From: Glutamicibacter protophormiae
Lineage (GTDB): Bacteria; Actinomycetota; Actinomycetes; Actinomycetales; Micrococcaceae
Assembly (NCBI RefSeq): GCF_014647495.1
Contig: NZ_BMPH01000002.1
Coordinates: 248,001-312,000, forward strand
DNA: 64,000 bases
Direction: 5' to 3'
Made by a program: the position numbers and the translations under genes. The stretch's first letter is position 1, and each line of letters opens with the position of its first letter. The notes under the pieces are model-generated. The model saw nothing but the letters and a program-made list of their open reading frames with translations. It made no database searches and was not told the origin of the DNA. Shown in pieces: positions 1 through 64,000 of this stretch.

Positions 1-2
1 AA

Positions 3-1802
3 GCGACCTACCACGCGGCGCCGGAGGCCGAGCGCCCCGAGGGCTTCCGGAAATCCTGGCTCCAGCTGCAGAAGCTGTCCCTGGACTTGGCCCGAACCGA
101 AAGCTCGCTGACCGAGCGGGTTTATTCGCGCAAAACCGCCTTCGGGGCGCAAACCGCCCAGCAGCTCACCGAATTCGAGGCCTCCGCCCGCAAGCTGACG
201 AATTTGTCCGACGCGTTGATGGGCGCAGGCTCCGTGCACGCGCGCCTGACCGGGACCGGGACGACTCTCGACCGGCTCAGTGCCCCGATCAACGAAGCCA
301 TGACGAGGCTGCTGATCCGATTGGAGCAGGCGCCGGGGCGGATGATCGCCAACGGTGACATCGAGCAGCTGCGTGCTGCCCTTGGCCAGTTGCTGGATGC
401 GGCCGCCGGGGACTCGAAGAACCTGCAGGCCGTGGAGCAGTGGGAGCAGGCCGAGCGGCAGCTGGTCGCGCTCCTGGTCAAGCAGAAAAAGAAGATCTCC
501 AGATATCCTCACGGCAAGGTCGCCGCTCCTGCAGGAGCGCCCGAGCAATACCGGGAACTGAAAACCTCGCTGGGGATGGACGCATCAACCGCCAAGGACG
601 GCTACGCGAACGCGGCCTATCTGGACGCGCTGGTGAAATCCATCGTGGGTGGAACGCTTGAGTCGGACAGGATGACGACGGCAAAGCAGCGCACGGAGTC
701 CAGCTACCGGCCCAGCGGACCGCGGCTGGCCGTGATGCTCACGGCCCTGCTTCTGGTCGGCATGATTCCGGCCGGCATCACGGCCGCCAATCTGGTTGAT
801 GACCCGTTTTCCGAGCGTGAAGGCACGGGGCGCGGTGCGCAGCTGGAGATCGACGATCCCCGCGGCGAGCTGTCCGATACCGAAATCATCCGCTACTTGG
901 ACGCCGACTTCCCGGTGCCAACCAGCATGGTGATCGCCGTCCGCGACGCCGAAGCCTACCTGGACCTGAGGACCGACCCTCCGGGATCTGCATACCGTTC
1001 GGCGGAGCCCCTGAGCCTGCTGAAGTCCCTGCACCGCATCAAGCAGGAATTTCCGGAACTGCTTGACCCGGTGACGAAGGAATTGAAGAACGGCAAGGCC
1101 ATTATTCCCGTGTTCTCAACGGACGAAGGGACAAGCATCGCGCCCGGCCTGATCAGCCCCGAAGTCAGCACGGGCCGATACACCCTCGGCGGGACGTCGA
1201 ACTGGGAACACGGGAGCATCCACGAAAGCAAGTATCCGGATATCACCATCGCCGGAGTGGTGGACGACTATGCCGAGGGCATTCAACGCAACGGCTTCGA
1301 AGAAGATACCTCGATTAGCTTCGGGGGTCTGTTCTGGTTGCTGACTTTGTTGTTCTTCTTCACCGTTGTGAACATCGTGCTGACCATCAGATTCCTGCTC
1401 ACCGCCACCGGGAGCCTGGGACGTTTCGGGCGCGGGACCGCCAAGCTGCGCGCGGCCAAGAAGAAATTGGAGCGCCTGCTCCTGGGCCTGGACGACTCCC
1501 AGATCAATGCCGTCGCGGTTCTTGGTGCCAGCGGCCGCGGCCGCGCCGACGACGCAGGCCAGAGGCTTTTTGAACGTGCCTTGGCCATGGCGCTGCGGGA
1601 AGAACGGGAACTGGATGCCACGCCGGTGAATGAGCGCCTGCGCCGCGAGTTCAGCGCCCGCGTCGCGCACCTGGAGCATTTGGCCGATGTGCTGTCCGAG
1701 CGCGACGCTGATGTCGCTCGCCGTGCCCAGACGCTGGTGTCCGCAACCCGCGGTGCGGGTGGAGACCCGACTGCCGAGGTGACGTTGCCGGGCCGGCGCT
1801 AG
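3..1802 (+). CDS. membrane protein of unknown function, 5'-truncated by window edge
   Basis: The reading frame is open from the first complete codon (base 3) with no stop, so the gene almost certainly begins upstream; a TTG at 87 is an internal in-frame codon that could be mistaken for a start. The 599 visible residues begin with a long helical, Gln/Glu/Arg-rich part likely to form coiled coil. Membrane segment one is at about bases 720-785 (AVMLTALLLVGMIPAGITAA) and segment two at about 1320-1405 (FWLLTLLFFFTVVNIVL). Between them is a ~190-residue domain that would sit outside the membrane. The tail after segment two is basic and helical. This layout (helical cytoplasmic part, TM, outer domain, TM, cytoplasmic tail) matches no family I can name. 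The function is unknown. Confidence 0.8.
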   Translation, partial: ATYHAAPEAERPEGFRKSWLQLQKLSLDLARTESSLTERVYSRKTAFGAQTAQQLTEFEASARKLTNLSDALMGAGSVHARLTGTGTTLDRLSAPINEAMTRLLIRLEQAPGRMIANGDIEQLRAALGQLLDAAAGDSKNLQAVEQWEQAERQLVALLVKQKKKISRYPHGKVAAPAGAPEQYRELKTSLGMDASTAKDGYANAAYLDALVKSIVGGTLESDRMTTAKQRTESSYRPSGPRLAVMLTALLLVGMIPAGITAANLVDDPFSEREGTGRGAQLEIDDPRGELSDTEIIRYLDADFPVPTSMVIAVRDAEAYLDLRTDPPGSAYRSAEPLSLLKSLHRIKQEFPELLDPVTKELKNGKAIIPVFSTDEGTSIAPGLISPEVSTGRYTLGGTSNWEHGSIHESKYPDITIAGVVDDYAEGIQRNGFEEDTSISFGGLFWLLTLLFFFTVVNIVLTIRFLLTATGSLGRFGRGTAKLRAAKKKLERLLLGLDDSQINAVAVLGASGRGRADDAGQRLFERALAMALREERELDATPVNERLRREFSARVAHLEHLADVLSERDADVARRAQTLVSATRGAGGDPTAEVTLPGRR

Positions 1803-2027
1803 ATGAAAGCCTATCCCTGGAGGCTCAGCCTGCTCGGAAGGACCGAAGGTTTTTTGAATGTCGCGGCCCTGTTTTCCGGCGGCAACGATTGCTACGGCTT
1901 GCGAGGCGAAAAATCCTGGACTCGGGACAACAAATAGCCTGATGCTGCCCATTGATCCTTCCGAAATCCGGGAGGAGAATGATCTACCGCCAAGTTCCGA
2001 TGCGATCTGTCCAAAGGAGCGCGCATC

Positions 2028-3427
2028 ATGAACCATCAAACAATCTCAAGGGCCGATCTCGGGTCGCTGGGTGCTTCCATTGCAGGAAACCTGGTCACGG
2101 AAGCGGACCATGGGTACGACGATGCCCGCTCGCTGTGGAACGCCATGATCGACCGCCGACCCGAGTTGATTATCAGGGCCGGGGAACTCACGGATATCCC
2201 GCGCGCGCTCGACTTCGCGCGCAGCCATCGCCTGCCGCTCGCAGTCCGCGGAGGCGGGCACAACGTGGCGGGGTACGGCACCGTCGACCGAGGCATCGTC
2301 CTGGACCTGCGTGCTTGCAACAAGATCCTGGTTGAGCCGTCGCTGCGACAGGTGAATACCGGACCGGGAACCCTGCTTGGAGAACTCGACCAAGCCACAA
2401 GCGCCCATGGACTGGCCGTTCCCGTCGGGTGATCTCGCGGACAGGAATTGCAGGACTGTGTTTGGTCGCAGGTTTCGGCTGGCTGACACGCGCCTACGGC
2501 CTGACCGTCGACAACCTCCTTGCCGCGCAGATGTACACGCCGAGTGGCGAAAAAGTCCGCGCCGATGCCCAGGAAAACCCCGAACTGCTGTGGGGATTGC
2601 GCGGCGGTGGCGGCAACTTCGGGATCGTGACCGACTTTACCTTCAACGCGCGTCCGCTTCCGGAGACGGTGCTCGCCGGAAACCTGATCTACCGGGCGCC
2701 GCATTGGCCCGGAGCATTGCATGCTCTGCGGGACTGGGCCGAGGACCTGCCGGAGGCGATGACGGTCATTGCAACAGTGCTGGTTCCACCCCAAGAGTGG
2801 GAACTAGGCACCGACACGATCCTCGCCGTGGGCTTCGTGTGGGCAGATCAGGATCACCAAGCCGGAACGGCGTGCATGGAGCGCTTCACGGAACTCGCAC
2901 CGCCGGATGTCCAGGATGTCGCCGCGACCCCGTGGCCGGAATGGCAATCATCCTTGGAGGATGTCTTCCCGAAGGGGGTGCGCGCGTATTGGAAGAACAC
3001 CGGGTTCGATGCCCTGAATGAGGACACCATCTCCATGCTGGTGCGCAAAGCCGAGGAACTTACGTGGCCGGGGACGGCATTCGATATCCATGTCATGGCA
3101 GGCGCCATGGCCAGGACTGCGCAAGACGCTACGGCATTTCCCGACCGCTCGTCGGAATTTTGGATCAATGTTTATGGGTTCTGGAAGGACCGGGCACAGG
3201 ACGCACACCATGTCGAGTTCATCCGCGGTTTCTATCGGGATATGCGGACGGTGACCCACGGAGGCGAGTACCTCAACTTCTCCAGCATCGATGCCCCGTC
3301 CGCTGCTGGATTCGATGCCCTGGCCGTGTATGGACCGGAGAAATACGCGCGGCTAGCCGCACTGAAACGACGCTACGATCCACGCAATGAGCTTCGGCTG
3401 AACCACAACATCAACGTCTCGAGTTGA
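2028..3427 (+). pseudogene. FAD-binding berberine-type oxidoreductase, interrupted by a -1 frameshift
   Basis: Two adjacent frames together encode one FAD-linked oxidase. The first (2028-2432, AGGAG 8 nt before its ATG) carries the FAD/PCMH start with the flavin-linking motif VRGGGHNVAG and ends at HGLAVPVG. The second (from 2429) continues with VISRTGIAGL, GFGWLTRAYGLTVDNLLAA and LRGGGGNFGIVTDF, and ends with the berberine-bridge C-terminal motif YDPRNELRLNHNIN. In intact family members the junction reads G-V-I-S-R-T-G without a break. Here the GGG at 2427-2429 is one G short, creating TGA at 2430-2432. No other damage is visible, so this is either a recent mutation or a base-calling error. 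Substrate is not predictable; relatives oxidise sugars or alkaloid-like alcohols. Confidence 0.8.
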
Positions 3428-3599
3428 GCAGCGCAGGATGTTCGGCGGACCGGTCACCGGTTCTCCACGCACCACCGGGCGGCTGCCACCTCGGTGAGGC
3501 TTTAGCGCCTTGCCGCACCGCCGAAGCAGTGCGGCAAGGCAACGGCCGCCGGGTTCAGTACCTTCTTCGCTCGGCCTGCCATGGGCTGCAGGCAGCCAA

Positions 3600-5660
3600 T
3601 CAGCCCAGCAGCTCGGGCAGGTCGCCGGGCTCCTGTCCCAGGACGTTCTCGGCCAGGAATCCGGTGACCACCTGGTACCAGATCTTCGCGTGCTGCGGGG
3701 CGAGCACCCAGTGGTTCTCGTCCGGGAAGTACAAGAAGCGGTGGGCGGTGGTGCCGTCCGCCTGCTGCGGCAGACCGGAGGAGGACAGCAGCTCGTACCA
3801 GAGGCGCAGTCCTTCGCCGATCGGCACCCGGTAGTCCTTGTCGCCGTGGATGACCAGCATCGGTGTGACGATCTTGTCCACCGAATGGTGCGGCGAATTC
3901 GCCTCGATCATCTCCGGGCTCATCTCGCGGGTCCAGTAGAACGAGGCGTCGGTGGTCTTTCCGAAGCCGTCCAGCGCCCAGAGGCTCGCGTGGGTGACGA
4001 TCGCCTTGAAGCGGTCGGTATGCCCGGCCACCCAGTTGGCCATGTAGCCGCCGAAGGATCCGCCCATCGCGGCGGTGCGGGTTTCGTCGATGTCCTCGCG
4101 GGCCTCGGCCGCGTCGGTGATCGCCATCAGGTCCGTGTAGGGCGCCTGGCCCCAATTGCCCCAGCCGCGCTGGATGAAGTCCTGCCCGTAGCCGGTGGAC
4201 AGGGCTGGATCAGGCAGCAGCACCGCATAGCCCTGCGCCACCAGCAGCCACGGGTTCCAGCGCCAGCTCCACGCATTCCAGGAATTCAGCGGTCCGCCGT
4301 GGATCCACAGCAGCAGCGGCGCCCGGTTCTGCGCGCCGGCTCCCTCAGGCAACGCCAGCCAGGCGCGGACGGTTGCCCCGTCGACCTCGGTGCTGATCTC
4401 TTCCAAGGTGCCGGGCAGCTGCGGGCGCGGTGCGGGGGAGAGCAGCTCGGTGACCTGGACGTAGTCGCCGGCTTCAAGATCTCCGATGTGTGTCAGGTCC
4501 AAGGCCACCGGCTCGGCGGGGTGCTCGTAGCTTGCACGCAGCGCGTAGGCGGCGCGGGAATCCGGGCTGACCAGGACGTTGGTGAAGGCGCCGGTGTCGG
4601 TAAGCCGGGTGATGCGGTCGTTTTCCAGACGCAGGTGGAAGACCGGGCCGTGCCCGTCTTCGTCGGCGACCAGCAGCAATGACATGCTGTTGGGCACCCA
4701 GACGATCTCGGTGGCCCAGCGGTCCCAGCCCACCGCGATCTGGTAGGACTCGCCGCTGGCCAGGTGCATGACGAACAGCTCGCAGACCGGGGCGGATTCC
4801 GGGGTGGAACGGCGCCAGCGCGCGTAGGCGAGCTTCGCCGAGTTCGGGCTGATCCTGCCCATGGCATATTCGTAGGTCTCGTCCGGGGCCAGCAGCATTT
4901 CCTGGGCGCCGGTGTGCATGTCGATGCGCATCAGGCCGACGGCTTGGTCTCCGCGGCCCTCGGGAACGATCCACTCGGTGATCAGGAAGTCGCCATTGGG
5001 TGCGACGTCGGAGGAAGCCTCCACCAAGTTTGCGCCGATCCCCGGGGTCAGGTCGGTCAGCTCGCTGTGCTCCTGGCCGGTAGGCAGGCTAATGGCATAC
5101 AGGTGCGGGGTGGCCGGGCCCAGATCGTGGTCCCAATAGCGCACCGGGTAGCCGGTGTGCAGGATGGCGGAGACTTTCTTCTCCTTGCGGGCCGCGCGCA
5201 GCTTGGCCTCGTGTTCAAGGTCCGTGGCCCTGCTGAGCGCCGAGGAACGGACCAGCACGGTGTGCGGGGATTTGGCGCAGGTGGCCAGGGATTCGACCCC
5301 TGCCGGATGGGTGATGACCGAACGGGCCTCGCCGCCGGCGGCCGGCAGCAACCAGCCTTCGGTCACCGCATCGTCCTTGGTGGAGCGCTTGGCGCTGAAT
5401 AGCAGGTCGCCGTCGGCGGTGAAGACGGGGCTTGACTCCCCGTGCTCCGAGTAGGTCAGCCGGCGGGCCGGGTTCTTGCCAGTCGGGTCGACCTCCCACA
5501 GGGCGTTGGTGTATTTGGTTGCGTCCTCGCTCAAGGTGCTCAGCGTGGTAACCAGTCGGCGCCCGTCGGGGGAGAGCGCCAGGCTGCCGATACGCGGCAT
5601 GGCGACGTAGGAGTCCAATTCCTGAAATGAATGCTTAGAGTGTTTCACCTCACATATCAT
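3600..5660 (-). CDS. S9-family serine peptidase (prolyl oligopeptidase / acylaminoacyl-peptidase type)
   Basis: About 686 residues. The N-terminal ~400 residues form a WD40-like propeller with repeated SPDG/SPNSAKLAYA-type blades. The C-terminal part is an alpha/beta hydrolase with the nucleophile elbow GGSFGGYMANW (near base 4058), acid loop HGDKDYRVP and catalytic histidine DENHW (near 3717). Such enzymes cut short peptides in the cytoplasm. The start is uncertain: ATG at 5660 and GTG at 5648 both lie just before the conserved opening HSFQELDSYVAMPRIGSLALSPDG, and neither has a strong ribosome site. The frame stays open to 5750, but that extension overlaps a terminator hairpin and reads as non-protein. 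It is monocistronic, behind the permease terminator. Confidence 0.92.
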   Translation of the reverse strand: MICEVKHSKHSFQELDSYVAMPRIGSLALSPDGRRLVTTLSTLSEDATKYTNALWEVDPTGKNPARRLTYSEHGESSPVFTADGDLLFSAKRSTKDDAVTEGWLLPAAGGEARSVITHPAGVESLATCAKSPHTVLVRSSALSRATDLEHEAKLRAARKEKKVSAILHTGYPVRYWDHDLGPATPHLYAISLPTGQEHSELTDLTPGIGANLVEASSDVAPNGDFLITEWIVPEGRGDQAVGLMRIDMHTGAQEMLLAPDETYEYAMGRISPNSAKLAYARWRRSTPESAPVCELFVMHLASGESYQIAVGWDRWATEIVWVPNSMSLLLVADEDGHGPVFHLRLENDRITRLTDTGAFTNVLVSPDSRAAYALRASYEHPAEPVALDLTHIGDLEAGDYVQVTELLSPAPRPQLPGTLEEISTEVDGATVRAWLALPEGAGAQNRAPLLLWIHGGPLNSWNAWSWRWNPWLLVAQGYAVLLPDPALSTGYGQDFIQRGWGNWGQAPYTDLMAITDAAEAREDIDETRTAAMGGSFGGYMANWVAGHTDRFKAIVTHASLWALDGFGKTTDASFYWTREMSPEMIEANSPHHSVDKIVTPMLVIHGDKDYRVPIGEGLRLWYELLSSSGLPQQADGTTAHRFLYFPDENHWVLAPQHAKIWYQVVTGFLAENVLGQEPGDLPELLG

Positions 5661-5750
5661 GCCACTATCGGTGCCCATTTCACTACAGGATGCCGAGTTC
5701 CTGTCGGAAACAGTCAACCGGGATCTGCCGCGGCCTGTGTCCAGGGACAA

Positions 5751-5782
5751 CCGGTGGCCCGGGAAGATTCCCGGGCCACCGG
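5751..5782 (-). terminator. perfect 14-bp hairpin after the amino-acid permease
   Basis: Two 14-base arms (5751-5764 and 5769-5782) pair perfectly around a 4-base loop, 23 bases past the permease stop on the minus strand. There is no long T run, as often in high-GC actinobacteria. It separates the asparagine operon from the peptidase gene. Confidence 0.75.
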
Positions 5783-5804
5783 CGGTGGAATAGCGGTGAA
5801 GCGG

Positions 5805-7199
5805 CTAGACCTTGTCGGACTGCGCCTCGGCGTTCAGCCGGGCGGTAGCCAGCTGGCTGATGCGGCCGCGGCACAGGTACCAGCCGCCGACCAGCATCGG
5901 AATGATGACGGCCAGCGACGCGATGGTCCAAGTGCCCACCGGGGTGTCGAAGGCCATCATGACCAGCACCGCGGCCAGGAACGCCAAGGTCACCCAGCCG
6001 GAGACCGGAGCGAATGGCATGCGGAAGCTCGGCCGCTGCATTTCGCCGGCGCGGACCTTTTTCACCAGCGCCATCTGGCACAGCACGATCATGCCCCACG
6101 AGGCGATGATGCCGACGGCCGCGAAGTTCAGCACGATCTCGAACGCCGAGGCCGGAACCACCGCGTTCAGCACCACCCCGAGCACCGCCACCGCGGCGGT
6201 GATCACGATGCCGCCGTACGGGACGCCGGAACGGTTCATGCGTCCGGCGAAGCGCGGAGCCGAGCCGTTCAGAGACATCGACCGCATGATGCGGCCGGTG
6301 GAATACAGGCCGGCGTTCAGCGAGGACAGCGCCGCGGTGAGCACCACCAGGTTCATCACCACGTCCATGCCCTGCACCCCGATGGAACCGAAGAACGTCA
6401 CAAAGGGCGATTCCCCGGCCGAGTAGGCGGTGTACGGCAGCAGCAGCGAGAGCAGCACCAGCGAACCGACGTAGAACACGGCGATGCGGATGATCACGGT
6501 ATTGATCGCCTTGGGCATGACCTTCTCCGGGTTGGCGGTTTCGCCCGCCGCGGTGCCGATCAGCTCAATGGACGCGTAGGAGAAAACCACACCCTGCATC
6601 AGCACCAGCACCGGCAGCAGCCCGTTGGGCAGCAGCCCTCCGTTGCCGGAGATGATCGAGAAGCCGACCTCGTGGCCGTCGACCGGGGTGCCGAAGAAAA
6701 CGAAATAGCAGCCGATGACCAGGAAGGAGACCAGCGCGACCACCTTGATCAGGGCGAACCTGAACTCCATCTCGCCAAAGACCTTGACCGAGATCAGGTT
6801 CATGGCCAGTACCAGGGCCAAGGCCGCCTGCGCCCACAGCCACTGCGGGACCGAGCCGATCCATTCCACATACTTGCCGAAGAACGCCATGTACAGCGCG
6901 ACCGCGGTGATGTCCACGATGGCGGTCATGACCCAGTTCAGCCAGTACAGCCAGCCGGTGGCGAAGGCCGCCTTCTCGCCGTAGAACTCGCGGGCGTAGG
7001 ACACGAATGATCCGGTGGAGGGCCGGTGCATGACCAGCTCGCCCAGCGCACGCAGGATCAGGAAGGCGAAGAAGCCGCAGACCGCGTAGCTGATGACGAT
7101 GCCGGGACCGGCCTGGGCCAGTCGCCCTCCGGCGCCCATGAACAGGCCGGTGCCGATGGCGCCGCCAATGGCGATCATCTGCATCTGCCGCGGGGACAA
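5805..7199 (-). CDS. amino-acid permease (APC superfamily, AAT type), N-terminus likely frameshifted
   Basis: Proton-coupled amino-acid uptake protein with about 12 membrane helices. The family opening [17 protein letters not shown] and the motif [18 protein letters not shown] (consensus loop) are clear. It is last in the gntR-asparaginase-aspA-permease run, so asparagine or aspartate is the likely cargo. The longest uninterrupted frame starts at TTG 7199 with no ribosome site. A much better start is ATG 7258, with AAGGA 5-6 nt upstream: its first codons (MEKTTP) run into the +1 frame that continues [19 protein letters not shown], but only if one C is restored to the four-base run at 7242-7245 (G on the plus strand). 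The gene is probably 5805-7258 with a one-base deletion, real or a sequencing error. Confidence 0.9.
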
Positions 7200-7269
7200 G
7201 CCCTTGTGGTAGTCGGCGTCGCCGGCGGTCAGCGCCGCCTCGGGGTGGTTTTCTCCATAGGGTTCCTTT

Positions 7270-8682
7270 TTAGTCGGAGAGGTTGGCCAAACGCTCTGGG
7301 GAGAGCAGCTCGTTCAGTTCTTCGGCGGACAGCAAGCCGCGTTCCAACACCAGCTCGGCGACGCCGCGGCCGGTGTGCAGCGCCTCCATGGCGATGGCGG
7401 TGGACGCGGAATAGCCCAGGCGCGGGTTCAGCGCGGTGACCAGGCCGATGGAATTCTCCACCGCGCGGCGCAGCGCGTCCTCGTCCACGGTGATGCCGTC
7501 GATGCAGCGGGTGGCCAGGGTCAGGCAGCCGTTGGTCAGGTGCTTGAGCGACAGGCCGATCGAATGCGCGATGACCGGTTCGAAGGCATTCAGCTGCAGC
7601 TGGCCGCCCTCGGCCGCCATGGTCACGGTTAGGTCGTGGCCCACCACCTGGTAGGCGATCTGGTTCACGACCTCCGGGATCACCGGGTTGACCTTGCCGG
7701 GCATGATTGAGGAGCCGGACTGCACGGCCGGCAGGTGCAGGTCGTTCAGACCCGCGCGCGGGCCGGAGGAGAGCAGGCGCAGGTCGTTGCAGATCTTGGA
7801 GATCTTCAGCGCCACGCGCTTGAGCACGCCGGACAGGTGCACGAACGCGCCCACATCGGAAGTGGCCTCAATCAAATCCGGGCTGGTGGTCAGCGGCAGC
7901 CCGGTCAGCTCGCGCAGGTGGCGGCAGGCTGAGGCGGCGTAACCGGCCGGGGCGTTCAGCCCGGTGCCGATCGCGGTGGCGCCCAGGTTGATCTCGGTGA
8001 CCAGCGACAGCGATTCGGCCAGGCGTGCCCGGTCCTCGCCCAGGGTGACGGCCCAGCCGCCGAACTCCTGGCCCACGGTCATCGGCACGGCGTCCTGCAG
8101 CTGGGTGCGGCCCATCTTGACCACCGTGCGGAATTCCTCGGCCTTGGCCAGGCAGGAATCCTGCAGCACCTCCATGGCTTCCAACAGCGGCTGGGTGGCG
8201 AAGTGGGTGGCGATGTTCACCGCGGTCGGGTACGCGTCGTTGGTGGACTGCGACAGGTTCACGTGGTCGTTCGGATGCAGGTACTGGTACTCGCCCTTGG
8301 CATGGCCCATGATTTCCAGCGCCAGGTTGGCGATGACCTCGTTGGCGTTCATGTTGGTGCTGGTGCCGGCACCGCCCTGGATCGGGTCGATGATGAACTG
8401 CTCGTGCAGCTCTCCGGCCACGATGCGTTCGCAGGCGGCGTCGATGGCCGCGGCGCGCTCGGCGGAGAGCAGCCCCAGTTCGTAGTTGGCGCGGGCCGCG
8501 GCCTGCTTCACGCGCGCCAGTGCGCGGATCAGGTACGGGTTGCCGGAGAGCTGGGTCCCGGTGATATCGAAGTTGTGCTTGGCGCGCAGGGTGTGCACGC
8601 CCCAATAGGCCTCGGCTGGGATGTCGAGGTCGCCGATCAGATCATGCTCTACGCGGGTGGCGGCGAGCTGAGACTGGATCAT
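7270..8682 (-). CDS. aspA: aspartate ammonia-lyase (aspartase)
   Basis: Converts L-aspartate to fumarate and ammonia. The 470 residues match the usual length of about 470. The fumarase/aspartase signature [11 protein letters not shown] holds the flexible catalytic serine loop, and [14 protein letters not shown] and [10 protein letters not shown] are the other two conserved blocks. The opening [22 protein letters not shown] is aspartase-like rather than fumarase-like. ATG 8682 has AGGAG about 8 nt upstream. It follows the asparaginase gene by 33 nt, so the two encode consecutive steps, asparagine to aspartate to fumarate. Confidence 0.96.
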
Positions 8683-8715
8683 GGGGATATTTCTCCTGTA
8701 ATGGATGGGGTGTTT

Positions 8716-9702
8716 CTAAAGTGCGGCCAGGCGGCCGACGGGCTTTCCCCCGCCCAAGGCGGGGCTGGAAAGCAGATTTTCGGGCACGCGAACGTGCGTT
8801 GCGAGCAGGGCCGCGGTGATCGGCATGCGGGCGCGGTCCCCGCCATCGGCGATCTTCACGGCCAGCGCGGTGCCGTCGGACAGGGCGACGGTCTGGATGC
8901 CCTCGAAGCCGTCCTTGGCGATGGCGCCGGGAATCGAGCGCATCAGCGCCGTGACATCGCGGCCTTCGCCTGCCACCAGCTCCGGGTAGGCGCGCATGGC
9001 GGCGGCGACGCGCGCCTCTGCGGTGCCTTCCGGGGCGGAAGCCAGCTTGGCGAAGCCGCGGGCCAGCGCGGGCAGGGACAGCAGGTAGACCGGGGTGCCG
9101 CAGCCGTCGGTGCTCACGCCGCCGATCCGCTCGCCGGTCAGCTCCTCGACGGTTTCGCGCAGCAGCTGGAGCAGCGGGTGGCCCTCGCCGAGGTAGCCTG
9201 CCAGGTTCCAGCCCTTGAGCTTGCACAGCGCCAGCAGCGCCGCGTGTTTGCCGGAGCAGTTCTGCGCCAGCTGGGTGGAAGCGTGTCCGGCAGCCAGCCA
9301 GGCGGCTTGCTCTGCGGTGCCGTAGGGCAGGTCAGTGGAGTTGCCCAAGTCCTGGACGGCCAGCCCGGCCGCTTCGAGGGTGGAGAGGGCGACGTTCTGG
9401 TGGCGCTGCGAGCCCGAGTGGCTGGCGGCGGCCAGGGCGATCTGCTCGTCGCTCAGCTCCAGGCCGGCGCGCAGCAGGCCCACGGCGAACAGCGGCTTGA
9501 GCGCCGAGCGCGGATAGTACAGTGCCTGGGTGTCGCCGCGGCTTTCAAGCACCGAGCCGTCGGTGCCCAGCACCACGGCCGAGCCGTAGTGGATGGATTC
9601 GATGGCGTCCCCGCGGGTGGCAGCTACCAGGGGGACGTGCTGCGGCAGGCCGTGGGCGGCCAGCGCATGCAGGTCCGGCAGTTGGGTTTCGGTGCGGGTC
9701 AC
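8716..9702 (-). CDS. L-asparaginase, PF06089 (asparaginase II, thermolabile type)
   Basis: 328 residues resembling the rhizobial/actinobacterial asparaginase family rather than the E. coli AnsA/AnsB fold. Family blocks seen: VPLVAATRGDAIESIHYGSAV near the N-terminus, YPRSALKPLFAVGLL, AAASHSGSQRHQNVALS, NCSGKHAALLALC, and GGVSTDGCGTPVY. Hydrolyses asparagine to aspartate and ammonia in the cytoplasm. The GTG start at 9702 overlaps the stop of the upstream gntR gene (GTGA), so translation is probably coupled. The next gene, aspA, consumes its product. Confidence 0.92.
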   Translation of the reverse strand: MTRTETQLPDLHALAAHGLPQHVPLVAATRGDAIESIHYGSAVVLGTDGSVLESRGDTQALYYPRSALKPLFAVGLLRAGLELSDEQIALAAASHSGSQRHQNVALSTLEAAGLAVQDLGNSTDLPYGTAEQAAWLAAGHASTQLAQNCSGKHAALLALCKLKGWNLAGYLGEGHPLLQLLRETVEELTGERIGGVSTDGCGTPVYLLSLPALARGFAKLASAPEGTAEARVAAAMRAYPELVAGEGRDVTALMRSIPGAIAKDGFEGIQTVALSDGTALAVKIADGGDRARMPITAALLATHVRVPENLLSSPALGGGKPVGRLAAL

Positions 9703-10403
9703 TTGCTGCTCCTGACGATGGTGGTGATGGCGTGGTGCACGGCGCTGAGGTGTCCGTTCATGGCTTGCGCGGCGGCGTCCGGATCCTGGTCGGCGATGGC
9801 CTGGACGATGAGGCGGTGCTCCTCGTTGGACGGGCCGGTACGGCCGGCGACCAGGTTGACGGTCTCGGACTGGCGCGACATGGCTTCGCGGATGTCGCTG
9901 ACGATTTTGGTGAACACCGAGTTGTCGCTGGCCAGGGCGATGGCGGCGTGGAACGCCGCGTCCAGCTCGACCCAGGCTGTCGGATCGTCTTCGTGCTCCA
10001 TCTGGTCCAGCAGCTTGCGCAGCCGTTCGAGATCTTCAGCGGTGCGTCGGGTGGCGGCCAGCGATGCGGCAGGGATCTCAATATGCGGGCGGGCCTCATG
10101 CAGGTCATCCGAGGAAAAGGTGCCCAGCTTCAGGTCGCGGGTGGGGCGGTGGGAGATGACGAAGGTGCCGCGCCCGGTTTCGGTGCGGGTCAGTCCCAGC
10201 GTGGCGCAGGAACGCAGCGCTTCGCGGATGACCGAGCGGCTGACGCCGTAGTCCGACGCGAGGTTCGCCTCCGAGCCCAGCTTGGCGCCGAGGGGAATTT
10301 CCTTTGCCTCGATGGCAGAGCGCAGGGAGAGGAATACGGCTTCCGCGGCGGAGCGGCGTTCGATGGGTTGCTGTCCGGGTGTCCAGCTGTCTGACAGGTT
10401 CAC
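9699..10403 (-). CDS. GntR/FadR-type transcriptional regulator of the asparagine operon
   Basis: About 234 residues from GTG 10403. The N-terminal winged helix reads FLSLRSAIEAKEIPLGAKLGSE... with recognition helix YGVSRSVIREALRS. The C-terminal half is the FCD ligand-binding domain, with metal/ligand-type histidines in AFHAAIALASDN and EEHRLIVQAI. The frame is open to 10634, but the extra residues are Arg/Pro-rich and not family-like. There is no clear ribosome site before GTG, so the mRNA may be leaderless. It is the first gene of its own operon, which suggests autoregulation; an 11-base odd palindrome (CTTGAGTCAAG, 10430-10440) lies just upstream. Confidence 0.9.
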   Translation of the reverse strand: MNLSDSWTPGQQPIERRSAAEAVFLSLRSAIEAKEIPLGAKLGSEANLASDYGVSRSVIREALRSCATLGLTRTETGRGTFVISHRPTRDLKLGTFSSDDLHEARPHIEIPAASLAATRRTAEDLERLRKLLDQMEHEDDPTAWVELDAAFHAAIALASDNSVFTKIVSDIREAMSRQSETVNLVAGRTGPSNEEHRLIVQAIADQDPDAAAQAMNGHLSAVHHAITTIVRSSK

Positions 10404-10429
10404 GAGTACGAGTCTTGCAGTGTGCAGGT

Positions 10430-10440
10430 CTTGAGTCAAG
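10430..10440. promoter_or_regulatory. candidate operator upstream of gntR
   Basis: CTTGA-G-TCAAG is a perfect odd palindrome 27 bases upstream of the inferred gntR start. Its position suits autoregulation of the asparagine operon. It is short, so it may be chance. Confidence 0.3.
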
Positions 10441-11014
10441 GAATGTCGCGCTTTATGTGCAGCTGAACCTCTTATGCGTCGCTGCTGAGCACCCAGGGGA
10501 GGATGTTGCGCTTGGGGAAGGCAGCATCGCCGGAGCGGAACGGTACTTGAGGGACACCGCTCCGCGGCTCCCGTCAATTTGGGACGCATGGGAATGTCCA
10601 GCTTGGTATGTTCGATCGATTTTTGGGCTTCCACAGGGGTGTTCTGGTCGGCAGTATCGAATCCGTCCCCGACCTGTAATTTGTCGCATAAGTGTAGATT
10701 ACTGTCCTGCTATTCCGCCGTGGCCAGTACTGCTATGGCGTGAACATGTGTTGTCTAGGTTTCGCGGGCGATGTCGCAGTTACCTGCGGAGACAAAGACG
10801 CAAGCCAGCAATGCGGAAAATGCATAAGCCAAGTGGTTCGCGCCGGCTGCGGAGCAACCGCGAGTACGAACTACGAACTTTGGTTGATGGTTAAGGATAA
10901 AGCAAGCGAAGAACGCGATTGGGGCCGCGCCTGAAGACTTCCTGAGCGCTCCTTGTGCCGCCTGTTGCGGGGGCGCAGTGTTGGCATAGTCGACCAAACA
11001 GAAAGGAAAAGCCG
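10441..11014. other. intergenic gap with no supported gene
   Basis: About 570 bases between the divergent gntR and pfpI-like genes. It includes an 8-bp GC hairpin (10531-10538 with 10557-10564). Short frames here lack ribosome sites and family-like composition. The far end must hold the promoter of the downstream gene. I see no RNA family I can defend. Confidence 0.5.
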
Positions 11015-11569
11015 ATGGCTGATTTGTCCAATAAAAAAGTGCTCGTGCTGGCTTCCAATCGCGGGGTTGAGCAAGACGAGCTGGTAAGCCCTGTCGAGTC
11101 GCTCCGGTCTGCGGGAGCAAAGGTCGAGATCGCTGCTCCTCAGCAGGACAAGATTCAGACCCTTGTAGGGGATTGGGATTCGGGCAAGATTCTCGAAGCA
11201 GACCTCGCCTTCGAGACCGTGGACGACGAAAAATTCGATCTGTTGCTGGTCCCCGGGGGAACACTCAATGCGGATAATCTGCGTGTTGACGATGAAGCAC
11301 AGCGCATTATCAAGTCCTTCGCTGCAACCGGACGACCGGTGGCTTCGATTTGCCATGGTCCGTGGTTGCTTGTGGAAACTGGGCTTGTGCGGGGCAAGAC
11401 CCTGACCTCCTACCAGTCAATCAAGACGGATGTGGTGAACGCTGGCGGCCAGTGGGTAGACGAGGAGGTTTTCCGTTGCCCTGCAGGAAAATTTGTGCTG
11501 ATCACTTCGCGCAACCCGGGGGATTTGGATGCCTTCAATGCCGCTATCATCGAGGAACTTGGCGCGTAA
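11015..11569 (+). CDS. DJ-1/PfpI-family protein (type 1 glutamine amidotransferase-like)
   Basis: 184 residues. ATG 11015 follows AAAGGAAAAG. The fold is recognisable from KVLVLASNRGVEQDELVSP at the start, the nucleophile elbow ASICHGPWLLVE with its reactive cysteine, and TSYQSIKTDVVNAGGQWVDEEV. This matches the YhbO/PfpI branch, whose members are linked to stress survival and protein or aldehyde deglycation; activity here is inferred. It is followed 63 bases later by a tiny conserved-looking gene on the same strand, so the two may be co-transcribed stress genes. Confidence 0.9.
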   Translation: MADLSNKKVLVLASNRGVEQDELVSPVESLRSAGAKVEIAAPQQDKIQTLVGDWDSGKILEADLAFETVDDEKFDLLLVPGGTLNADNLRVDDEAQRIIKSFAATGRPVASICHGPWLLVETGLVRGKTLTSYQSIKTDVVNAGGQWVDEEVFRCPAGKFVLITSRNPGDLDAFNAAIIEELGA

Positions 11570-11632
11570 GCACTAGCTGACCAAAACAGCTAACTGCATG
11601 CAGGCCGTAAAAATCCCCCAAGGAGCTTTCCA

Positions 11633-11839
11633 ATGACGAACATCAATTCCGACAAGCTAGACAAAAAAACAGCGAAAAACGCCGCCGGTGATGAAGCAAG
11701 CCAAGAACAGGCCGCATCCTCCAACCCTGACCCGCTAGATCAGAAAATCACTGGCTTGGAACCAGGCGGCGGAGTGCCGCCAGGGGAGACACCGCCAGCA
11801 GAAGGATCGATGAGCCGGGACCAGGGGCACGAAGAGTAG
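11633..11839 (+). CDS. small Gly/Pro-rich protein, DUF6480-like
   Basis: 68 residues, no membrane segment. The N-terminal half is Lys/Asp/Gln-rich; the C-terminal half has the compact block [20 protein letters not shown], which I associate with the actinobacterial DUF6480 group (remembered pattern, not searched). AAGGAG stands 8-9 nt before ATG, supporting real translation. It probably forms one transcript with the PfpI-like gene. Function unknown; the composition suggests a disordered, stress-type protein. Confidence 0.7.
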
Positions 11840-12012
11840 GCGCTACAGGGATCGTGGCGTACCGGGCGGACCGTGACGTTCCGGCAACACCCGATATCGT
11901 ACGGTCCGGTCATCAAGGACGACTGTGATCCCGCTAGCAGGGCGGCGCGTCCCGCGGAAAACGGTCAAGCCTCTCGCGCAGGCATTAGACATCCACGCAT
12001 TTGTGGATGCGT

Positions 12013-12052
12013 ACTGCACCTCGGGCAAGCCATTTCTTGCCCGAGGTGCAGT
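12013..12052 (-). terminator. 17-bp perfect hairpin downstream of poxB
   Basis: Arms 12013-12029 and 12036-12052 are exact complements around the 6-base loop CCATTT, 60 bases past the poxB stop on the minus strand. Its strength and position indicate a transcription terminator. Confidence 0.7.
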
Positions 12053-12111
12053 CTGTCGAGCGTGCCGCATTCGAACCCTCCAAGCTCGCTGCGACTCCGC
12101 GGAGCGCCGCT

Positions 12112-13833
12112 TCAGAGGCTTTCGATGGCCTCCTTCGACTTGGCGATGGCAAACCCCCAAGCGTCTGACGCAGTCGTCTTCGGCGGCAAGGAGATCTCCT
12201 GTGGATTGGTACGGATATCAAGCAGATACGCTCCATCACTGGCGAGCGCTGCGTCAATGGCAGCAGCGAGGTCCTCGGGCTTAGTGACCAGCTGGGAATT
12301 GATGCCCATGGCACGCGCTACCTGGGAGAGATCGGGATTGTCCAGTTCCGTCCCGAATTCTTCAAGACCGCCTTGTTCCTGTTCCAGCTTGACCATGCCC
12401 AGACGCCCGTTGTTATAGACGATGAACTTCACCGGGAGTTTGTACGTCACGGCTGTCCGCAAATCCCCGAGCAGCATCATAAGTCCGCCGTCGCCGCAGT
12501 TGGCGATGACCTGTCGTGAGCGATCCAATGCCTGAGCTCCAAGGGCCTGAGGCATGGCATTGGCCATGGAACCCAAATTGAAGGATCCGAGCAGGCGACG
12601 TTCACCCCGCATCTCTATGAACCGCGACAGCCATACGGTGGACATGCCCGTGTCTACGGTGAAGATCGCATCTCGAGCTGCTTTCTGGTCAAGTTCCGCC
12701 GCGACTGCTTCCGGACGGATGAATACTTCCGGGTTGTTCACAAGGCTTCGGACTTTTCCCACCAGGCCGCGGTCATGATCCGGGTCGCTGACCTTGCTTT
12801 GGCGTTCCTGCCAGCGTTCGTATTGCTTGCGGATCGATGCCAGGTGCTTGTCCGTGCGGCCGGTACGTAGTTTCGGCAACAACTGTTCCAATGACGGCCC
12901 AGCATGCCCGACCATCGCGTGCGAAACCTGGGTGCGGCGGCCGATGTGCTCGGCGCGCGTATCCAACTGGATGACCGTCTTTCCGTTGGGGTACCAGTCC
13001 CTATAAGGGAAATCGGTACCGATCATGAAGACTACCTCTGCTTCATCCAATGCAGCGGCCGCTGCGGGGTTGCCGATCAGACCAGTCTGACCGACCTGGT
13101 ACAGGTTGTCGGCTTCCAAGCTTTCCTTGGCCTTGAGCGTCAGCACCATGGGAGCTTGCAAGCGTTCGGCGAGTTCGAGGATCTCGGGTCGTGCCTCGCG
13201 GGCACCCATCCCGACCAGCAAGGTGACCTTCTGTGCATCATCCAATACCCTGGCGGCGGCATCGATCTGGCTCAGTGGCGCCGCAGCTGGCGCGGCCGGT
13301 GGAACAAACCCAGCCGGGCGGATGTTCTTTTCCAGCTTCATGCCGCCTACGTTCCCCGGCACAGTGAGCACCGCGACGCCGCGTCGCGAGATCGCCGCAT
13401 TCACCGCTTGCTCCAGCAGCTGGGGCATCTGGTCGGCCGAGGTGACGGTGTGCGCGAAGACCGCGACGTCGCTGAATAGAAGATCATTGTCGACCTCCTG
13501 GAAGAAGCTGCTGCCAATTTCCGAGGTGGGCACCTGGCCGCAGATGGCCAGGACCGGAGCATGGGACTTTTTGGCATCATAGAGCCCGTTGAGCAGGTGG
13601 ATGGATCCGGGTCCGACAGTTCCCATGCACAGGCCCAGGCCTCCGGTGAGTTGCGCCTGGGCGCCGGCGGCGAAAGCGGCCACCTCTTCATGGCGGACGC
13701 CGATCCATTCCATCCGTGGTTCCGCGCGGATGGCTTCGGTGAGCGGATTCAGTGCATCTCCCACTACGCCCCACGCATGGGTGACTCCGTAGTCTGCGAG
13801 CGACTCGATGATGACCTTGCTGACGGTATTCAT
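12112..13833 (-). CDS. poxB: pyruvate dehydrogenase (quinone) / pyruvate oxidase
   Basis: 573-residue thiamine-diphosphate enzyme that oxidises pyruvate to acetate and CO2, passing electrons to quinone at the membrane. The pyrimidine-binding domain has GVRHEEVAAFAAGAQAQLTG with the catalytic glutamate; the central FAD-binding domain follows; the diphosphate-binding motif is NCGDGGLMMLLGDLRTAV...VYNN. The start MNTVSKVIIESLADYGVTHAWGVVGDALNPL is typical of PoxB rather than acetolactate synthase. It stands alone between hairpins, as poxB usually does. Other thiamine enzymes such as sulfoacetaldehyde lyase are less likely. Confidence 0.93.
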   Translation of the reverse strand: MNTVSKVIIESLADYGVTHAWGVVGDALNPLTEAIRAEPRMEWIGVRHEEVAAFAAGAQAQLTGGLGLCMGTVGPGSIHLLNGLYDAKKSHAPVLAICGQVPTSEIGSSFFQEVDNDLLFSDVAVFAHTVTSADQMPQLLEQAVNAAISRRGVAVLTVPGNVGGMKLEKNIRPAGFVPPAAPAAAPLSQIDAAARVLDDAQKVTLLVGMGAREARPEILELAERLQAPMVLTLKAKESLEADNLYQVGQTGLIGNPAAAAALDEAEVVFMIGTDFPYRDWYPNGKTVIQLDTRAEHIGRRTQVSHAMVGHAGPSLEQLLPKLRTGRTDKHLASIRKQYERWQERQSKVSDPDHDRGLVGKVRSLVNNPEVFIRPEAVAAELDQKAARDAIFTVDTGMSTVWLSRFIEMRGERRLLGSFNLGSMANAMPQALGAQALDRSRQVIANCGDGGLMMLLGDLRTAVTYKLPVKFIVYNNGRLGMVKLEQEQGGLEEFGTELDNPDLSQVARAMGINSQLVTKPEDLAAAIDAALASDGAYLLDIRTNPQEISLPPKTTASDAWGFAIAKSKEAIESL

Positions 13834-14067
13834 GGCTTTTCCTTCCGTTGCGGTGAGCGACGATGGATGGAGTGGCGGGCTTGCCGGGGACAGGTTTTTG
13901 GAAAACCAGGTTCACCGGGCCGCTTGTGACCCTCATCGTGGCACAAGATTCCACTGGTTGCAGGCGCATCCAGCGTTCCCACATGCTGCGCCCTGTTCGC
14001 CCCGCACTGCCTAGCCGCGGTGAGGTCGCTGCCAGTCTGCGGGGACGGAACACGGGCTTCAGACGCA

Positions 14068-14102
14068 CGAAAGCCTGCCGCCACGAGGGCGACAGGCTTT
14101 CG
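14068..14102 (-). terminator. hairpin terminator after fabH
   Basis: 15-base arms (14068-14082 and 14088-14102) pair with one mismatch around a 5-base loop, 15 bases beyond the fabH stop on the minus strand. Confidence 0.7.
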
Positions 14103-14116
14103 GGGAAATCAGGAGA

Positions 14117-15067
14117 CTACGGAATGGTGATGACTTGGCCCGCGTAGGACAGGCCGCCGCCGAAGGCGAACAACAGTGCCTTGGAGCCCGACGGCAGCGG
14201 ATCATCGGAGGCCATCAGCTTGGACAATGCCAGCGGCATCGACGCGGCGGAGGTGTTGCCGGAGTGGACGATATCGGTGGCAATGCGGGCGTTCGGCGCG
14301 CCGATCTTCTCCGCCAGCGGCTCGATGATGCGCAGGTTTGCCTGGTGCAGGATGATGCCATCAATTTCCTCTGGCTTCAGCCCGGCGCGCTCGATGATCT
14401 TCGAGGCGATCTTCGGCAGCTGGGTGACGGTCCAGCGGTAGACGCTCTGGCCGCTCTGGGCGAACTTCGAGTTGTTCTCGGCTTCGATGCGCACGGCATC
14501 GGACAGCGACGGCACCGAACCCCAGACCACAGGGGAGATTTCCGCGGTCTCGGAGTCCGTCACCACGAAGGCGCCGGCGCCGTCGGCGGTCAGCACGCAG
14601 GTAGTGCGGTCGGTGAAATCGGTGAAGTCGGTCAGCATTTCGGAACCGATGACCAGCGCCTTGGTAGCGCTGCCCGAGGCGATGGCACCCTGGACCAGTG
14701 CCAGCGAGTGGGCGAAGCCGGAGCAAGCGGTATTCACGTCGATGGTTGCCGGACCCTGGTCCATGCCCAGTGCGTTGGCCACGCGGGCGGCCATGTTCGG
14801 CGAACGGTCGGTGGCGGTGCACGTGGCTACGACGACCATGTCGATGTCGCCGGCGTCGATGCCTTCGGCGTTGTCAAGCGCCATCTTGGCCGCCTTGATG
14901 GCCATGGAATCTACGGTTTCGACCCCGGTGCCCCAACGGCGTTCTTCAATGCCAACGCGGCGCACAATCCATTCGTCGCTGGTCTCCACGAGCTTTTCCA
15001 GCTCGGTGTTTGGCACGATGCGCTCTGGCTGGAAGTGGCCAAAAGCGACGACTTTACTGCCGGTCAT
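14117..15067 (-). CDS. fabH: beta-ketoacyl-ACP synthase III
   Basis: 316 residues. Condenses an acyl-CoA starter with malonyl-ACP. The catalytic triad is visible: Cys in DVNTACSGFAHSLALVQGA, His in ILHQANLRIIEPLAEKIG, Asn in HSGNTSAASMPLAL. The opening DEWIVRRVGIEERRW is also family-typical. Actinobacteria normally keep fabH in a fabD-fabH-acpP-fabF cluster, but here it stands alone between terminators, so it may be a second copy with different starter preference or a role outside bulk fatty-acid synthesis. ATG 15067 is preceded by AAGGAG. Confidence 0.93.
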   Translation of the reverse strand: MTGSKVVAFGHFQPERIVPNTELEKLVETSDEWIVRRVGIEERRWGTGVETVDSMAIKAAKMALDNAEGIDAGDIDMVVVATCTATDRSPNMAARVANALGMDQGPATIDVNTACSGFAHSLALVQGAIASGSATKALVIGSEMLTDFTDFTDRTTCVLTADGAGAFVVTDSETAEISPVVWGSVPSLSDAVRIEAENNSKFAQSGQSVYRWTVTQLPKIASKIIERAGLKPEEIDGIILHQANLRIIEPLAEKIGAPNARIATDIVHSGNTSAASMPLALSKLMASDDPLPSGSKALLFAFGGGLSYAGQVITIP

Positions 15068-15314
15068 GGATGTTGCTCCTTGGTGGATTAAATACTGCCT
15101 CTATTAAGGTTAGTCGCTTTGCCCGCTACTTGCCGTTCACATACACCAGATGGCATATATTTCGCGGGAATCGCCGGAAAATCGGCCGTTCCCGTTCGCT
15201 ATGCGAAACTCCAAGCATTCCCGGCGACTTCATACATGGTCGGCATGCTGTTCACCCGGATGTCAGTCGAGGCCGGTCCAATGGAGGGAAAGCAGTACGG
15301 AGGGAGGGGAGAAA

Positions 15315-16133
15315 ATGGACCAACTGACAATTGTGCATCTGAGCGACACCCATCTCACGGGGGACACCCGGTTGCTGTACGGGAAAATCGACCCGTGGCG
15401 CCGACTGGCCCGCGCGCTGAGCGCAGCGGAGCAGTTGAAACCGGACGCGCTGGTGCTGACCGGGGACGTGGCAGACCGCGGGGCCGCGATCCACGCGGAT
15501 GCGGCCGCCATTCTCGCGGAGGCGCAGTACCTGCTGGGCTGCCCGATTATCACGATTCCCGGGAACCACGATCCTGCCGGATCGATCGGTCCGGTTTTCA
15601 ATACAACGAGGCTTTCCACAGGACCGCATCCGGCCAACACCGTGCACGATATCGATGGTCTGCGCATCATCGGGTTGGACAGCGGGGGATTCCAACTGGC
15701 CCGGGGTCGGATCGACACCGCCCAGCGGGCGTGGCTGGATCGGCTGTTATCAGTCTCTGCGCCCAAGGGAACGCTTCTGCTGCTCCATCATCCTCCGCTC
15801 GAATCTTTTTCGCTCGCGCTTTCTGGACGCGGACTGGAGAACCCGGAAGAACTGGCATCGCTGGTCGCCGGCAGCGACGTGAGGGCTATCCTGTGCGGGC
15901 ACTATCACCAGACGGGAACGAGCCAACTGCTGAACACCCCCGTGTTCATGACACCGGCAACGTCCTACAACATGAGCCCGTTCGCCCCGACCGAGGTGGT
16001 CAAGGAAGACTGCGCCTGGTTCTCGGTGCTGCGTATCAGCACGGAACAAGTGGTGTCGGTCCCGGTGTCCACCGGCCGAATGCTTCCGCAACAGGAGCGG
16101 ACTGAAAACTATCTCTCGCTGCGCCGCGGCTGA
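15315..16133 (+). CDS. calcineurin-like metallophosphoesterase (cyclic-nucleotide phosphodiesterase type)
   Basis: 272 residues from ATG 15315, placed just after GGAGGGGAG. All dinuclear-metal motifs of the class III phosphodiesterase group occur in order: HLSDTHL, GDVADRG, IPGNHD, HHPP and GHYHQ. This is the CpdA/Rv0805-like layout, which suggests hydrolysis of cAMP or other phosphodiesters in the cytoplasm; the substrate is inferred. It ends 48 bases before a histidine phosphatase on the same strand, so the two form a likely operon. Confidence 0.9.
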   Translation: MDQLTIVHLSDTHLTGDTRLLYGKIDPWRRLARALSAAEQLKPDALVLTGDVADRGAAIHADAAAILAEAQYLLGCPIITIPGNHDPAGSIGPVFNTTRLSTGPHPANTVHDIDGLRIIGLDSGGFQLARGRIDTAQRAWLDRLLSVSAPKGTLLLLHHPPLESFSLALSGRGLENPEELASLVAGSDVRAILCGHYHQTGTSQLLNTPVFMTPATSYNMSPFAPTEVVKEDCAWFSVLRISTEQVVSVPVSTGRMLPQQERTENYLSLRRG

Positions 16134-16181
16134 GCAACGAATATGAGACCACGCCCGGTGGGGCGTCTACGAAGGACGAGA

Positions 16182-16742
16182 ATGACTGCAGCAAAAATTA
16201 TCTTGATCCGCCATGGCCAGACCGAATGGAACCGGGCGGAGCGGCTGCATGGGCGCAGTGATCTGCCGTTGAACGCCACAGGGATCGCCCAAGCCCATCG
16301 CCTGGCCGCCGAGCTGTCTGCGGACGGACCGTGGGATGCCGTCTACTCATCGCCGCTGTTCAGGGCATGCCAGAGTGCGCAGATCCTGGCCGATGCGCTG
16401 GGAATTGCCAAGGTCCGGGAGAACCCGGAATTGATGGAACGTGACTTCGGGGAGTCCGAGGGCCGCTTGGTGAAAGGCCTGGACCAGGAACAGCGACGTC
16501 TGCTCATGGATCTGGGTGAAACCGAGGAACATCTGGTGCAGCGCGGCGTGAACGCGTTGTTCAAGATTTCTGCTCAGCATCCGCGGCAGAAGGTGCTGGT
16601 GGTCAGCCACGCCGCCTTGATCAGTTCGGTGCTGACTGCATTGAGCGGAGAAGAGCAATCGCAACTGGCCAACGCGCAGATGATCGCGTTGGAGCCGGCG
16701 CTGCTGAGCAATTTCGTGGCGCGCGAGCCGCTGTGGCATTAA
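16182..16742 (+). CDS. histidine-phosphatase-superfamily protein (phosphoglycerate mutase-like)
   Basis: 186 residues from ATG 16182, preceded by AAGGACG. The phosphohistidine motif is IILIRHGQTEWNRAERLHG; the partner residues appear in YSSPLFRACQSA, ELMERDFGESEG and VVSHAALI. The short length and small helical insert point to a general phosphatase (CobC/GpmB-like branch) rather than glycolytic mutase. It follows the metallophosphoesterase gene, and transcription ends at the hairpin just beyond. Confidence 0.9.
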   Translation: MTAAKIILIRHGQTEWNRAERLHGRSDLPLNATGIAQAHRLAAELSADGPWDAVYSSPLFRACQSAQILADALGIAKVRENPELMERDFGESEGRLVKGLDQEQRRLLMDLGETEEHLVQRGVNALFKISAQHPRQKVLVVSHAALISSVLTALSGEEQSQLANAQMIALEPALLSNFVAREPLWH

Positions 16743-16744
16743 CC

Positions 16745-16787
16745 AAGCAGCGCCCCTATCGCCGATGAAGGAATAGGGGCGCTGCTT
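16745..16787. terminator. bidirectional hairpin between convergent genes
   Basis: 15-base perfect arms (16745-16759 and 16773-16787) with a 13-base loop lie 2 bases after the histidine-phosphatase stop and 31 bases beyond the stop of the opposing gene, so it can serve both. Confidence 0.75.
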
Positions 16788-16817
16788 TCGAGCTAGTCAC
16801 TGGCTAGTGAGCTTGTC

Positions 16818-19316
16818 TCACCACCAGGACGAGTCGGTGACCTGGACGGTGGGCTTGTCGCCCTCCCACGTGATTGAGCCGGACAGGTACTGCGACGTTT
16901 CTTGAGTGTCGGAGTCGCTGCCGGTGTGCTTGTACTTGAAGGTAGCTTTTGAGCTTTTGAATGAAGTCAGACCGTCAAGTTCGACGCTGTCAGCGTGCGA
17001 CTTCACCGAGAACGATGCCAGATCCGTGCTCTGGAGCTCGGTGGGGCATGCTTCATTCAGGTTGGTTGATACCTTGACGCAGGCTGACGAGAAGTTTTGA
17101 ACTTCCTTGAGCACCAAGTCATTGAGTGCCTGAGTGGTTGCAGTCTCGATCGAAGCGCTGGGCATTTCATCGCTGGTGCCGTTGACCCTGAGCTCCTGAA
17201 CCTCGCTGGAGAGGTAGTCAGTTTTCGGAGCGCTCACCTGGTAGATGCCGGGGTATGCATAGAAACTTCCCGAGAACGAGCTTGGCTCGCCAAAGTAGGA
17301 GACTTCCGGCGACAGTTCCACCGATGTCTTGCCCACCATGAGCGTTGGTGACGTGTCGGAAGTCAGTTTTACCGGGACAATCAGCGGATCGTTGAACACC
17401 CAGGTATCCAGCAGGCCGTATTCCTTTTCTCCTCGGTCGACGGAGAAAGTGTGGTTGTGGCGCTCACCATTGATCGAGTACGAAGCGCTGACGATGGCGA
17501 AGTTGTCATCCTTTGACTGCAGCTGCACATTTTCTACAACCAGCCGCTGGCTGTCGTTGGCGAGTGCCTCGTCTGTGAGCAGTGCACGAGCATTGTTGTC
17601 GACACCCGGATTGACGAACTTGCTGGCTTCGGTCACCTGACCTTCTTCCAGGAGCGTCAAGTATTTTTTGACCTCCGCTTCAGGTTTTCGCTGCGAGTTG
17701 AGATAGGCCACTGCTCCGAAGCCCAAACCGACGATTACCGCAGCGCCAAGCAAGCTGAAGCCAAGCGCCTTAGCGCGCTTTTTTGAAGCCGCTGAGGCCG
17801 GGGCAAGCAAGGGTGCTGGCTCAGCCGGCGGCGTTGCAGCCGGGGCAACGGTGGTCGGTTCGCCCGATGATGCCGATGGGGCTGCCGGTGCCTGCATAAC
17901 AATCGTGTCATCGGTCGAAGGAGCAGCGGGTTGTGTCGTCTCTGGCTGTGGATCCGCAGTGGCGTCCGTCCCGGAAATCCACCGCGTAGTAGCTTGCCTG
18001 CCACCGATGACGCTCAACAGCCCGGGAGCGAAACGATAGACCTGGAGCGGAAGTACTTCGGCAAGCACCGAAATCAGGGCCGCACCAAGAGCAAGGAAAA
18101 TAACCGAATACCACGTGATGCCGAAGGACAAGCTTCCGCGCATTGCCCTGATGGACTCAACGGTGACTTCACCCTTGACGGAGTAGTTGCTCAACCAGGA
18201 AAGAACCATCCACAAAGCAAGCGAAATCAGGGGCAACTGCCAGACTCGTGAGCTATTGAAACTGGCCGCTGTTCGGGCGCGGCGCACTCCAAGGAACAGT
18301 GCCGAGAAGATGATCATGACTGCGGTGGCCGCAAAGATCCAAGCAGCGCGGCCATCGTTCATTTCAGTAATCCGCACAACTGAGTTCGGTACGAAATCGT
18401 CGAGATCTCCGGTGGCGAATGACGCCGCACCGCTCACGTTGGGTGCGAGCGAGCCGAAGAATCCCAGGGCTCCGAGGTAGAGGCCCAAGGTACCGAGCAT
18501 GGGCTGGAGGATGAGGGCAACGCTGGCCGGGATGTCTTCGTCCATGCCGATGATTCCCAAAAGAAGTCCGATGGCGGCGAAGAGCACGACTACGAGCACA
18601 AGGACCGTGATGCTTTCACGCAGTCCGATTGCCCACGGAGATGATCCATTCATGCGCCTCGGAGTGAGAGCGAAGAACTGGGTGCAGAAGACGAGCAACA
18701 GAATCGTGAAGAAGACCCCGGAAGCACGAGGAGCAATAGTCAGCGACATGGAGTCGCCGGAAAGTACGTCAATCTTGCCGAATAGGGTGATCAGCAAGAA
18801 GACCAGCGCAAGGGCCAACGCGTTCAGGCCGGAGATGAGTGCTGCTCGCTTCCAAGTTTTCTCCCGCTTGCCATGTGAAAGCCTGCGGACGATGAAGTAG
18901 TTTACCGCCGCGATCGCAAGCATCGTCGTGATGGAAACTATCGAGAGGGACATGCTGATTTCGCCGTACTCACCGCCGTCCATGCCGGAACCGGCCACAT
19001 GAAGCCCACAGCCCAGAGCAACGCCAACGAGCAAAATAAATGATTCGAAGGAGTGGAGCTGGGACGAGAAATCGAAGTATCCAAGCGATGATGAAGTGCT
19101 CTCGGAAAGTGCATTTAGGGGAAGCAAGTAGCAAAGGGCCATGATGACGCCGATGACTGCGATAGCAGCTCCCTGAAAGCCCAATACTTTGAGACTGGCT
19201 GGGTTTTTCATGTCCTTGACCGAGTCGATGATCTTATTGATCTGCTGGTTCGAACTGGCGCCAGAAGGCGCCGGTAAGGGCGGAACCTCAGGGCGTGGGG
19301 GATTAGGGGTATCCAA
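16818..19316 (-). CDS. large multi-pass membrane protein with C-terminal extracytoplasmic domain, unknown
   Basis: 832 residues. A proline-rich cytoplasmic start precedes about ten membrane helices (for example AAIAVIGVIMALCYLLPL, ILLVGVALGCGLHVAG, LALALVFLLITLF, VLVLVVVLFAAIGLLLGIIG). Next comes a ~90-residue Pro/Ala/Thr linker, another helix (LLGAAVIVGLGFGAVAYL), and a long beta-rich outer domain starting KPEAEVKKYLTLLEEGQVTEASKFV, like the repeated-domain anchors of TcaA-type envelope proteins. The start is TTG 19316 with AAGGA 6 nt upstream. No transporter signature is visible. Codon use is less GC-biased than in neighbours. Confidence 0.85.
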   Translation of the reverse strand: MDTPNPPRPEVPPLPAPSGASSNQQINKIIDSVKDMKNPASLKVLGFQGAAIAVIGVIMALCYLLPLNALSESTSSSLGYFDFSSQLHSFESFILLVGVALGCGLHVAGSGMDGGEYGEISMSLSIVSITTMLAIAAVNYFIVRRLSHGKREKTWKRAALISGLNALALALVFLLITLFGKIDVLSGDSMSLTIAPRASGVFFTILLLVFCTQFFALTPRRMNGSSPWAIGLRESITVLVLVVVLFAAIGLLLGIIGMDEDIPASVALILQPMLGTLGLYLGALGFFGSLAPNVSGAASFATGDLDDFVPNSVVRITEMNDGRAAWIFAATAVMIIFSALFLGVRRARTAASFNSSRVWQLPLISLALWMVLSWLSNYSVKGEVTVESIRAMRGSLSFGITWYSVIFLALGAALISVLAEVLPLQVYRFAPGLLSVIGGRQATTRWISGTDATADPQPETTQPAAPSTDDTIVMQAPAAPSASSGEPTTVAPAATPPAEPAPLLAPASAASKKRAKALGFSLLGAAVIVGLGFGAVAYLNSQRKPEAEVKKYLTLLEEGQVTEASKFVNPGVDNNARALLTDEALANDSQRLVVENVQLQSKDDNFAIVSASYSINGERHNHTFSVDRGEKEYGLLDTWVFNDPLIVPVKLTSDTSPTLMVGKTSVELSPEVSYFGEPSSFSGSFYAYPGIYQVSAPKTDYLSSEVQELRVNGTSDEMPSASIETATTQALNDLVLKEVQNFSSACVKVSTNLNEACPTELQSTDLASFSVKSHADSVELDGLTSFKSSKATFKYKHTGSDSDTQETSQYLSGSITWEGDKPTVQVTDSSWW

Positions 19317-19666
19317 CGATATTCCTTAGTGCGTTTTGAGATGATCGTGTCGGAAACACAACGGGAAGACGAATTCAACGATTCAAATCGATGAACGATT
19401 TCCTAGCGAATAATTTCCGTCTGTCCAAATCGTGTCCTTTGTCAGAGTATCAGCAATGAACTATGACATTCGACAGTCTTGACATGGGGAAAATTAGTCA
19501 GGATTTCGACATGTTATCGATTATTTTAATCCGCTGAACTTTCGTTGGGGCATATGGTGAATAGTTCTGCATGGAACAGGTAAATACCCTCGAATCGATG
19601 AAATGCAGATCAAGATGCGTAAATGAGCGGCTAAGGCAGAATTCAGGGTCGGCTGACCTGTACCCA
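19317..19666. other. AT-rich intergenic gap
   Basis: About 350 bases, clearly richer in A/T than its surroundings. The left side must hold the promoter of the large membrane-protein gene. Short opposing repeats (ATCGTTCATCGATTTGAATC region, near 19380-19400) could be a regulatory site. No gene is supported. Confidence 0.45.
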
Positions 19667-21391
19667 TTACCGTGCGGGCTGGCTTTGTTCCAAGAGTTCC
19701 ACCAAGCGTTCGGTGTCCGCATCGGTCCACTGGCCAGAGGGCAGGATCTGCGCCCATGCCCGGACAGGAACCTGCCCGAATTCGTGTCCCTGGCCATCGG
19801 GAATTCCGGAGGCCACCTGGTCCAGCAATAGCTGGAGACCGGTCACCACGGGAATCCATGCCATTGCCGAAGGAATATTTCCTGGCCGCTGGCCAGCGCG
19901 CAGCCAGTCCGGCTTGGAAAGGAAGACTTCGGCGTCGCCCCAGCTGATGGGGTCGTTGGAATGCTGGAGATAGCCGATTCTGCTGTCGGCCCAGGTTCCA
20001 GACCCGGGCCAGTGAATCCCGTCGGCGGAGAACCTGACAATGTTTCCGTCTTCGTAGACCGGGAGGACAGCGGGGCTGCCTGGATCGCGTTCAGCGGTGA
20101 ATCGCTGCCAGAGCCGGTTGCCGGCGGCCGGGCCGACAAAGAGCGCGCCATCAGTGCGCGTCGCGAAATCCTGGGCGCCGCTGAAAGCGGCCTCCGCACC
20201 GAAAGACCCCAGTGATTCCCCGCTGACCACCAGTTTTGGTCGTTCCTTGGGAGGCAGCTGCACCCAGTGCCGATACACGGCGTCAAACAGCAGGCGTCCG
20301 GCGTCTTGTGCGCGGGAGGAATCCACGAGGAACGACATCCAGCTGGGAAGGTAGGAATACTGCATGCTGACCGTCGCCGTATCGCCGCCCCACATGTATT
20401 CCAGCGCCTGGATCTGGTTCTCATTCACCCAGCCGCGCCCCGTGCCGGTAGCCACATTGAGCACCGATCGGTTGAATGCTCCGGTACGCTGCAGCTCCTC
20501 AATCGCCAGTTCAGCCTGGGTTGCGAGCTCCGTGTTGCCGTCTCTCCCGGCCCCGGCGTAGACGCGGATGGGCTGCTTGGCATCCCGTCCGGAGAACTCC
20601 GCTACCGACGTGCTGCTGGGAGTGTTGGAAATGAACAGGCGCCCCTGGCGGCCCAAATCAGCCCAGCTGGCCGAAGAGCCGGGCCCTGCGGACAGTTCGG
20701 GATGCTGCGGCGGTTGCAGGTCCGAGAGGAATTCATCATTGATCGACAGGAACAGGTTGTCCAATGATCCGGCGACGCGCTGCACCACTGCCCGATTGCC
20801 GATCATCGCCAACCCCAGCACCATAGCCGCCACGACGATGACGGCCGCAACGCGCCGGGGCAAAACCTTGTCCACGATTTCAATGAGCGCGAGCGAAATC
20901 CTGCGAATGAATCGGCAGATGACCAGCAGCAGGGCCAGGAGAGCCGTGCCCACCAGGACGACGTAGACCAGCGACCAGGCGGATTGGCGAGGCATCGCCA
21001 ACATCTCTCGCTGGTCGTTTTGCCAGAGATGGTAGAACAACAGACCCGCGACCAGCAGCACCATGCCGAGCGCTGCGGCTACTTTTCCGGAGGTCCGCTG
21101 GGAAGGAATCGCCTTCGGTACTTCGGGCGGCTGCTCCTGCGCGGCTGCATCCCGCTCCTGCGCTGAGGCTCTGCGTTCCTGCGAAGCGCTCTTCGAAGAG
21201 ACAAAGAGCCACCGGAGCAGCGATCCCGCCGCATATCCCAGCAGCGCGGCCAGCGCGCAGAGCACTCCCTGGAATACCGCGGTGCGCGGAAGCATGGACG
21301 GCGTCAGCGAGAGCAGCGCCAGCGCCAGCGCGCCCAGCGCCGGGACACAGTACATGCGCCAAGGTTTGAGAACCGGCAGCCGCCCAGCCAT
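19667..21391 (-). CDS. membrane-anchored alpha/beta hydrolase (Abhydrolase_9 type)
   Basis: 574 residues. The N-terminal ~230 residues hold about five membrane helices (ALGALALALLSLTPSMLPR, ALCALAALLGYAAGSLL, AALGMVLLVAGLLFYHLW, LVYVVLVGTALLALLLVIC, VIVVAAMVLGLAMIGNRAV). The rest is the hydrolase-like domain, with RVYAGAGRDGN, YLPSWMSFLVDSSRAQDA, the nucleophile elbow VVSGESLGSFGAE and NDPISWGDAEVFLSKPDWL. This two-part layout matches the actinobacterial Abhydrolase_9_N plus Abhydrolase_9 pair (PF15420/PF10081, from memory). Lipid or cell-wall ester chemistry at the membrane is a guess. Confidence 0.88.
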   Translation of the reverse strand: MAGRLPVLKPWRMYCVPALGALALALLSLTPSMLPRTAVFQGVLCALAALLGYAAGSLLRWLFVSSKSASQERRASAQERDAAAQEQPPEVPKAIPSQRTSGKVAAALGMVLLVAGLLFYHLWQNDQREMLAMPRQSAWSLVYVVLVGTALLALLLVICRFIRRISLALIEIVDKVLPRRVAAVIVVAAMVLGLAMIGNRAVVQRVAGSLDNLFLSINDEFLSDLQPPQHPELSAGPGSSASWADLGRQGRLFISNTPSSTSVAEFSGRDAKQPIRVYAGAGRDGNTELATQAELAIEELQRTGAFNRSVLNVATGTGRGWVNENQIQALEYMWGGDTATVSMQYSYLPSWMSFLVDSSRAQDAGRLLFDAVYRHWVQLPPKERPKLVVSGESLGSFGAEAAFSGAQDFATRTDGALFVGPAAGNRLWQRFTAERDPGSPAVLPVYEDGNIVRFSADGIHWPGSGTWADSRIGYLQHSNDPISWGDAEVFLSKPDWLRAGQRPGNIPSAMAWIPVVTGLQLLLDQVASGIPDGQGHEFGQVPVRAWAQILPSGQWTDADTERLVELLEQSQPAR

Positions 21392-21495
21392 AGTGCCTCC
21401 ATTGGTCCGGGCTGGCCTGCTAAATTGCCTTCCAGCTCCCCACTTCGAATTCTAGGTGGCAACTGCGCGATTCAGGCCTGCAAGTCCAATGAAGT

Positions 21496-21540
21496 ACGAA
21501 TGCCGGCGGACGGGTCTCATCTCCCTCCACCGGCATTCGT
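21496..21540 (-). terminator. hairpin after the CoA-transferase/thiolase operon
   Basis: 11-base perfect arms (21496-21506, 21530-21540) lie 15-59 bases past the thiolase stop on the minus strand. The loop is 23 bases. Confidence 0.6.
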
Positions 21541-21554
21541 CGGATTGTGCTGTG

Positions 21555-22724
21555 CTACAGCGAGCGCAGCAGCACCGCAGTGCCCTGGCCGCCGCCGCCG
21601 CAGATGCCTACGGCACCCAGCGAACCGGCCGGCAATTCTTGCAGCTGGCGCGCCAGGGTGCCCACGATGCGGGCGCCCGAGGCGCCGATCGGGTGGCCCA
21701 GGGCGATCGCTCCGCCGTGCGGGTTCACGATCTCGGGATCGATGCCCAGCGCGGCGGTGGACTGCACGGCGACCGCGGCGAAGGCCTCGTTGATTTCCAC
21801 GACCTTCAGGTCCTCGGCCTTGGCGCCGGCGCGCTGCAGAGCGGTGCGGATCGCGTTGGACGGCTGCTCGTGCAGGGTGCGGTCCGGTCCGGCCACAAAC
21901 GCGTGGGACACGATCTCGGCGATCGGGGTCAGGCCCAGACGATCGATGGCGGCATCGCTGGCAAGCACCACGGCCGCCGCGCCGTCGGTGATCTGCGAGG
22001 AGTTGCCCGCGGTGATGGTGCCGTCCTTCGCGAAGGCCGGACGCAGTGCACCCAGGGACTCGACGGTGGTGGAGTCGCGCACGCCGTCATCTTCCGAATA
22101 CACGGTGTCGCCCTTGCGGGTGGAGATGGTGAACGGGGCGATCTCCCCGGCCAGGAACTCGCGGGAGGCGGCGGCACGTTGATGCGATGCCGCGGCCACG
22201 GCGTCCTGGGACTCACGGGTCATGGACAGCTTGGCGTTGTGCTCCTCGGTGGAGGCGCCCATGGAGCGCTGCTCGGCGGCATCGGTCAGGCCGTCGTACT
22301 CCAGGGTGTCGATCATCTCGATCGCACCGTACTTGGCGCCGGCGCGGGCGCGCTGCACGTGCGGTGCCAGGGACATGGATTCCTGGCCGATGGCCAGCAC
22401 CACGTCGACCTCGCCGCTGGCGATCAGGCGCTCGCCGGCCACCACGGCCTCGGCTCCGGAGAGGCACACCGCGTTGACGGCGATGGCCGGGACGTTCAGC
22501 GGGACGCCTGCGCCGACGGCCGACTGGCGGGCCGGGTTCTGGCCGGCGCCGCCCTGCAGCACCTGGCCGGCGACCACGCGCTGGATTTCCGAGGGATCAA
22601 TGCCAGCGCGCTCCATCGCTGCCTTGGCGGCGTGGGCTCCCAGCGCGGTTCCCGGCACGGAAGCCAGGGCCCCGTTGAATTTCATGAACGGGGTGCGGGC
22701 GTAGCCTACGATCTTGACGGTCAT
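21555..22724 (-). CDS. acetyl-CoA C-acyltransferase (thiolase)
   Basis: 389 residues. Catalytic Cys in NAVCLSGAEAVVAGERLI, His in GGAIALGHPIGASGARIVG, second Cys in GICGGGGQGTAVLL. Splits or forms 3-ketoacyl-CoA. It starts 2 bases after the scoB stop, so it is the third gene of a tight operon whose first two genes make a 3-ketoacid CoA-transferase. Together they would activate acetoacetate (or 3-oxoadipate) and cleave it to acetyl-CoA. Acetoacetyl- versus 3-oxoadipyl-CoA specificity cannot be told from sequence alone; no other protocatechuate genes are nearby, which favours acetoacetate. Confidence 0.92.
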   Translation of the reverse strand: MTVKIVGYARTPFMKFNGALASVPGTALGAHAAKAAMERAGIDPSEIQRVVAGQVLQGGAGQNPARQSAVGAGVPLNVPAIAVNAVCLSGAEAVVAGERLIASGEVDVVLAIGQESMSLAPHVQRARAGAKYGAIEMIDTLEYDGLTDAAEQRSMGASTEEHNAKLSMTRESQDAVAAASHQRAAASREFLAGEIAPFTISTRKGDTVYSEDDGVRDSTTVESLGALRPAFAKDGTITAGNSSQITDGAAAVVLASDAAIDRLGLTPIAEIVSHAFVAGPDRTLHEQPSNAIRTALQRAGAKAEDLKVVEINEAFAAVAVQSTAALGIDPEIVNPHGGAIALGHPIGASGARIVGTLARQLQELPAGSLGAVGICGGGGQGTAVLLRSL

Positions 22725-22726
22725 TC

Positions 22727-23371
22727 TTACTGGTCCTCCTGGATGTCCACGGCGAAGGGCGCCGCGGTGATTTCTTGAATGCTTGCTGGGGTCTCACCCG
22801 GGGCGCAGGCCCGCAGGATGAGTGTCCCGTCTTCGACATCGAAGACGGCGCGGTCGGTGATGATGCGGTTGACGACGCCGACGCCGGTCAGCGGCAGGTC
22901 GCACTTTTCAACGATCTTGCTGGTGCCGTCCTTGGCCACGTGGTCGGTGAGCACCAGGACGCGCGGGGTGCCCGCGACCAGGTCCATGGCGCCGCCCATG
23001 CCCTTGACGAGTTTGCCCGGAATGGTCCAGTTGGCCAGGTCGCCGTTGGCGGCGACCTGCAGGGCGCCGAGGATCGCGGTGGCCACATGGCCGCCGCGGA
23101 TCATGCCGAAGCTGGTGGCCGAGTCGAAGAAGCTGCCTCCGGGCAGGATCGTCACGGTCTGCTTGCCGGCATTGATCAGGTCGGCGTCCTCGTCTCCCTC
23201 ATAGGGGAAGGGGCCCATGCCCAGCAGGCCGTTCTCGCTTTGCAGCTTGACCGAGACACCCTCGGGCAGGTGGTTGGCCACCAGGGTCGGGATGCCGATG
23301 CCCAGGTTCACGTACTGGCCGTCGGTCAGCTCGCTGGCGGCGATGGCCGCCATTTCATCTCGCGTCCACAT
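22727..23371 (-). CDS. scoB: 3-oxoacid CoA-transferase subunit B
   Basis: 214 residues. The catalytic glutamate lies in the [10 protein letters not shown] motif; [17 protein letters not shown] at the start and [19 protein letters not shown] later are typical of the B subunit. It pairs with the A subunit, whose stop lies 2 bases upstream, to move CoA from succinyl-CoA to a 3-ketoacid. PcaJ of the 3-oxoadipate route is a close relative and cannot be excluded. Confidence 0.92.
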
Positions 23372-23373
23372 GC

Positions 23374-24078
23374 CTAGCCCTCCTGCCTGCTGCGCACGGT
23401 GCGCTGTTCGATGTCCTTGGTTTCATCCGCCTGGACAAGCGTCTGCACGAAAATGCCCGGGGTTTCCACCAGCGACGGGTCGAGGAAGTCTTCCCGGATA
23501 TGCTCGGCTTCGGCGAAGGTATGGCGGCCGGACATGGCTGCCAGCGGATTGAAGTTCTTCGAGGTCATGCGGTAGCGCAGGTTGCCTTCGGCATCTGCCT
23601 CATAGGCCTTGACCAGGGCGATGTCGGCGAAGATGCCGCGTTCCAGGATGGCCGGCTTGCCGTTGAACTCCATGACTTCCTTGCCCTCGGCGACCGGCGT
23701 GCCGACGCCGGTGGGGGTGAAGAAGGCCGGGATGCCAACTCCGCCGGCGCGCAGGCGCTCGGCCAGCGTGCCCTGGGGGCAGAACTCGACATCGAGATCC
23801 CCGTTGAGGAACTGCTGGGCGAAGAGCTTGTTCTCACCGACATAGGAGGCCAGCACCTTGGAGACCTGCTTGTTCTCCAGCAGCAGCCCAAGGCCCTTGC
23901 CGTCGACTCCCATGTTGTTGGAGACGATGGTCAGGTTCGTCGCGCCCGAGTCCCGCAGTGCCTTGATGAGCCGGGTGGGATTCCCGCTCAGGCCAAAGCC
24001 TCCCACGGCGATGGTCATGCCGTCCTTGACGACTTCGGCCAGCGCGGCCGCCGCGTCGTCGCGATACTTCGTTGTCAT
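23374..24078 (-). CDS. scoA: 3-oxoacid CoA-transferase subunit A
   Basis: 234 residues from ATG 24078, which has GGAGGAAACG directly upstream; an in-frame ATG at 24090 forms part of that leader and is less likely. Family motifs: [60 protein letters not shown]. First gene of the scoA-scoB-thiolase operon. A 17-base perfect palindrome 136 bases upstream matches a site at the start of the IclR gene, so that regulator probably controls this operon. Confidence 0.92.
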
Positions 24079-24213
24079 CGTTTCCTCCATGCCGTCCACG
24101 ATGTGGAGTGCAGTCTTGATTACCTTCAAACCTACGTAGTCGCAGGTAGGCATTCAATAGGTAGCGAGCCATTGGATCACTATTGCTCAGATGATGAGGA
24201 ATCGCGGACAGTG

Positions 24214-24230
24214 CGTCCATATTATGGACG
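24214..24230. promoter_or_regulatory. candidate IclR operator upstream of scoA
   Basis: CGTCCATA-T-TATGGACG is a perfect 8-1-8 inverted repeat in the scoA leader. An imperfect copy sits at 24961-24977 over the start of the IclR-family gene. Confidence 0.6.
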
Positions 24231-24244
24231 ATTGTTGCCGGAGA

Positions 24245-24712
24245 TTAAACAACGTCGAATTCGTTGCCTTCCGGATCCTGCATGGCGATCGCATAGTGTC
24301 CCATGGCCGGTTCGTTGTGGATAGCGAGGATGAGCGCTCCGCGCGCCGTCAGACGCTCGGCGGCGGCGCCCACACGCGCGACGCGGGTTGCCATGGGGAC
24401 GCCTCGTCCGCCGCCGACCTTCAGGTCGAAATGCCAGCGGTTCTTCAAGGTCTTGGATTCGGGAACCTGCTGGAACCAGATGCGCGGTCCGCGGCCGTCG
24501 GGGTCGATGATCGACTCGGGCAGGTCGCCGGCGCCCGGCGGCAATTCTTCCTCGGGCACTCCCATGTCCTGCCAATAGCCGCGCCAGCTGACGTGGCCGG
24601 CCGGAGGGGGCTCGGGGACATAACCCAGCGCCTCGCCCCAGAAATCCACCATGAGCTGCGGGTTTGCGCAGTCAATGGTCAACTGGATGGTCATGTTCGT
24701 TGCCATATCCAT
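24245..24712 (-). CDS. VOC-superfamily (glyoxalase-like) protein
   Basis: 155 residues from ATG 24712 (ATG 24706 is also possible). Single or fused VOC repeat: IQLTIDCANPQLMVDFWGEALGY opens the fold and MQDPEGNEFDVV closes it, with RIWFQQVPESKTLKNRWHFDL in between. Such proteins bind a metal and act on small electrophiles or antibiotics; no substrate can be inferred. It lies between the IclR gene and scoA, reading the same way as scoA, and its stop is only 15 bases from the operator, so it may share the transcript of the operon or run into it. Confidence 0.85.
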   Translation of the reverse strand: MDMATNMTIQLTIDCANPQLMVDFWGEALGYVPEPPPAGHVSWRGYWQDMGVPEEELPPGAGDLPESIIDPDGRGPRIWFQQVPESKTLKNRWHFDLKVGGGRGVPMATRVARVGAAAERLTARGALILAIHNEPAMGHYAIAMQDPEGNEFDVV

Positions 24713-24960
24713 GCCAGCAGTATGGCAGAGACGCAAGGCGAGACCGCCGGCCCCGGGCAAATACCCATGAGGCGTTCAACGGCGTGACGAGAACTGCGCG
24801 CGGGGGGTCCTGAGCTCTCCAGCAACAGAAGGAGCTTTCCACCCATCAGGTCGAGGCGGGCGCGTTGCTGTCCCGTCTCATTGAGTGCGGCCGAGGCAGC
24901 GGTGCAGCGCCCGGGCTGGCCGGTTCCCAGCTGTCACAAGTTCCGGCGGTGAACGCCAAT

Positions 24961-24977
24961 CGTCCATAATGTGGGCA
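24961..24977. promoter_or_regulatory. second, imperfect copy of the IclR operator
   Basis: CGTCCATA-A-TGTGGGCA keeps one half-site exactly and 5 of 8 bases of the other relative to 24214-24230. It reaches the A of the IclR start codon, so binding would block its own expression. Confidence 0.5.
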
Positions 24978-25765
24978 TGAGTACTTCTCCCGCAGGAGCG
25001 CAGGTTGTCGGACGTCTGGCGGCTGTATTGCGCACCGTGAGCACCTCCATGCCGCAGGGCATCACGACCACGGAGGCCGCGCGGCAGGCGGGATTGCCGC
25101 GGCCCACCGTGCACCGGCTGCTGACCGCATTGGTGGCGGAAGGCTTCTGCGACCACGACAACGCTACGGGCCACTGGCTGCTGGGCCCGGAGCTCTACCT
25201 CATGGGAGCGGTCGCCGCCGAACGATACGACATCAGCGAGCTGGCCCGGGTGCATGTCGCGGCGCTGGCGGAGGCGACCGGCGAGAGCGCGTTCCTCTCT
25301 GCCCGGCGCGGAGACGAGACCGTCTGCCTGCTGCGCCAGGACGGGGCATTTCCCATCCGCTCGTTCGTCCTCTATGAAGGGCGGCGCTTCCCCCTGGGTG
25401 TGGCCTCGGCCGGCATCGCAATCCTCGCATTCCTCCCCGAAGACAGCGTGGAAAAGTACTTGCAATCCCACGACCTGGTGCCAGAATACGGCCAGGCCCA
25501 TTCGGCGCCGGCCCTGCGCGAGAAAGTCGCCGAAACCAGGATGCTGGGATATTCGGTGAATCCCGGGCTGATCGTCGAGGGGAGCTGGGGGATGGGCGCT
25601 GCAGTATTCGACGCCACGGGCCAGCCGGCCTGGGCGCTGAGCCTGACCGGCATCCAGAGCCGTTTCGAGGAGGCCCGCCGCAAGGAGCTGGGCCAGCTGC
25701 TGCTGCACCACGCGCATGAACTGTCCACGCAGCTGCGCCGCAGCCCCGGAGCAATCACCCGGTAG
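24977..25765 (+). CDS. IclR-family transcriptional regulator
   Basis: 262 residues from ATG 24977. N-terminal winged helix: VGRLAAVLRTVSTSMPQGITTTEAARQAGLPRPTVHRLL. The C-terminal effector domain includes ESAFLSARRGDETVCLLRQDG and FPLGVASAGIAILAF, both family hallmarks. No ribosome site stands before the start, so the transcript may be leaderless. A partial palindrome over the start matches one before scoA, so it probably autoregulates and controls the CoA-transferase/thiolase operon. Confidence 0.92.
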   Translation: MSTSPAGAQVVGRLAAVLRTVSTSMPQGITTTEAARQAGLPRPTVHRLLTALVAEGFCDHDNATGHWLLGPELYLMGAVAAERYDISELARVHVAALAEATGESAFLSARRGDETVCLLRQDGAFPIRSFVLYEGRRFPLGVASAGIAILAFLPEDSVEKYLQSHDLVPEYGQAHSAPALREKVAETRMLGYSVNPGLIVEGSWGMGAAVFDATGQPAWALSLTGIQSRFEEARRKELGQLLLHHAHELSTQLRRSPGAITR

Positions 25766-25875
25766 CCCTCCGGTTCCCGGCATCCGGCGACTCACATGAT
25801 CACAACTTCCTGCGGTAGTCTGTGCTCCGGACGTGTTCGCGGCGAAGACGTCGACTCGAGCTCTGGAAGGTATTT

Positions 25876-26976
25876 GTGGGCAATATTCCGTCAGGCATCA
25901 ACACGCCTGAGATCTTGGTGGACGTGGAAAAGCTGGAGCGGAATATCGCCCGGGTGGCCCAGCGGGTATCCAGCCAGGGGCTGAAGCTGCGCCCCCACGC
26001 CAAGACCCACAAGATGCTGGAGGTCGCCGACCGCCAGCTCACCGCGGGGGCCGCGGGCCTGACCGTCGCCACCGTCGGCGAGGCGCTGAACTTCGCCTTG
26101 CACGGGGTGCCGAAGCTGTTCATCGCCTACCCGCTGTGGATCAACGAATCCCAGGCCGAGCGCATCCTTGAACTGATGAAGCGGGCCAAGCTGAGCATCG
26201 GCACCGACTCGGTCGCCGCCGTGCAGCAGATGGCGAAAATGCTGGGGGAGAAGGCCTGCAAGGTCAAGCTCATGATCGAGATCGACAGCGGCCACCACCG
26301 CAGCGGCGTCGCCCCGGCCCAGGCCGTGGAAATCGCCGACGCCGCCCGCGACGCCGGACTGCGCGTGCACGGCGTGTTCACTTTCCCCGGCCACAGCTAC
26401 GCCCCGAACGCCATCGACGAGGCAGTCAACCAGGAGCACAAGGCGCTCGCCGAGGCAGCCTGCCTGCTGCGCAAGGCCGGACACCAGGTCAAGCGGATCA
26501 GCGGAGGCTCCACTCCCACCGCAGAACTGAGCGACAACTCGGTGCTGACCGAGGTCCGCCCCGGGGTCTACGTCTTCGGCGACGCCCAGCAGTTCGAGCT
26601 GGGGCGCACCGGATGGAACGACATCGCGCTGAGCGTGGCCTCCACCGTCATCAGCCGCCACGAGGGCTCCGCGGACATCCCGCGGCGCATCGTGGTGGAC
26701 GCCGGCAGCAAGGTGCTCGGCGCGGACCGCCCGGCCTGGGCCAGCGGCTACGGCCGGGTCATGGAATGCCCCGAAGCGTCGATCACCGCGCTGTCCGAGC
26801 ACCATGCAACCATCGCCTGGCCCGATGACCGGGAACTGCCCGGCTACGGCGAGCAGCTGCGTATCATCCCGAACCACGTCTGCGTGGCGGTGAACCTGGT
26901 GGACTCCGTGCTGGCGATCCACCCGGATGGCGCCGTCGAGCGCTGGGACGTCAACGCCCGCGGGCTGAACTACTAA
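25876..26976 (+). CDS. D-threonine aldolase / D-serine dehydratase-like PLP enzyme
   Basis: 366 residues from GTG 25876, which has GGAAGG 5 nt upstream. Fold type III, alanine-racemase-like barrel: the PLP lysine sits in LKLRPHAKTHKMLEVADRQ, followed by MIEIDSGHHRSGV and RISGGSTPTAE. The C-terminal beta domain carries the metal-binding His-x-Cys in IIPNHVCVAVNLVD, as in DSD1/D-TA proteins. Expected reaction: breakdown of a D-3-hydroxy amino acid to glycine plus aldehyde, or to a ketoacid and ammonia. It lies 110 bases after the IclR gene on the same strand and may be read through from it. Confidence 0.9.
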   Translation: MGNIPSGINTPEILVDVEKLERNIARVAQRVSSQGLKLRPHAKTHKMLEVADRQLTAGAAGLTVATVGEALNFALHGVPKLFIAYPLWINESQAERILELMKRAKLSIGTDSVAAVQQMAKMLGEKACKVKLMIEIDSGHHRSGVAPAQAVEIADAARDAGLRVHGVFTFPGHSYAPNAIDEAVNQEHKALAEAACLLRKAGHQVKRISGGSTPTAELSDNSVLTEVRPGVYVFGDAQQFELGRTGWNDIALSVASTVISRHEGSADIPRRIVVDAGSKVLGADRPAWASGYGRVMECPEASITALSEHHATIAWPDDRELPGYGEQLRIIPNHVCVAVNLVDSVLAIHPDGAVERWDVNARGLNY

Positions 26977-26977
26977 G

Positions 26978-27029
26978 GGCCCAAGGCTGACGGCCCAAGG
27001 CTGGCGGCTTAAGGCCAGCGGCTCAGGGC
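26978..27029. repeat. short 14-bp tandem repeat, about 3.7 copies
   Basis: The unit GGCCCAAGGCTGAC is repeated at 26978, 26992, 27006 and partly 27020, with a few changes in each copy. It fills the 46-base gap between two convergent genes and runs into the last codons of the helicase gene. The third copy also makes a GCTGGC/GCCAGC hairpin, so it may work as a terminator. Confidence 0.6.
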
Positions 27030-28747
27030 GCCGGCTCCAGCTGCTGGGTGGCGTGCGGGTCCCACAGCTGCGCCTTGGACAGCGCCTGCGGCAGTTCGTG
27101 GCCGCAGGCCTCGTCGAGCAGGTCGGGGTCGCCGACCACCACCAGCAGGCTGCGGGCGCGGGAGAAGCCGACGTAGAGCATCTCCGCGGCGCGGCCCATG
27201 TCCTTGAAGCCGTTCACGCACAGGATCACCACGCTGCGCTCCAGGCCCTTGAAGCCGAGCACGTGCCCGTAGAACTCGCCGTCGCGCTGGTGGAACTCGG
27301 GCCAGTATTCGCTGTCCACGGTGCCGTTCTCGAAGTGCCCCTGGTGGATGGGGTGGCGTTTGCTGGTGGTCAGCAGCGCGATCTGGTTGTTCGCCCAGCC
27401 CTCGTTAAGCAGCGCGTCCACGCAGTCCGAGGCCGTGTCGATGCTGTCCTCGGTGCTGCTTGCCACGAAGCGCACCGGGATCCCGTCGCCGCCGCGCAGC
27501 TTGCTGGCCTGGTCGATGAATCCCTTGAAGGTCTGCGCGATGCTGCGCGTGTTGCGCAGGTTGTCGTCGACATGGATGGGAACCAGCGCGGCGGCCGGGC
27601 CGAAGCTCTCGCCCACTGCCTCGCCGTCCCAGCGGCGGTAGACATCCTGCCGGCTGTCCATGAAGGCGTAGACCCGGCCGCCGGTGGGATCCACCGTGCA
27701 GGAAAGCAGTGCCTCCCACCAGTCCGGGGCGAAGTCCTGGGCTTCGTCCACGATCACCGCATCCAGCTTCAGCCCGGCGTCCAGCCCCGGGCCGATCTCG
27801 CGCAGCATCGCGGGCATGGCCACGTCGAAGTATTCCTGTCCGCTGCCGTCGGGCACCCCCAGGCTGCGCGCGTATTCGTGGAATTCGCCGGTGTGCACCG
27901 GCTTGTTCTGCCGCCAAGTGCCGACCTCGGATTTCAGGTAGTGGCCCAGGCCCTTGTTGTAGCAGAACAGGCCAACCCGCAGCCCCTGCTTGGACAGCTC
28001 GCGCGCCTTAGCCAGGGCCATCCAGGTCTTGCCGCTGCCGGCGCCGCCGATGAAGCGCACCCGCGGCAGCGAGCGGGTGGCCGAGAGCAGGATCTGCTGG
28101 CGGGCGGTCAGGGTCTCCTGGACCTGCTCGTTGCCCAGCGCCTGGGCGTAGTCGACCTCGGCCTGGTCCCCGCCCAGCGGGCCGGTGGAGGAGGTCAGGT
28201 GCTTGACCATGCGTTCGGCGAAGTCCAGGGTCAGCCCGGCCAGGCCTCCGCCCTGGTTCTCGATGGCGCTGCGCACGTGCTGGGCGATCTGCGGCATCTG
28301 GCCGCGGTCGATGATCAGCTCGCGGGGGAATCCCACCGAGGTGTAGTCAGCAGGCCACGGGGTATAGGGCAGGACCACGATGTGCGCCATGCGGCTGGTG
28401 ACGCGGGTTCCCATCAGCGGGTAGAGCACGTCCTTCAAGGCGTGGGCGGAGCTTTGCACCTGCGCCATGGGGCTCTGCTTGAGCCGGTGTTTTCCCTTGG
28501 CATCCGACTGGTACCAGCAGCCCTCCGAGCTGGAGACCAGGCCGCCCTTGACCTCAATGGCGGCGATGCCCACCTCGGGCCAGAGCACCAGCAGGTCGAT
28601 CTCGTGCTCGGCGCTGCCATCGCGCAGCTGCACCGAGTGGAAGAGCAGGGCATCCTCGGGCAGCGCGTCGCGCAGCGCCTCGAACACCGCCTTCTCCGCT
28701 CCGCCCTTGTCCGTGAACTCCGGATCCTGCGGATAACACCGTGCCAT
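27023..28747 (-). CDS. NERD-domain superfamily 1 helicase-like ATPase
   Basis: 574 residues. Residues ~10-130 are a nuclease-related NERD domain (GGAEKAVFEALRDALP, SAEHEIDLLVLWPEVGIAAIEVKGG with the D...E-x-K nuclease-like triad). From ~230 comes a UvrD-like ATPase: Walker A FIGGAGSGKTWMALAKA, Walker B AVIVDEAQDFAPDWW, motif GLERSVVILCV, and motif VI MLYVGFSRARSLLVVVGD. It is much shorter than UvrD, so the accessory subdomains are reduced. Such fusions occur as solitary genes and in phage-defence neighbourhoods; no partner is visible here. DNA or RNA processing is inferred. ATG 28747 has no strong ribosome site. Confidence 0.88.
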   Translation of the reverse strand: MARCYPQDPEFTDKGGAEKAVFEALRDALPEDALLFHSVQLRDGSAEHEIDLLVLWPEVGIAAIEVKGGLVSSSEGCWYQSDAKGKHRLKQSPMAQVQSSAHALKDVLYPLMGTRVTSRMAHIVVLPYTPWPADYTSVGFPRELIIDRGQMPQIAQHVRSAIENQGGGLAGLTLDFAERMVKHLTSSTGPLGGDQAEVDYAQALGNEQVQETLTARQQILLSATRSLPRVRFIGGAGSGKTWMALAKARELSKQGLRVGLFCYNKGLGHYLKSEVGTWRQNKPVHTGEFHEYARSLGVPDGSGQEYFDVAMPAMLREIGPGLDAGLKLDAVIVDEAQDFAPDWWEALLSCTVDPTGGRVYAFMDSRQDVYRRWDGEAVGESFGPAAALVPIHVDDNLRNTRSIAQTFKGFIDQASKLRGGDGIPVRFVASSTEDSIDTASDCVDALLNEGWANNQIALLTTSKRHPIHQGHFENGTVDSEYWPEFHQRDGEFYGHVLGFKGLERSVVILCVNGFKDMGRAAEMLYVGFSRARSLLVVVGDPDLLDEACGHELPQALSKAQLWDPHATQQLEPAP

Positions 28748-28823
28748 TGATTCCCCCGTGTGATGTTCTGCGGCGCGAAGACGGCCGTCCTACGGGAAGT
28801 TTAGGCAGATCAGTGGAGATTTG

Positions 28824-29012
28824 TCATTCAGATGTCGCCGCGGCGGGCTCCGGGTCCGCTTCGGGCTTCGGCAGCGGCAGCAGCGTGATGGCCACCCAGC
28901 CGATCCCGACCCCGATGAACACCGCCAGGATCGGCGCGCCGGTGACGAAGAGGATGATGACCAGGAACGCCGCGACCGGCTCGCCCCAGCCAGCGACCAC
29001 AGCGGCCGCCAT
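28824..29012 (-). CDS. small two-helix membrane protein or fragment, unknown
   Basis: 62 residues from ATG 29012; the frame continues to 29132, but that upstream part is not protein-like. Two hydrophobic stretches (GEPVAAFLVIILFVTGAPIL and AVFIGVGIGWVAITLLPL) are followed by an acidic Pro/Ala tail. The lack of a ribosome site and the decayed sequence beside it suggest a remnant of a longer membrane protein, though a true small gene is possible. Confidence 0.35.
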   Translation of the reverse strand: MAAAVVAGWGEPVAAFLVIILFVTGAPILAVFIGVGIGWVAITLLPLPKPEADPEPAAATSE

Positions 29013-29040
29013 GCCCGTCCCCGTGGCCCGCAGCAACGCT

Positions 29041-29655
29041 ATGAAGCTAGGCGAGGTCGACGACGGCTGGGTGGTTCCGGCCAACGCAATCGATGGGCTG
29101 CATTCCTCGGACAAGGCGCTGCTGATGGCCATTGATCGCGAAGGTGTGGTGCTGGCGGCTGTCCGGGCTATGGCAAGCCAAACGATTCATTCACCATCGA
29201 GTCGGCGTGGGGCCGGACGGCGAGACCACCTGCAGAGACGCCTCCGCGAACCTGCCGGCCTACCCGTACGCCTTGGAAGCGATGACCAAACTTATCGAAG
29301 AGCAGAGCATGAAGCGCGAGGAAATCGCCGTCACCACCGCGCCGATGAGAAACGAATTCGCGTTGATCTCAGGCAACTGCAGCGGCGGCCGAATAGATTG
29401 GGCTGAAGACCAAGACCAACACCGCCACCCCGGGGCGCCTTACCCGCGCTGATCTCCGACCCGGGTGCCCGCAAGGGAAGCAATCTGTTCTACACCAGCT
29501 GGTACGTGTCGGGTGGGAACCCGATGGGGACGTTCTCGATCCTGCGCACCGATAACCTCTCGAACTACGGCAACCGGTCGGTCCCTGAATTAGATGGCAT
29601 CGTCAACAAGCCGCTGGGCGCGATGGATTCTTGGAGCGTTTCATTAGGGCAGTAG
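29041..29655 (+). pseudogene. decayed coding remnants, possibly including a substrate-binding protein fragment
   Basis: Protein-like stretches change frame repeatedly: MKLGEVDDGWVVPANAIDGL from 29041, PYALEAMTKLIEEQSMKREE around 29267, and a third frame around 29452-29655 reading NLFYTSWYVSGGNPMGTFSI then NLSNYGNRSVPELDGIV. The last resembles the C-terminal part of family-5 ABC substrate-binding proteins (W...NYxN...ELD pattern). None is complete or has a plausible start. I read the stretch as degraded genes; the identities are uncertain. Confidence 0.3.
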
Positions 29656-29742
29656 AAGCGCAGAAAACCACCTACGCGCACATTCCCTGGCTGCTGCGGT
29701 AGTCGTCGCCAAGCAGCATCGGGCACCGATAGGAATTGGATT

Positions 29743-29785
29743 AGCAGCAGCCTCCGGATCCACACGAATCCGGCAGGCTGCTGCT
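29743..29785. terminator. 17-bp hairpin with one bulge
   Basis: 29743-29759 pairs with 29768-29785 (one unpaired C at 29774) around an 8-base loop, 24 bases past the stop of the next minus-strand gene. A strong terminator for that gene. Confidence 0.65.
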
Positions 29786-29808
29786 TTCGATGAGAGTCGG
29801 ATTGCGGG

Positions 29809-30108
29809 TCACTGCCAGTAGCGGACGGTGATAGAGGGCCCGACTTCGCGTTGAACGTCTTTGGCCAGTCGAAAGCCGGTCTGTGTCCACCGCCGAACGT
29901 CGAATCCCATGCGCCAGCCGTGATCCCAATGCATGTGCTCCTGGAATTGGGTATTCCACTGCGAAAGCCGGGCGCAGAGGGTGTCGGACAGGCCGTAGTC
30001 CTCCGGGACCTGCATGCCGCATTCCCACAGCGGCCATTCGGCACCGTAATCGCAAAAGATCCGGAGGAGCCTTTGGTCCTCGCAGGGTATTTGGTTACTC
30101 ATCTCCAA
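29809..30108 (-). CDS. small hypothetical protein
   Basis: 99 residues, Trp/Asp/Glu-rich: DYGAEWPLWECGMQVPEDYGLS, WNTQFQEHMHWDHGWRMGFD, GFRLAKDVQREVGPSITVRYW. It reads like a compact soluble domain of the type found as actinobacterial orphan proteins. No membrane helix, signal or catalytic motif is visible. It is followed by a strong hairpin, which favours a real transcription unit. Function unknown. Confidence 0.65.
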   Translation of the reverse strand: MEMSNQIPCEDQRLLRIFCDYGAEWPLWECGMQVPEDYGLSDTLCARLSQWNTQFQEHMHWDHGWRMGFDVRRWTQTGFRLAKDVQREVGPSITVRYWQ

Positions 30109-30175
30109 AGCCTACGCTGGCCGACAGTGACTAGGAGTGACAGAATGCTCCCGGTCAGGGGGATGCTGAGGCAAG

Positions 30176-30448
30176 ATGCTTGGCGCTCTCGACGATCAAC
30201 CTTGCGCCGGCCACGCCCTGACCGAAAAGCAGCGCGAGGCTATCGGCTGGGATATGCTGCACAAGCCGACCGAGTTGACCGTCCTGGAAATGGCCAAGAA
30301 GAAGCCGCTGCCGTTCCCTCCGGAACCGGCGGCTTGGCTAGGGGTTAAGATGATGACTTCGGCCATGGCGCGCGCTGATCGCCGCGAAGGCAAGCGGGGA
30401 CTGTTCCTGCGAACTATGGATGCTATTAAAATGGGATTTGATTCATGA
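30176..30448 (+). pseudogene. C-terminal remnant of an FAD-dependent oxidoreductase
   Basis: 90 residues that read as the tail of a larger enzyme: LTEKQREAIGWDMLHKPTEL, VLEMAKKKPLPFPPEPAAWL, MARADRREGKRGLF, ending MDAIKMGFDS. I associate this tail with actinobacterial NAD(P)/FAD oxidoreductases (from memory). An in-frame TGA at 30167-30169 closes the frame upstream and no FAD-binding GxGxxG is present, so the N-terminal part is missing. Its stop overlaps the start of the cupin gene (ATGA), a remaining sign of a two-gene operon. Confidence 0.5.
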
Positions 30449-30825
30449 GCGAAAACACCACCGTCTTCGAGATCGGGGCGAACACCCGCAGCGTCGACGC
30501 GCTGTCCGTTGAGCTGGCCCACGAGCCCGTGCCTGCGGATCAGTCGTTGGCCGGGGACCCGACTACCGCCGCCGAATCGCTGGGCGAGATCTTCGGCGCA
30601 GAGTTCGGCCTGTGGGAGATGAGCGCCGGCACGATGAGCGATGTCGAGGCCGAAGAATTGTTCATCGTGCTGTCGGGCACCGCGACCGTCACGATCCATC
30701 CGGTCAATGGCTTCGAGGAACAGACCGTGAACCTGGTTCCGGGCAGCATCTGCCACCTGCGCGAGGGCATGAACACCACATGGGTGCTTGAGGCACCGCT
30801 GCGCAAGATGTACCTGGCGAAGTAA
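30445..30825 (+). CDS. cupin-domain protein
   Basis: 126 residues, one cupin barrel. The conserved segments are FGLWEMSAGTMSDVEAEELFIVLSGTATVTI and LVPGSICHLREGMNTTWVLEAPLRKMYLAK, closest to the EutQ/ureidoglycine-aminohydrolase-like cupins (DUF861 branch). The metal-site histidines are partly replaced (EAEELF instead of HxH), so it may bind ligand without classic metal catalysis. The ATG overlaps the stop of the truncated oxidoreductase remnant, which suggests the original partner gene has been lost. Confidence 0.85.
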   Translation: MSENTTVFEIGANTRSVDALSVELAHEPVPADQSLAGDPTTAAESLGEIFGAEFGLWEMSAGTMSDVEAEELFIVLSGTATVTIHPVNGFEEQTVNLVPGSICHLREGMNTTWVLEAPLRKMYLAK

Positions 30826-30839
30826 CCTCCGCCAGACCC

Positions 30840-30890
30840 GCAGCAGGCGGTGAAATGAACAAAAATTTTGTTCATTTCACCGCCTGCTGC
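30840..30890. terminator. 25-bp near-perfect palindromic hairpin after the cupin gene
   Basis: 30840-30864 is the exact reverse complement of 30866-30890 with a single base between them, 15 bases after the cupin stop. The centre is AT-rich and the base GC-rich, and TTT follows. It acts as a terminator in position, though it is unusually long. Confidence 0.7.
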
Positions 30891-30958
30891 TTTCGGCATT
30901 CCCAAACGCGGCCGACGGATCTAGCCTGAAATCCCTGCCGGCGTTGAGGAGCGGGAAA

Positions 30959-31435
30959 ATGTCAGTGAACAAGGAAACGGTCGAAAAATACATCGACGGA
31001 TTCAACAAGAACGACCATACCCAGATCCTGGCCTGTCTGACCGAGGACATCGTCTGGACCGTCTTCGGGAATTTCCGCCTCACCGGCAAACAAGCCGATG
31101 ACGCCGCCATAGAGAACGAGGACTTCACCGGATATCCGGTGCTGCGCATCGTGCGCATGGTCGAGGAGGACGACACAGCCATGGCGGAGATTCACGGTGA
31201 AACCCACCGAGCCACCGGAGAACAGTTGCGCATGGCCATGGGAGAGGTCTTCGTCATGCGCGATGGGCTGATCTGCGAGCGCCGTGCGTTCGTGATCAAC
31301 ATTGAGGAGAACGACTACAAATGGCTCTTGAAATGCTGTGCAGAAGTAGGACGCGCACTTCATTCGCTGCGGACTACTGCGGACAATGAGATGCCCGGGC
31401 CGTCGGAGGAGACAACAGCCCGGTCAGACTCATGA
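30959..31435 (+). CDS. SnoaL/NTF2-like protein
   Basis: 158 residues from ATG 30959 with GAGGAG about 9 nt upstream. The cone-shaped NTF2 fold is suggested by KETVEKYIDGFNKNDHTQILACLTEDIVWTVFG and MGEVFVMRDGLICERRAFVI. This matches the ketosteroid-isomerase-like family of small ligand-binding or isomerase proteins. The last ~35 residues (SLRTTADNEMPGPSEE...) look like an added disordered tail. It is in a region of gene decay, but is itself intact. Confidence 0.8.
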   Translation: MSVNKETVEKYIDGFNKNDHTQILACLTEDIVWTVFGNFRLTGKQADDAAIENEDFTGYPVLRIVRMVEEDDTAMAEIHGETHRATGEQLRMAMGEVFVMRDGLICERRAFVINIEENDYKWLLKCCAEVGRALHSLRTTADNEMPGPSEETTARSDS

Positions 31436-31441
31436 GGTGCT

Positions 31442-31867
31442 CTAGGCGTTAGCCGCCACCACCTGCGGCCACCATGAAGGCTGGGTCCACAAATCAAGCT
31501 CGGCTTCCAGTGCGAGGCCCCGGGTGAAGACCATGACTCATGGTAGGTGCGTCCCCCGATCTGCACGCCGGTGGACACTTCTTCGGGCACGACACCGGAA
31601 TTGCGCAGGGCGTTTGCCGCCGCACGGGTATTCGCCCAGATTGATGGTCGGCTCGACCTCGACGGTGCGCTGCACCACGGCATCCAGCAGTTCAACAGGG
31701 GACAGTTCCTTGATGCGGAACGGCTCGGCGGCCATGGTTGCGGTCAGATGGTGCAGTCGCATTCGCGGGGAAAAGCGGAGAATCAAGTCCTTCTTGCCTG
31801 AGGCTAGGCTCCCATCGACTTCCAGGACAGCGATATTTTCAATCCTGTTGAATTGTTGCTGAAACAT
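31442..31867 (-). pseudogene. hypothetical gene split by a frameshift
   Basis: The frame from ATG 31867 gives MFQQQFNRIENIAVLEVDGS and PFRIKELSPVELLDAVVQRTVEVEPTINLG, then turns Arg/Cys-rich after about 31635. In the neighbouring frame the sequence resumes as ANTRAAANALRNSGVVPEEV and GVQIGGRTYHE. The two halves join naturally around base 31635, so one indel probably broke the gene. No family recognised. Confidence 0.35.
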
Positions 31868-31890
31868 GCCGGGAGTGGGGCGACCAAAAA

Positions 31891-31932
31891 GTGCCCCACC
31901 ACGGCAGTTGGGGGTCTGCGATGGTGGGGCAC
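31891..31932 (-). terminator. intrinsic terminator with T run for the M20 peptidase operon
   Basis: 11-base perfect arms (31891-31901, 31922-31932) with extra pairing in the loop, followed on the minus strand by TTTTT. It lies 13 bases past the M20 gene stop and is the most classical terminator in the window. Confidence 0.85.
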
Positions 31933-31944
31933 ATGCGGGGAGGA

Positions 31945-33147
31945 TCAGGCGCGGGGCTTGCGCTCCCGACGTTCCTGGAGCAGCGCCTGGCGCAGCTCGG
32001 TATTGGCAGCCACGTTCGCTGCCGTGCCTGCCAGCGCGACCGCGGCGTCAAGCACCGCCTGGTCAGCGCCCGCCGAGCAGGTTTCCGCGGCGAACGCGGC
32101 GGTGTGCGGCATGCCGACCGCGTCCAGCACGGCAATCACCGGGTGGATTGCCGGCAGGTACTGGGACACGTTGCCCATGTCGGTGGAGCCTCCGCCGGTG
32201 CTGCCTGCCGGAAGCTGCAGCAGGTTCCTGCCGGTGGCACGAAGGGAGTTGTTCCAGAGGGAAAGGATGCGCTCGTCCTGCAGCACCGGAAGGTAAGCGG
32301 GGCAGGACTGCTCCCAGTCCATCTCGCAGCCGCTGGCCAGCGCCGCGCCGTGGCAGGCGCGCAGCACCTTGTCCTTGACCTCCTGCTGCAGCGCGGCGTC
32401 GTGGGCGCGGACCTCGATCTCCAGGCTGGCCTGCGCCTGGATCACGTTGGTCACGGCCTTGGTGGGCAGTACCACCGCGTTGATTCGGATGCCGTCGGGC
32501 AGCTGCTGGCGCAGCAGGCCGATGGCCACCTGGGCGATGGTCGCGGCGTTGGAGGCGTTGACCCCGTGCGAGGGGGCGGCCGCTGCATGGGAGGCGGCGC
32601 CGGTGAAGTGCACCTTGAAGCGGTCGCAGCCCTGCGAGGAGGTGCCGGTGCAGTCGATGTCCATGCCCGGGGTCGGGTGCACCATGATGGCGAAGTCCAC
32701 GTCGTCGAAGGCCCCGGCGCGCAGCATCAGTTCCTTGCCGCCGCCGTCTTCCTCGGCCGGGGTGCCCAGCAGCACCACACGCAGATCCAGCTCCTCGGCC
32801 ACCTGCGCCAGCGCCAGCGCGGCTCCGACGGCGCCGGAGGCGATGATGTTGTGCCCGCAGGCGTGCCCGATGCCAGGCAGCGCATCGTATTCCGCGCAGA
32901 TGCCCACCGTCAGCGAACCGCTGCCGAATTCAGCGCGCAGGCTGGTCTCCAGATCGTATCCGCCGAGCTGCACATTGAAGCCAGCCTGTTCCAGCGGGGC
33001 AGCGACGCGGACCACGGAGCGGTGTTCGTTGAACGCGATTTCCGGGTCGGCATGCAGGGCCGCGGACAGGCCCAGCAGGGTTTGGCTGTGTGTTGCCACG
33101 GACTGCTGCAGGCGCTGTGCGGTGGATGAAGCGGTGGCCAGTTCCAT
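31945..33147 (-). CDS. M20-family amidohydrolase / aminoacylase-like peptidase
   Basis: 400 residues of the M20D/ACY1L2 branch (amidohydrolases acting on N-acyl or aminobenzoyl-glutamate-type substrates). Metal-site motifs: ICAEYDALPGIGHACGHN, LGTPAEEDGGGK, MVHPTPGMD; a dimerisation lid begins at FTGAASHAAAAPSHGVNA. Cleaves an amide or dipeptide in the cytoplasm. It starts 3 bases beyond the MFS transporter stop, so transporter and hydrolase form one operon, divergent from an AsnC regulator: import, then hydrolysis. Confidence 0.9.
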   Translation of the reverse strand: MELATASSTAQRLQQSVATHSQTLLGLSAALHADPEIAFNEHRSVVRVAAPLEQAGFNVQLGGYDLETSLRAEFGSGSLTVGICAEYDALPGIGHACGHNIIASGAVGAALALAQVAEELDLRVVLLGTPAEEDGGGKELMLRAGAFDDVDFAIMVHPTPGMDIDCTGTSSQGCDRFKVHFTGAASHAAAAPSHGVNASNAATIAQVAIGLLRQQLPDGIRINAVVLPTKAVTNVIQAQASLEIEVRAHDAALQQEVKDKVLRACHGAALASGCEMDWEQSCPAYLPVLQDERILSLWNNSLRATGRNLLQLPAGSTGGGSTDMGNVSQYLPAIHPVIAVLDAVGMPHTAAFAAETCSAGADQAVLDAAVALAGTAANVAANTELRQALLQERRERKPRA

Positions 33148-33150
33148 GGG

Positions 33151-34620
33151 TTACTCTCCTTCGGCCGCTGCGGCCGCTACGGGGGTCGACTCCGCCGGGG
33201 CGCCAGCGGGCGTGGGGGTGTCGCGGAAGCGCAGGGCCAGCAGGGCCACGCCCAGAGACAGCACGGCGCAAATGATCCAGACGGCCACGTAGGTGCTGTC
33301 GGCCGATACCGTGCTCGGGGTGCCGTCCACCGTGACGGACACCAGCGCCGAGGACATCACCAGGGCGAACACGGCGCCGGAGACCGAGCCGGATGCGGTG
33401 CGGGTGGTGTTGTACAGCGCGGAGGCGATGGCCACCGAATCAGCCGGGGACTTGCGCACCACGATGGCCGGCAGCAGGCCGAGGATCAGGCCGTTGCCGA
33501 AGGCGCCGATGGCCATGGACACCATGAAGGCCGTGGCGTTGTCCGCCATGAGGATCATGCCGCCGAAGGACACCGCGGAGAGCACCGAGCCGGCGATGAT
33601 CGCGGCACGCGCACCGATCTTCGAGCCAATGCGGTCGGCCTGGGTGGTGCCGATGAACGTCATCAGCGCCAGCACCAGGAACAGCAGGCCGATGGCCGAG
33701 CTGCCCAGCCCCAGGCCGAAACCGTAGGTGTTCGGGTCGGTCATGATGAACAGCGAACCGGCGGTCTGCGAACCGAACATCTGGGCGCCGAAGAACGCCG
33801 CGGCGACGATCGGCAGGCCGATGCCGGTGCCGGTGAGCACCTTCAGATCGATCAGCGGGTAGGCGACTCGGCCTTCCACGCGCACCCAGATGGCCAGCAG
33901 GAGCACGCCTGAGATGATGGTGCCCCAGGTGGCGGCGGAATCCCAGCCCCAGGTCGCGGCGTTGGAAATGCCCAGCAGGGTGGACAGCAGGCCTGCGGTC
34001 AGCAGCACGGCGCCGGCCCAGTCGATCGTTCCGGCCGTGCGGGTGCTGGATTCGGGCACCAGCCAGGCCACCACCGGAATGCACAGCACCAGGAACAGCG
34101 CCGGTGCCAGCAGCACCAGGGTCAAGTCGTCCAGGGCGGACAGCAGCACGCCTGAGAACATGGCACCCAGCGCGCCGCCCAGGGTCAAAGCGCCCACGAG
34201 CTTGCCGATGCTGCGTCCGGCTGACTCCTCGTCCCGGCTGCGCACGATCGCGAATTCCAGCGGGAGGAAGGCGCCCAGCGGGGCCTGGAGAGCACGGCCC
34301 ACCAGCAGCCAGGTGAAGCTCGGCGCGAAGGCCACCAGCAACGAGCCGGCCGCGACCAGGCAGACGGTGATCAGCAGCATCTTCTTGTGCCCGTACAGGT
34401 CCCCGAGCTTGCCGATGATGGGCACGAACGCAACGGTCATCAGCAGGTAGATGACCATGACCCAGTTCAGGGCCGCGGCATCCACGCCGAAATCCGCGCC
34501 GATGCGCGAGAGCAGGGGAGGGAACCAGCCTTGCAGCAGGCCTGAACCGAATTCCATGACGACCAGGAAGCCGACGGCGCCGCCGGCCGCCTTCCTGGTG
34601 GTGCGAGTTGTTGATGACAT
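33151..34620 (-). CDS. MFS transporter (DHA2-like, 14-helix type)
   Basis: 489 residues with about 14 hydrophobic segments. The family loop GKLGDLYGHKKMLLITV lies between helices 2 and 3, and VGRALQAPLGAFLPLEFAIVRS follows. Usually drug or amphiphile export, but the tight link to an M20 hydrolase and an AsnC-type regulator suggests traffic of an amino-acid conjugate. ATG 34620 is the first gene of the two-gene operon, divergent from the regulator across a 114-base gap. Confidence 0.9.
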   Translation of the reverse strand: MSSTTRTTRKAAGGAVGFLVVMEFGSGLLQGWFPPLLSRIGADFGVDAAALNWVMVIYLLMTVAFVPIIGKLGDLYGHKKMLLITVCLVAAGSLLVAFAPSFTWLLVGRALQAPLGAFLPLEFAIVRSRDEESAGRSIGKLVGALTLGGALGAMFSGVLLSALDDLTLVLLAPALFLVLCIPVVAWLVPESSTRTAGTIDWAGAVLLTAGLLSTLLGISNAATWGWDSAATWGTIISGVLLLAIWVRVEGRVAYPLIDLKVLTGTGIGLPIVAAAFFGAQMFGSQTAGSLFIMTDPNTYGFGLGLGSSAIGLLFLVLALMTFIGTTQADRIGSKIGARAAIIAGSVLSAVSFGGMILMADNATAFMVSMAIGAFGNGLILGLLPAIVVRKSPADSVAIASALYNTTRTASGSVSGAVFALVMSSALVSVTVDGTPSTVSADSTYVAVWIICAVLSLGVALLALRFRDTPTPAGAPAESTPVAAAAAEGE

Positions 34621-34689
34621 CTGATGATCCGATACTTCAGTGAAGGCCGCGAGTTGTTCGAGCCGAGATAAAGCTATAAATACCTGCCG

Positions 34690-34720
34690 ACTTTCTAGGC
34701 GCTATACTTGAAAGTAGACG
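34690..34720. promoter_or_regulatory. divergent promoter region with AsnC-type inverted repeats
   Basis: ACTTTC (34690-34695) and GAAAGT (34710-34715) are inverted with 14 bases between. TACTTGAAAGTA overlaps the second arm and is palindromic itself. A TATACT box at 34703-34708 could be the -10 of the regulator gene. Layout fits control of both directions by the AsnC protein. Confidence 0.4.
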
Positions 34721-34734
34721 ATTTAGGAGTCATC

Positions 34735-35727
34735 TTGCAGGAATATTCGGTTGATGCTCTCGATCTGCGGATTATTAACGCCCTGCAAATCCGCCCGCGC
34801 GCCCCGTGGACCCAGCTGGCCCCGATTCTCGGCGCGGACGCGGCGACGCTGAACCGGCGCTGGCAGCAGCTGTCCGAGCACGGCATCGCCTGGATCACGA
34901 CCTTCGACTGGAACGCCTGGAAAGCGGCGGCGCTGGTGGAGATCAACTGCCACTCCGGAGCCAACACGCAGGTCGCGCTCGCGCTGGCCGAATCCCCGGA
35001 GGCCATCGCGGTCGACCTGACCGCCGGAGGCCGCGACATCGTGGCAACCGTCGCGGCGAGTGATTCGCACGCACTGGGAAAATACCTTCTCGACGAGCTG
35101 CCCAAGGTGCCCTCCGTGGCCTCGGTGCGCAGCCACCCCATCGCCCGCACCCTCATCGACGGGCGTTCCTGGCGGGTGCGCGCGCTGGACGCCCACGAAA
35201 GCGCGCGCGTCGCGGGCCTTCCGCTACCTGCCACCAGCCGTTCCGCGATCCGCAACCCGGAGCTCGAACGGGCAATGCTGGCCCTGCTGAATCGGGACGG
35301 CCGAGCCAGCGCCACCAGGATTGCTTCCGAACTGGATCAGAACCCGCGGCATATCCGCGAGCTGCTGGCATTGATGCAGCGCAGCGGAGCGCTCATCCAG
35401 CGCACGGATCTGGCCCGGTCGCGCTCGGGATGGCCGGTCAGCGCGTGGCATTTCATGCGCGTCCCGGCCACCAAGCTGGAGGGCATCGCCGGCAGGCTGG
35501 AAAACCTCCCCGAGGTCCGGCTGGTCTCGCACACCGTGGGCCCGCACGATCTGATCATGGACGTGTGGCTCAAGGACCTGAGCCAAGTGCAGCAGCTCGA
35601 ACAGGCCCTGGAGATCCGTCTGGCCGGGCTGGTCATCAGCGACCGTTCGGTGGTGCTGCGCACGGTCAAGCAAATGGGCCAGATACTGGACGACGAGGGC
35701 CGCTCGGTGGGGCGCACTCGCCTTTAG
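34735..35727 (+). CDS. double-domain Lrp/AsnC-family regulator
   Basis: 330 residues from TTG 34735, which has AGGAG 6 nt upstream. Two Lrp units are joined: an N-terminal HTH (SVDALDLRIINALQIRPRAPWTQLAPILG) plus RAM-like domain, then a second HTH (MLALLNRDGRASATRIASELDQNPRHI) plus domain (RLVSHTVGPHDLIMDVWLKDL). Ordinary Lrp proteins are half this length; doubled ones are common in actinobacteria. It is divergent from the MFS-M20 operon and most likely controls it in response to an amino acid. Confidence 0.9.
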   Translation: MQEYSVDALDLRIINALQIRPRAPWTQLAPILGADAATLNRRWQQLSEHGIAWITTFDWNAWKAAALVEINCHSGANTQVALALAESPEAIAVDLTAGGRDIVATVAASDSHALGKYLLDELPKVPSVASVRSHPIARTLIDGRSWRVRALDAHESARVAGLPLPATSRSAIRNPELERAMLALLNRDGRASATRIASELDQNPRHIRELLALMQRSGALIQRTDLARSRSGWPVSAWHFMRVPATKLEGIAGRLENLPEVRLVSHTVGPHDLIMDVWLKDLSQVQQLEQALEIRLAGLVISDRSVVLRTVKQMGQILDDEGRSVGRTRL

Positions 35728-35755
35728 CGCGGGAGGCCGAGCAGCTGCAGATGGC

Positions 35756-36742
35756 TTAGGGCGCCGTGCGCAGCACCCGCAACAGGCAGCGTTCTGCAGG
35801 ATTCAAGTGATGGCGGGTCTTCAGCTGCCGGTACGAGCGACGCAGCCGATCCAGCCGCTCGGGTTCCTCGCACAAGAGCAGGACCCTTGGATCGATGTAG
35901 GATTCCCGGGCGATCGTCGGGGTATTGCCGAGCTTCGCGGCGGCCGTTTCCACCGCGTGCTTGGCCAGCTGTTCCGGGCGCTGCGGGGCGGTGCCCGGGA
36001 CTTCCAGCATCGCCTGCAGTGCGCAGCTCGTGCCGCCCCATGTCCTGAAGTCCTTGGCCGTAAAAGGCCCGCCCATGGCCTGGCGCAGGTAGCTGTTCAC
36101 CCGATCGGCATCCATGCGGTGCGCATGGTGGTTCTCATCGAGAAATCGGAAGAGTTCGTGGCCTGGCATGTCTTTCAGCTCCTCGAGGATGCGCATCAGC
36201 TTGGGATTGCTCACACGAATGGACTGGGGCTGCCCCGATTTTCCGGTGAACTCCAACTTCAACGATGCACGGGCAGGTTTGACGTGCTTGCGGCGCAGGG
36301 TCGTGGCACCGAAGGAGACACCCGCACCGGACCGGGCTGGCGTACCGACCCGCAGCAGATGCTCGTCAATGAGCGCGATGACCGCCGCCGCGACCTTTTG
36401 CTCGTTGGCCGAACGCCGACGGAGGTCCTTGCGCACCTGGGCGCGCAGCTGCGGCAGGGCGGTACCGAACTCCAGCATCCGGGCGAATTTCGCTTCGTCT
36501 TGGCGAGCCCTGAACACCGGGTTGTAGATCGACTGGGTGCGTCCTGCCGCATCCACGCCGACAGCCTGCACTTTGGCTCGCGGACTGCGTGCAATCCGCA
36601 CCTGCTTCCACGCCGGTGGAATGGCCAATCCCTTGATGCGGTCCAGCTCCTGCTGGTCCGTAATCCTCTGCGAGTCCAGCTCGTAGTAGAAGCCGCGGCC
36701 TGCACCCTTGCGGATGATCGGGAGCCGATCCTTGCGTGCCAT
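35756..36742 (-). CDS. type IB DNA topoisomerase
   Basis: 328 residues from ATG 36742. The poxvirus/bacterial TopIB core is clear: IPPAWKQVRIA near the start, NEQKVAAAVIALIDEHLLRVG, then KDFRTWGGTSCAL with catalytic Arg, and the nucleophile Tyr in ARESYIDPRVLLLCEE. Relaxes supercoils by a transient 3'-phosphotyrosyl link. The frame continues to 36886, but those residues are not family-like. Usually a lone accessory gene in actinobacteria, as here. It converges on the AsnC gene with only 28 bases between stops. Confidence 0.92.
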   Translation of the reverse strand: MARKDRLPIIRKGAGRGFYYELDSQRITDQQELDRIKGLAIPPAWKQVRIARSPRAKVQAVGVDAAGRTQSIYNPVFRARQDEAKFARMLEFGTALPQLRAQVRKDLRRRSANEQKVAAAVIALIDEHLLRVGTPARSGAGVSFGATTLRRKHVKPARASLKLEFTGKSGQPQSIRVSNPKLMRILEELKDMPGHELFRFLDENHHAHRMDADRVNSYLRQAMGGPFTAKDFRTWGGTSCALQAMLEVPGTAPQRPEQLAKHAVETAAAKLGNTPTIARESYIDPRVLLLCEEPERLDRLRRSYRQLKTRHHLNPAERCLLRVLRTAP

Positions 36743-36895
36743 GCGCCCCGTCCTCAATGTTGTTCCTGCTCTTGGCAATACCCTAGGAAAATCACGGATG
36801 CCGGCGGTACCCGGCTCGGCGAATTCCAAGGCGGGACGGGGACTGCGTCCGCTGCGGGAGTTTCCGGCGGATGCGGGACAAGGCATGATGGGAGC

Positions 36896-38584
36896 ATGGA
36901 GAATTCATCCGCACCTGCCTGGACCGCCAACTACCAGCCCGGCGTTCCCGCCGAAATCAAGCTGCCCACCGAATCGCTGAGCCACATGTTCGAACGCTCG
37001 GTGCTCGAAGCCGGGTCCAGCCCGGCCACCGAGTTCTTCGGCCGGCGGATGAGCTACAAGGAACTCGGAGAGCAGGTCCAGCGGGCCGCCGAAGGGCTGC
37101 GCAAGCTCGGCGTGCGCGCCGGGGACCGGGTGGCGCTGATCCTGCCCAACTGCCCGCAGCACGTCATCGCGTTCTATGCGGTGCTCCGCCTGGGCGCCGT
37201 GGTGGTCGAGCACAACCCGCTGTACACCTCGCGCGAACTGCGCCACCAGTTCGAGGACCACCAGGCGCGCGTGGTCATCGCCTGGGACAAGGTGGTCGAG
37301 CACGTCCAGGAATTCCCGAAGGACATCCAGATCGACTCGATCGTCGCGGTGAACCTGCTGGACGCCTTCCCTGCCGTCAAGCGCCTGGCGCTGAGCCTCC
37401 CGGTCAAGAAGCTGCGCGAGACCAAGAATTCGCTGACCAGTCGCACGCGCGGCACCAGCTCGTTCAAGCAGCTGCTCAAGTCCGCGCCGCTGGATGCCGG
37501 GCATCCGTACCCGCAGGTCCAGGACCTCGCGGTCATCCAGTACACCTCGGGCACCACCGGGCGTCCCAAGGGCGCCATGCTCACCCACTTCAACCTGTAC
37601 TCCAACGCCCTGCAGGGCGAAGCCTGGATGCACGGGGCGCAGGAGCGCAAGGAAATCCTCTATGCGATCCTGCCGATGTTCCATGCCTTCGGCATGACCC
37701 TGTACCTGACCTTCGGAGTGAAGAAGCAGGGCCTGCTGGTGCTTTTCCCGAAGTTCGACCCGGACATGATCCTGGACGCGTGGAAGAAGTCCCCGGCCAG
37801 CGTGTACTGCGCGGTGCCGCCGATCTACGAGCGCACCGCTCTGGCCGCCAAGGAGCGCGGCATGTCCTTGGCCAGCGCCAAGTACTGCATTTCCGGCGCG
37901 ATGAACCTCCCGGACCACGTGGTGGAGCTGTGGGAATCGATGTCCGGCGGCCTGCTGGTCGAGGGCTACGGAATGACCGAGTCCTCGCCGGTGGCCATGG
38001 GCAACCCGTTCCACCCAAGCCGTCATGCAGGCACCATCGGGGTGCCGTTCCCTTCCACCTTGATGAAGGTTGTCGACGTGGACGACCCGAGCCGTGAAGT
38101 GGCTCAGGGCGAGCCCGGCGAGCTGCTGATCAAGGGGCCGCAGGTCTTCCGGGGCTACTGGAACAATCCGGAGGAAACCGCGAAAACCCTGACCGCGGAC
38201 GGCTGGCTGCACACCGGCGACGTGGTCGCCGTGGACGAGGCGGGCTTCGCCACAATGGTGGACCGCGCCAAGGAACTGATCATCACCGGCGGTTTCAACG
38301 TGTCGCCGACCGAGGTTGAAATCGCGCTGCGCCAGCATGCGGACGTCGCCGACGCCGCCGCCTTCGGAAAGCCGCTGGCCCGCGGTGGCGAGATGGTGGT
38401 TGCCGCCGTCCAGCTGGAAGAGGGCGCGGCCCTGGACGAGGACGCGCTGCGCGAGCACTGCCGTGAGCTGCTGGCCGCCTACAAGGTTCCCAAGCGCATC
38501 CTCGCCATCGACGAGATGCCACGCTCGATGCTGGGCAAGATCCTGCGCAAGCAGGTCAAGGACGGCCTGGTCGATTCCATCTGA
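36896..38584 (+). CDS. long-chain fatty acid--CoA ligase
   Basis: 562 residues from ATG 36896. AMP-forming (ANL) motifs in order: IQYTSGTTGRPKGAMLTH (P-loop), VEGYGMTESSP, DGWLHTGDVVAVDE, and catalytic Lys in PRSMLGKILRKQ. The preferred acid is probably medium or long chain by overall likeness to FadD. The gene is divergent from topoisomerase IB across 153 bases and has no beta-oxidation neighbours, so its place in metabolism is inferred only from the family. Confidence 0.93.
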   Translation: MENSSAPAWTANYQPGVPAEIKLPTESLSHMFERSVLEAGSSPATEFFGRRMSYKELGEQVQRAAEGLRKLGVRAGDRVALILPNCPQHVIAFYAVLRLGAVVVEHNPLYTSRELRHQFEDHQARVVIAWDKVVEHVQEFPKDIQIDSIVAVNLLDAFPAVKRLALSLPVKKLRETKNSLTSRTRGTSSFKQLLKSAPLDAGHPYPQVQDLAVIQYTSGTTGRPKGAMLTHFNLYSNALQGEAWMHGAQERKEILYAILPMFHAFGMTLYLTFGVKKQGLLVLFPKFDPDMILDAWKKSPASVYCAVPPIYERTALAAKERGMSLASAKYCISGAMNLPDHVVELWESMSGGLLVEGYGMTESSPVAMGNPFHPSRHAGTIGVPFPSTLMKVVDVDDPSREVAQGEPGELLIKGPQVFRGYWNNPEETAKTLTADGWLHTGDVVAVDEAGFATMVDRAKELIITGGFNVSPTEVEIALRQHADVADAAAFGKPLARGGEMVVAAVQLEEGAALDEDALREHCRELLAAYKVPKRILAIDEMPRSMLGKILRKQVKDGLVDSI

Positions 38585-38599
38585 TGCAAGCCCATCGAG

Positions 38600-38644
38600 G
38601 GGATAGCCAGCAGCCGCAACCCGGCGGCCCTGCCGCGCTATCCC
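38600..38644. terminator. possible hairpin between convergent genes
   Basis: 8-base perfect arms (38600-38607, 38637-38644), with a second stem GCCGC/GCGGC inside the loop, stand between the acyl-CoA ligase stop and the stop of the opposing gene. Confidence 0.45.
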
Positions 38645-38672
38645 TCCAGCAACCGCAGGCTGGTTTGGCAGC

Positions 38673-39062
38673 TCAGCGCTTACGGATCTTGACCTTGAAG
38701 TATTCTTCGGCCCACTGCTCGCTCTCCAGCTGGCTGTCATCGCCATCCAGCCAGCTGTGGATCAGCTGGACCAGCCGTTGTGCCGATCTTACGGTGCACA
38801 CGCGATGCAGGCCAGGTCGGGAGTAGTTCCACCACTCGAAGGTGAATTCCTGACCGGACTCCCAGTAGGTTTGCACGAATTCCGGGTGCTCCACTCCCGG
38901 CCGGGGCTTGGCAATGGTCAGGAACGGGGTTCGCAGGTGGGGCAATCGATTGATCCAATAGCCCAAGTGCTCGGCGGTGATGCTGTCCCAGCGGTATGAG
39001 GAAGAACTGATGTCCAACCCTCGATAGATCGTCGTTCCATCAGCGCTGGTGGAGGTGTGCAT
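38673..39062 (-). CDS. hypothetical protein, second gene of a small pair
   Basis: 129 residues from ATG 39062; the frame is open to 39143, which would overlap the upstream gene by 47 bases, so the start is unsure. The sequence is soluble and aromatic-rich: WDSITAEHLGYWINRLPHLR, PFLTIAKPRPGVEHPEFVQT and EFTFEWWNYSRPGLHRV suggest a small alpha/beta domain. The VQLIHSWLDGDD ending resembles the helical tail of some toxin-immunity proteins, but this is a weak impression. No toxin gene is adjacent. Function unknown. Confidence 0.7.
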   Translation of the reverse strand: MHTSTSADGTTIYRGLDISSSSYRWDSITAEHLGYWINRLPHLRTPFLTIAKPRPGVEHPEFVQTYWESGQEFTFEWWNYSRPGLHRVCTVRSAQRLVQLIHSWLDGDDSQLESEQWAEEYFKVKIRKR

Positions 39063-39096
39063 GGTTGTTTCGATCCGAGCGCTTGAGGCAGGGTAT

Positions 39097-39402
39097 TCAG
39101 CAGATGAGGCTTTCCGGAGCAATGTGCGCAACGAATTCAGCATGTGGAATATGGCTCCTTGTCAGCTCGCTGAGCTGTTCTTCGATGTCGTCAATCCAAT
39201 CTCGGTGGATTTCGGGGGTGTATCCGGGCTCGGAATGGGCATGCACGCTAAGCTGTGGCGCGGTGCCCTGCATCCAGACTCCCACATGGTCATCCAGGTC
39301 GGAACGCTGCACCAAATCGATCAGGCGTCTTGCGACCTCCAGCTGTTCCTGATCTGTGCGCAGGGCCGTGACGCAGAATTTGATTGCGATTGGATCGTTC
39401 AT
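39097..39402 (-). CDS. hypothetical protein, first gene of a small pair
   Basis: 101 residues from ATG 39402, preceded by AAAGGAG 8 nt upstream. The N-terminus IAIKFCVTALRTDQEQLEVA suggests a beta strand followed by a helix; a His-rich middle reads QLSVHAHSEPGYTPEIHRDW. No known motif. It runs directly into the next minus-strand gene, and the two probably form an operon. Confidence 0.7.
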   Translation of the reverse strand: MNDPIAIKFCVTALRTDQEQLEVARRLIDLVQRSDLDDHVGVWMQGTAPQLSVHAHSEPGYTPEIHRDWIDDIEEQLSELTRSHIPHAEFVAHIAPESLIC

Positions 39403-39507
39403 CGTTCGATCTCCTTTCCTGATTGGCCAAAGCCAAGCAGCTAGAACTCATGTCTCTCCTATGGCTCGCTCTACATGCCGCCGCGCAGGTGGGCGGCCGG
39501 AAACCCG

Positions 39508-41136
39508 CTAGCGAAGCCGCGGCATCGCCGAGAGCAGTGACTTGGTGTACTCATGCTGCGGGTCCCCGAAGATCTGCGCGGTATCTGCCTGCTCCACGAT
39601 CCGCCCCCGGGTCATCACCGCGACTCGGTCGCTCATGTGTTCGATGACCGACAGGTCGTGGGAAATGAACAGGTAGCTGGTTCCCGTTTCCTGCTGGATG
39701 CGGTCCAGCAGGTCAAGCACCGTCGCCTGGATCGACACGTCCAAGGCGGACACCGGCTCGTCGAGCACCAGCACCGCGGGCTGGGGAGCCAACGCCCGGG
39801 CGATGGCCAGGCGCTGGCGCTGGCCTCCGGACAGCTCGCGCGGGTTGCGCGAGGCGAGTGCGGGATCAAGTTCCACCTGCTCCAGCAGCTGCGCCACCTC
39901 GTCGCGGTATCCGCCGGCCGCGCGCTTGGACTTGCCTTTGCTCAGCGCGTCGGCGAGCAGCTGGCCAGCCGTGTAGCGGGGGTCGAAGGAACCCAGCGGG
40001 TTCTGGTAGATCGCGCCCATGGCGCGGCGCAGTTCCCGGCGCTGGGACTCCTTGCGCGGGGCGAACTCCTGGCCCAGCAGCTGGACCTGCCCGGAGTCGG
40101 GTTTCTGCAGTCCCAGCACGATGCGTGCGGTGGTGGTTTTCCCGGACCCGGATTCTCCGACGAGACCCAGCGTGGTGCCGCTGGGCAGTTCGAAGGACAC
40201 CGAGTCCACGGCCCGGCGGCCGCCGAAGGACATGGACAGATTCTGCGCGCGCAGTGCCGGCGCCGAGTCTGCGGCATCGGCCGCCACGGCCGTGGGCGCG
40301 GCAGGCGCCGGGGAAGCGGAAAGCGGGACAAAACGCGGGACGCCGGAGGGAACTGCCCGCAGCAGCGTGCGGGTGTACTCGTGCTGCGGATCTTCCAGCA
40401 CGCCGGCGGCGGGCCCGTGCTCCACGATCTTCCCGCGGCGCATCACAGCGATCTCGTCGGCCAGGTTCGCGACCTGGGCCAGGTCGTGGCTGATCATCAG
40501 CACCGCGCGGCCCTGCTCCTTCAGCTGGCGCAGCTGCTGCAGCACCAGGGCGGTCAGCTTCGAATCCAGCGCGGTGGTCGCCTCGTCGGCGATGACCACC
40601 TGCGGGTCGCCGATCAGCGCCTGGGCGATCAACGCGCGCTGGCGCATGCCTCCGGACAGTTCGGTGGAGCGCTGCCGCGCCCGCAGTTCGGGATCCGGCA
40701 GGTGCACCCGCTTCAAGGCGTCGATGACCCGGGCGCGGCGCTCGGCACGGGAGTAGGAGCCGTGGACCTTCAACGCGTCGCCGATTTCCCGGCCCACCGG
40801 GCGCAGCGGGTCCAGCGCCATCAGCGCATCCTGCAGGATCATGGACACGGCATTGCCGCGGATGCCCTGCCACTGGCGGTCGCGCAGCGCCAGGCCGTCG
40901 CGGCCGCAGACCTGCAGCGTGTCAGCGGTGACGGTGCCGCCGGACAGTCCCAGCAGGCTGCGCGCGGTCACGGATTTGCCGGACCCTGATTCGCCGACCA
41001 GCGCCAGGGCGCGGCCCGGGGACAGGGTGAAGGAGACGTCCTGCACCGCGACGGTGCAGCCGAAGCTGACCGAGAGGTTGGAGACGGTGATCAGCGGTGC
41101 TCGCTCCTGCCCGGAGGACTGGGATTCGATGCTCAT
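39508..41136 (-). CDS. ABC transporter, fused double ATPase (DppD-DppF type)
   Basis: 542 residues from ATG 41136. Two ATPase units: Walker A LVGESGSGKSVTARSLL, signature ELSGGMRQRALIAQAL and Walker B VVIADEATTALD in the first; LVGESGSGKTTTARIVL, ELSGGQRQRLAIARAL and VLVLDEPVSALD in the second. An Ala/Pro linker joins them. In single-gene form this replaces the usual DppD and DppF pair and drives peptide/nickel-type uptake. The start overlaps the stop of the upstream permease gene (ATGA). Last gene of a four-gene operon. Confidence 0.94.
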   Translation of the reverse strand: MSIESQSSGQERAPLITVSNLSVSFGCTVAVQDVSFTLSPGRALALVGESGSGKSVTARSLLGLSGGTVTADTLQVCGRDGLALRDRQWQGIRGNAVSMILQDALMALDPLRPVGREIGDALKVHGSYSRAERRARVIDALKRVHLPDPELRARQRSTELSGGMRQRALIAQALIGDPQVVIADEATTALDSKLTALVLQQLRQLKEQGRAVLMISHDLAQVANLADEIAVMRRGKIVEHGPAAGVLEDPQHEYTRTLLRAVPSGVPRFVPLSASPAPAAPTAVAADAADSAPALRAQNLSMSFGGRRAVDSVSFELPSGTTLGLVGESGSGKTTTARIVLGLQKPDSGQVQLLGQEFAPRKESQRRELRRAMGAIYQNPLGSFDPRYTAGQLLADALSKGKSKRAAGGYRDEVAQLLEQVELDPALASRNPRELSGGQRQRLAIARALAPQPAVLVLDEPVSALDVSIQATVLDLLDRIQQETGTSYLFISHDLSVIEHMSDRVAVMTRGRIVEQADTAQIFGDPQHEYTKSLLSAMPRLR

Positions 41137-41930
41137 ATGGTTCTGGCCTTTCCGCCCAGAGCCCGGCCGATCAGCGTGGCCCCGGCGGCCACGACCACGA
41201 TGGCCAGGCCCGGGAACAGGCTCATCCACCAGGCCAAATGCAGGTAGGTGCGCCCGGCCGAAAGCATGGCGCCCCATTCGGGCGCAGGCGGGGGAGTGCC
41301 CAGGCCCAGGAAGGACAGCGCCGCGGCCCAGATGACCGCCTGTCCCACCCCCAGGGTGACCAGGGCGAGCAGCGGCTTGAGCGCGTTGGGCACCAGGTGG
41401 TTGCGGACTTTCAGCCAGGTGCCGCGGCCCAGCACGGTGGCCGCTTCCAGCATTTCGGAATTCTTCAGCGTGCGGATCTGGCTGCGCACCAGGCGCGCGT
41501 AGCCCGGCGCGGTGGACAGGCCCACCGCGATGATGGCAGGTCCCACGCCGGGTCCGGTGAACGCGATGATCAGCAGCGCGAGCAGCAGCGAGGGGATGGA
41601 ATACAGTGCTTCGAGCACCCGCAGGATGATGCCGTCCAGCCAGCGCGGCGCCATGGCGGCCAGGGTGCCCAGCACGATGGCCAGCCCCATGCCCACCGCG
41701 GTGGCGGCCAGGCCGATGAACAGCGAATCGCCGGCACCGTGGATGACGCGGGTGTAGATGTCCCGCCCGGATTCATCGGTGCCGAATACGTGGCCGGCGC
41801 CCGGCGCCTGAAACGCCTGGGCGGGGTTGATGGCCAGCGGGTCGCCCGGGGTGATCAGCGCCGGAGCTAGGGCGGTCAGCGCCCAGAAGGCGATGAACAG
41901 CCACGCAAGGATCTTTGACAGCCGGCTCAT
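41133..41930 (-). CDS. ABC transporter permease (DppC type)
   Basis: 265 residues, about six membrane helices. The HVFGTDESGRDIYTRVIHGA opening is the DppC/OppC hallmark, and EAATVLGRGTWLKVRNHLVPNAL is the EAA loop that docks the ATPase. Start and stop overlap both neighbours by ATGA, so the operon is translationally coupled. Confidence 0.94.
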   Translation of the reverse strand: MSRLSKILAWLFIAFWALTALAPALITPGDPLAINPAQAFQAPGAGHVFGTDESGRDIYTRVIHGAGDSLFIGLAATAVGMGLAIVLGTLAAMAPRWLDGIILRVLEALYSIPSLLLALLIIAFTGPGVGPAIIAVGLSTAPGYARLVRSQIRTLKNSEMLEAATVLGRGTWLKVRNHLVPNALKPLLALVTLGVGQAVIWAAALSFLGLGTPPPAPEWGAMLSAGRTYLHLAWWMSLFPGLAIVVVAAGATLIGRALGGKARTI

Positions 41931-42859
41931 GAGGCGGCTCCCGCCGGGTCGATGGCGCGCTGTACGGCGTCGGTCAGCGCCATGACCAGGATGTAGACCA
42001 GCGCGGAGAACAACGCCAGGCCGGTGACCATGGGGATGTCGCGGGCCAGCACCGCGGAGAGCAACGAGCGTCCCAGCCCGGGGCGGGCGAAGATCACCTC
42101 GACCACCACCGCGCCGGAGAGAAGGGAAGAGAACGCCCAGCCGGTCAGGTTCAGCGCCGGCAGCGAGGCATGCCGCAGGCCGTGGCGCCAGAAGACCGCC
42201 AGCCGGCTTTCGCCGCGGGCCCGGGCCGCCAGAGCGAACTGGCTGGACATGGCAGTGGCCAGCGAATCGCGCATGAGCTGGGTGAGGAAGCCGGCCAGCG
42301 GCAGCGCCAGGGTCAGCACCGGCAGCACCAGCCCGGCCGCGGTGCCGTTGTCCACCGCGGGCAGCCAGCCCAGGGCGGAGGAGAAGACCATGATCAGCAC
42401 CGCGCCAAGCCAGAAGTGCGGGACGGCGGCAGCCACGATCTCCACCATGCCGCCCAGCCAGGCACCGAAGCGGTTGGCCCGCATGGCCAGCGCGGCGAAG
42501 AGCAGCGCCAGTGCCCAGGCAGCGGCCAGCGCCAGCAGGGCCAGGATGATGGTCTTGGGCAGCACCTCGGCCATCACGTCGGTCACCGGGCGCTTGAGCG
42601 CGTAGGAGGTGCCGAAGTCCAGCCGCGCCAGCTTGCCCAGGAACATCAGGTACTGCACGGCCGCCGGCTGGTCCAGACCGAATTCGGCGCGGGCGGCGGC
42701 CAGCGCCTGCGCCGAGGCCTGGGAGCCGGGCCCGCCCATGATGGCCTCGGCGGGGTCGCCGGGGATCAGCCGGATGCCGATGAAGATGGCGGTGGCCACC
42801 AGCCACAGAACCACCAGCGCCCCGCCGAGCTTCCGGGCGGCCCAGCCGAGTGTTCCCAT
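41927..42859 (-). CDS. ABC transporter permease (DppB type)
   Basis: 310 residues from ATG 42859. Opens KLGGALVVLWLVATAIFIGIRLIPGDPA, the DppB/OppB hallmark; LARAR GESRLAVFWRHGLRHA-like EAA loop and six helices follow. Pairs with the downstream DppC-type gene as the channel of the importer. It lies 7 bases after the substrate-binding protein stop. Confidence 0.94.
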   Translation of the reverse strand: MGTLGWAARKLGGALVVLWLVATAIFIGIRLIPGDPAEAIMGGPGSQASAQALAAARAEFGLDQPAAVQYLMFLGKLARLDFGTSYALKRPVTDVMAEVLPKTIILALLALAAAWALALLFAALAMRANRFGAWLGGMVEIVAAAVPHFWLGAVLIMVFSSALGWLPAVDNGTAAGLVLPVLTLALPLAGFLTQLMRDSLATAMSSQFALAARARGESRLAVFWRHGLRHASLPALNLTGWAFSSLLSGAVVVEVIFARPGLGRSLLSAVLARDIPMVTGLALFSALVYILVMALTDAVQRAIDPAGAAS

Positions 42860-42866
42860 GGGCGGG

Positions 42867-44528
42867 TTACTTGGCCAGGAACACGTCGGTGTAGATCGGG
42901 GAGGACACCGAGGTGGTGGCGCCCATGCCCTTGACCTGCGCACCGTACAGGAAGTGGTTCTGCTGGTCGTACAGCGGCAGCACGTAGTAGCCTTCCAGCA
43001 CGATCTTCTGCGCCTGCGCGTAGAGCTGGGCGCGCTGCGCCTCGTCGTCGGTCTGCTCGGCCTCGGTCAGCAGCTTGTCCAGTGCCGGGTTCTTGACCTG
43101 GGCGTTGTTGGCGAAGTAGCCCGATGGCGCGGGAACCGTGGAATCGGAGTGGTAGAGGATGCGCAGCACGGACGGGCCGACCTTGGTGTACGGGGCGGAG
43201 ACCAGGTCGTAGTCGTGCTCGGCCAGAGCGCCGTACCAGCTGGACAAGTCCAGCAGCTCGATCTTCACCTCGAAGCCCACAGCCTTCGCGGAGGCCTGGA
43301 ACTGCTCGAACAGCGACTGCTCGGCCGGAACCGACTGGTTGGTGGACACCGGGAAGGTGACGGACAGGCGCTTGCCGTCCTTGGCGCGGTAGCCGTCCGC
43401 GTCGCGCTCGGTCCAGCCGGCCTGGTCCAGCAGGGAGTTGGCCTTGGCCGGATCGGCGGTGAACAGAGCTTCATCGGAGATCCCCAGCGGTTCCACGCTG
43501 GAGAGCAGCGAGTAGCTGCGCTTGGCGGTGTCGAAGAATAGCGAGGTGATGCCGGCATTGACGTCCACCGAGCGGATGAACGCCTCGCGCACCTTGGCGT
43601 CGTTGAACGGGGCCTTGGAACTGTTCAGTTCCAGGCGGTTGGAGGCTCCCGGGCGCGGGGCGTCCAGGTGGCCCAGGGTGCCGCCCTGCGCGGCGGAGGC
43701 GATGGTGTCCGGCTGGGCGTTGTCGATCACGTCGACCTCGCCGGAGGCCAGCGCCGCGTAGCGGGTGGCGGCTTCGGGGATGAAGCGCCAGGTGATGCCG
43801 TCCAGGTAGGCGGTGGGCTGCGTGCGGGAAGGATCGGCCACCGGCGGCACGTAGTTCTCGTTGCGCACCAGGTTCACCGCCTGCTGGTGTTCCCAGGACT
43901 GCACCTTGAACGGCCCGGTGCCTACCGGGGCGGCGCAGTTGGTGGCCTGGTCGCGCTCCAGCGCGGCGGGCGACTGGATGGCGGTCCACGGCATGGACAG
44001 CGATTCGAGCAGCGCGTTGTCCGGGGCGGAGAGCTTCAGCTCGGCGGTGCGCTCGTCGAGGACCTTGACCTGGTCCACCTTGCCCACGGCCAGGTAGCCG
44101 GTGGAGGAGGCGGTGTTCGGATCCTGCAGGTGCTCGATGTTGGCCTTGATGGCCTGCGCGGTCAGCTCGCTGCCGTCGGTGAAGGTGATGCCCTCGCGCA
44201 GGGTGATGGTACGGGTCAGCCCGTCCTCGGAAACCTCGGTGGATTCGGCCAGCCACGGGATGATCTTGCCTTCGGAGTCCTTGGTGAACAGGGACTCCAG
44301 GTACTGGCTGGCGACCAGGGCCTGCGGGTAGTTTCCGCCGACATGCGGATCCAGGCAGCTTGGCTCCGCGTCGCCGGAGGCGTAGACCAGGGTGCCGCCG
44401 GATACCGGGGTGGCGTCCTGCGCGGACCCGGTGCCCGAGGACGAAGAGCATCCGGCCAGGACGATGGACGCGATGCCGAAGGCCGCGGCGCTGGAGAGCA
44501 GGCGGCGGGCGCGCTGGTTTCTTTGCAT
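42867..44528 (-). CDS. ABC transporter substrate-binding lipoprotein (family 5)
   Basis: 553 residues. A lipoprotein signal peptide ends IASIVLAGCSSSS, with Cys as the lipid site. The mature part has SCLDPHVGGNYPQALVASQYLESL and EGITFTDGSELTAQAIKANIEHL typical of family 5 peptide/nickel/opine binders. Captures substrate outside the membrane and delivers it to the DppBC-like channel. First gene of the four-gene operon. The cargo (peptide, sugar, opine or metal chelate) cannot be told. Confidence 0.94.
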   Translation of the reverse strand: MQRNQRARRLLSSAAAFGIASIVLAGCSSSSGTGSAQDATPVSGGTLVYASGDAEPSCLDPHVGGNYPQALVASQYLESLFTKDSEGKIIPWLAESTEVSEDGLTRTITLREGITFTDGSELTAQAIKANIEHLQDPNTASSTGYLAVGKVDQVKVLDERTAELKLSAPDNALLESLSMPWTAIQSPAALERDQATNCAAPVGTGPFKVQSWEHQQAVNLVRNENYVPPVADPSRTQPTAYLDGITWRFIPEAATRYAALASGEVDVIDNAQPDTIASAAQGGTLGHLDAPRPGASNRLELNSSKAPFNDAKVREAFIRSVDVNAGITSLFFDTAKRSYSLLSSVEPLGISDEALFTADPAKANSLLDQAGWTERDADGYRAKDGKRLSVTFPVSTNQSVPAEQSLFEQFQASAKAVGFEVKIELLDLSSWYGALAEHDYDLVSAPYTKVGPSVLRILYHSDSTVPAPSGYFANNAQVKNPALDKLLTEAEQTDDEAQRAQLYAQAQKIVLEGYYVLPLYDQQNHFLYGAQVKGMGATTSVSSPIYTDVFLAK

Positions 44529-44676
44529 GGGCTGAAACTTACCTCATTGGATGGATGGGAGATGACCATCTACCAGCCTAGCCACCCGGGCCTTGCGGCG
44601 ACACTCTTGGTGCCGGGCGAAGCGGCCATTGCGAGCCAGTTCACACCCCGGGGCGGCGTGCGGGCGGAGCCGCGAC

Positions 44677-45285
44677 CTACTTTTCGCTGGCCACGGTCAT
44701 GCGGCGGTTCGCATGCACCGGGGTCTCGATCTCGTCCAGGATCGCCACGGCGAAATCCTGGGTGGAGACGAAGCCGCCGGCCGGCGAATCGGTGCCCAGC
44801 GTGTAGCTGCCGGTGCGGACGCCCGGGGCGATGACCGGGGCAGGGGCGGCGACGGTCCAGGTGATGCCGGAGACCGAGGTGAACATGTCGTACACCTCGC
44901 CGCAGGTGCGCGCCTCCGCCTTGTACTCTTCCGGGAAGCCCTCGGTGTCGAGCAGGCGCACGCCGTCGACCTCGGTTGCGCCGGCGCCGCCGACGACGAG
45001 CAGCCGGGCGTCGGTGAGGGTCTCGGTGATCTCCTCGAAGGCGTCCAGGTACTCCTGGTGGTCCCCGCCGGTGCGCGACGGCGGCACGGCGATGACGACC
45101 ACGTCGTTGGCCTTGCCCAGCTGGCGGTAGGCGGCGATGTCGCCGAGGTCCGCGGCCACGGCGGCGGCCCCGTCCACCTCCTTGCCCGAGCGGGTGACTG
45201 CGGTGAGTTCGTGGCCGCGGGAAGCCGCCTCGGCGATGATCTGGCTGCCGACCATGCCGGTGGCTCCGTAGACTGCAATCTTCAT
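44677..45285 (-). CDS. NAD(P)-binding (NmrA/SDR-type) protein
   Basis: 202 residues with the N-terminal nucleotide motif KIAVYGATGMVGSQIIAEA. The short form, with LLVVGGAGATEVDGVRL, matches the YwnB/NmrA-like reductases often controlled by HxlR regulators. Likely an oxidoreductase for quinone or electrophile stress. It is divergent from the hxlR gene, with an inverted repeat in the 85-base gap between them. Confidence 0.88.
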   Translation of the reverse strand: MKIAVYGATGMVGSQIIAEAASRGHELTAVTRSGKEVDGAAAVAADLGDIAAYRQLGKANDVVVIAVPPSRTGGDHQEYLDAFEEITETLTDARLLVVGGAGATEVDGVRLLDTEGFPEEYKAEARTCGEVYDMFTSVSGITWTVAAPAPVIAPGVRTGSYTLGTDSPAGGFVSTQDFAVAILDEIETPVHANRRMTVASEK

Positions 45286-45326
45286 GGAGGTCCATGCCTT
45301 TCGTTGAAGGTGAATTCAGCTCAATG

Positions 45327-45341
45327 GTATCTTTTGGATAC
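45327..45341. promoter_or_regulatory. candidate HxlR operator in the divergent promoter
   Basis: GTATC-TTTTG-GATAC, a perfect 5-5-5 inverted repeat 30 bases before the hxlR start and 42 before the reductase start. The GTATC/GATAC half-site resembles known HxlR-family sites. Confidence 0.5.
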
Positions 45342-45370
45342 TGGACACTACAACGAAACTAGGTTTCCCT

Positions 45371-45754
45371 ATGGAAAGCGACCGGGATTTCAACGTGTTT
45401 GTGCAGGGCTGCCCCTCGCGTGAAATCATGCAGCGACTGGGCGACAAGTGGACCCCGCTGGTGCTGCTGGCGCTCGCCGGCGGGCCGCTACGTTTCTCCG
45501 CGTTACGTCAGCGCATCGGCGCGGTGACCCCCAAGGTGCTCACCAGCACGCTGCGCACCCTCGAGCGCGACGGCCTGCTGCTGCGCACCGTCACCGCCCA
45601 GGTCCCGGTGCGCGTGGACTACGAACTGAGCGAGGTGGGCCGCAGCCTGCTGGGTCCCCTGGAGGCCATCCGGCTCTGGTCCGAGGAGCACGTGCCCGGC
45701 GTGCTGCGCGCCCGCGGCGAGTTTGACCGCAGGTCAGAGCCAAGCGAAAGCTGA
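45371..45754 (+). CDS. HxlR-family transcriptional regulator with a replaced C-terminus
   Basis: 127 residues. Winged helix with CPSREIMQRLGDKWTPLVLLALAGGPLRFSALRQRIG and KVLTSTLRTLERDGLLLRT, as in HxlR/QorR redox-sensing regulators; the N-terminal Cys is conserved for electrophile sensing. The gene's last ~132 bases (45599-45730) recur at 48076-48207, beyond an AT-rich insert. The present tail RSEPSES differs from the tail TRDGAAL at the distal copy, which adjoins chromosome-like DNA and is probably the original end. Divergent from the NmrA-like gene. Confidence 0.9.
   Translation: MESDRDFNVFVQGCPSREIMQRLGDKWTPLVLLALAGGPLRFSALRQRIGAVTPKVLTSTLRTLERDGLLLRTVTAQVPVRVDYELSEVGRSLLGPLEAIRLWSEEHVPGVLRARGEFDRRSEPSES
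45599..45730 (+). repeat. 132-bp repeat, hxlR copy (left)
   Basis: Aligns with 48076-48207 without gaps and with 5 differences (45604, 45656, 45697 region, 45717, 45723), most in third codon positions. It marks the left edge of the insert. Confidence 0.9.
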
Positions 45755-45867
45755 CAGTGGCCAGAGACGCAGGTTATTTCTATACTTTTGAGAAGTGCGA
45801 CGTGCAACAGGATTATTCCAATGAAAAATAGTAAAAAAGAATTGTAATTGCGTAAAATATTGTGTAC

Positions 45868-46368
45868 TTAAATGTCATTTCTTTGAGGTGGATCGTTTAA
45901 TTTACGTAAATCTCTTCTCTCTTTTAGGTATGAAATAAAATTCCTTGTCATGGCCTTGGCGCGCGCAAATTTTCCAAATCTTTCAACTGTGGAGTCAATT
46001 GTGACAATCCATTCCATGTTGCTAGTGTCTAGGTAGCGAATGCCCCAAATGTATTGTGACTTCTGAATCGAAGAAACTTTCAATTTATCGAAGGGGTAAC
46101 TTGCTCCAGGGGCAACCTCATTTACACGCAGTTCAGTGCCAATTTTTCGCAGGTCTATGACCTCCACGTTTCTAATTGGTTCGGGCAAGTAGTTCGTGAC
46201 CACGGCTTCATTATCTTTGCTGACTGAAAATAAAACACTATTTCCTGCGCGAATTATGGCCTTATGCCTGTTGTGGAAAAATTTATAAATCATTGTCGCG
46301 GAATTTGCTATAGATACGAAAAGGGCAATCCACGCAACTATGGAACCAGGATCTAAATCGGCGAACAT
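45868..46368 (-). CDS. single-pass membrane protein of unknown function, cassette gene B
   Basis: 166 residues. An N-terminal helix (IVAWIALFVSIANSATMIY) anchors the protein; a basic segment NRHKAIIRAG follows, then a beta-rich cytoplasmic domain (VVTNYLPEPIRNVEVIDL, VNEVAPGASYPFDKL, YIWGIRYLDTSNMEWIVTI) and a basic helical tail. The middle part resembles the small immunoglobulin-like domains on many actinobacterial orphan membrane proteins. The ATG overlaps the TAA of the upstream gene (TAATG), so the two are coupled. No homologue recognised. AT-rich codon use points to recent transfer. Confidence 0.75.
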   Translation of the reverse strand: MFADLDPGSIVAWIALFVSIANSATMIYKFFHNRHKAIIRAGNSVLFSVSKDNEAVVTNYLPEPIRNVEVIDLRKIGTELRVNEVAPGASYPFDKLKVSSIQKSQYIWGIRYLDTSNMEWIVTIDSTVERFGKFARAKAMTRNFISYLKERRDLRKLNDPPQRNDI

Positions 46369-47045
46369 TATCGAGTTTGACCGTATGCTAATGCGAGGGA
46401 AATTTTCGAAACATTTACGGAAGCGACAGTTTCTGAATCAAGTAAGATCAGCAAACCGTCAATAATATGAAAAGATCGATTCAGCCGTTTCTTGCGAGCC
46501 CTTCTCTTCTTGATTGTGTGGCATGCTTGGATGCTTTCGGCAATGGTGGAGCAGTAATATTTAATAGAATTGCCAGATAGCATGTTTTCATCAATGATTA
46601 GGTCACTTTTTGTTCGCCGGATCATCTTTCGAGAGTATCGAGGATACTTATGTGTTTGAATTTTCTTAATATTAAAAATCCCGACCAATCGATCTTGCTC
46701 TTCAAGCCAAGCAAGATAGCCCCCTCGACTGAAATCAAGGTATGCGAGAAATCGTTTTGCTGAGACGCGGGGTGGAATTCCAAAAGCCTGGCTGAACAAG
46801 TTTGTGAGATCTTCAGAGTGTTCCTCAATGTTGCTCGCTAAAAATGCAAAATATTTTTGCAATTCTTCTTCGTTTTTGAGCTCATTTCCAAGGGCAGATG
46901 AGACGGAACTTCCATGGCGAATTTGTTCGACCATGTTCCTTGCGTCACGAAGAGTAGCGAGACTGGACCTGATTGGTTCGGACGCATTGAGACCTTCATA
47001 ACTCCTGTTGCTGTGGTCATCTTTTTCTTCTGCTAATTCCGTCAT
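46368..47045 (-). CDS. unknown soluble protein, cassette gene A
   Basis: 225 residues from ATG 47045 with GGGAG about 11 nt upstream (TTG 47072 is an alternative). The N-terminal half is mostly helical with a possible coiled coil (NELKNEEELQKYFAFLASNI). The middle has a compact block AKRFLAYLDFSRGGYLAWLE, followed by a Lys/Arg-rich patch KKRRARKKRLNRSFHIIDG that could touch nucleic acid or lipid head groups. No catalytic motif seen. Translated together with gene B, it may form one functional unit with it. AT-rich, unlike the host. Confidence 0.75.
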   Translation of the reverse strand: MTELAEEKDDHSNRSYEGLNASEPIRSSLATLRDARNMVEQIRHGSSVSSALGNELKNEEELQKYFAFLASNIEEHSEDLTNLFSQAFGIPPRVSAKRFLAYLDFSRGGYLAWLEEQDRLVGIFNIKKIQTHKYPRYSRKMIRRTKSDLIIDENMLSGNSIKYYCSTIAESIQACHTIKKRRARKKRLNRSFHIIDGLLILLDSETVASVNVSKISLALAYGQTR

Positions 47046-47433
47046 TTTGAGCTCAACTCCCTTAGAGGACAATAGGGTGTGATGATCGTTCTGCTTGTGC
47101 GTTTAGAACATGAAACACCAAAATCGTATTTTTGTCTATAAGCGTGATTGATGCTGAGGGCTCATTTGGTTGAGAACATTACGGCTCATTGCGAGCATGA
47201 GGAAGGTTGAGGCCTGAGGCATGTGTCGAACTTGAACTGAGATCACAAGGATGATGTATTGAATCATGCAGGGGCGCCGTTTTTTAGAAATGGAAATTTA
47301 CTCTTGAGTTTTAGTGGCGCTTAAAGCGGTTTTTCGACTCTTTGCATGTTGGCATTGTGTATAACCAAGTATGCCAGACCACCGACTACCGACAGGTAAC
47401 TGACCATCGCTTTGGAATGATTGTCGCTGGGGT
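47046..47433. other. AT-rich gap inside the insert
   Basis: About 390 bases without a believable gene. It must hold the promoter for cassette genes A and B near 47060-47160. Confidence 0.5.
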
Positions 47434-47805
47434 CTATTCAGTGCGGGTGTGCAGGCTGCGGAGCGGAGTGCCTAGCGAGGGATAAGGTGATCGAATGCGG
47501 TTCAAGATCCGATTTGTGTCGGCCTTCGACGTCCAATTGATTAATTGTGCTTGGACTATGGCTTTGACCGTCGGACCGTCAAGGATGCTGAATTTGAGCC
47601 GGCCGTAGGCCGCTTCAATAACGTCCCATAGATCAGTGGCTGGGGATACGAGCACTTTCGTGTCAGCGTTTGCTGGGGTGCTGAGCAGCCACCCGACGGA
47701 ATGTGTTTCAGAGGTGAGTTCGTGCATGATCTCGTTCGGGATATCGCACATGGCCACCGGCGCCTGCTGGGAGTCGAAGTCGAGCGCGACTTGGCCGAGA
47801 AGCAC
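47434..47805 (-). CDS. hypothetical protein, possibly 5'-truncated
   Basis: 123 residues from GTG 47805, but the same frame reads on as protein-like sequence (EHLGSVNTNIDLAVLTATAK) up to a stop at 47893-47895, without a better start codon. The visible part includes CDIPNEIMHELTSETHSVGW and DLWDVIEAAYGRLKF. It is more GC-balanced than genes A and B. I suspect a fragment whose 5' end was cut at the insert's right side. No family recognised. Confidence 0.45.
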   Translation of the reverse strand: MLLGQVALDFDSQQAPVAMCDIPNEIMHELTSETHSVGWLLSTPANADTKVLVSPATDLWDVIEAAYGRLKFSILDGPTVKAIVQAQLINWTSKADTNRILNRIRSPYPSLGTPLRSLHTRTE

Positions 47806-48075
47806 CCGATCTTTCGCGGTTGCCGTCAGGACGGCAAGATCGATGTTGGTGTTGACTGAGCCGAGATGTTCAACGAGGTCACGGGTAGGCCATTACTCTC
47901 CACGTTGTTCAATGCAATGGTGCCGGATGCGGTACTTAATTTACTTATGATCCGATCGCATCTTTTTTGGCGTGCCGAAACACCAATTCTTGGTAAGGGG
48001 ATCACCTACACAGGGCTGCTAGACCATCAAAACAGCATTTATGTCGATTCTTGAACTGCAAAACATGGCATGTTA

Positions 48076-48207
48076 CAGGTTCCGGTGCGCGTGGACTACG
48101 AACTGAGCGAGGTGGGCCGCAGCCTGCTGGGCCCCCTGGAGGCCATCCGGCTCTGGTCCGAGGAGCACGTGCCGGGCGTGCTGCGCGCCCGCGACGAGTT
48201 CGACCGC
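48076..48207 (+). repeat. 132-bp repeat, displaced hxlR copy (right)
   Basis: Second copy of the hxlR 3' segment, differing from 45599-45730 at five positions (about 96% alike by eye). Confidence 0.9.
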
Positions 48208-48231
48208 ACCCGGGACGGCGCCGCGCTGTAG
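48076..48231 (+). pseudogene. displaced 3' end of hxlR
   Basis: Reads QVPVRVDYELSEVGRSLL and on to LRARDEFDRTRDGAAL then TAG, in the same frame as the intact gene at 45371. It has no start or DNA-binding part. It is followed by normal high-GC chromosome, so this is most likely the original end of hxlR before the insertion. Confidence 0.85.
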
Positions 48232-48373
48232 GCCTGGATCGCCGTCATTCCGGGCCTGCGGCCCACTTCATAAGTAAAACTATGGTTGTTCGTAGATAAA
48301 AACAGTTTTACGAATGTAAGCGCCCTCACGATGATTGAAGAGTCAGCAGCCAGTTCGTGAAAGGGCGAATCCC

Positions 48374-49414
48374 GTGTCCGAAAATCTCACCCCCCACGTC
48401 GTTACCCTGGGCACCGCAGGCGGTCCGCGTTGGTGGACCGGCGAGAACGCCGGACGCCGCTCCGGCATCGCCACCGCGGTGGTCGTGGGTACGGCGGTGT
48501 ATTTGGTCGACGCGGGAACCGGAGTGGGCAACCAGTTGATGAAGGCGGGGTTCACCCCCGGGGACCTGCGCGGCATCTTCCTCACCCACCTGCATTCGGA
48601 CCACACCATCGACCTGGCCTCGCTGTCGATCTTCGGTCTGTTCACCATGGCGCGCGACAAGCAGCCGGTGCAGATCATCGGTCCCGGCGACCGCGGCGAG
48701 CTCCCCCCAGTCTCGCCGCGGGCCGTCGTAGCCCCCGAGCCGCTGTTCCCGGACAACCCCACCCCGGGCACCGCGTCGATGTTCGCCTCGCTGATGCAGG
48801 CCTACGCCACGGACCTGAACGACCGCGTGATCGACGCCCTGCGACCCTCGCCGCTGGACTATTTCCAGGCCAGCGACATTCGGATTCCGGCCGCCGGGGG
48901 ATACCACCCGAACCAGAACCCGACCCCGCAGGACTTCGAGCCCTTCGAGATCTACCGGGACGAGCTGGTCACGGTGACCGCCACGCTGGTCAAGCATCCG
49001 CCGATCGCCCCGGCCTTCGCCTTCCGCTTCGACACCGCGCAGGGCTCGGTGACCATCTCCGGGGACACCGCGCCCTGCGAGAACCTGGTGCGGCTGGCCC
49101 GCGGCACCGACCTGCTGCTGCACGAAGCCATCGACTTCGACTGGGTGCAGCGCGCCTACGGCTCGCTGGGCACCGAGGAAGCCGAAGCCTCCATGGACCA
49201 CCACCGCCGGTCCCACACCTCGGCGCTGCAGGCGATCGACCTCGCCGAACGCGCCGGCGCGGCCGCCCTCGCGCTGCACCACCTGGTTCCCGGAACCACC
49301 CCGGATTCGGTCTGGCATGCACACGCCGACGCCTTCTCCGGAAGATTCCTCGTCCCCAACGACCTGGACGTCATCTCCTTCGCCCGCACGACCTCTGAAA
49401 TGGCAGTAGCATGA
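48374..49414 (+). CDS. MBL-fold metallohydrolase
   Basis: 346 residues from GTG 48374 with AAGGG 8 nt upstream. Metal motif FLTHLHSDHTIDLASL, then SGDTAPCENLVRLARGTDLLLHEAIDF and HHLVPG near the end: RNase Z/arylsulfatase-like branch of the beta-lactamase fold. Such catabolic members hydrolyse lactones or sulfate esters. Its stop overlaps the start of an MHS permease (ATGA), so the pair probably imports and hydrolyses one compound; the substrate is unknown. Confidence 0.9.
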   Translation: MSENLTPHVVTLGTAGGPRWWTGENAGRRSGIATAVVVGTAVYLVDAGTGVGNQLMKAGFTPGDLRGIFLTHLHSDHTIDLASLSIFGLFTMARDKQPVQIIGPGDRGELPPVSPRAVVAPEPLFPDNPTPGTASMFASLMQAYATDLNDRVIDALRPSPLDYFQASDIRIPAAGGYHPNQNPTPQDFEPFEIYRDELVTVTATLVKHPPIAPAFAFRFDTAQGSVTISGDTAPCENLVRLARGTDLLLHEAIDFDWVQRAYGSLGTEEAEASMDHHRRSHTSALQAIDLAERAGAAALALHHLVPGTTPDSVWHAHADAFSGRFLVPNDLDVISFARTTSEMAVA

Positions 49415-50748
49415 GTAACACTGTGAAGCACGAGCACGACCCGGGCCTGCAAGTTCCAAGCCTCTCGTCGCCCCAAATGCGGCGCATCCTGGCTTCGAGC
49501 TTCCTGGGCAGCGCCATCGAATTCTACGATTTCATCCTCTACGCCACCGCGGCGTCGCTGGTCTTCAACAAGATCTTCTTCACCAACCTCACCCCGGGCG
49601 TCGCGATCTTCGCCTCCTTCGCCACTCTGGCGGTGGGCTACCTGGCCCGCCCGCTGGGCGGCATCGTCTTCGGCCACTTCGGCGACAAGATGGGCCGCAA
49701 GGGCGTGCTGATCACCTCGATGGCCATGATGGGCGGCGCCTCGACCCTCATCGGCCTGCTGCCTCCCACAGCGCAGGTGGGCATGCTCGCCCCCATCGCG
49801 CTGATCGTCCTGCGTGTGGTGCAGGGCCTGGCCGTGGGCGGGGAATGGGGCGGAGCGATGCTCATGGCCCTGGAACACGCCCCGAAGGAGCGCCGCGGCT
49901 TCGCGGCCAGCTTCGCGAACATGGGCGGCCCGGCCGGCGCGGTCATGGCAACCCTGGCCGTCTCCGCGGTCTCGCTGCTGCCCGACGACCAGTTCCTGGC
50001 CTGGGGCTGGCGCATTCCGTTCATCCTGAGCATCGCGCTGGTCGGCATCGGCCTGGTCATCCGCCTGAAGGTCACCGAATCCCCGCTGTTCCTGTCCCTG
50101 GAGCAGAAGGCCGAGGAGCGCAAGACCCCGATCCGCGAGGTGCTCACCCGCTACCCGAAGTCCGTCATCCGCGGCACCCTGGTGGGCATGAGCTCCTACA
50201 CCGTGCAGGGACTGATGACCGTCTGGGCCATCTCCTTCGTGGTGGACGACCTGGGCATGGACCGCACCAGCGTGCTGAACATCAAGGCCATCGGCGCCGC
50301 GCTGACCGTGGTGGGCATCTGGTTCGCCGCCCGCTACTCGGACAAGTACGGCCGCCGCCCGGTGATGATGGTCGGCATCCTGGCCGGCGCGCTGCTGGCC
50401 CTGCCGATCATGTTCATGCTGGAGCTGGGGCAGCTATGGCTGTTCGCCATCGCGCTGTTCATTGCCAACGGCATCGTCCAGGCCTGCATCTTCGGCCCCT
50501 TCGGCGCGTTCACCGCCGAGCTGTTCCCGACCCGCATCCGCTACACCGGAGCTTCGCTGGTCTACCAGCTCTCCTCCACCGTCGGCGCCGGCTTCACCCC
50601 GATGATCGTGGCCGGCCTGGTGCTGGTGGCCGGAGGCAAGCTGTGGCTGGTCGGCGTGGTCTGGGCCGCGACATTCATCATCGCCGCGCTGGCCATGCGC
50701 GGCATGAAGGAAGGCAAGGACGCCGACCTCGAAGCGCAGGACCTCTAG
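49411..50748 (+). CDS. MHS-family MFS permease
   Basis: 445 residues, 12 helices. Opens SSFLGSAIEFYDFILYATAA with the family motif GGIVFGHFGDKMGRKGVLI and AVGGEWGGAMLMALEHAPKE. The metabolite:H+ symporter group takes up organic acids such as shikimate, 2-oxoglutarate or aromatic acids. Coupled to the upstream MBL hydrolase by an ATGA overlap, and followed by a convergent LysR gene. Confidence 0.92.
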   Translation: MSNTVKHEHDPGLQVPSLSSPQMRRILASSFLGSAIEFYDFILYATAASLVFNKIFFTNLTPGVAIFASFATLAVGYLARPLGGIVFGHFGDKMGRKGVLITSMAMMGGASTLIGLLPPTAQVGMLAPIALIVLRVVQGLAVGGEWGGAMLMALEHAPKERRGFAASFANMGGPAGAVMATLAVSAVSLLPDDQFLAWGWRIPFILSIALVGIGLVIRLKVTESPLFLSLEQKAEERKTPIREVLTRYPKSVIRGTLVGMSSYTVQGLMTVWAISFVVDDLGMDRTSVLNIKAIGAALTVVGIWFAARYSDKYGRRPVMMVGILAGALLALPIMFMLELGQLWLFAIALFIANGIVQACIFGPFGAFTAELFPTRIRYTGASLVYQLSSTVGAGFTPMIVAGLVLVAGGKLWLVGVVWAATFIIAALAMRGMKEGKDADLEAQDL

Positions 50749-50765
50749 GTCCGCCGATCCATGGT

Positions 50766-50801
50766 GCCGGGCCGTTCAGGAATTCTCCTGGGCGGCCCGG
50801 C
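50766..50801. terminator. hairpin overlapping the LysR 3' end
   Basis: 9-base perfect arms (50766-50774, 50793-50801) around 18 bases lie between the two convergent genes, covering the last codons of the LysR gene. Confidence 0.5.
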
Positions 50802-51705
50802 TGTCGCGTTCGGCGCCGACTTCCTCGCAGAAATCCAGGAACGCGCGCAGCCGAAGGCTGGGGCGCTTGGTTGCGGTGTAGGCCACGCAGATGTCGCTGT
50901 AGCCCACCGGTCCGTCGATCTCCAGCACCGCCAGCGGCAGCCCATCGTAGCTCAGGTCCACCGGAGGGCGCTGTACCAGCACGGTGTAGCCCAACCCGCG
51001 GGCCACCATGCCGCGCACCGCCTCGAAGCTCTGGGAGCTCCAGCGGATCTTCGGGTCAAGCCCCGACATCCGCAGGTTCACCAGCTGGTTGTCGCGCACC
51101 GTGGGCAAGTCCAGGGAAACGAAATCGTCCTCGGCCAGTTCCTCCAGTTTCACCGCACCGCGCTCGGCGAAGCGATGCGAGGCGGCGACCAGCACATAGG
51201 GGCGCCCGGACATCACCACCCGGTGCTCCACGTCATCCAGCAGGTGCCGGGTGTGGGTCAGCACCACATCCAGATGCCCCTGCAGCATGCGCCGCTGCAG
51301 TTCCGCAGCGTCGCCCTCGATGATTTTCACCTGCAGCCCAGGGTTCGGGGCGGTGAACCGTTCGCAGATCACCGGGATCCAGAAGGCCGCCAGCGAGGAA
51401 TAACAGCCGATGACCAGCGGCCCGGCGAGCGCCGACTGGCGTTCCCTGATCTGCCCCTGGATTTCCTCGGCATGGCGCACCAGCGCCCGGGCGTCGTGGA
51501 GGAACTCGATGCCCACAGCGGTGAGCACCACGCCGCGGGCCCGGCTGCGCACCAGCAGCTGGCTGCCCACCACGCGTTCCAGATCCGCCATGGACTGGCT
51601 CATCGCGGCCTGCGAGATATGGCAGGCCGCGGCCGCCGCGGACAGCGAACCGGCCTCGGCGACCGCGACGAAGTACTGCAACTGGCGCAACGTGTAGTTG
51701 ATCAT
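50776..51705 (-). CDS. LysR-family transcriptional regulator
   Basis: 309 residues. HTH at the N-terminus: LRQLQYFVAVAEAGSLSAAAAACHISQAAMSQSMADLERVVG. The effector domain follows with LAGPLVIGCYSSLAAFWIPVI. Converges on the MHS permease and is the nearest regulator of the MBL-MHS pair, though the promoter of that pair is 2.4 kb away. Confidence 0.92.
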   Translation of the reverse strand: MINYTLRQLQYFVAVAEAGSLSAAAAACHISQAAMSQSMADLERVVGSQLLVRSRARGVVLTAVGIEFLHDARALVRHAEEIQGQIRERQSALAGPLVIGCYSSLAAFWIPVICERFTAPNPGLQVKIIEGDAAELQRRMLQGHLDVVLTHTRHLLDDVEHRVVMSGRPYVLVAASHRFAERGAVKLEELAEDDFVSLDLPTVRDNQLVNLRMSGLDPKIRWSSQSFEAVRGMVARGLGYTVLVQRPPVDLSYDGLPLAVLEIDGPVGYSDICVAYTATKRPSLRLRAFLDFCEEVGAERDSRAAQENS

Positions 51706-51706
51706 C

Positions 51707-52036
51707 TCAGAGACCCACCGCCACCAGCACGATGGCGCTGCCGCCCAGGGCGAGCATCGCGCCGGTCATGACCAGCACCGCCGCCACGTCGGCATGGATG
51801 CGTTCGTTTTTCACGCCGTGCGCCATCCGCGAATAGCGGCGGCGCTGCGAAAGGTAGATGCCTCCGGCGGTGCAGACGGCGATGCCCACCAGGACCAGCA
51901 CCCCGGTGCCGTAGTGCGGGGCCCAGCGCAGGAACACCCCGCAGACCACCAGGAAGGAGACGAGCGTGCGGGCCCAGGCCATGACGGTGCGCTCGGGCTG
52001 CAAGCCCGGGTCGGTGAGCGGGAACTGCTCCTTCAT
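51707..52036 (-). CDS. DUF202-type small membrane protein
   Basis: 109 residues from ATG 52036 with GGAAGG upstream. Three hydrophobic helices follow the family opening PGLQPERTVMAWARTLVSFLVV. Function unknown. It directly follows a second DUF202-type gene (4 bases apart), a frequent pairing in actinobacteria. Confidence 0.85.
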   Translation of the reverse strand: MKEQFPLTDPGLQPERTVMAWARTLVSFLVVCGVFLRWAPHYGTGVLVLVGIAVCTAGGIYLSQRRRYSRMAHGVKNERIHADVAAVLVMTGAMLALGGSAIVLVAVGL

Positions 52037-52040
52037 TCCG

Positions 52041-52418
52041 CTACCTTCCCAGCAGGACCATGGCGATCGCCGCCACGGCTCCGGCGATCGCACCCAGGCT
52101 GAGCAGCGGCACGATCGCAGGCAGCGGCAGCGGCTTCCCGGTGCGCATGCTGCGTTCGACCCGGACCCAGCGCACGCCGGCGCCCAGTGCGATGAGCATG
52201 CCCACCCCGATTACGAAAAAAGCCAGAACGGTGCGCACCGGCCCCGGGAACGCCCCGGCGGTGAACGCCTCCAGGGCGATGCCTCCGGCCAGGAATGCCA
52301 GTGAGGTGCGGATCCAGGCCAGAAAGGTGCGTTCGTTGGCCAGCGTGAATCGCGGATCGGGCTCGCTGCCTTCGGGCAGCAGCGTCCGGGCGAGTTTGCT
52401 GCGGTCATTCTGGGTCAT
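52041..52418 (-). CDS. YidH-like DUF202 membrane protein
   Basis: 125 residues from ATG 52418 with AAGGA 5 nt upstream. FTLANERTFLAWIRTSLAFLAGGIALEAF is the DUF202 signature, followed by two further helices. First gene of the DUF202 pair. Function unknown. Confidence 0.88.
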   Translation of the reverse strand: MTQNDRSKLARTLLPEGSEPDPRFTLANERTFLAWIRTSLAFLAGGIALEAFTAGAFPGPVRTVLAFFVIGVGMLIALGAGVRWVRVERSMRTGKPLPLPAIVPLLSLGAIAGAVAAIAMVLLGR

Positions 52419-52586
52419 GGGCATCCTTGCGCGCGGCGGCCTCCGCCCGGAAAACGCCGGTGCTGGCCGCGGAAAATCTTCAGATCCGACCCCGTGCCGG
52501 CACTGGCCGCCGCGGGGTTTACTGCTCTTCCAAGACTACGTCCAAAACCCCCTCGAAATCTTGTTTGCGACGGCCTGCCGGGCCGT

Positions 52587-52604
52587 GGAATTCCGCGGAA
52601 TTCC
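52587..52604. promoter_or_regulatory. 18-bp perfect palindrome upstream of the acyl-CoA dehydrogenase
   Basis: GGAATTCCGCGGAATTCC is fully self-complementary and lies 131 bases before the ATG. A second odd palindrome (TGTGAGTCACA, 52669-52679) lies closer. Either could bind a dimeric repressor. The rest of the 310-base gap (52425-52734) holds no gene I can support. Confidence 0.4.
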
Positions 52605-52734
52605 CGTGTGTTCGGCGGTGCGCGAAACCGTGGGTGCCAGCCCGCGCCAAGGACCTGAATCGGTGTAGTGTGAGTCACATATGTAGCGGTCAGGCGTCCA
52701 CACCAATGACGCCTGCTTGAGTCAGGAGCCAAAC

Positions 52735-53871
52735 ATGCTCGAACTTACTGAAGACCAGAAGGCGCTCGCGGAAATGGTCCGCGATTTTGCCACCACCCGG
52801 ATCGCCCCGAATGCACTGGACTGGGATGAGCGCCAGCATTTCCCCGTCGATGTGCTGGCCGAAGCAGGCCAACTGGGCATGGGCGGAATCTACGCCGGCG
52901 AGGAGTTCGGCGGCTCGGCGCTGACCCGCAGCGACGCGATCCTGGTGTTCGAGGAACTGGCCAAGGCCTGCCCGACGATTTCAGCGTACATTTCCATCCA
53001 CAACATGGTGGTGTGGATGATCGACCACTTCGGCACCCCGGAGCAACGCGCCCAGTGGCTGCCCGCGATGACCGCGATGCAGAATCTGGGTTCCTATTGC
53101 CTGACCGAACCCGGGATCGGTTCGGACGCCGCGGCGCTGACCACGCGCGCGCGCCGGGACGGTGACGAGTACGTGCTCAGCGGGGTCAAGCAGTTCATTT
53201 CGGGCGCCGGCACCTCGGCGCTCTACATCGTCATGGCGCGCACCGAGGACACCGGAGCACGCGGCATCAGCGCCTTCCTGGTTCCGGGGGACAGCCAAGG
53301 GCTGAGTTTCGGCCCGAACGAGAAGAAGATGGGCTGGAAGGCGCAGCCCACCCGGCAGGTCATCATGGACGGGGTGCGCATCCCGGCGGGCAACCTGCTC
53401 GGCGCCGAAGGCCAGGGATTCTCCATGGCGATGCAGGCGCTGAACGGCGGACGGCTTAATATCGCTGCCTGCTCGCTGGGCGGCGGGCAACATGCGTTGG
53501 AGCAGTCCGCGGCATACCTCAAGGAACGCCAGGCTTTCGGAGGGCCGCTGACCCGCCAGGAGGCGCTGGTCTTCAAGCTGGCCGAGATGGACATGGGGCT
53601 GGAAGCCGCCAGGTCGCTGCTGCGCAGGGCCGCCGCCGCGCTGGATGCGAAGGCGCCTGACCGGGTCAGGCTGTGCGCCATGGCCAAGAAGGTCGCCACG
53701 GATGCCGGTTTCGAGGCGGCGAACAGCGCCATCCAGCTGCATGGCGGCTACGGCTACCTCAGCGACTACGGGCTGGAGAAGATCGTGCGTGACCTGCGGG
53801 TGCACCAGATCCTGGAAGGCACCAACGAGATCATGTCGCTGATCGTGGGCCGCGGCCTGGTCGACAAGTAG
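52735..53871 (+). CDS. acyl-CoA dehydrogenase
   Basis: 378 residues from ATG 52735, preceded by CAGGAG; the in-frame TTG 52717 lies before that ribosome site. FAD-site blocks SYCLTEPGIGSDAAAL and FISGAGTSALYIVMART, substrate loop GQGFSMAMQALNGGRLNIAA, and catalytic Glu in HQILEGTNEIM near the C-terminus. The branch resembles short/branched-chain (isobutyryl-type) dehydrogenases of valine breakdown. No beta-oxidation partner is adjacent; the 3-hydroxyisobutyrate dehydrogenase 6 kb away would act later in that same pathway. Confidence 0.92.
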   Translation: MLELTEDQKALAEMVRDFATTRIAPNALDWDERQHFPVDVLAEAGQLGMGGIYAGEEFGGSALTRSDAILVFEELAKACPTISAYISIHNMVVWMIDHFGTPEQRAQWLPAMTAMQNLGSYCLTEPGIGSDAAALTTRARRDGDEYVLSGVKQFISGAGTSALYIVMARTEDTGARGISAFLVPGDSQGLSFGPNEKKMGWKAQPTRQVIMDGVRIPAGNLLGAEGQGFSMAMQALNGGRLNIAACSLGGGQHALEQSAAYLKERQAFGGPLTRQEALVFKLAEMDMGLEAARSLLRRAAAALDAKAPDRVRLCAMAKKVATDAGFEAANSAIQLHGGYGYLSDYGLEKIVRDLRVHQILEGTNEIMSLIVGRGLVDK

Positions 53872-53889
53872 CCTCCGGGCGCCCGCGGC

Positions 53890-54597
53890 TCAGTCTTGCC
53901 GCGGGCGCAGCTCGGCATCAAGCACCGGCGTGGACGTATTGGTGTCCTTCCCGGTGGGATGCACCGGGATGATCTCCCGGTCGAAACTCCCCAGCGCCGC
54001 GATGGAGCCCAGCTCCATGGCGTCCAGCAGGGTGCGCTGGGTGGGGCGCATCATCTTGATTTCCTTGCGTTCCAAGGCCGCGAACAGGGCTTCGGGGTGG
54101 ATCCAGTTGGAGATCACCGCCTCGGTGGTCTGGTGGCGCGGCTCCTGGTCCTCGCGCAGCACCGCGGTGTAGAAATAGGTGTCGAAGCGCTTGGGGTAGC
54201 CTACCGGGGTGACCCAGTTCGCCCAGGGGCGCAACTGTTCGGGATCAAGCAGCAACCCGGTTTCCTCGAACACCTCACGGCGGGCGGCGGCCAGCATTTC
54301 CCCGGCCCGGAAGGGCGCCTGCTGCTCACCCTCGTCCCAAACGGTGGAGTGCTTCCAGCGCTGAGCCTGCTCGGCCAGAAGCCGTGCATCGATCGCACCG
54401 GTGCGCACCAGCTCCGTGTCCTGCGCGTCGACCCGGCCGCCGGGGTACACGACCATGCCCGCGGCGAAGTCCATGGTGCTGACCCGGTGCTGGATGAACA
54501 CCTCGAACCCGATGTCCGCTGCACGCAGCAGCAGCACGCTGGCGGCGCGGCGGATGGGAACCTCTACGGCAGGATCGAAAAAGGACTTCGTCGTCAT
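53890..54597 (-). CDS. Nudix hydrolase
   Basis: 235 residues from ATG 54597. The Nudix box is AARREVFEETGLLLD, and the early GGRVDAQD places the long-insert branch (NUDT19/RNU8-like), which includes CoA pyrophosphatases. It converges on the acyl-CoA dehydrogenase gene, with an 18-base gap. Substrate inferred only as a nucleoside-diphosphate-linked compound. Confidence 0.9.
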   Translation of the reverse strand: MTTKSFFDPAVEVPIRRAASVLLLRAADIGFEVFIQHRVSTMDFAAGMVVYPGGRVDAQDTELVRTGAIDARLLAEQAQRWKHSTVWDEGEQQAPFRAGEMLAAARREVFEETGLLLDPEQLRPWANWVTPVGYPKRFDTYFYTAVLREDQEPRHQTTEAVISNWIHPEALFAALERKEIKMMRPTQRTLLDAMELGSIAALGSFDREIIPVHPTGKDTNTSTPVLDAELRPRQD

Positions 54598-54795
54598 GAA
54601 CCCCAGTATGTCCTGTATCGGCCGTGACGAGCCAACGGCACGGACTTTCATGCGTCATCAAGCCCTGCTATCGCAACAGGGGCTCTTGCCAGCAAGGGGC
54701 GGCCTGCATAGAGTGTGACGCACGCCATCGCGCCGTCAGGGCCGGCAATGCCTGGCGTCATCGCAGCCTGCCGTCGATTGAAAGAGGGAAAGCCC

Positions 54796-55200
54796 ATGAA
54801 GGGTCCCCAGCTGTATGTCCTTTTCCCCGGAACTGCACGGGATGCCTTGAACTTCTATGCAGGGGTCTTCGGCGGCGAGCTGGCCCTGTATTCCTATGCG
54901 GAGTTCAACCGGAGCGACGGGCCACCGACGGCGATTGCCCATGGAATGCTCAACGGGGAAGTGACGCTGGGTGCGGCCGATGCAGCGCCGGGCGAGAACC
55001 CGGTGCAGATCCAGGGCGCCATGCTCTCCTTGCTGGGCGCGGCGGAACCACCCGTGCTGCACGGGTGGTTCGAGGCGCTGGCCGACGGGGGACAAGTGGT
55101 TGACCCGCTGGCCGCCAAGCCGTGGGGCGCTACCGACGGCCAGGTCCTCGACCGCTTCGGGCTGACCTGGCTGATCGGATACGAGCACCCCGCGGACTGA
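54796..55200 (+). CDS. VOC-family (PhnB-like) protein
   Basis: 134 residues from ATG 54796 after AGAGGGAAAG. The fold starts QLYVLFPGTARDALNFYAGVFGGELALYSY and ends LTWLIGYE. PhnB/YjdN-like pattern. Function unknown; probably binds a small molecule without a known reaction. Confidence 0.85.
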   Translation: MKGPQLYVLFPGTARDALNFYAGVFGGELALYSYAEFNRSDGPPTAIAHGMLNGEVTLGAADAAPGENPVQIQGAMLSLLGAAEPPVLHGWFEALADGGQVVDPLAAKPWGATDGQVLDRFGLTWLIGYEHPAD

Positions 55201-55207
55201 GCGGGGA

Positions 55208-56239
55208 CTACTGCGGCGGGAAGACGAGGGTTCCGAGTATCGAAACTACCGTGATGACCACCGTGGCCAGCAGGCCCAGGAGCAGCGACTTGCCTCCGGA
55301 TTTCACGATGCTGCGCAGGTGGACTCCGAGCCCCAACGCGAACATGGCGGCCGACAGCATCAGGGTCTGCAGCAGTTGCGCGCCATCCAAGGCCCAGGCT
55401 GGAACCGTTCCGATGGTGCGCAGGAGCATTGCCGCAATGAACCCGAGGACGAACAGTGGCACCAATGGAGGATTCTTGCCGCCGGACACCGCGTGGCGGC
55501 GGCGCATGAACATGCCCACACCTGCGATGACCGGCGCCAGCAGCACGACGCGGGCAAGTTTGACGGTCACCGCCACTTCGAGGGCCGCGGCGCCGACCGA
55601 GCCACCGGCAGCGACCACCTGGGCGACCTCATGGGTCGAGGCTCCCACCAGCATGCCGATGCTGCGCTCATCCATTCCCAGCAGGGCGCCGAGGGCGGGT
55701 ATGGCGGGGATCATGAGGGTTCCGAAGAGCACTACTAGTCCGACGGCGGTGGCCACCTGGTTTTGCTTGGCCCGCACAACATTTTCCGCCCCGGCCACCG
55801 CGGCGGCGCCGCAAATGGAGAAGCCGGCTGCGATCAGCATCCGCTGGGGCAGGTCCAGTCCCATCCGCGAGCCCATCCACAAGGTGGCGAAAAAGGTCAC
55901 TCCCACCGATAGGAAAACCACCAGCAGCACTCCGGGGCCCAGGCCTAGGATCGTGCCCAGCGACAGCTGCAGCCCGAGCAGGACGATACCCAGCCGCAGC
56001 AGTTTCTTGCCCGACACCGCGATGCCCGGTTCCAGGGCTGCGTGGACCGGATCGATGTTCCGCCACAGGGCTCCGAGCACGATGGCCAGCAGCAGTGCGC
56101 TGACCCCGTCGAAGAATTGACTGATGAGCATGCACAGCGCCCCGGCCAGCAGGCAGACCGCTACGCCGGGCAGCGCGGTGCGTAGTGACGGGGGAGCCGA
56201 TGACGGGGAAGGTGTCTGGATCTGATCTGTGGGTTGCAT
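55208..56239 (-). CDS. YeiH-family putative sulfate/anion exporter
   Basis: 343 residues with about ten membrane helices. The UPF0324/YeiH signature is clear: SGKKLLRLGIVLLGLQLSL, AAGFSICGAAAVAGAENVVRAK and VGASTHEVAQVVAAGGSVG. Members have been proposed to export sulfate or related anions. Divergent from a LysR gene, 71 bases away, the classical yeiH-yeiE type arrangement. Confidence 0.92.
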   Translation of the reverse strand: MQPTDQIQTPSPSSAPPSLRTALPGVAVCLLAGALCMLISQFFDGVSALLLAIVLGALWRNIDPVHAALEPGIAVSGKKLLRLGIVLLGLQLSLGTILGLGPGVLLVVFLSVGVTFFATLWMGSRMGLDLPQRMLIAAGFSICGAAAVAGAENVVRAKQNQVATAVGLVVLFGTLMIPAIPALGALLGMDERSIGMLVGASTHEVAQVVAAGGSVGAAALEVAVTVKLARVVLLAPVIAGVGMFMRRRHAVSGGKNPPLVPLFVLGFIAAMLLRTIGTVPAWALDGAQLLQTLMLSAAMFALGLGVHLRSIVKSGGKSLLLGLLATVVITVVSILGTLVFPPQ

Positions 56240-56310
56240 GTTTTCAGTCTTCTCCCGTCACGGTTTCGGCGGTATTCGTCCCTCGGCTATGAGAGGCATA
56301 TGCTCTTGAT

Positions 56311-57234
56311 ATGGATCAGGACCCGTCATCATTGAACAGCATTGCGCACTGGATCCAGTTCTCCTCGCTGTCGCTGCTGGTCGGCATCGCGGACCACGGC
56401 AGCCTCAGCGCCGGGGCCCGGGCTGCGGGCATCGCCCAGCCGAATGCCTCGCGCGCCCTGAAAACCCTTGAACGCCGGCTCGGCTACCAGCTGGTGGACC
56501 GCAAGACCACCGGGTCGACGCTCACCGCCGAGGGTGTGCTCACGGTCCAGTGGGCCCGGGAAGTGCTTGAATGCCTGCAGACCTTCGCCGCCGGAGCGCG
56601 GTCGCTGGCGGATCCGGGCCAAAGCGAACTGGACTTCGCGGCCAGCATGACCGTGGCGGAGTATCTGGCGCCCAGCTGGATCGGCGCGCTGCATCGCAAG
56701 ATGCCGTCGGTGAAGCCGCGGATGCGGATCATGAACTCGCAGGACGTGATCCGCAGCGTCCGGGACGGCGAGCTGGAATTCGGGTTCGTCGAGACGCCGC
56801 ACATCCCCATGGGACTCAGGAGCCAGCAGGTCTACAGCGATGAAATGCTGGTTGTCACCGCACCGGACCACCCCTGGGCGCAGCGCGGCCACGCGCTGAC
56901 CCTCCAGGAACTGCAGAGCACCGCACTGATCGAGCGCGAAGCAGGCTCCGGAACCCGCGCCTTCCTCGACTACATTTCCCATGCCGACCGGCCCAAGCCC
57001 CTGGCCGAGTTCAACAGCAACGCCACCATCTGCCAGTGCGCCGCTGCCGGCATGGGGCCGGCGGTGCTCAGCCAGCTGGCCGTGGAAAGCCAATTGAAGC
57101 TCGGGGCGCTGGTGGAGATCCCCTTCGACGGCCCGGCCCTGGTCCGCGAGCTGCGGGCGATCTGGTCGGTGGACCACGTGCCTGGAGCCGCCGAACAGGC
57201 GCTGCTGGAGATCGCCGCGGACTCCGCTTCCTAG
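56311..57234 (+). CDS. LysR-family regulator, divergent from yeiH-like gene
   Basis: 307 residues. HTH: LLVGIADHGSLSAGARAAGIAQPNASRALKTLERRLGYQLV; effector domain begins ESELDFAAS-like LDFAASMTVAEYLAPSW. Position makes it the likely regulator of the YeiH-type exporter. Confidence 0.92.
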   Translation: MDQDPSSLNSIAHWIQFSSLSLLVGIADHGSLSAGARAAGIAQPNASRALKTLERRLGYQLVDRKTTGSTLTAEGVLTVQWAREVLECLQTFAAGARSLADPGQSELDFAASMTVAEYLAPSWIGALHRKMPSVKPRMRIMNSQDVIRSVRDGELEFGFVETPHIPMGLRSQQVYSDEMLVVTAPDHPWAQRGHALTLQELQSTALIEREAGSGTRAFLDYISHADRPKPLAEFNSNATICQCAAAGMGPAVLSQLAVESQLKLGALVEIPFDGPALVRELRAIWSVDHVPGAAEQALLEIAADSAS

Positions 57235-57331
57235 GCCTGGAAGCGGATCTCGACCACCGGCATTTCGGTCGGCAGGGGCTACCGCGCACCGTCTTTCCCC
57301 GTGCCGGGCAGGGTGCGCTCTGTGACGGCAA

Positions 57332-57361
57332 GTGTGCAAAGATGCACGCTCGGTGTGCGCA
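57332..57361. promoter_or_regulatory. candidate LysR half-sites before the second MHS gene
   Basis: GTGTGCA-AAGA-TGCACGC (57332-57349) is an inverted repeat with one mismatch, followed by TGTGCGCA (57354-57361). The TGTGCGC half-site also occurs before the LysR gene at 59895. Confidence 0.4.
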
Positions 57362-57473
57362 ATCCGAGCCTCTGGCGAGCCGATTAAGTCTTTCAAAGAA
57401 CTGTGACCTGCGACATACTCGGGTGCTACGGGACGGGTCCAATGGGGGACCTGCGGCATCGGAAGGATTGGCA

Positions 57474-58856
57474 GTGGCATCGGAAATTTCTGATAAAACC
57501 GAACGCAAGGGGCTGCGGCGGGTTGTCGCGGCATCGATGGCAGGCACCATCGTCGAGTGGTACGAGTTCTTCCTCTACGCGACTGCCGCCACCTTGGTGT
57601 TCAACAAGGTCTTCTTCCCGGCCTCGGGCAATGACCTGGACAATATCATCAAGGCCTTCCTCACCTATGCGGTGGGCTTCATCGCCCGGCCCATCGGCGG
57701 TATCGTCTTCGGCCACTTCGGCGACAAGTACGGTCGCAAGCACTTGCTCCAGGTGGCCATCATCCTGGTCGGCGTGACCACCTTCCTCATGGGCTGCCTG
57801 CCCACCTACGACATGATCGGCTACGCCGCGCCGATCCTGCTGATCGTCCTGCGCTTCCTGCAGGGTTTCGCTGTCGGCGGCGAATGGGGCGGCGCGGTGC
57901 TGCTGGTGGCCGAGCACGCGCCGAACCGCGAACGCGGATTCTGGGCTTCCTGGCCGCAGGCCGCGGTGCCGATCGGCAACCTGCTGGCAACCATTGTGCT
58001 GCTGTTGCTCTCCTTCACCCTCAGCAACGAGGCGTTCCTCGCATGGGGCTGGCGCGTAGGCTTCTGGCTCTCGGTCGTGATCGTGGGCGTCGGCTACTAC
58101 ATCCGCACCAAGGTCTCCGACGCGCCGATCTTCCACGAGGCCAAGGCCGAAATGGAAGCCAACGCCGCGGCAGGCTACGGCGTGGCCGAAGTGTTCAAGC
58201 GCTACCCGCGCGGGGTGTTCACCGCCATGGGCCTGCGCTTCGCGGAAAACATCCTGTATTACATGGTGGTCACCTTCTCCATCACCTACATGAGCGTGCA
58301 GCTTCAGATGCAGACCTCCAGCATCCTTACCCTGATGCTGCTGGCCCACGTCTTCCATGCCATCGTGGTTCCGCTCGTTGGGCGCTTCACCGACTCCCTG
58401 GGCCGCCGCCCGGTCTACGCCGCCGGCGCCGGACTGATGATCGTCTGGGCGGTGGTCGCCTTTCCGATGTTCAACACCCGCAACGACGCAATCATCCTGC
58501 TGGCCATCGTGGCCGGGCTGGCCGTGCACGCGCTGATGTACGCGGGGCAACCGGCCATCATGGCGGAAATGTTCCCCACCCGCATGCGCTACTCCGGGGT
58601 GTCGCTGGGCTACCAGGTCACCTCCATCGTCGCCGGGTCGATGGCGCCGATCATCGCAACGGCCCTGCTGCGGGCAACCGGAAGCTGGGTGCCGGTGGCG
58701 GGGTACATCGTCTTCGCCGCGCTGGTGACGCTGGTGGCCGTCTACTTCCTGCGTGAATCCAAGGGCGTGGATCTCGGCGACATCGACGAGCAGGACCGCA
58801 TCAGCAGCGGCCTGTCCACCGCAGCGCCGGATGCCGAAAGCAAGCTGACGCGCTAG
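57474..58856 (+). CDS. MHS-family MFS permease
   Basis: 460 residues from GTG 57474, with GGAAGG 7 nt upstream. Twelve helices; MAGTIVEWYEFFLYATAA and IGGIVFGHFGDKYGRKHLL, GFAVGGEWGGAVLLVAEHAP. Imports an organic acid with protons. The upstream repeats match those before the LysR gene 2.5 kb on, which borders hydroxyisobutyrate and hydroxybutyrate dehydrogenase genes, so a hydroxy acid is a reasonable cargo. Confidence 0.92.
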   Translation: MASEISDKTERKGLRRVVAASMAGTIVEWYEFFLYATAATLVFNKVFFPASGNDLDNIIKAFLTYAVGFIARPIGGIVFGHFGDKYGRKHLLQVAIILVGVTTFLMGCLPTYDMIGYAAPILLIVLRFLQGFAVGGEWGGAVLLVAEHAPNRERGFWASWPQAAVPIGNLLATIVLLLLSFTLSNEAFLAWGWRVGFWLSVVIVGVGYYIRTKVSDAPIFHEAKAEMEANAAAGYGVAEVFKRYPRGVFTAMGLRFAENILYYMVVTFSITYMSVQLQMQTSSILTLMLLAHVFHAIVVPLVGRFTDSLGRRPVYAAGAGLMIVWAVVAFPMFNTRNDAIILLAIVAGLAVHALMYAGQPAIMAEMFPTRMRYSGVSLGYQVTSIVAGSMAPIIATALLRATGSWVPVAGYIVFAALVTLVAVYFLRESKGVDLGDIDEQDRISSGLSTAAPDAESKLTR

Positions 58857-58871
58857 CCATCAGGTCAGCTT

Positions 58872-58914
58872 GGCCCGCGCGCCGTTTCCCGCACCGGGGA
58901 GCGGCGCGCGGGCC
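58872..58914. terminator. 12-bp GC hairpin between convergent genes
   Basis: 58872-58883 and 58903-58914 are exact complements, 15 bases after the MHS stop and 39 before the opposing LysR stop. Likely bidirectional. Confidence 0.75.
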
Positions 58915-58953
58915 GTTAAGCTGTGCTGGTCCGGCCCTGCCGCAGGTGTCCCG

Positions 58954-59886
58954 TCATGAGTGGGCCGCGGAGGGCGCCGGTGTGAAAGGCGCCAGATGCC
59001 ATTGGCTGCCCTCGGCGGCCTCGTGCAGCGCCGTGGCAGTCAGCTGCACCGCCGGATTGCGCAGCGCTTCCTCGCGCCCGACCAGCCAGTATTCGGATTC
59101 GTAGGTGAACTGGTCGTGGAGCACCGGCACCAGCGCCTCGTAGTGCCTGCTGAGAAAGGTCGGCAGCAGGCCGATGCCGCCATGGCCCATGGTCGCCGAA
59201 TACTGCACCGCGATGCTGTTGGAGGAGATGGCCCGGCGCATGGCCGGCAGCCCGCTGGTCGCATCGTCGAGCTTGTCGACGGTCAACGCGGTGTCGATGT
59301 AGTAGTTCAGCGCATGGTCGCGCAGGTCCTCCAGTTTCCCGGGGGTGCCGTGCAAGTCCAGGTACCTTTTAGTGGCGTAGAGCCGCAGCTCGTATTTCAG
59401 CAGCAGGTGGGAGACCGCGCGGCGCACCTGGGGCTGGCCGATGACGATTTCCAGGTCCATTCCGGTGCGGCCCTGGCGTGCCCGCGTGGTTTCCGAGACC
59501 AGGTCGAACACCAATTGCGGGTGGCTCTCCTGCAGCTTCGCGAGGGTCGGCGCAGCCAAGTGGGCGCTGAAGGCATCAGGTGCGGCGACGCGCACATGGC
59601 CGGCCACCTGCCCCGGCTCGTCGGCGGCGCCGATGGTGGCAACCGCCCGTTCGATCGCCTCGGCCGAGGCCATTGCGCGCCGGCCCAGCTCGGTCAGTTC
59701 CCATCCCTGCGCCGAGCGGGCCAGCAGCCGTCCGCCCATGGCCTGCTGCAGGGAAGCGATGCGCCGGGAAATCGTCGAGTGGTTCACCCCGAGCACGTTG
59801 GCGGCCGCCGTGTACCGGCCCAGGCGGGCGACGGTGAGGAAGGCGATCAGGGACTCCAGGTGGTGGTAATCGATGGGACGCTGCAT
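58954..59886 (-). CDS. LysR-family regulator of the hydroxyacid module
   Basis: 310 residues from ATG 59886 (upstream in-frame ATGs give non-family sequence). HTH: ESLIAFLTVARLGRYTAAANVLGVNHSTISRRIASLQQAMGG. The effector domain follows. It is divergent from mmsB across 146 bases; a perfect 16-base palindrome lies 8 bases before its start, so autoregulation and control of the mmsB operon are likely. Confidence 0.92.
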   Translation of the reverse strand: MQRPIDYHHLESLIAFLTVARLGRYTAAANVLGVNHSTISRRIASLQQAMGGRLLARSAQGWELTELGRRAMASAEAIERAVATIGAADEPGQVAGHVRVAAPDAFSAHLAAPTLAKLQESHPQLVFDLVSETTRARQGRTGMDLEIVIGQPQVRRAVSHLLLKYELRLYATKRYLDLHGTPGKLEDLRDHALNYYIDTALTVDKLDDATSGLPAMRRAISSNSIAVQYSATMGHGGIGLLPTFLSRHYEALVPVLHDQFTYESEYWLVGREEALRNPAVQLTATALHEAAEGSQWHLAPFTPAPSAAHS

Positions 59887-59894
59887 GCACCCAG

Positions 59895-59910
59895 TGTGCG
59901 CCAGCGCACA
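59895..59910. promoter_or_regulatory. LysR operator candidate
   Basis: TGTGCGC-CA-GCGCACA, a perfect 7-2-7 inverted repeat directly upstream of the LysR start and facing mmsB. Matches half-sites before the MHS gene at 57474. Confidence 0.55.
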
Positions 59911-60032
59911 GCAGTGTTGCAATTTTCCCAGGTCTTTGTGCATTGAGGAAGTGATCTGGCGCACCTACGCTGGCCGTATCCGGGTTTCCCCGAGGTAGCG
60001 AACACCTGTCGGCGCATGGAAGGAACAGCACA

Positions 60033-60962
60033 ATGAGCGTATATGCATGGATCGGACTGGGGAACATGGGTGGACCCATGTCGGCGAACCTGGTCGCCGC
60101 CGGGCACGAGGTGCGCGGAGTCGACCTGAACGAGCAGGCCCGCGCCGCGGCGGCGGGTGCGGGCGTGCACCTTGCCGACTCCGTAGCCCAGGCGCTGGCG
60201 GGGGCGGATGCGGTGATTACCATGCTGCCCAAGGGCCAGCATGTCCGCGCGGTCTACGAGGGTCCCGAGGGCATCTGGGCCCATGCCACCGAATCGATGA
60301 TGCTGCTGGACTGCTCCACAGTGGACATCGAGACCTCCCGCTACATCCACGAGCAATCAGCGGCCCGCGGGCTGAAGTTCGTCGATGCCCCGGTTTCCGG
60401 CGGCATCTCGGGAGCGGCGGCCGGCAGCTTGGCCATCATGCTCGGCGGGGCGCCGGAACTCATGGAGCGGGCCGGTGAACTGGTGGCGCCGATGTCCGCG
60501 CGCGCCATCGTCGCCGGCGGTCCATCCATGGGCATTGCGGCGAAGATCTGCAACAACATGATGCTGTTCATAGACCTCATGGCCAGCGCCGAGGGGTCGC
60601 AGCTGGCCGAGAAGCTGGGACTGGATCCACAGGTGTTCTGGGAGATCGTGTCGGTATCCTCCGGCCGCTCGTGGGCGCAGCAGACGTGGTACCCGGTGCC
60701 CGGCATCGTCGACACCGCCGCTGCGAACAACAACTTCGAGGCTACTTTCCGCGTGGACCTGGCGCGCAAGGACGTGGGGCTGGCACTGGACGCGGGAACC
60801 ATGTCCGGCATCTGTCTTCCCGCCGCACAGCTGGTCAGCAAGCACTTCGACGAGCTGATCTCGGAAGGGCTGGAAGACAAGGACTGCTCGCTGATCGTCA
60901 AGAACCTGGTGCCCGGCGGGCAGGTGCGCGGTTACGGGGCGGCAGAGCATGCCAACCGGTGA
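60033..60962 (+). CDS. mmsB: 3-hydroxyisobutyrate dehydrogenase
   Basis: 309 residues; ATG 60033 has GGAAGG upstream. NAD motif AWIGLGNMGGPMSANLVAAGH, substrate loop FVDAPVSGGISGAAAGSLAIML, catalytic Lys in SMGIAAKICNNMMLFIDL and NNFEATFRVDLARKDVGLAL: all typical of 3-hydroxyisobutyrate dehydrogenase in valine breakdown, though tartronate semialdehyde reductase and related enzymes share the fold. It overlaps the next gene by 14 bases. Confidence 0.9.
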   Translation: MSVYAWIGLGNMGGPMSANLVAAGHEVRGVDLNEQARAAAAGAGVHLADSVAQALAGADAVITMLPKGQHVRAVYEGPEGIWAHATESMMLLDCSTVDIETSRYIHEQSAARGLKFVDAPVSGGISGAAAGSLAIMLGGAPELMERAGELVAPMSARAIVAGGPSMGIAAKICNNMMLFIDLMASAEGSQLAEKLGLDPQVFWEIVSVSSGRSWAQQTWYPVPGIVDTAAANNNFEATFRVDLARKDVGLALDAGTMSGICLPAAQLVSKHFDELISEGLEDKDCSLIVKNLVPGGQVRGYGAAEHANR

Positions 60963-61707
60963 CGCGAGGCGCAGCGTGCGCCGGGCGGTAGTCACCGGCG
61001 GCGCGGGAGGCATCGGGCTGGCCTGCGCCCGCGAACTCTCCGCGCGGGGGATCCACGTCGTGGTAGCGGACCTGGACGAGCAGGCGGCGCGGAACGCGGC
61101 GGACGAGGTCGGCGGGGAAGCCTGGGTGGTGGACCTGTCGGATACCGCCGGGTTGGAGGGGTTGTCCCTGGAAGCCGACATCCTTGTCAACAACGCCGGG
61201 GTGCAGCGGGTGGGGCCGATCCACGAATACCAACCCGAGCAATGGCGCTTGATCCACCGGTTGATGCTCGAAGCCCCGTTCCTGCTGATCCGCGCGGCGC
61301 TGCCGGGCATGTACGAGCGGAGGTTCGGGCGCATCATCAATATTTCTTCGGCCCATGGCCTGCGCGCCAGCGCCTTCAAGAGCGCCTACGTGTCGGCCAA
61401 GCACGGGCTGGAGGGCCTGTCGAAGGTGGCCGCGCTGGAAGGCGCGGAGCATGGGGTGACGAGCAACTGCATCAATCCCGGGTATGTGCGCACCCCGCTG
61501 GTCGAGGCGCAGATCGCCGACCAGGCGCGGGTCCACGGCATCGCCGAGTCTGAGGTGATGGAAAAAATCATGCTGACCGACATGGCGGTCAAGCGGCTCA
61601 TCGAGCCGGAGGAAGTCGCGTCGCTGGCAGGATGGCTTGCCGGGGATGACGCTGGGATGGCCACCGGCGCCAGCTACGCCATCGACGGCGGCTGGACGGC
61701 GCAATAG
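60949..61707 (+). CDS. SDR oxidoreductase, 3-hydroxybutyrate dehydrogenase-like
   Basis: 252 residues. Rossmann motif VTGGAGGIGLACARELS, active-site SAHGLRASAFKSAYVSAKHG (Ser, Tyr-x3-Lys), NNAG, and the C-terminal substrate segment AQIADQARVHGIAESEVME typical of D-3-hydroxybutyrate dehydrogenases (product acetoacetate). It overlaps mmsB and ends before a hairpin. With scoAB-thiolase elsewhere in the window, the strain could take 3-hydroxybutyrate to acetyl-CoA. Confidence 0.88.
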   Translation: MPTGDARRSVRRAVVTGGAGGIGLACARELSARGIHVVVADLDEQAARNAADEVGGEAWVVDLSDTAGLEGLSLEADILVNNAGVQRVGPIHEYQPEQWRLIHRLMLEAPFLLIRAALPGMYERRFGRIINISSAHGLRASAFKSAYVSAKHGLEGLSKVAALEGAEHGVTSNCINPGYVRTPLVEAQIADQARVHGIAESEVMEKIMLTDMAVKRLIEPEEVASLAGWLAGDDAGMATGASYAIDGGWTAQ

Positions 61708-61731
61708 CTCTCCGGCATTCCACAGGGCAAA

Positions 61732-61776
61732 CAGCGGGCAGGCGCAGGGAATGGATTTCCCGGCGTCTACCCGCTG
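61732..61776. terminator. hairpin between convergent genes
   Basis: Outer arms CAGCGGG/CCCGCTG are exact, and the stem continues with two mismatches towards the loop. It lies 25 bases after the SDR stop and 18 before the opposing MHS stop. Confidence 0.6.
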
Positions 61777-61793
61777 TCGTTCGTCAGCAGTAT

Positions 61794-63128
61794 TTAAGCC
61801 TTCACCACGTGGTGTCCCAGCTGGCTGGTCGGCACGCGGTAGGTTTCCCGCGCGGTCAGCGCCGAAATCGAGGCGATCAGCGCGATGGCCGCGGTGAACA
61901 GGCTGATCTGGACCCAGCCTCCGGGCTGCAGCCCGCCCAGGGCGGCCACGATGGACGGGGCGAAGCCCGCCATCAGGAAGCCCAGCTGGGTGCCGATGGC
62001 CAGGCCGGAGAAGCGTACCTGGGAAGAGAACATCTCGGCGTAGAAGCTCGGCCACACGGCGTTGGCCGCGGCGTAGGCGCAGGAGAAGACCAGCAGCGAG
62101 AGCCCGAACTGCAGCAGCGTGTTGCTGGTTTCCATGGAGCGCAGGTAGAAGGGCATGACCGCCGCGGAAGCCAGGGCCCCGTAGATGAAGACCGGCTTGC
62201 GGCCGATCCGGTCGGCCAGCATGCCGAAGAACGGCTGGGTGAGCAGTGCGCCGATATTGCCTGCAACGACCAGCCACAGGGTGATGGACTCGTCCATGTT
62301 GCCGATGGTCTTGCCGTAGGAGATGGCCAGGGTTCCGTACACGGTGGACACCGCGGCGATGAATGCGCACAGCACCACGCGCAGCACGTCCTTCCAGTGG
62401 AAGCGCAGCAGCACGGCCAGCGGCAGCTTGGCGATCTCGTTGTTCTTCTTGGCCTTCTCGAATTCCGGGGTCTCGTGCAGCGAACGGCGGATGAAGAAGG
62501 TCACCACCACCACCACGGCCGACAGCCAGAACGGGATGCGCCAGCCGATGCCGAACTTGATCTCGTCCGGCAGCGCCACCACGGGAATGAAGATCATTGC
62601 CGCCAGGATCTGGCCGCCCTGGGTGCCGGTCAGGGTCCAGGAGGTGAAGAAGCTGCGGCGGTGGTCCGGGGCGTGCTCCAGGGACATCGAGGAGGCGCCG
62701 GCCTGCTCGCCGGCGGCGGACAGGCCCTGCATCAGGCGGGCGATCACCAGCAGGATCGGGGCCAGCCAGCCGACCTGGTCGAAGGTGGGCAGGCAGCCGA
62801 TGGCGAAGGTCGAGGCGCCCATGAGCACCAGGGTGAACATCAAGACCTTCTGGCGGCCGATCCGGTCGCCGAAGTGGCCCAGGATGATCGCGCCGATGGG
62901 GCGCGCGATGTAGGCGAAACCGAAGGTCGCCAGGGACATGACCGCGGCGTTGGCGTCGGCGTCGGGGAAGAAGATGTGCGGGAAGATCAGGGCTGCGGCG
63001 GAGCCGAAGATGAAGAAGTCGTAGTATTCGACGGCGCTGCCCATGAAGCTGGCCAGCGCGGCCTTGACCGGCGTGCGCTGTCCGCTTCCGTGCTCTTCAG
63101 ATGCCGACGGCATGGGTGTCGTGGTCAT
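61794..63128 (-). CDS. MHS-family MFS permease, likely shikimate/quinate uptake
   Basis: 444 residues, 12 helices. ASFMGSAVEYYDFFIFGSAA and IGAIILGHFGDRIGRQKVLM are family marks. Divergent from a quinate/shikimate dehydrogenase gene 158 bases away, so it probably brings in shikimate or quinate, as QsuA and ShiA do in other bacteria. It is the third MHS permease in this 15-kb stretch, but diverges more from the other two. Confidence 0.9.
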   Translation of the reverse strand: MTTTPMPSASEEHGSGQRTPVKAALASFMGSAVEYYDFFIFGSAAALIFPHIFFPDADANAAVMSLATFGFAYIARPIGAIILGHFGDRIGRQKVLMFTLVLMGASTFAIGCLPTFDQVGWLAPILLVIARLMQGLSAAGEQAGASSMSLEHAPDHRRSFFTSWTLTGTQGGQILAAMIFIPVVALPDEIKFGIGWRIPFWLSAVVVVVTFFIRRSLHETPEFEKAKKNNEIAKLPLAVLLRFHWKDVLRVVLCAFIAAVSTVYGTLAISYGKTIGNMDESITLWLVVAGNIGALLTQPFFGMLADRIGRKPVFIYGALASAAVMPFYLRSMETSNTLLQFGLSLLVFSCAYAAANAVWPSFYAEMFSSQVRFSGLAIGTQLGFLMAGFAPSIVAALGGLQPGGWVQISLFTAAIALIASISALTARETYRVPTSQLGHHVVKA

Positions 63129-63286
63129 CGGGTTACTCCCTTGGTGCGTGGTGATGTTCTGGCCCGATTCCGTAAAATGTGCGCTATGCGACCACTTGTT
63201 CGGAATGTGTTCATTGGTTTAGAGTAGATGTAAATCACAGACGAAGCAATACCTGTTGCGTCGATGACTGAATGCGAGGACCTGCG

Positions 63287-64000
63287 ATGAGTACCACTGC
63301 CGAATCCTATTTGGTGGGTTTGATCGGCGACGGGGTCATGCCGTCGCTGACTCCCGGGATGCATGAACGGGAGGCCGATGTGCAAGGCCTGCGCTACCTG
63401 TACCGCCCGATCGACCTCGCCGTGCTGGGACGCCCGGGCAGCGATGTCGGAGCTCTATTAAAGGCCGGAGCGCAGCTTGGTTTCAATGCCTTCAACATCA
63501 CCCATCCGTGCAAGCAGCTGGTCCTGGAGCACCTCGACGAGATCACGGAAAATGCCCGGGACATCGGCGCGGTGAACACCGTGGTCATCCGCGAGGGAAA
63601 GTTCCACGGCTACAACACCGATGCCTCCGGATTCGGCCGCGGATTTGCCGAGGGGCTGCCCGGAGCGAACCAGCAAAGGGTCCTGCAGCTGGGGGCCGGC
63701 GGCGCCGGGTCCGCAGTGGCCTACGCGCTGCTGGCTTCGGGGACCGAGCAGCTCTTCCTGGTGGACCCGGACGCGCAGCGCGCCGGGCAGCGCGCCGCGG
63801 AGCTGAACCGGCTCTTCCCGCACGCCGAGATCACCGCGGCCTCCCCGGAACAGGTGCCCGGGCTGCTGCCCTCCGTGGACGGGCTGCTGAACGCCACCCC
63901 CATCGGCATGCACCACCACCCCGGCCTGCCGCTGGAACTGGAGGGGCTTGAATCCCGCCACTGGGTGGCTGACTGCATCTACCGTCCGGTCGACACCGAA
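63287..64000 (+). CDS. quinate/shikimate dehydrogenase, 3'-truncated by window edge
   Basis: 238 residues visible from ATG 63287 (GAGGA upstream), open to the last base. Opens YLVGLIGDGVMPSLTPGMHE; NITHPCKQLVLEHLDEITE holds the catalytic-type Lys; GYNTDASGFGRGF the Asp; LGAGGAGSAVAYALLASG the NAD site. The sequence pattern is closest to the catabolic actinobacterial enzyme QsuD (from memory) rather than biosynthetic AroE: opening TPGMHE and the GFGRG motif. Divergent from an MHS permease. Likely first step of quinate/shikimate use. Confidence 0.9.
   Translation, partial: MSTTAESYLVGLIGDGVMPSLTPGMHEREADVQGLRYLYRPIDLAVLGRPGSDVGALLKAGAQLGFNAFNITHPCKQLVLEHLDEITENARDIGAVNTVVIREGKFHGYNTDASGFGRGFAEGLPGANQQRVLQLGAGGAGSAVAYALLASGTEQLFLVDPDAQRAGQRAAELNRLFPHAEITAASPEQVPGLLPSVDGLLNATPIGMHHHPGLPLELEGLESRHWVADCIYRPVDTE

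Follow-up and report, generated by a model that had tools for sequence, protein, structure and literature searches.

The 3′ end of an hxlR gene occurs twice within the 64,000-nucleotide stretch of Glutamicibacter protophormiae DNA analysed here (the window), and both copies enclose a segment that is richer in A/T than its surroundings. The gene itself is located on the plus strand at 45371..45754, encodes 127 aa, is intact and matches Pfam PF01638 with an E-value of 3e-23. Its 3′ end is part of a 133-nt direct repeat with a left copy at 45599-45731 and a right copy at 48076-48208, both on the plus strand, with 128 of 133 positions identical (96%) in an ungapped comparison. Between the copies lies an insert of 2,344 bp (45732-48075) with a GC content of 45.1%, whereas the flanks reach 64.7% and 66.5%. 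An earlier note on this DNA had described this segment as approximately 2.3 kb of A/T-rich sequence between two hxlR 3′ ends, and the measured values of 45% against roughly 65% GC agree with that description. Within the insert, the left 1,597 bp have a GC content of 41.7% and the right 747 bp one of 52.3%. As the note had also recognised, the left copy belongs to an intact hxlR with substituted last residues: the final seven are encoded by the insert, and the open reading frame ends in RSEPSES, which replaces TRDGAAL. The right copy has no start and leads into the original end of the gene (RDGAAL plus stop, 48209..48231, plus strand), so that it terminates in TRDGAAL* and is followed by chromosomal sequence. 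Thus, hxlR received a new end, and its original C-terminus was not restored.

The corresponding site without an insert was found in Glutamicibacter soli (G003, identical with L057; approximately 92% identity), to which the genome of the window is close and which is the kind of insert-free relative that the note had proposed to look for. Here, hxlR is uninterrupted, ends in TRDDATL*, and is directly followed by the sequence that stands after position 48208 in the window. This contiguity supports the claim that the right copy continues into ordinary chromosome. With regards to this empty site, the insertion is real, and the simplest view is that it occurred after the separation from G. soli. The gene is open and uninterrupted not only in G. 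soli but also in eleven other named relatives, and none of the relatives examined carries an insert inside hxlR; the site is therefore not a hotspot, and recurrent use of it was not observed. Across Glutamicibacter, the HxlR proteins show varied endings and lengths of 121-127 aa. Judged by this variability, the replacement of the C-terminus is probably tolerated and harmless.

Compared with G. soli, each repeat copy shares 117 of 133 positions. Of the five mismatched sites, two appear derived in the right copy and one in the left copy, where it corresponds to a residue change; the other two are ambiguous. Duplication followed by drift would yield such differences together with an equal likeness to G. 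soli. A search of the own genome with the insert gave no match elsewhere. An assembly artefact, one form of which the note had considered, is an unlikely source of the repeat, given the five mismatches between its copies and an insert that occurs only once.

The right side of the insert carries the 5′ part of an element of the IS1634/IS1549 family with a frameshifted N-terminal transposase remnant (47329..48079, minus strand), as identified by nucleotide and protein matches. Among 17 congeners, the insert showed one partial match, which adjoins a transposase with a DDE domain. This element of another Glutamicibacter genome (G005) aligns with the minus strand of the window from 48080 down to approximately 47361 with 64.6% identity over 725 nt (E 1e-75), and the alignment begins no more than 4 nt from the edge of the right copy of the repeat. 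At the protein level, matches to the remnant span 47348-47883; transposases of intact relatives match it in two reading frames by tblastn, with their N-terminal part only and E-values up to 2e-13, and several frameshifts are present. Related genes on plasmids carry the annotation ‘IS1634 family transposase’. The homology ends abruptly at approximately 47328, where the base composition shifts as well. No match to the transposase C-terminus was obtained in the insert, and the complete DDE catalytic domain is missing. In terms of its sequence, the remnant is thus a relic and not an active member of the family, and it would no longer be able to move by itself. No other copies of the insertion sequence (IS) were found in the own genome.

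The 5′ terminal inverted repeat CCTGTAACATGCCA was located by terminal-repeat scoring at 48066..48079 on the minus strand and shares 4 nt with the right repeat copy. The consensus derived from many intact relatives is CCTGACTCGTGCCA, two sibling elements within the genus carry CCTGTTTCGTGCCATG and CCTGTGTCGTGCCATG, and the window has CCTGTAACATGCCATG at the right junction, with a score that is attained by 1e-4 of the window positions. A profile built from IS ends across the family was not specific enough and missed even the real 5′ end, whereas the direct comparison with genus members was successful. Should the 133-bp repeat represent the target duplication in full, the second IS end would have to sit at 45732. 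Scoring of the expected site of the 3′ terminal repeat (45729..45742, plus strand) resulted in a match at 7 of 14 positions, which is not significant, as it is equalled by 4.9% of the window positions and is therefore at chance level.

The remaining A/T-rich segment (45732..47328, 41.7% GC) contains two genes on the minus strand, which are joined by a TAATG overlap and form a two-gene operon. Gene B (46368..47045) encodes 225 aa from an ATG at 47045 that is preceded by AAGGGAG, with an alternative TTG start at 47072 (234 aa), and its product is predicted to be all-helical. For gene C (45868..46368, 166 aa), a membrane helix followed by a beta-sandwich is predicted. The longest open frame of the segment exceeds that of all 500 shuffles. 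Neither protein gave a meaningful match in Pfam, NCBIfam, PHROGs, PADLOC or PDB sequences. Both structure models are only moderately confident and have no relative of solved structure; fold searches with them gave no match at E≤0.001. The plasmid, phage and viral collections yielded no relative for the queries tried, and neither did a search of the genome collection with B. Short weak matches in G1398, G997 and G1047 were rejected; the one in G1398 lies amid housekeeping genes and looks like chance.

Distant homologues of B and C were found adjacent and in the same order in two Micrococcales genomes (G363 and G664), where a third, divergent gene A adjoins B. In G363, the likeness of C is weak alone and rests on its position and a three-way alignment. 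On one side of this trio lie an NACHT-like NTPase and an ISL3 transposase, and on the other a type IV restriction enzyme, an HNH enzyme and a DrmD-like helicase. The trio in G664 adjoins Wadjet genes (JetA, JetC and JetD were matched among the open reading frames scanned, and one of JetB size lies between them) and a PD-T4-5-like gene. A neighbourhood of defence genes is thus present in both of the two homologous loci covered, which is a small sample. Based on this neighbourhood, the B-C operon may belong to an anti-phage defence module, and its role as defensive cargo is putative. Compared with these defence loci, with their Wadjet, type IV restriction and DrmD-like helicase neighbours, the window cargo shows no trace of gene A. 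The three-gene cassette, with A divergent and B and C co-directional, was observed at approximately 8200-10000 of L107 and 9100-10900 of L108, in defence islands and without family matches.

Long direct repeats are not foreign to this IS family. For IS1549 and IS1634, long and variable direct repeats of 8-514 bp were described, while 5-6 bp are listed as typical for the family, and no mechanistic model for the long, variable repeats had been proposed (review PMC2266710). We set our repeat beside 16 distinct insertions from the bacterial family of the host, for each of which the duplication was measured at both terminal repeats. The values were 16, 26, 29, 30, 45, 56, 62, 82, 84, 115, 145, 164, 182, 250, 266 and 352 bp. 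Other IS1634-family insertions within the same bacterial family had duplications of 5-8 bp or none detectable, so that the overall span is 5 to 352 bp. The terminal-repeat type nearest to that of the window (TCGTGCCA) covers the cases with 16, 26, 182 and 250 bp. With regards to this range, a duplication of 133 bp is ordinary and requires neither an integrase nor an affinity for hxlR. In nearly all relatives measured, the two copies of the duplication are identical, whereas those of the window differ by 3.8%, and the insertion event must therefore be old.

Several further features of these elements were observed. Duplications of 16-352 bp at clear terminal repeats occur at the loci L027, L038, L039, L042, L044, L047, L054, L115, L116, L117, L122, L123, L125, L126, L127 and L130, and the terminal-repeat ends of the IS1634 family often share 1-2 nt with the duplication. 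At 2254-5969 of L116, two IS1634-type copies are located 256 bp apart, with duplications of 182 bp and 7 bp. An IS1634-type element of 2,040 bp with two 3′ terminal repeats, i.e., a partly duplicated 3′ end, is found at 2336-4375 of both L117 and L130. Duplications of 352 bp and 62 bp surround the longer form in its two copies, which indicates that this longer form is what moved.

Taken together, the duplicated hxlR end is very probably the scar of an old insertion by an IS1634/IS1549-family element with a long target duplication, within which a remnant of the IS and a foreign A/T-rich operon are now found. Such an element would have entered the 3′ end of hxlR in this Glutamicibacter lineage after the split from G. 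soli and, as its relatives do, would have copied an extended piece of the target, in this case at least 133 bp. On the left, hxlR would thereby have kept a working length and acquired a new C-terminus, and on the right a second copy of its end, lacking a start, would have resulted. Of the IS itself, the 5′ terminal repeat and the N-terminal portion of the transposase gene are all that is now left, and the foreign two-gene operon makes up the remainder of the insert. Counted against this reading are that only one of the two ends expected of a simple transposition product can be recognised and no transposase C-terminus is present, the 3.8% divergence of the duplication copies, the lack of a second IS copy in the genome, and a defence link that draws on two loci.

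With regards to how cargo and IS became joined, two versions of this explanation can be reconstructed. In one, the initial insertion was that of an ordinary IS1634 element, whose 3′ half was exchanged for the A/T-rich segment at a later time by illegitimate recombination. We would give this version about an even chance. In its favour, the homology stops abruptly at approximately 47328 together with the change in composition, and no 3′ terminal repeat can be recognised despite a drift of no more than 3.8% in the duplication; however, no intermediate form was seen. Part of the left duplication copy was possibly replaced as well, and the observed 133 bp would be a minimum under this version. The other version, in which the whole unit moved as a non-autonomous IS1634-type transposon with B-C between two IS ends and a transposase supplied in trans, would make the 133 bp the complete duplication and is conceivable, if not favoured. 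The repeat brackets the IS part and the cargo together, the transposase part carries more frameshifts than would be expected from so little drift in the duplication, and the left junction somewhat resembles a terminal repeat, with GCCA at the right distance. However, this likeness is at chance level, and the own genome holds neither a second copy of the unit nor a helper element. As a good 3′ terminal repeat should remain recognisable after a drift of 3.8%, replacement of the 3′ half by the cargo is somewhat more likely than movement of the whole unit. A more far-reaching proposal appears doubtful, in which an undescribed, membrane-linked defence operon would travel as cargo of a non-autonomous IS1634-type transposon whose transposition duplicates tens to hundreds of bp of target.

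Two explanations outside an IS insertion were weighed as well. The end of hxlR could have been duplicated by accident, through staggered-break repair or template switching, with filler DNA, including an IS fragment, taken up in the process. A mosaic insert composed of a truncated IS and a second segment, with a single recognisable IS end, would fit such an event; we still consider it improbable, because it would be an unneeded coincidence for the junction to fall on a terminal repeat whose IS family makes such duplications itself. The earlier note had seen the signature of an element that enters the 3′ end of a protein gene and restores it. Of this claim, the part that stands is that an insertion created the second hxlR 3′ end. 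A genomic island whose site-specific recombinase targets the hxlR 3′ end and brings its own copy could also account for the intact left gene and the displaced 3′ end on the right, and the 4% difference could mean that one copy arrived with the element. However, the C-terminus was replaced and not restored, the right boundary is an IS1634/IS1549 terminal inverted repeat followed by transposase remnants, no other hxlR insert occurs among the relatives examined, and the insert contains no open reading frame for a tyrosine or serine recombinase and no family match to one. A gene-restoring island is accordingly very unlikely, and the missing integrase, for which the note had asked an explanation, is accounted for by an IS-type insertion with a long target duplication.

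The preferred reading of an old IS1634/IS1549 insertion can be compared with known systems. With this family of DDE transposases, formerly placed in IS4, the window shares the transposase N-terminus, the 5′ terminal repeat and the long target repeat (PMC2266710). It differs by a truncated transposase without the catalytic domain, by the lack of a recognisable 3′ terminal repeat, and by a foreign two-gene cargo that brings the insert to 2,344 bp, whereas most relatives measure approximately 1,630-1,770 bp. IS that carry passenger genes are named transporter IS. Like these, the window combines an IS end and genes without a function in transposition inside one repeat-flanked unit, but a single IS end was identified, and a joint movement of IS and cargo is putative. 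Genomic islands at gene 3′ ends likewise leave an open gene on the left and a displaced 3′ end on the right, whereas the window has an IS end at its boundary and a site that is not reused. The locus is therefore best explained as an example of a known process, the long target duplication by an IS1634-type element, and not as a new kind of integrating element. The cargo pair represents a small candidate defence module with no family match in the libraries searched. Furthermore, the census of 5-352 bp within one bacterial family eases the study of the unexplained variation in duplication length (PMC2266710). Long duplications by IS1634-type elements can mimic integrative elements located at the 3′ ends of genes, a point of relevance to the automated detection of islands.
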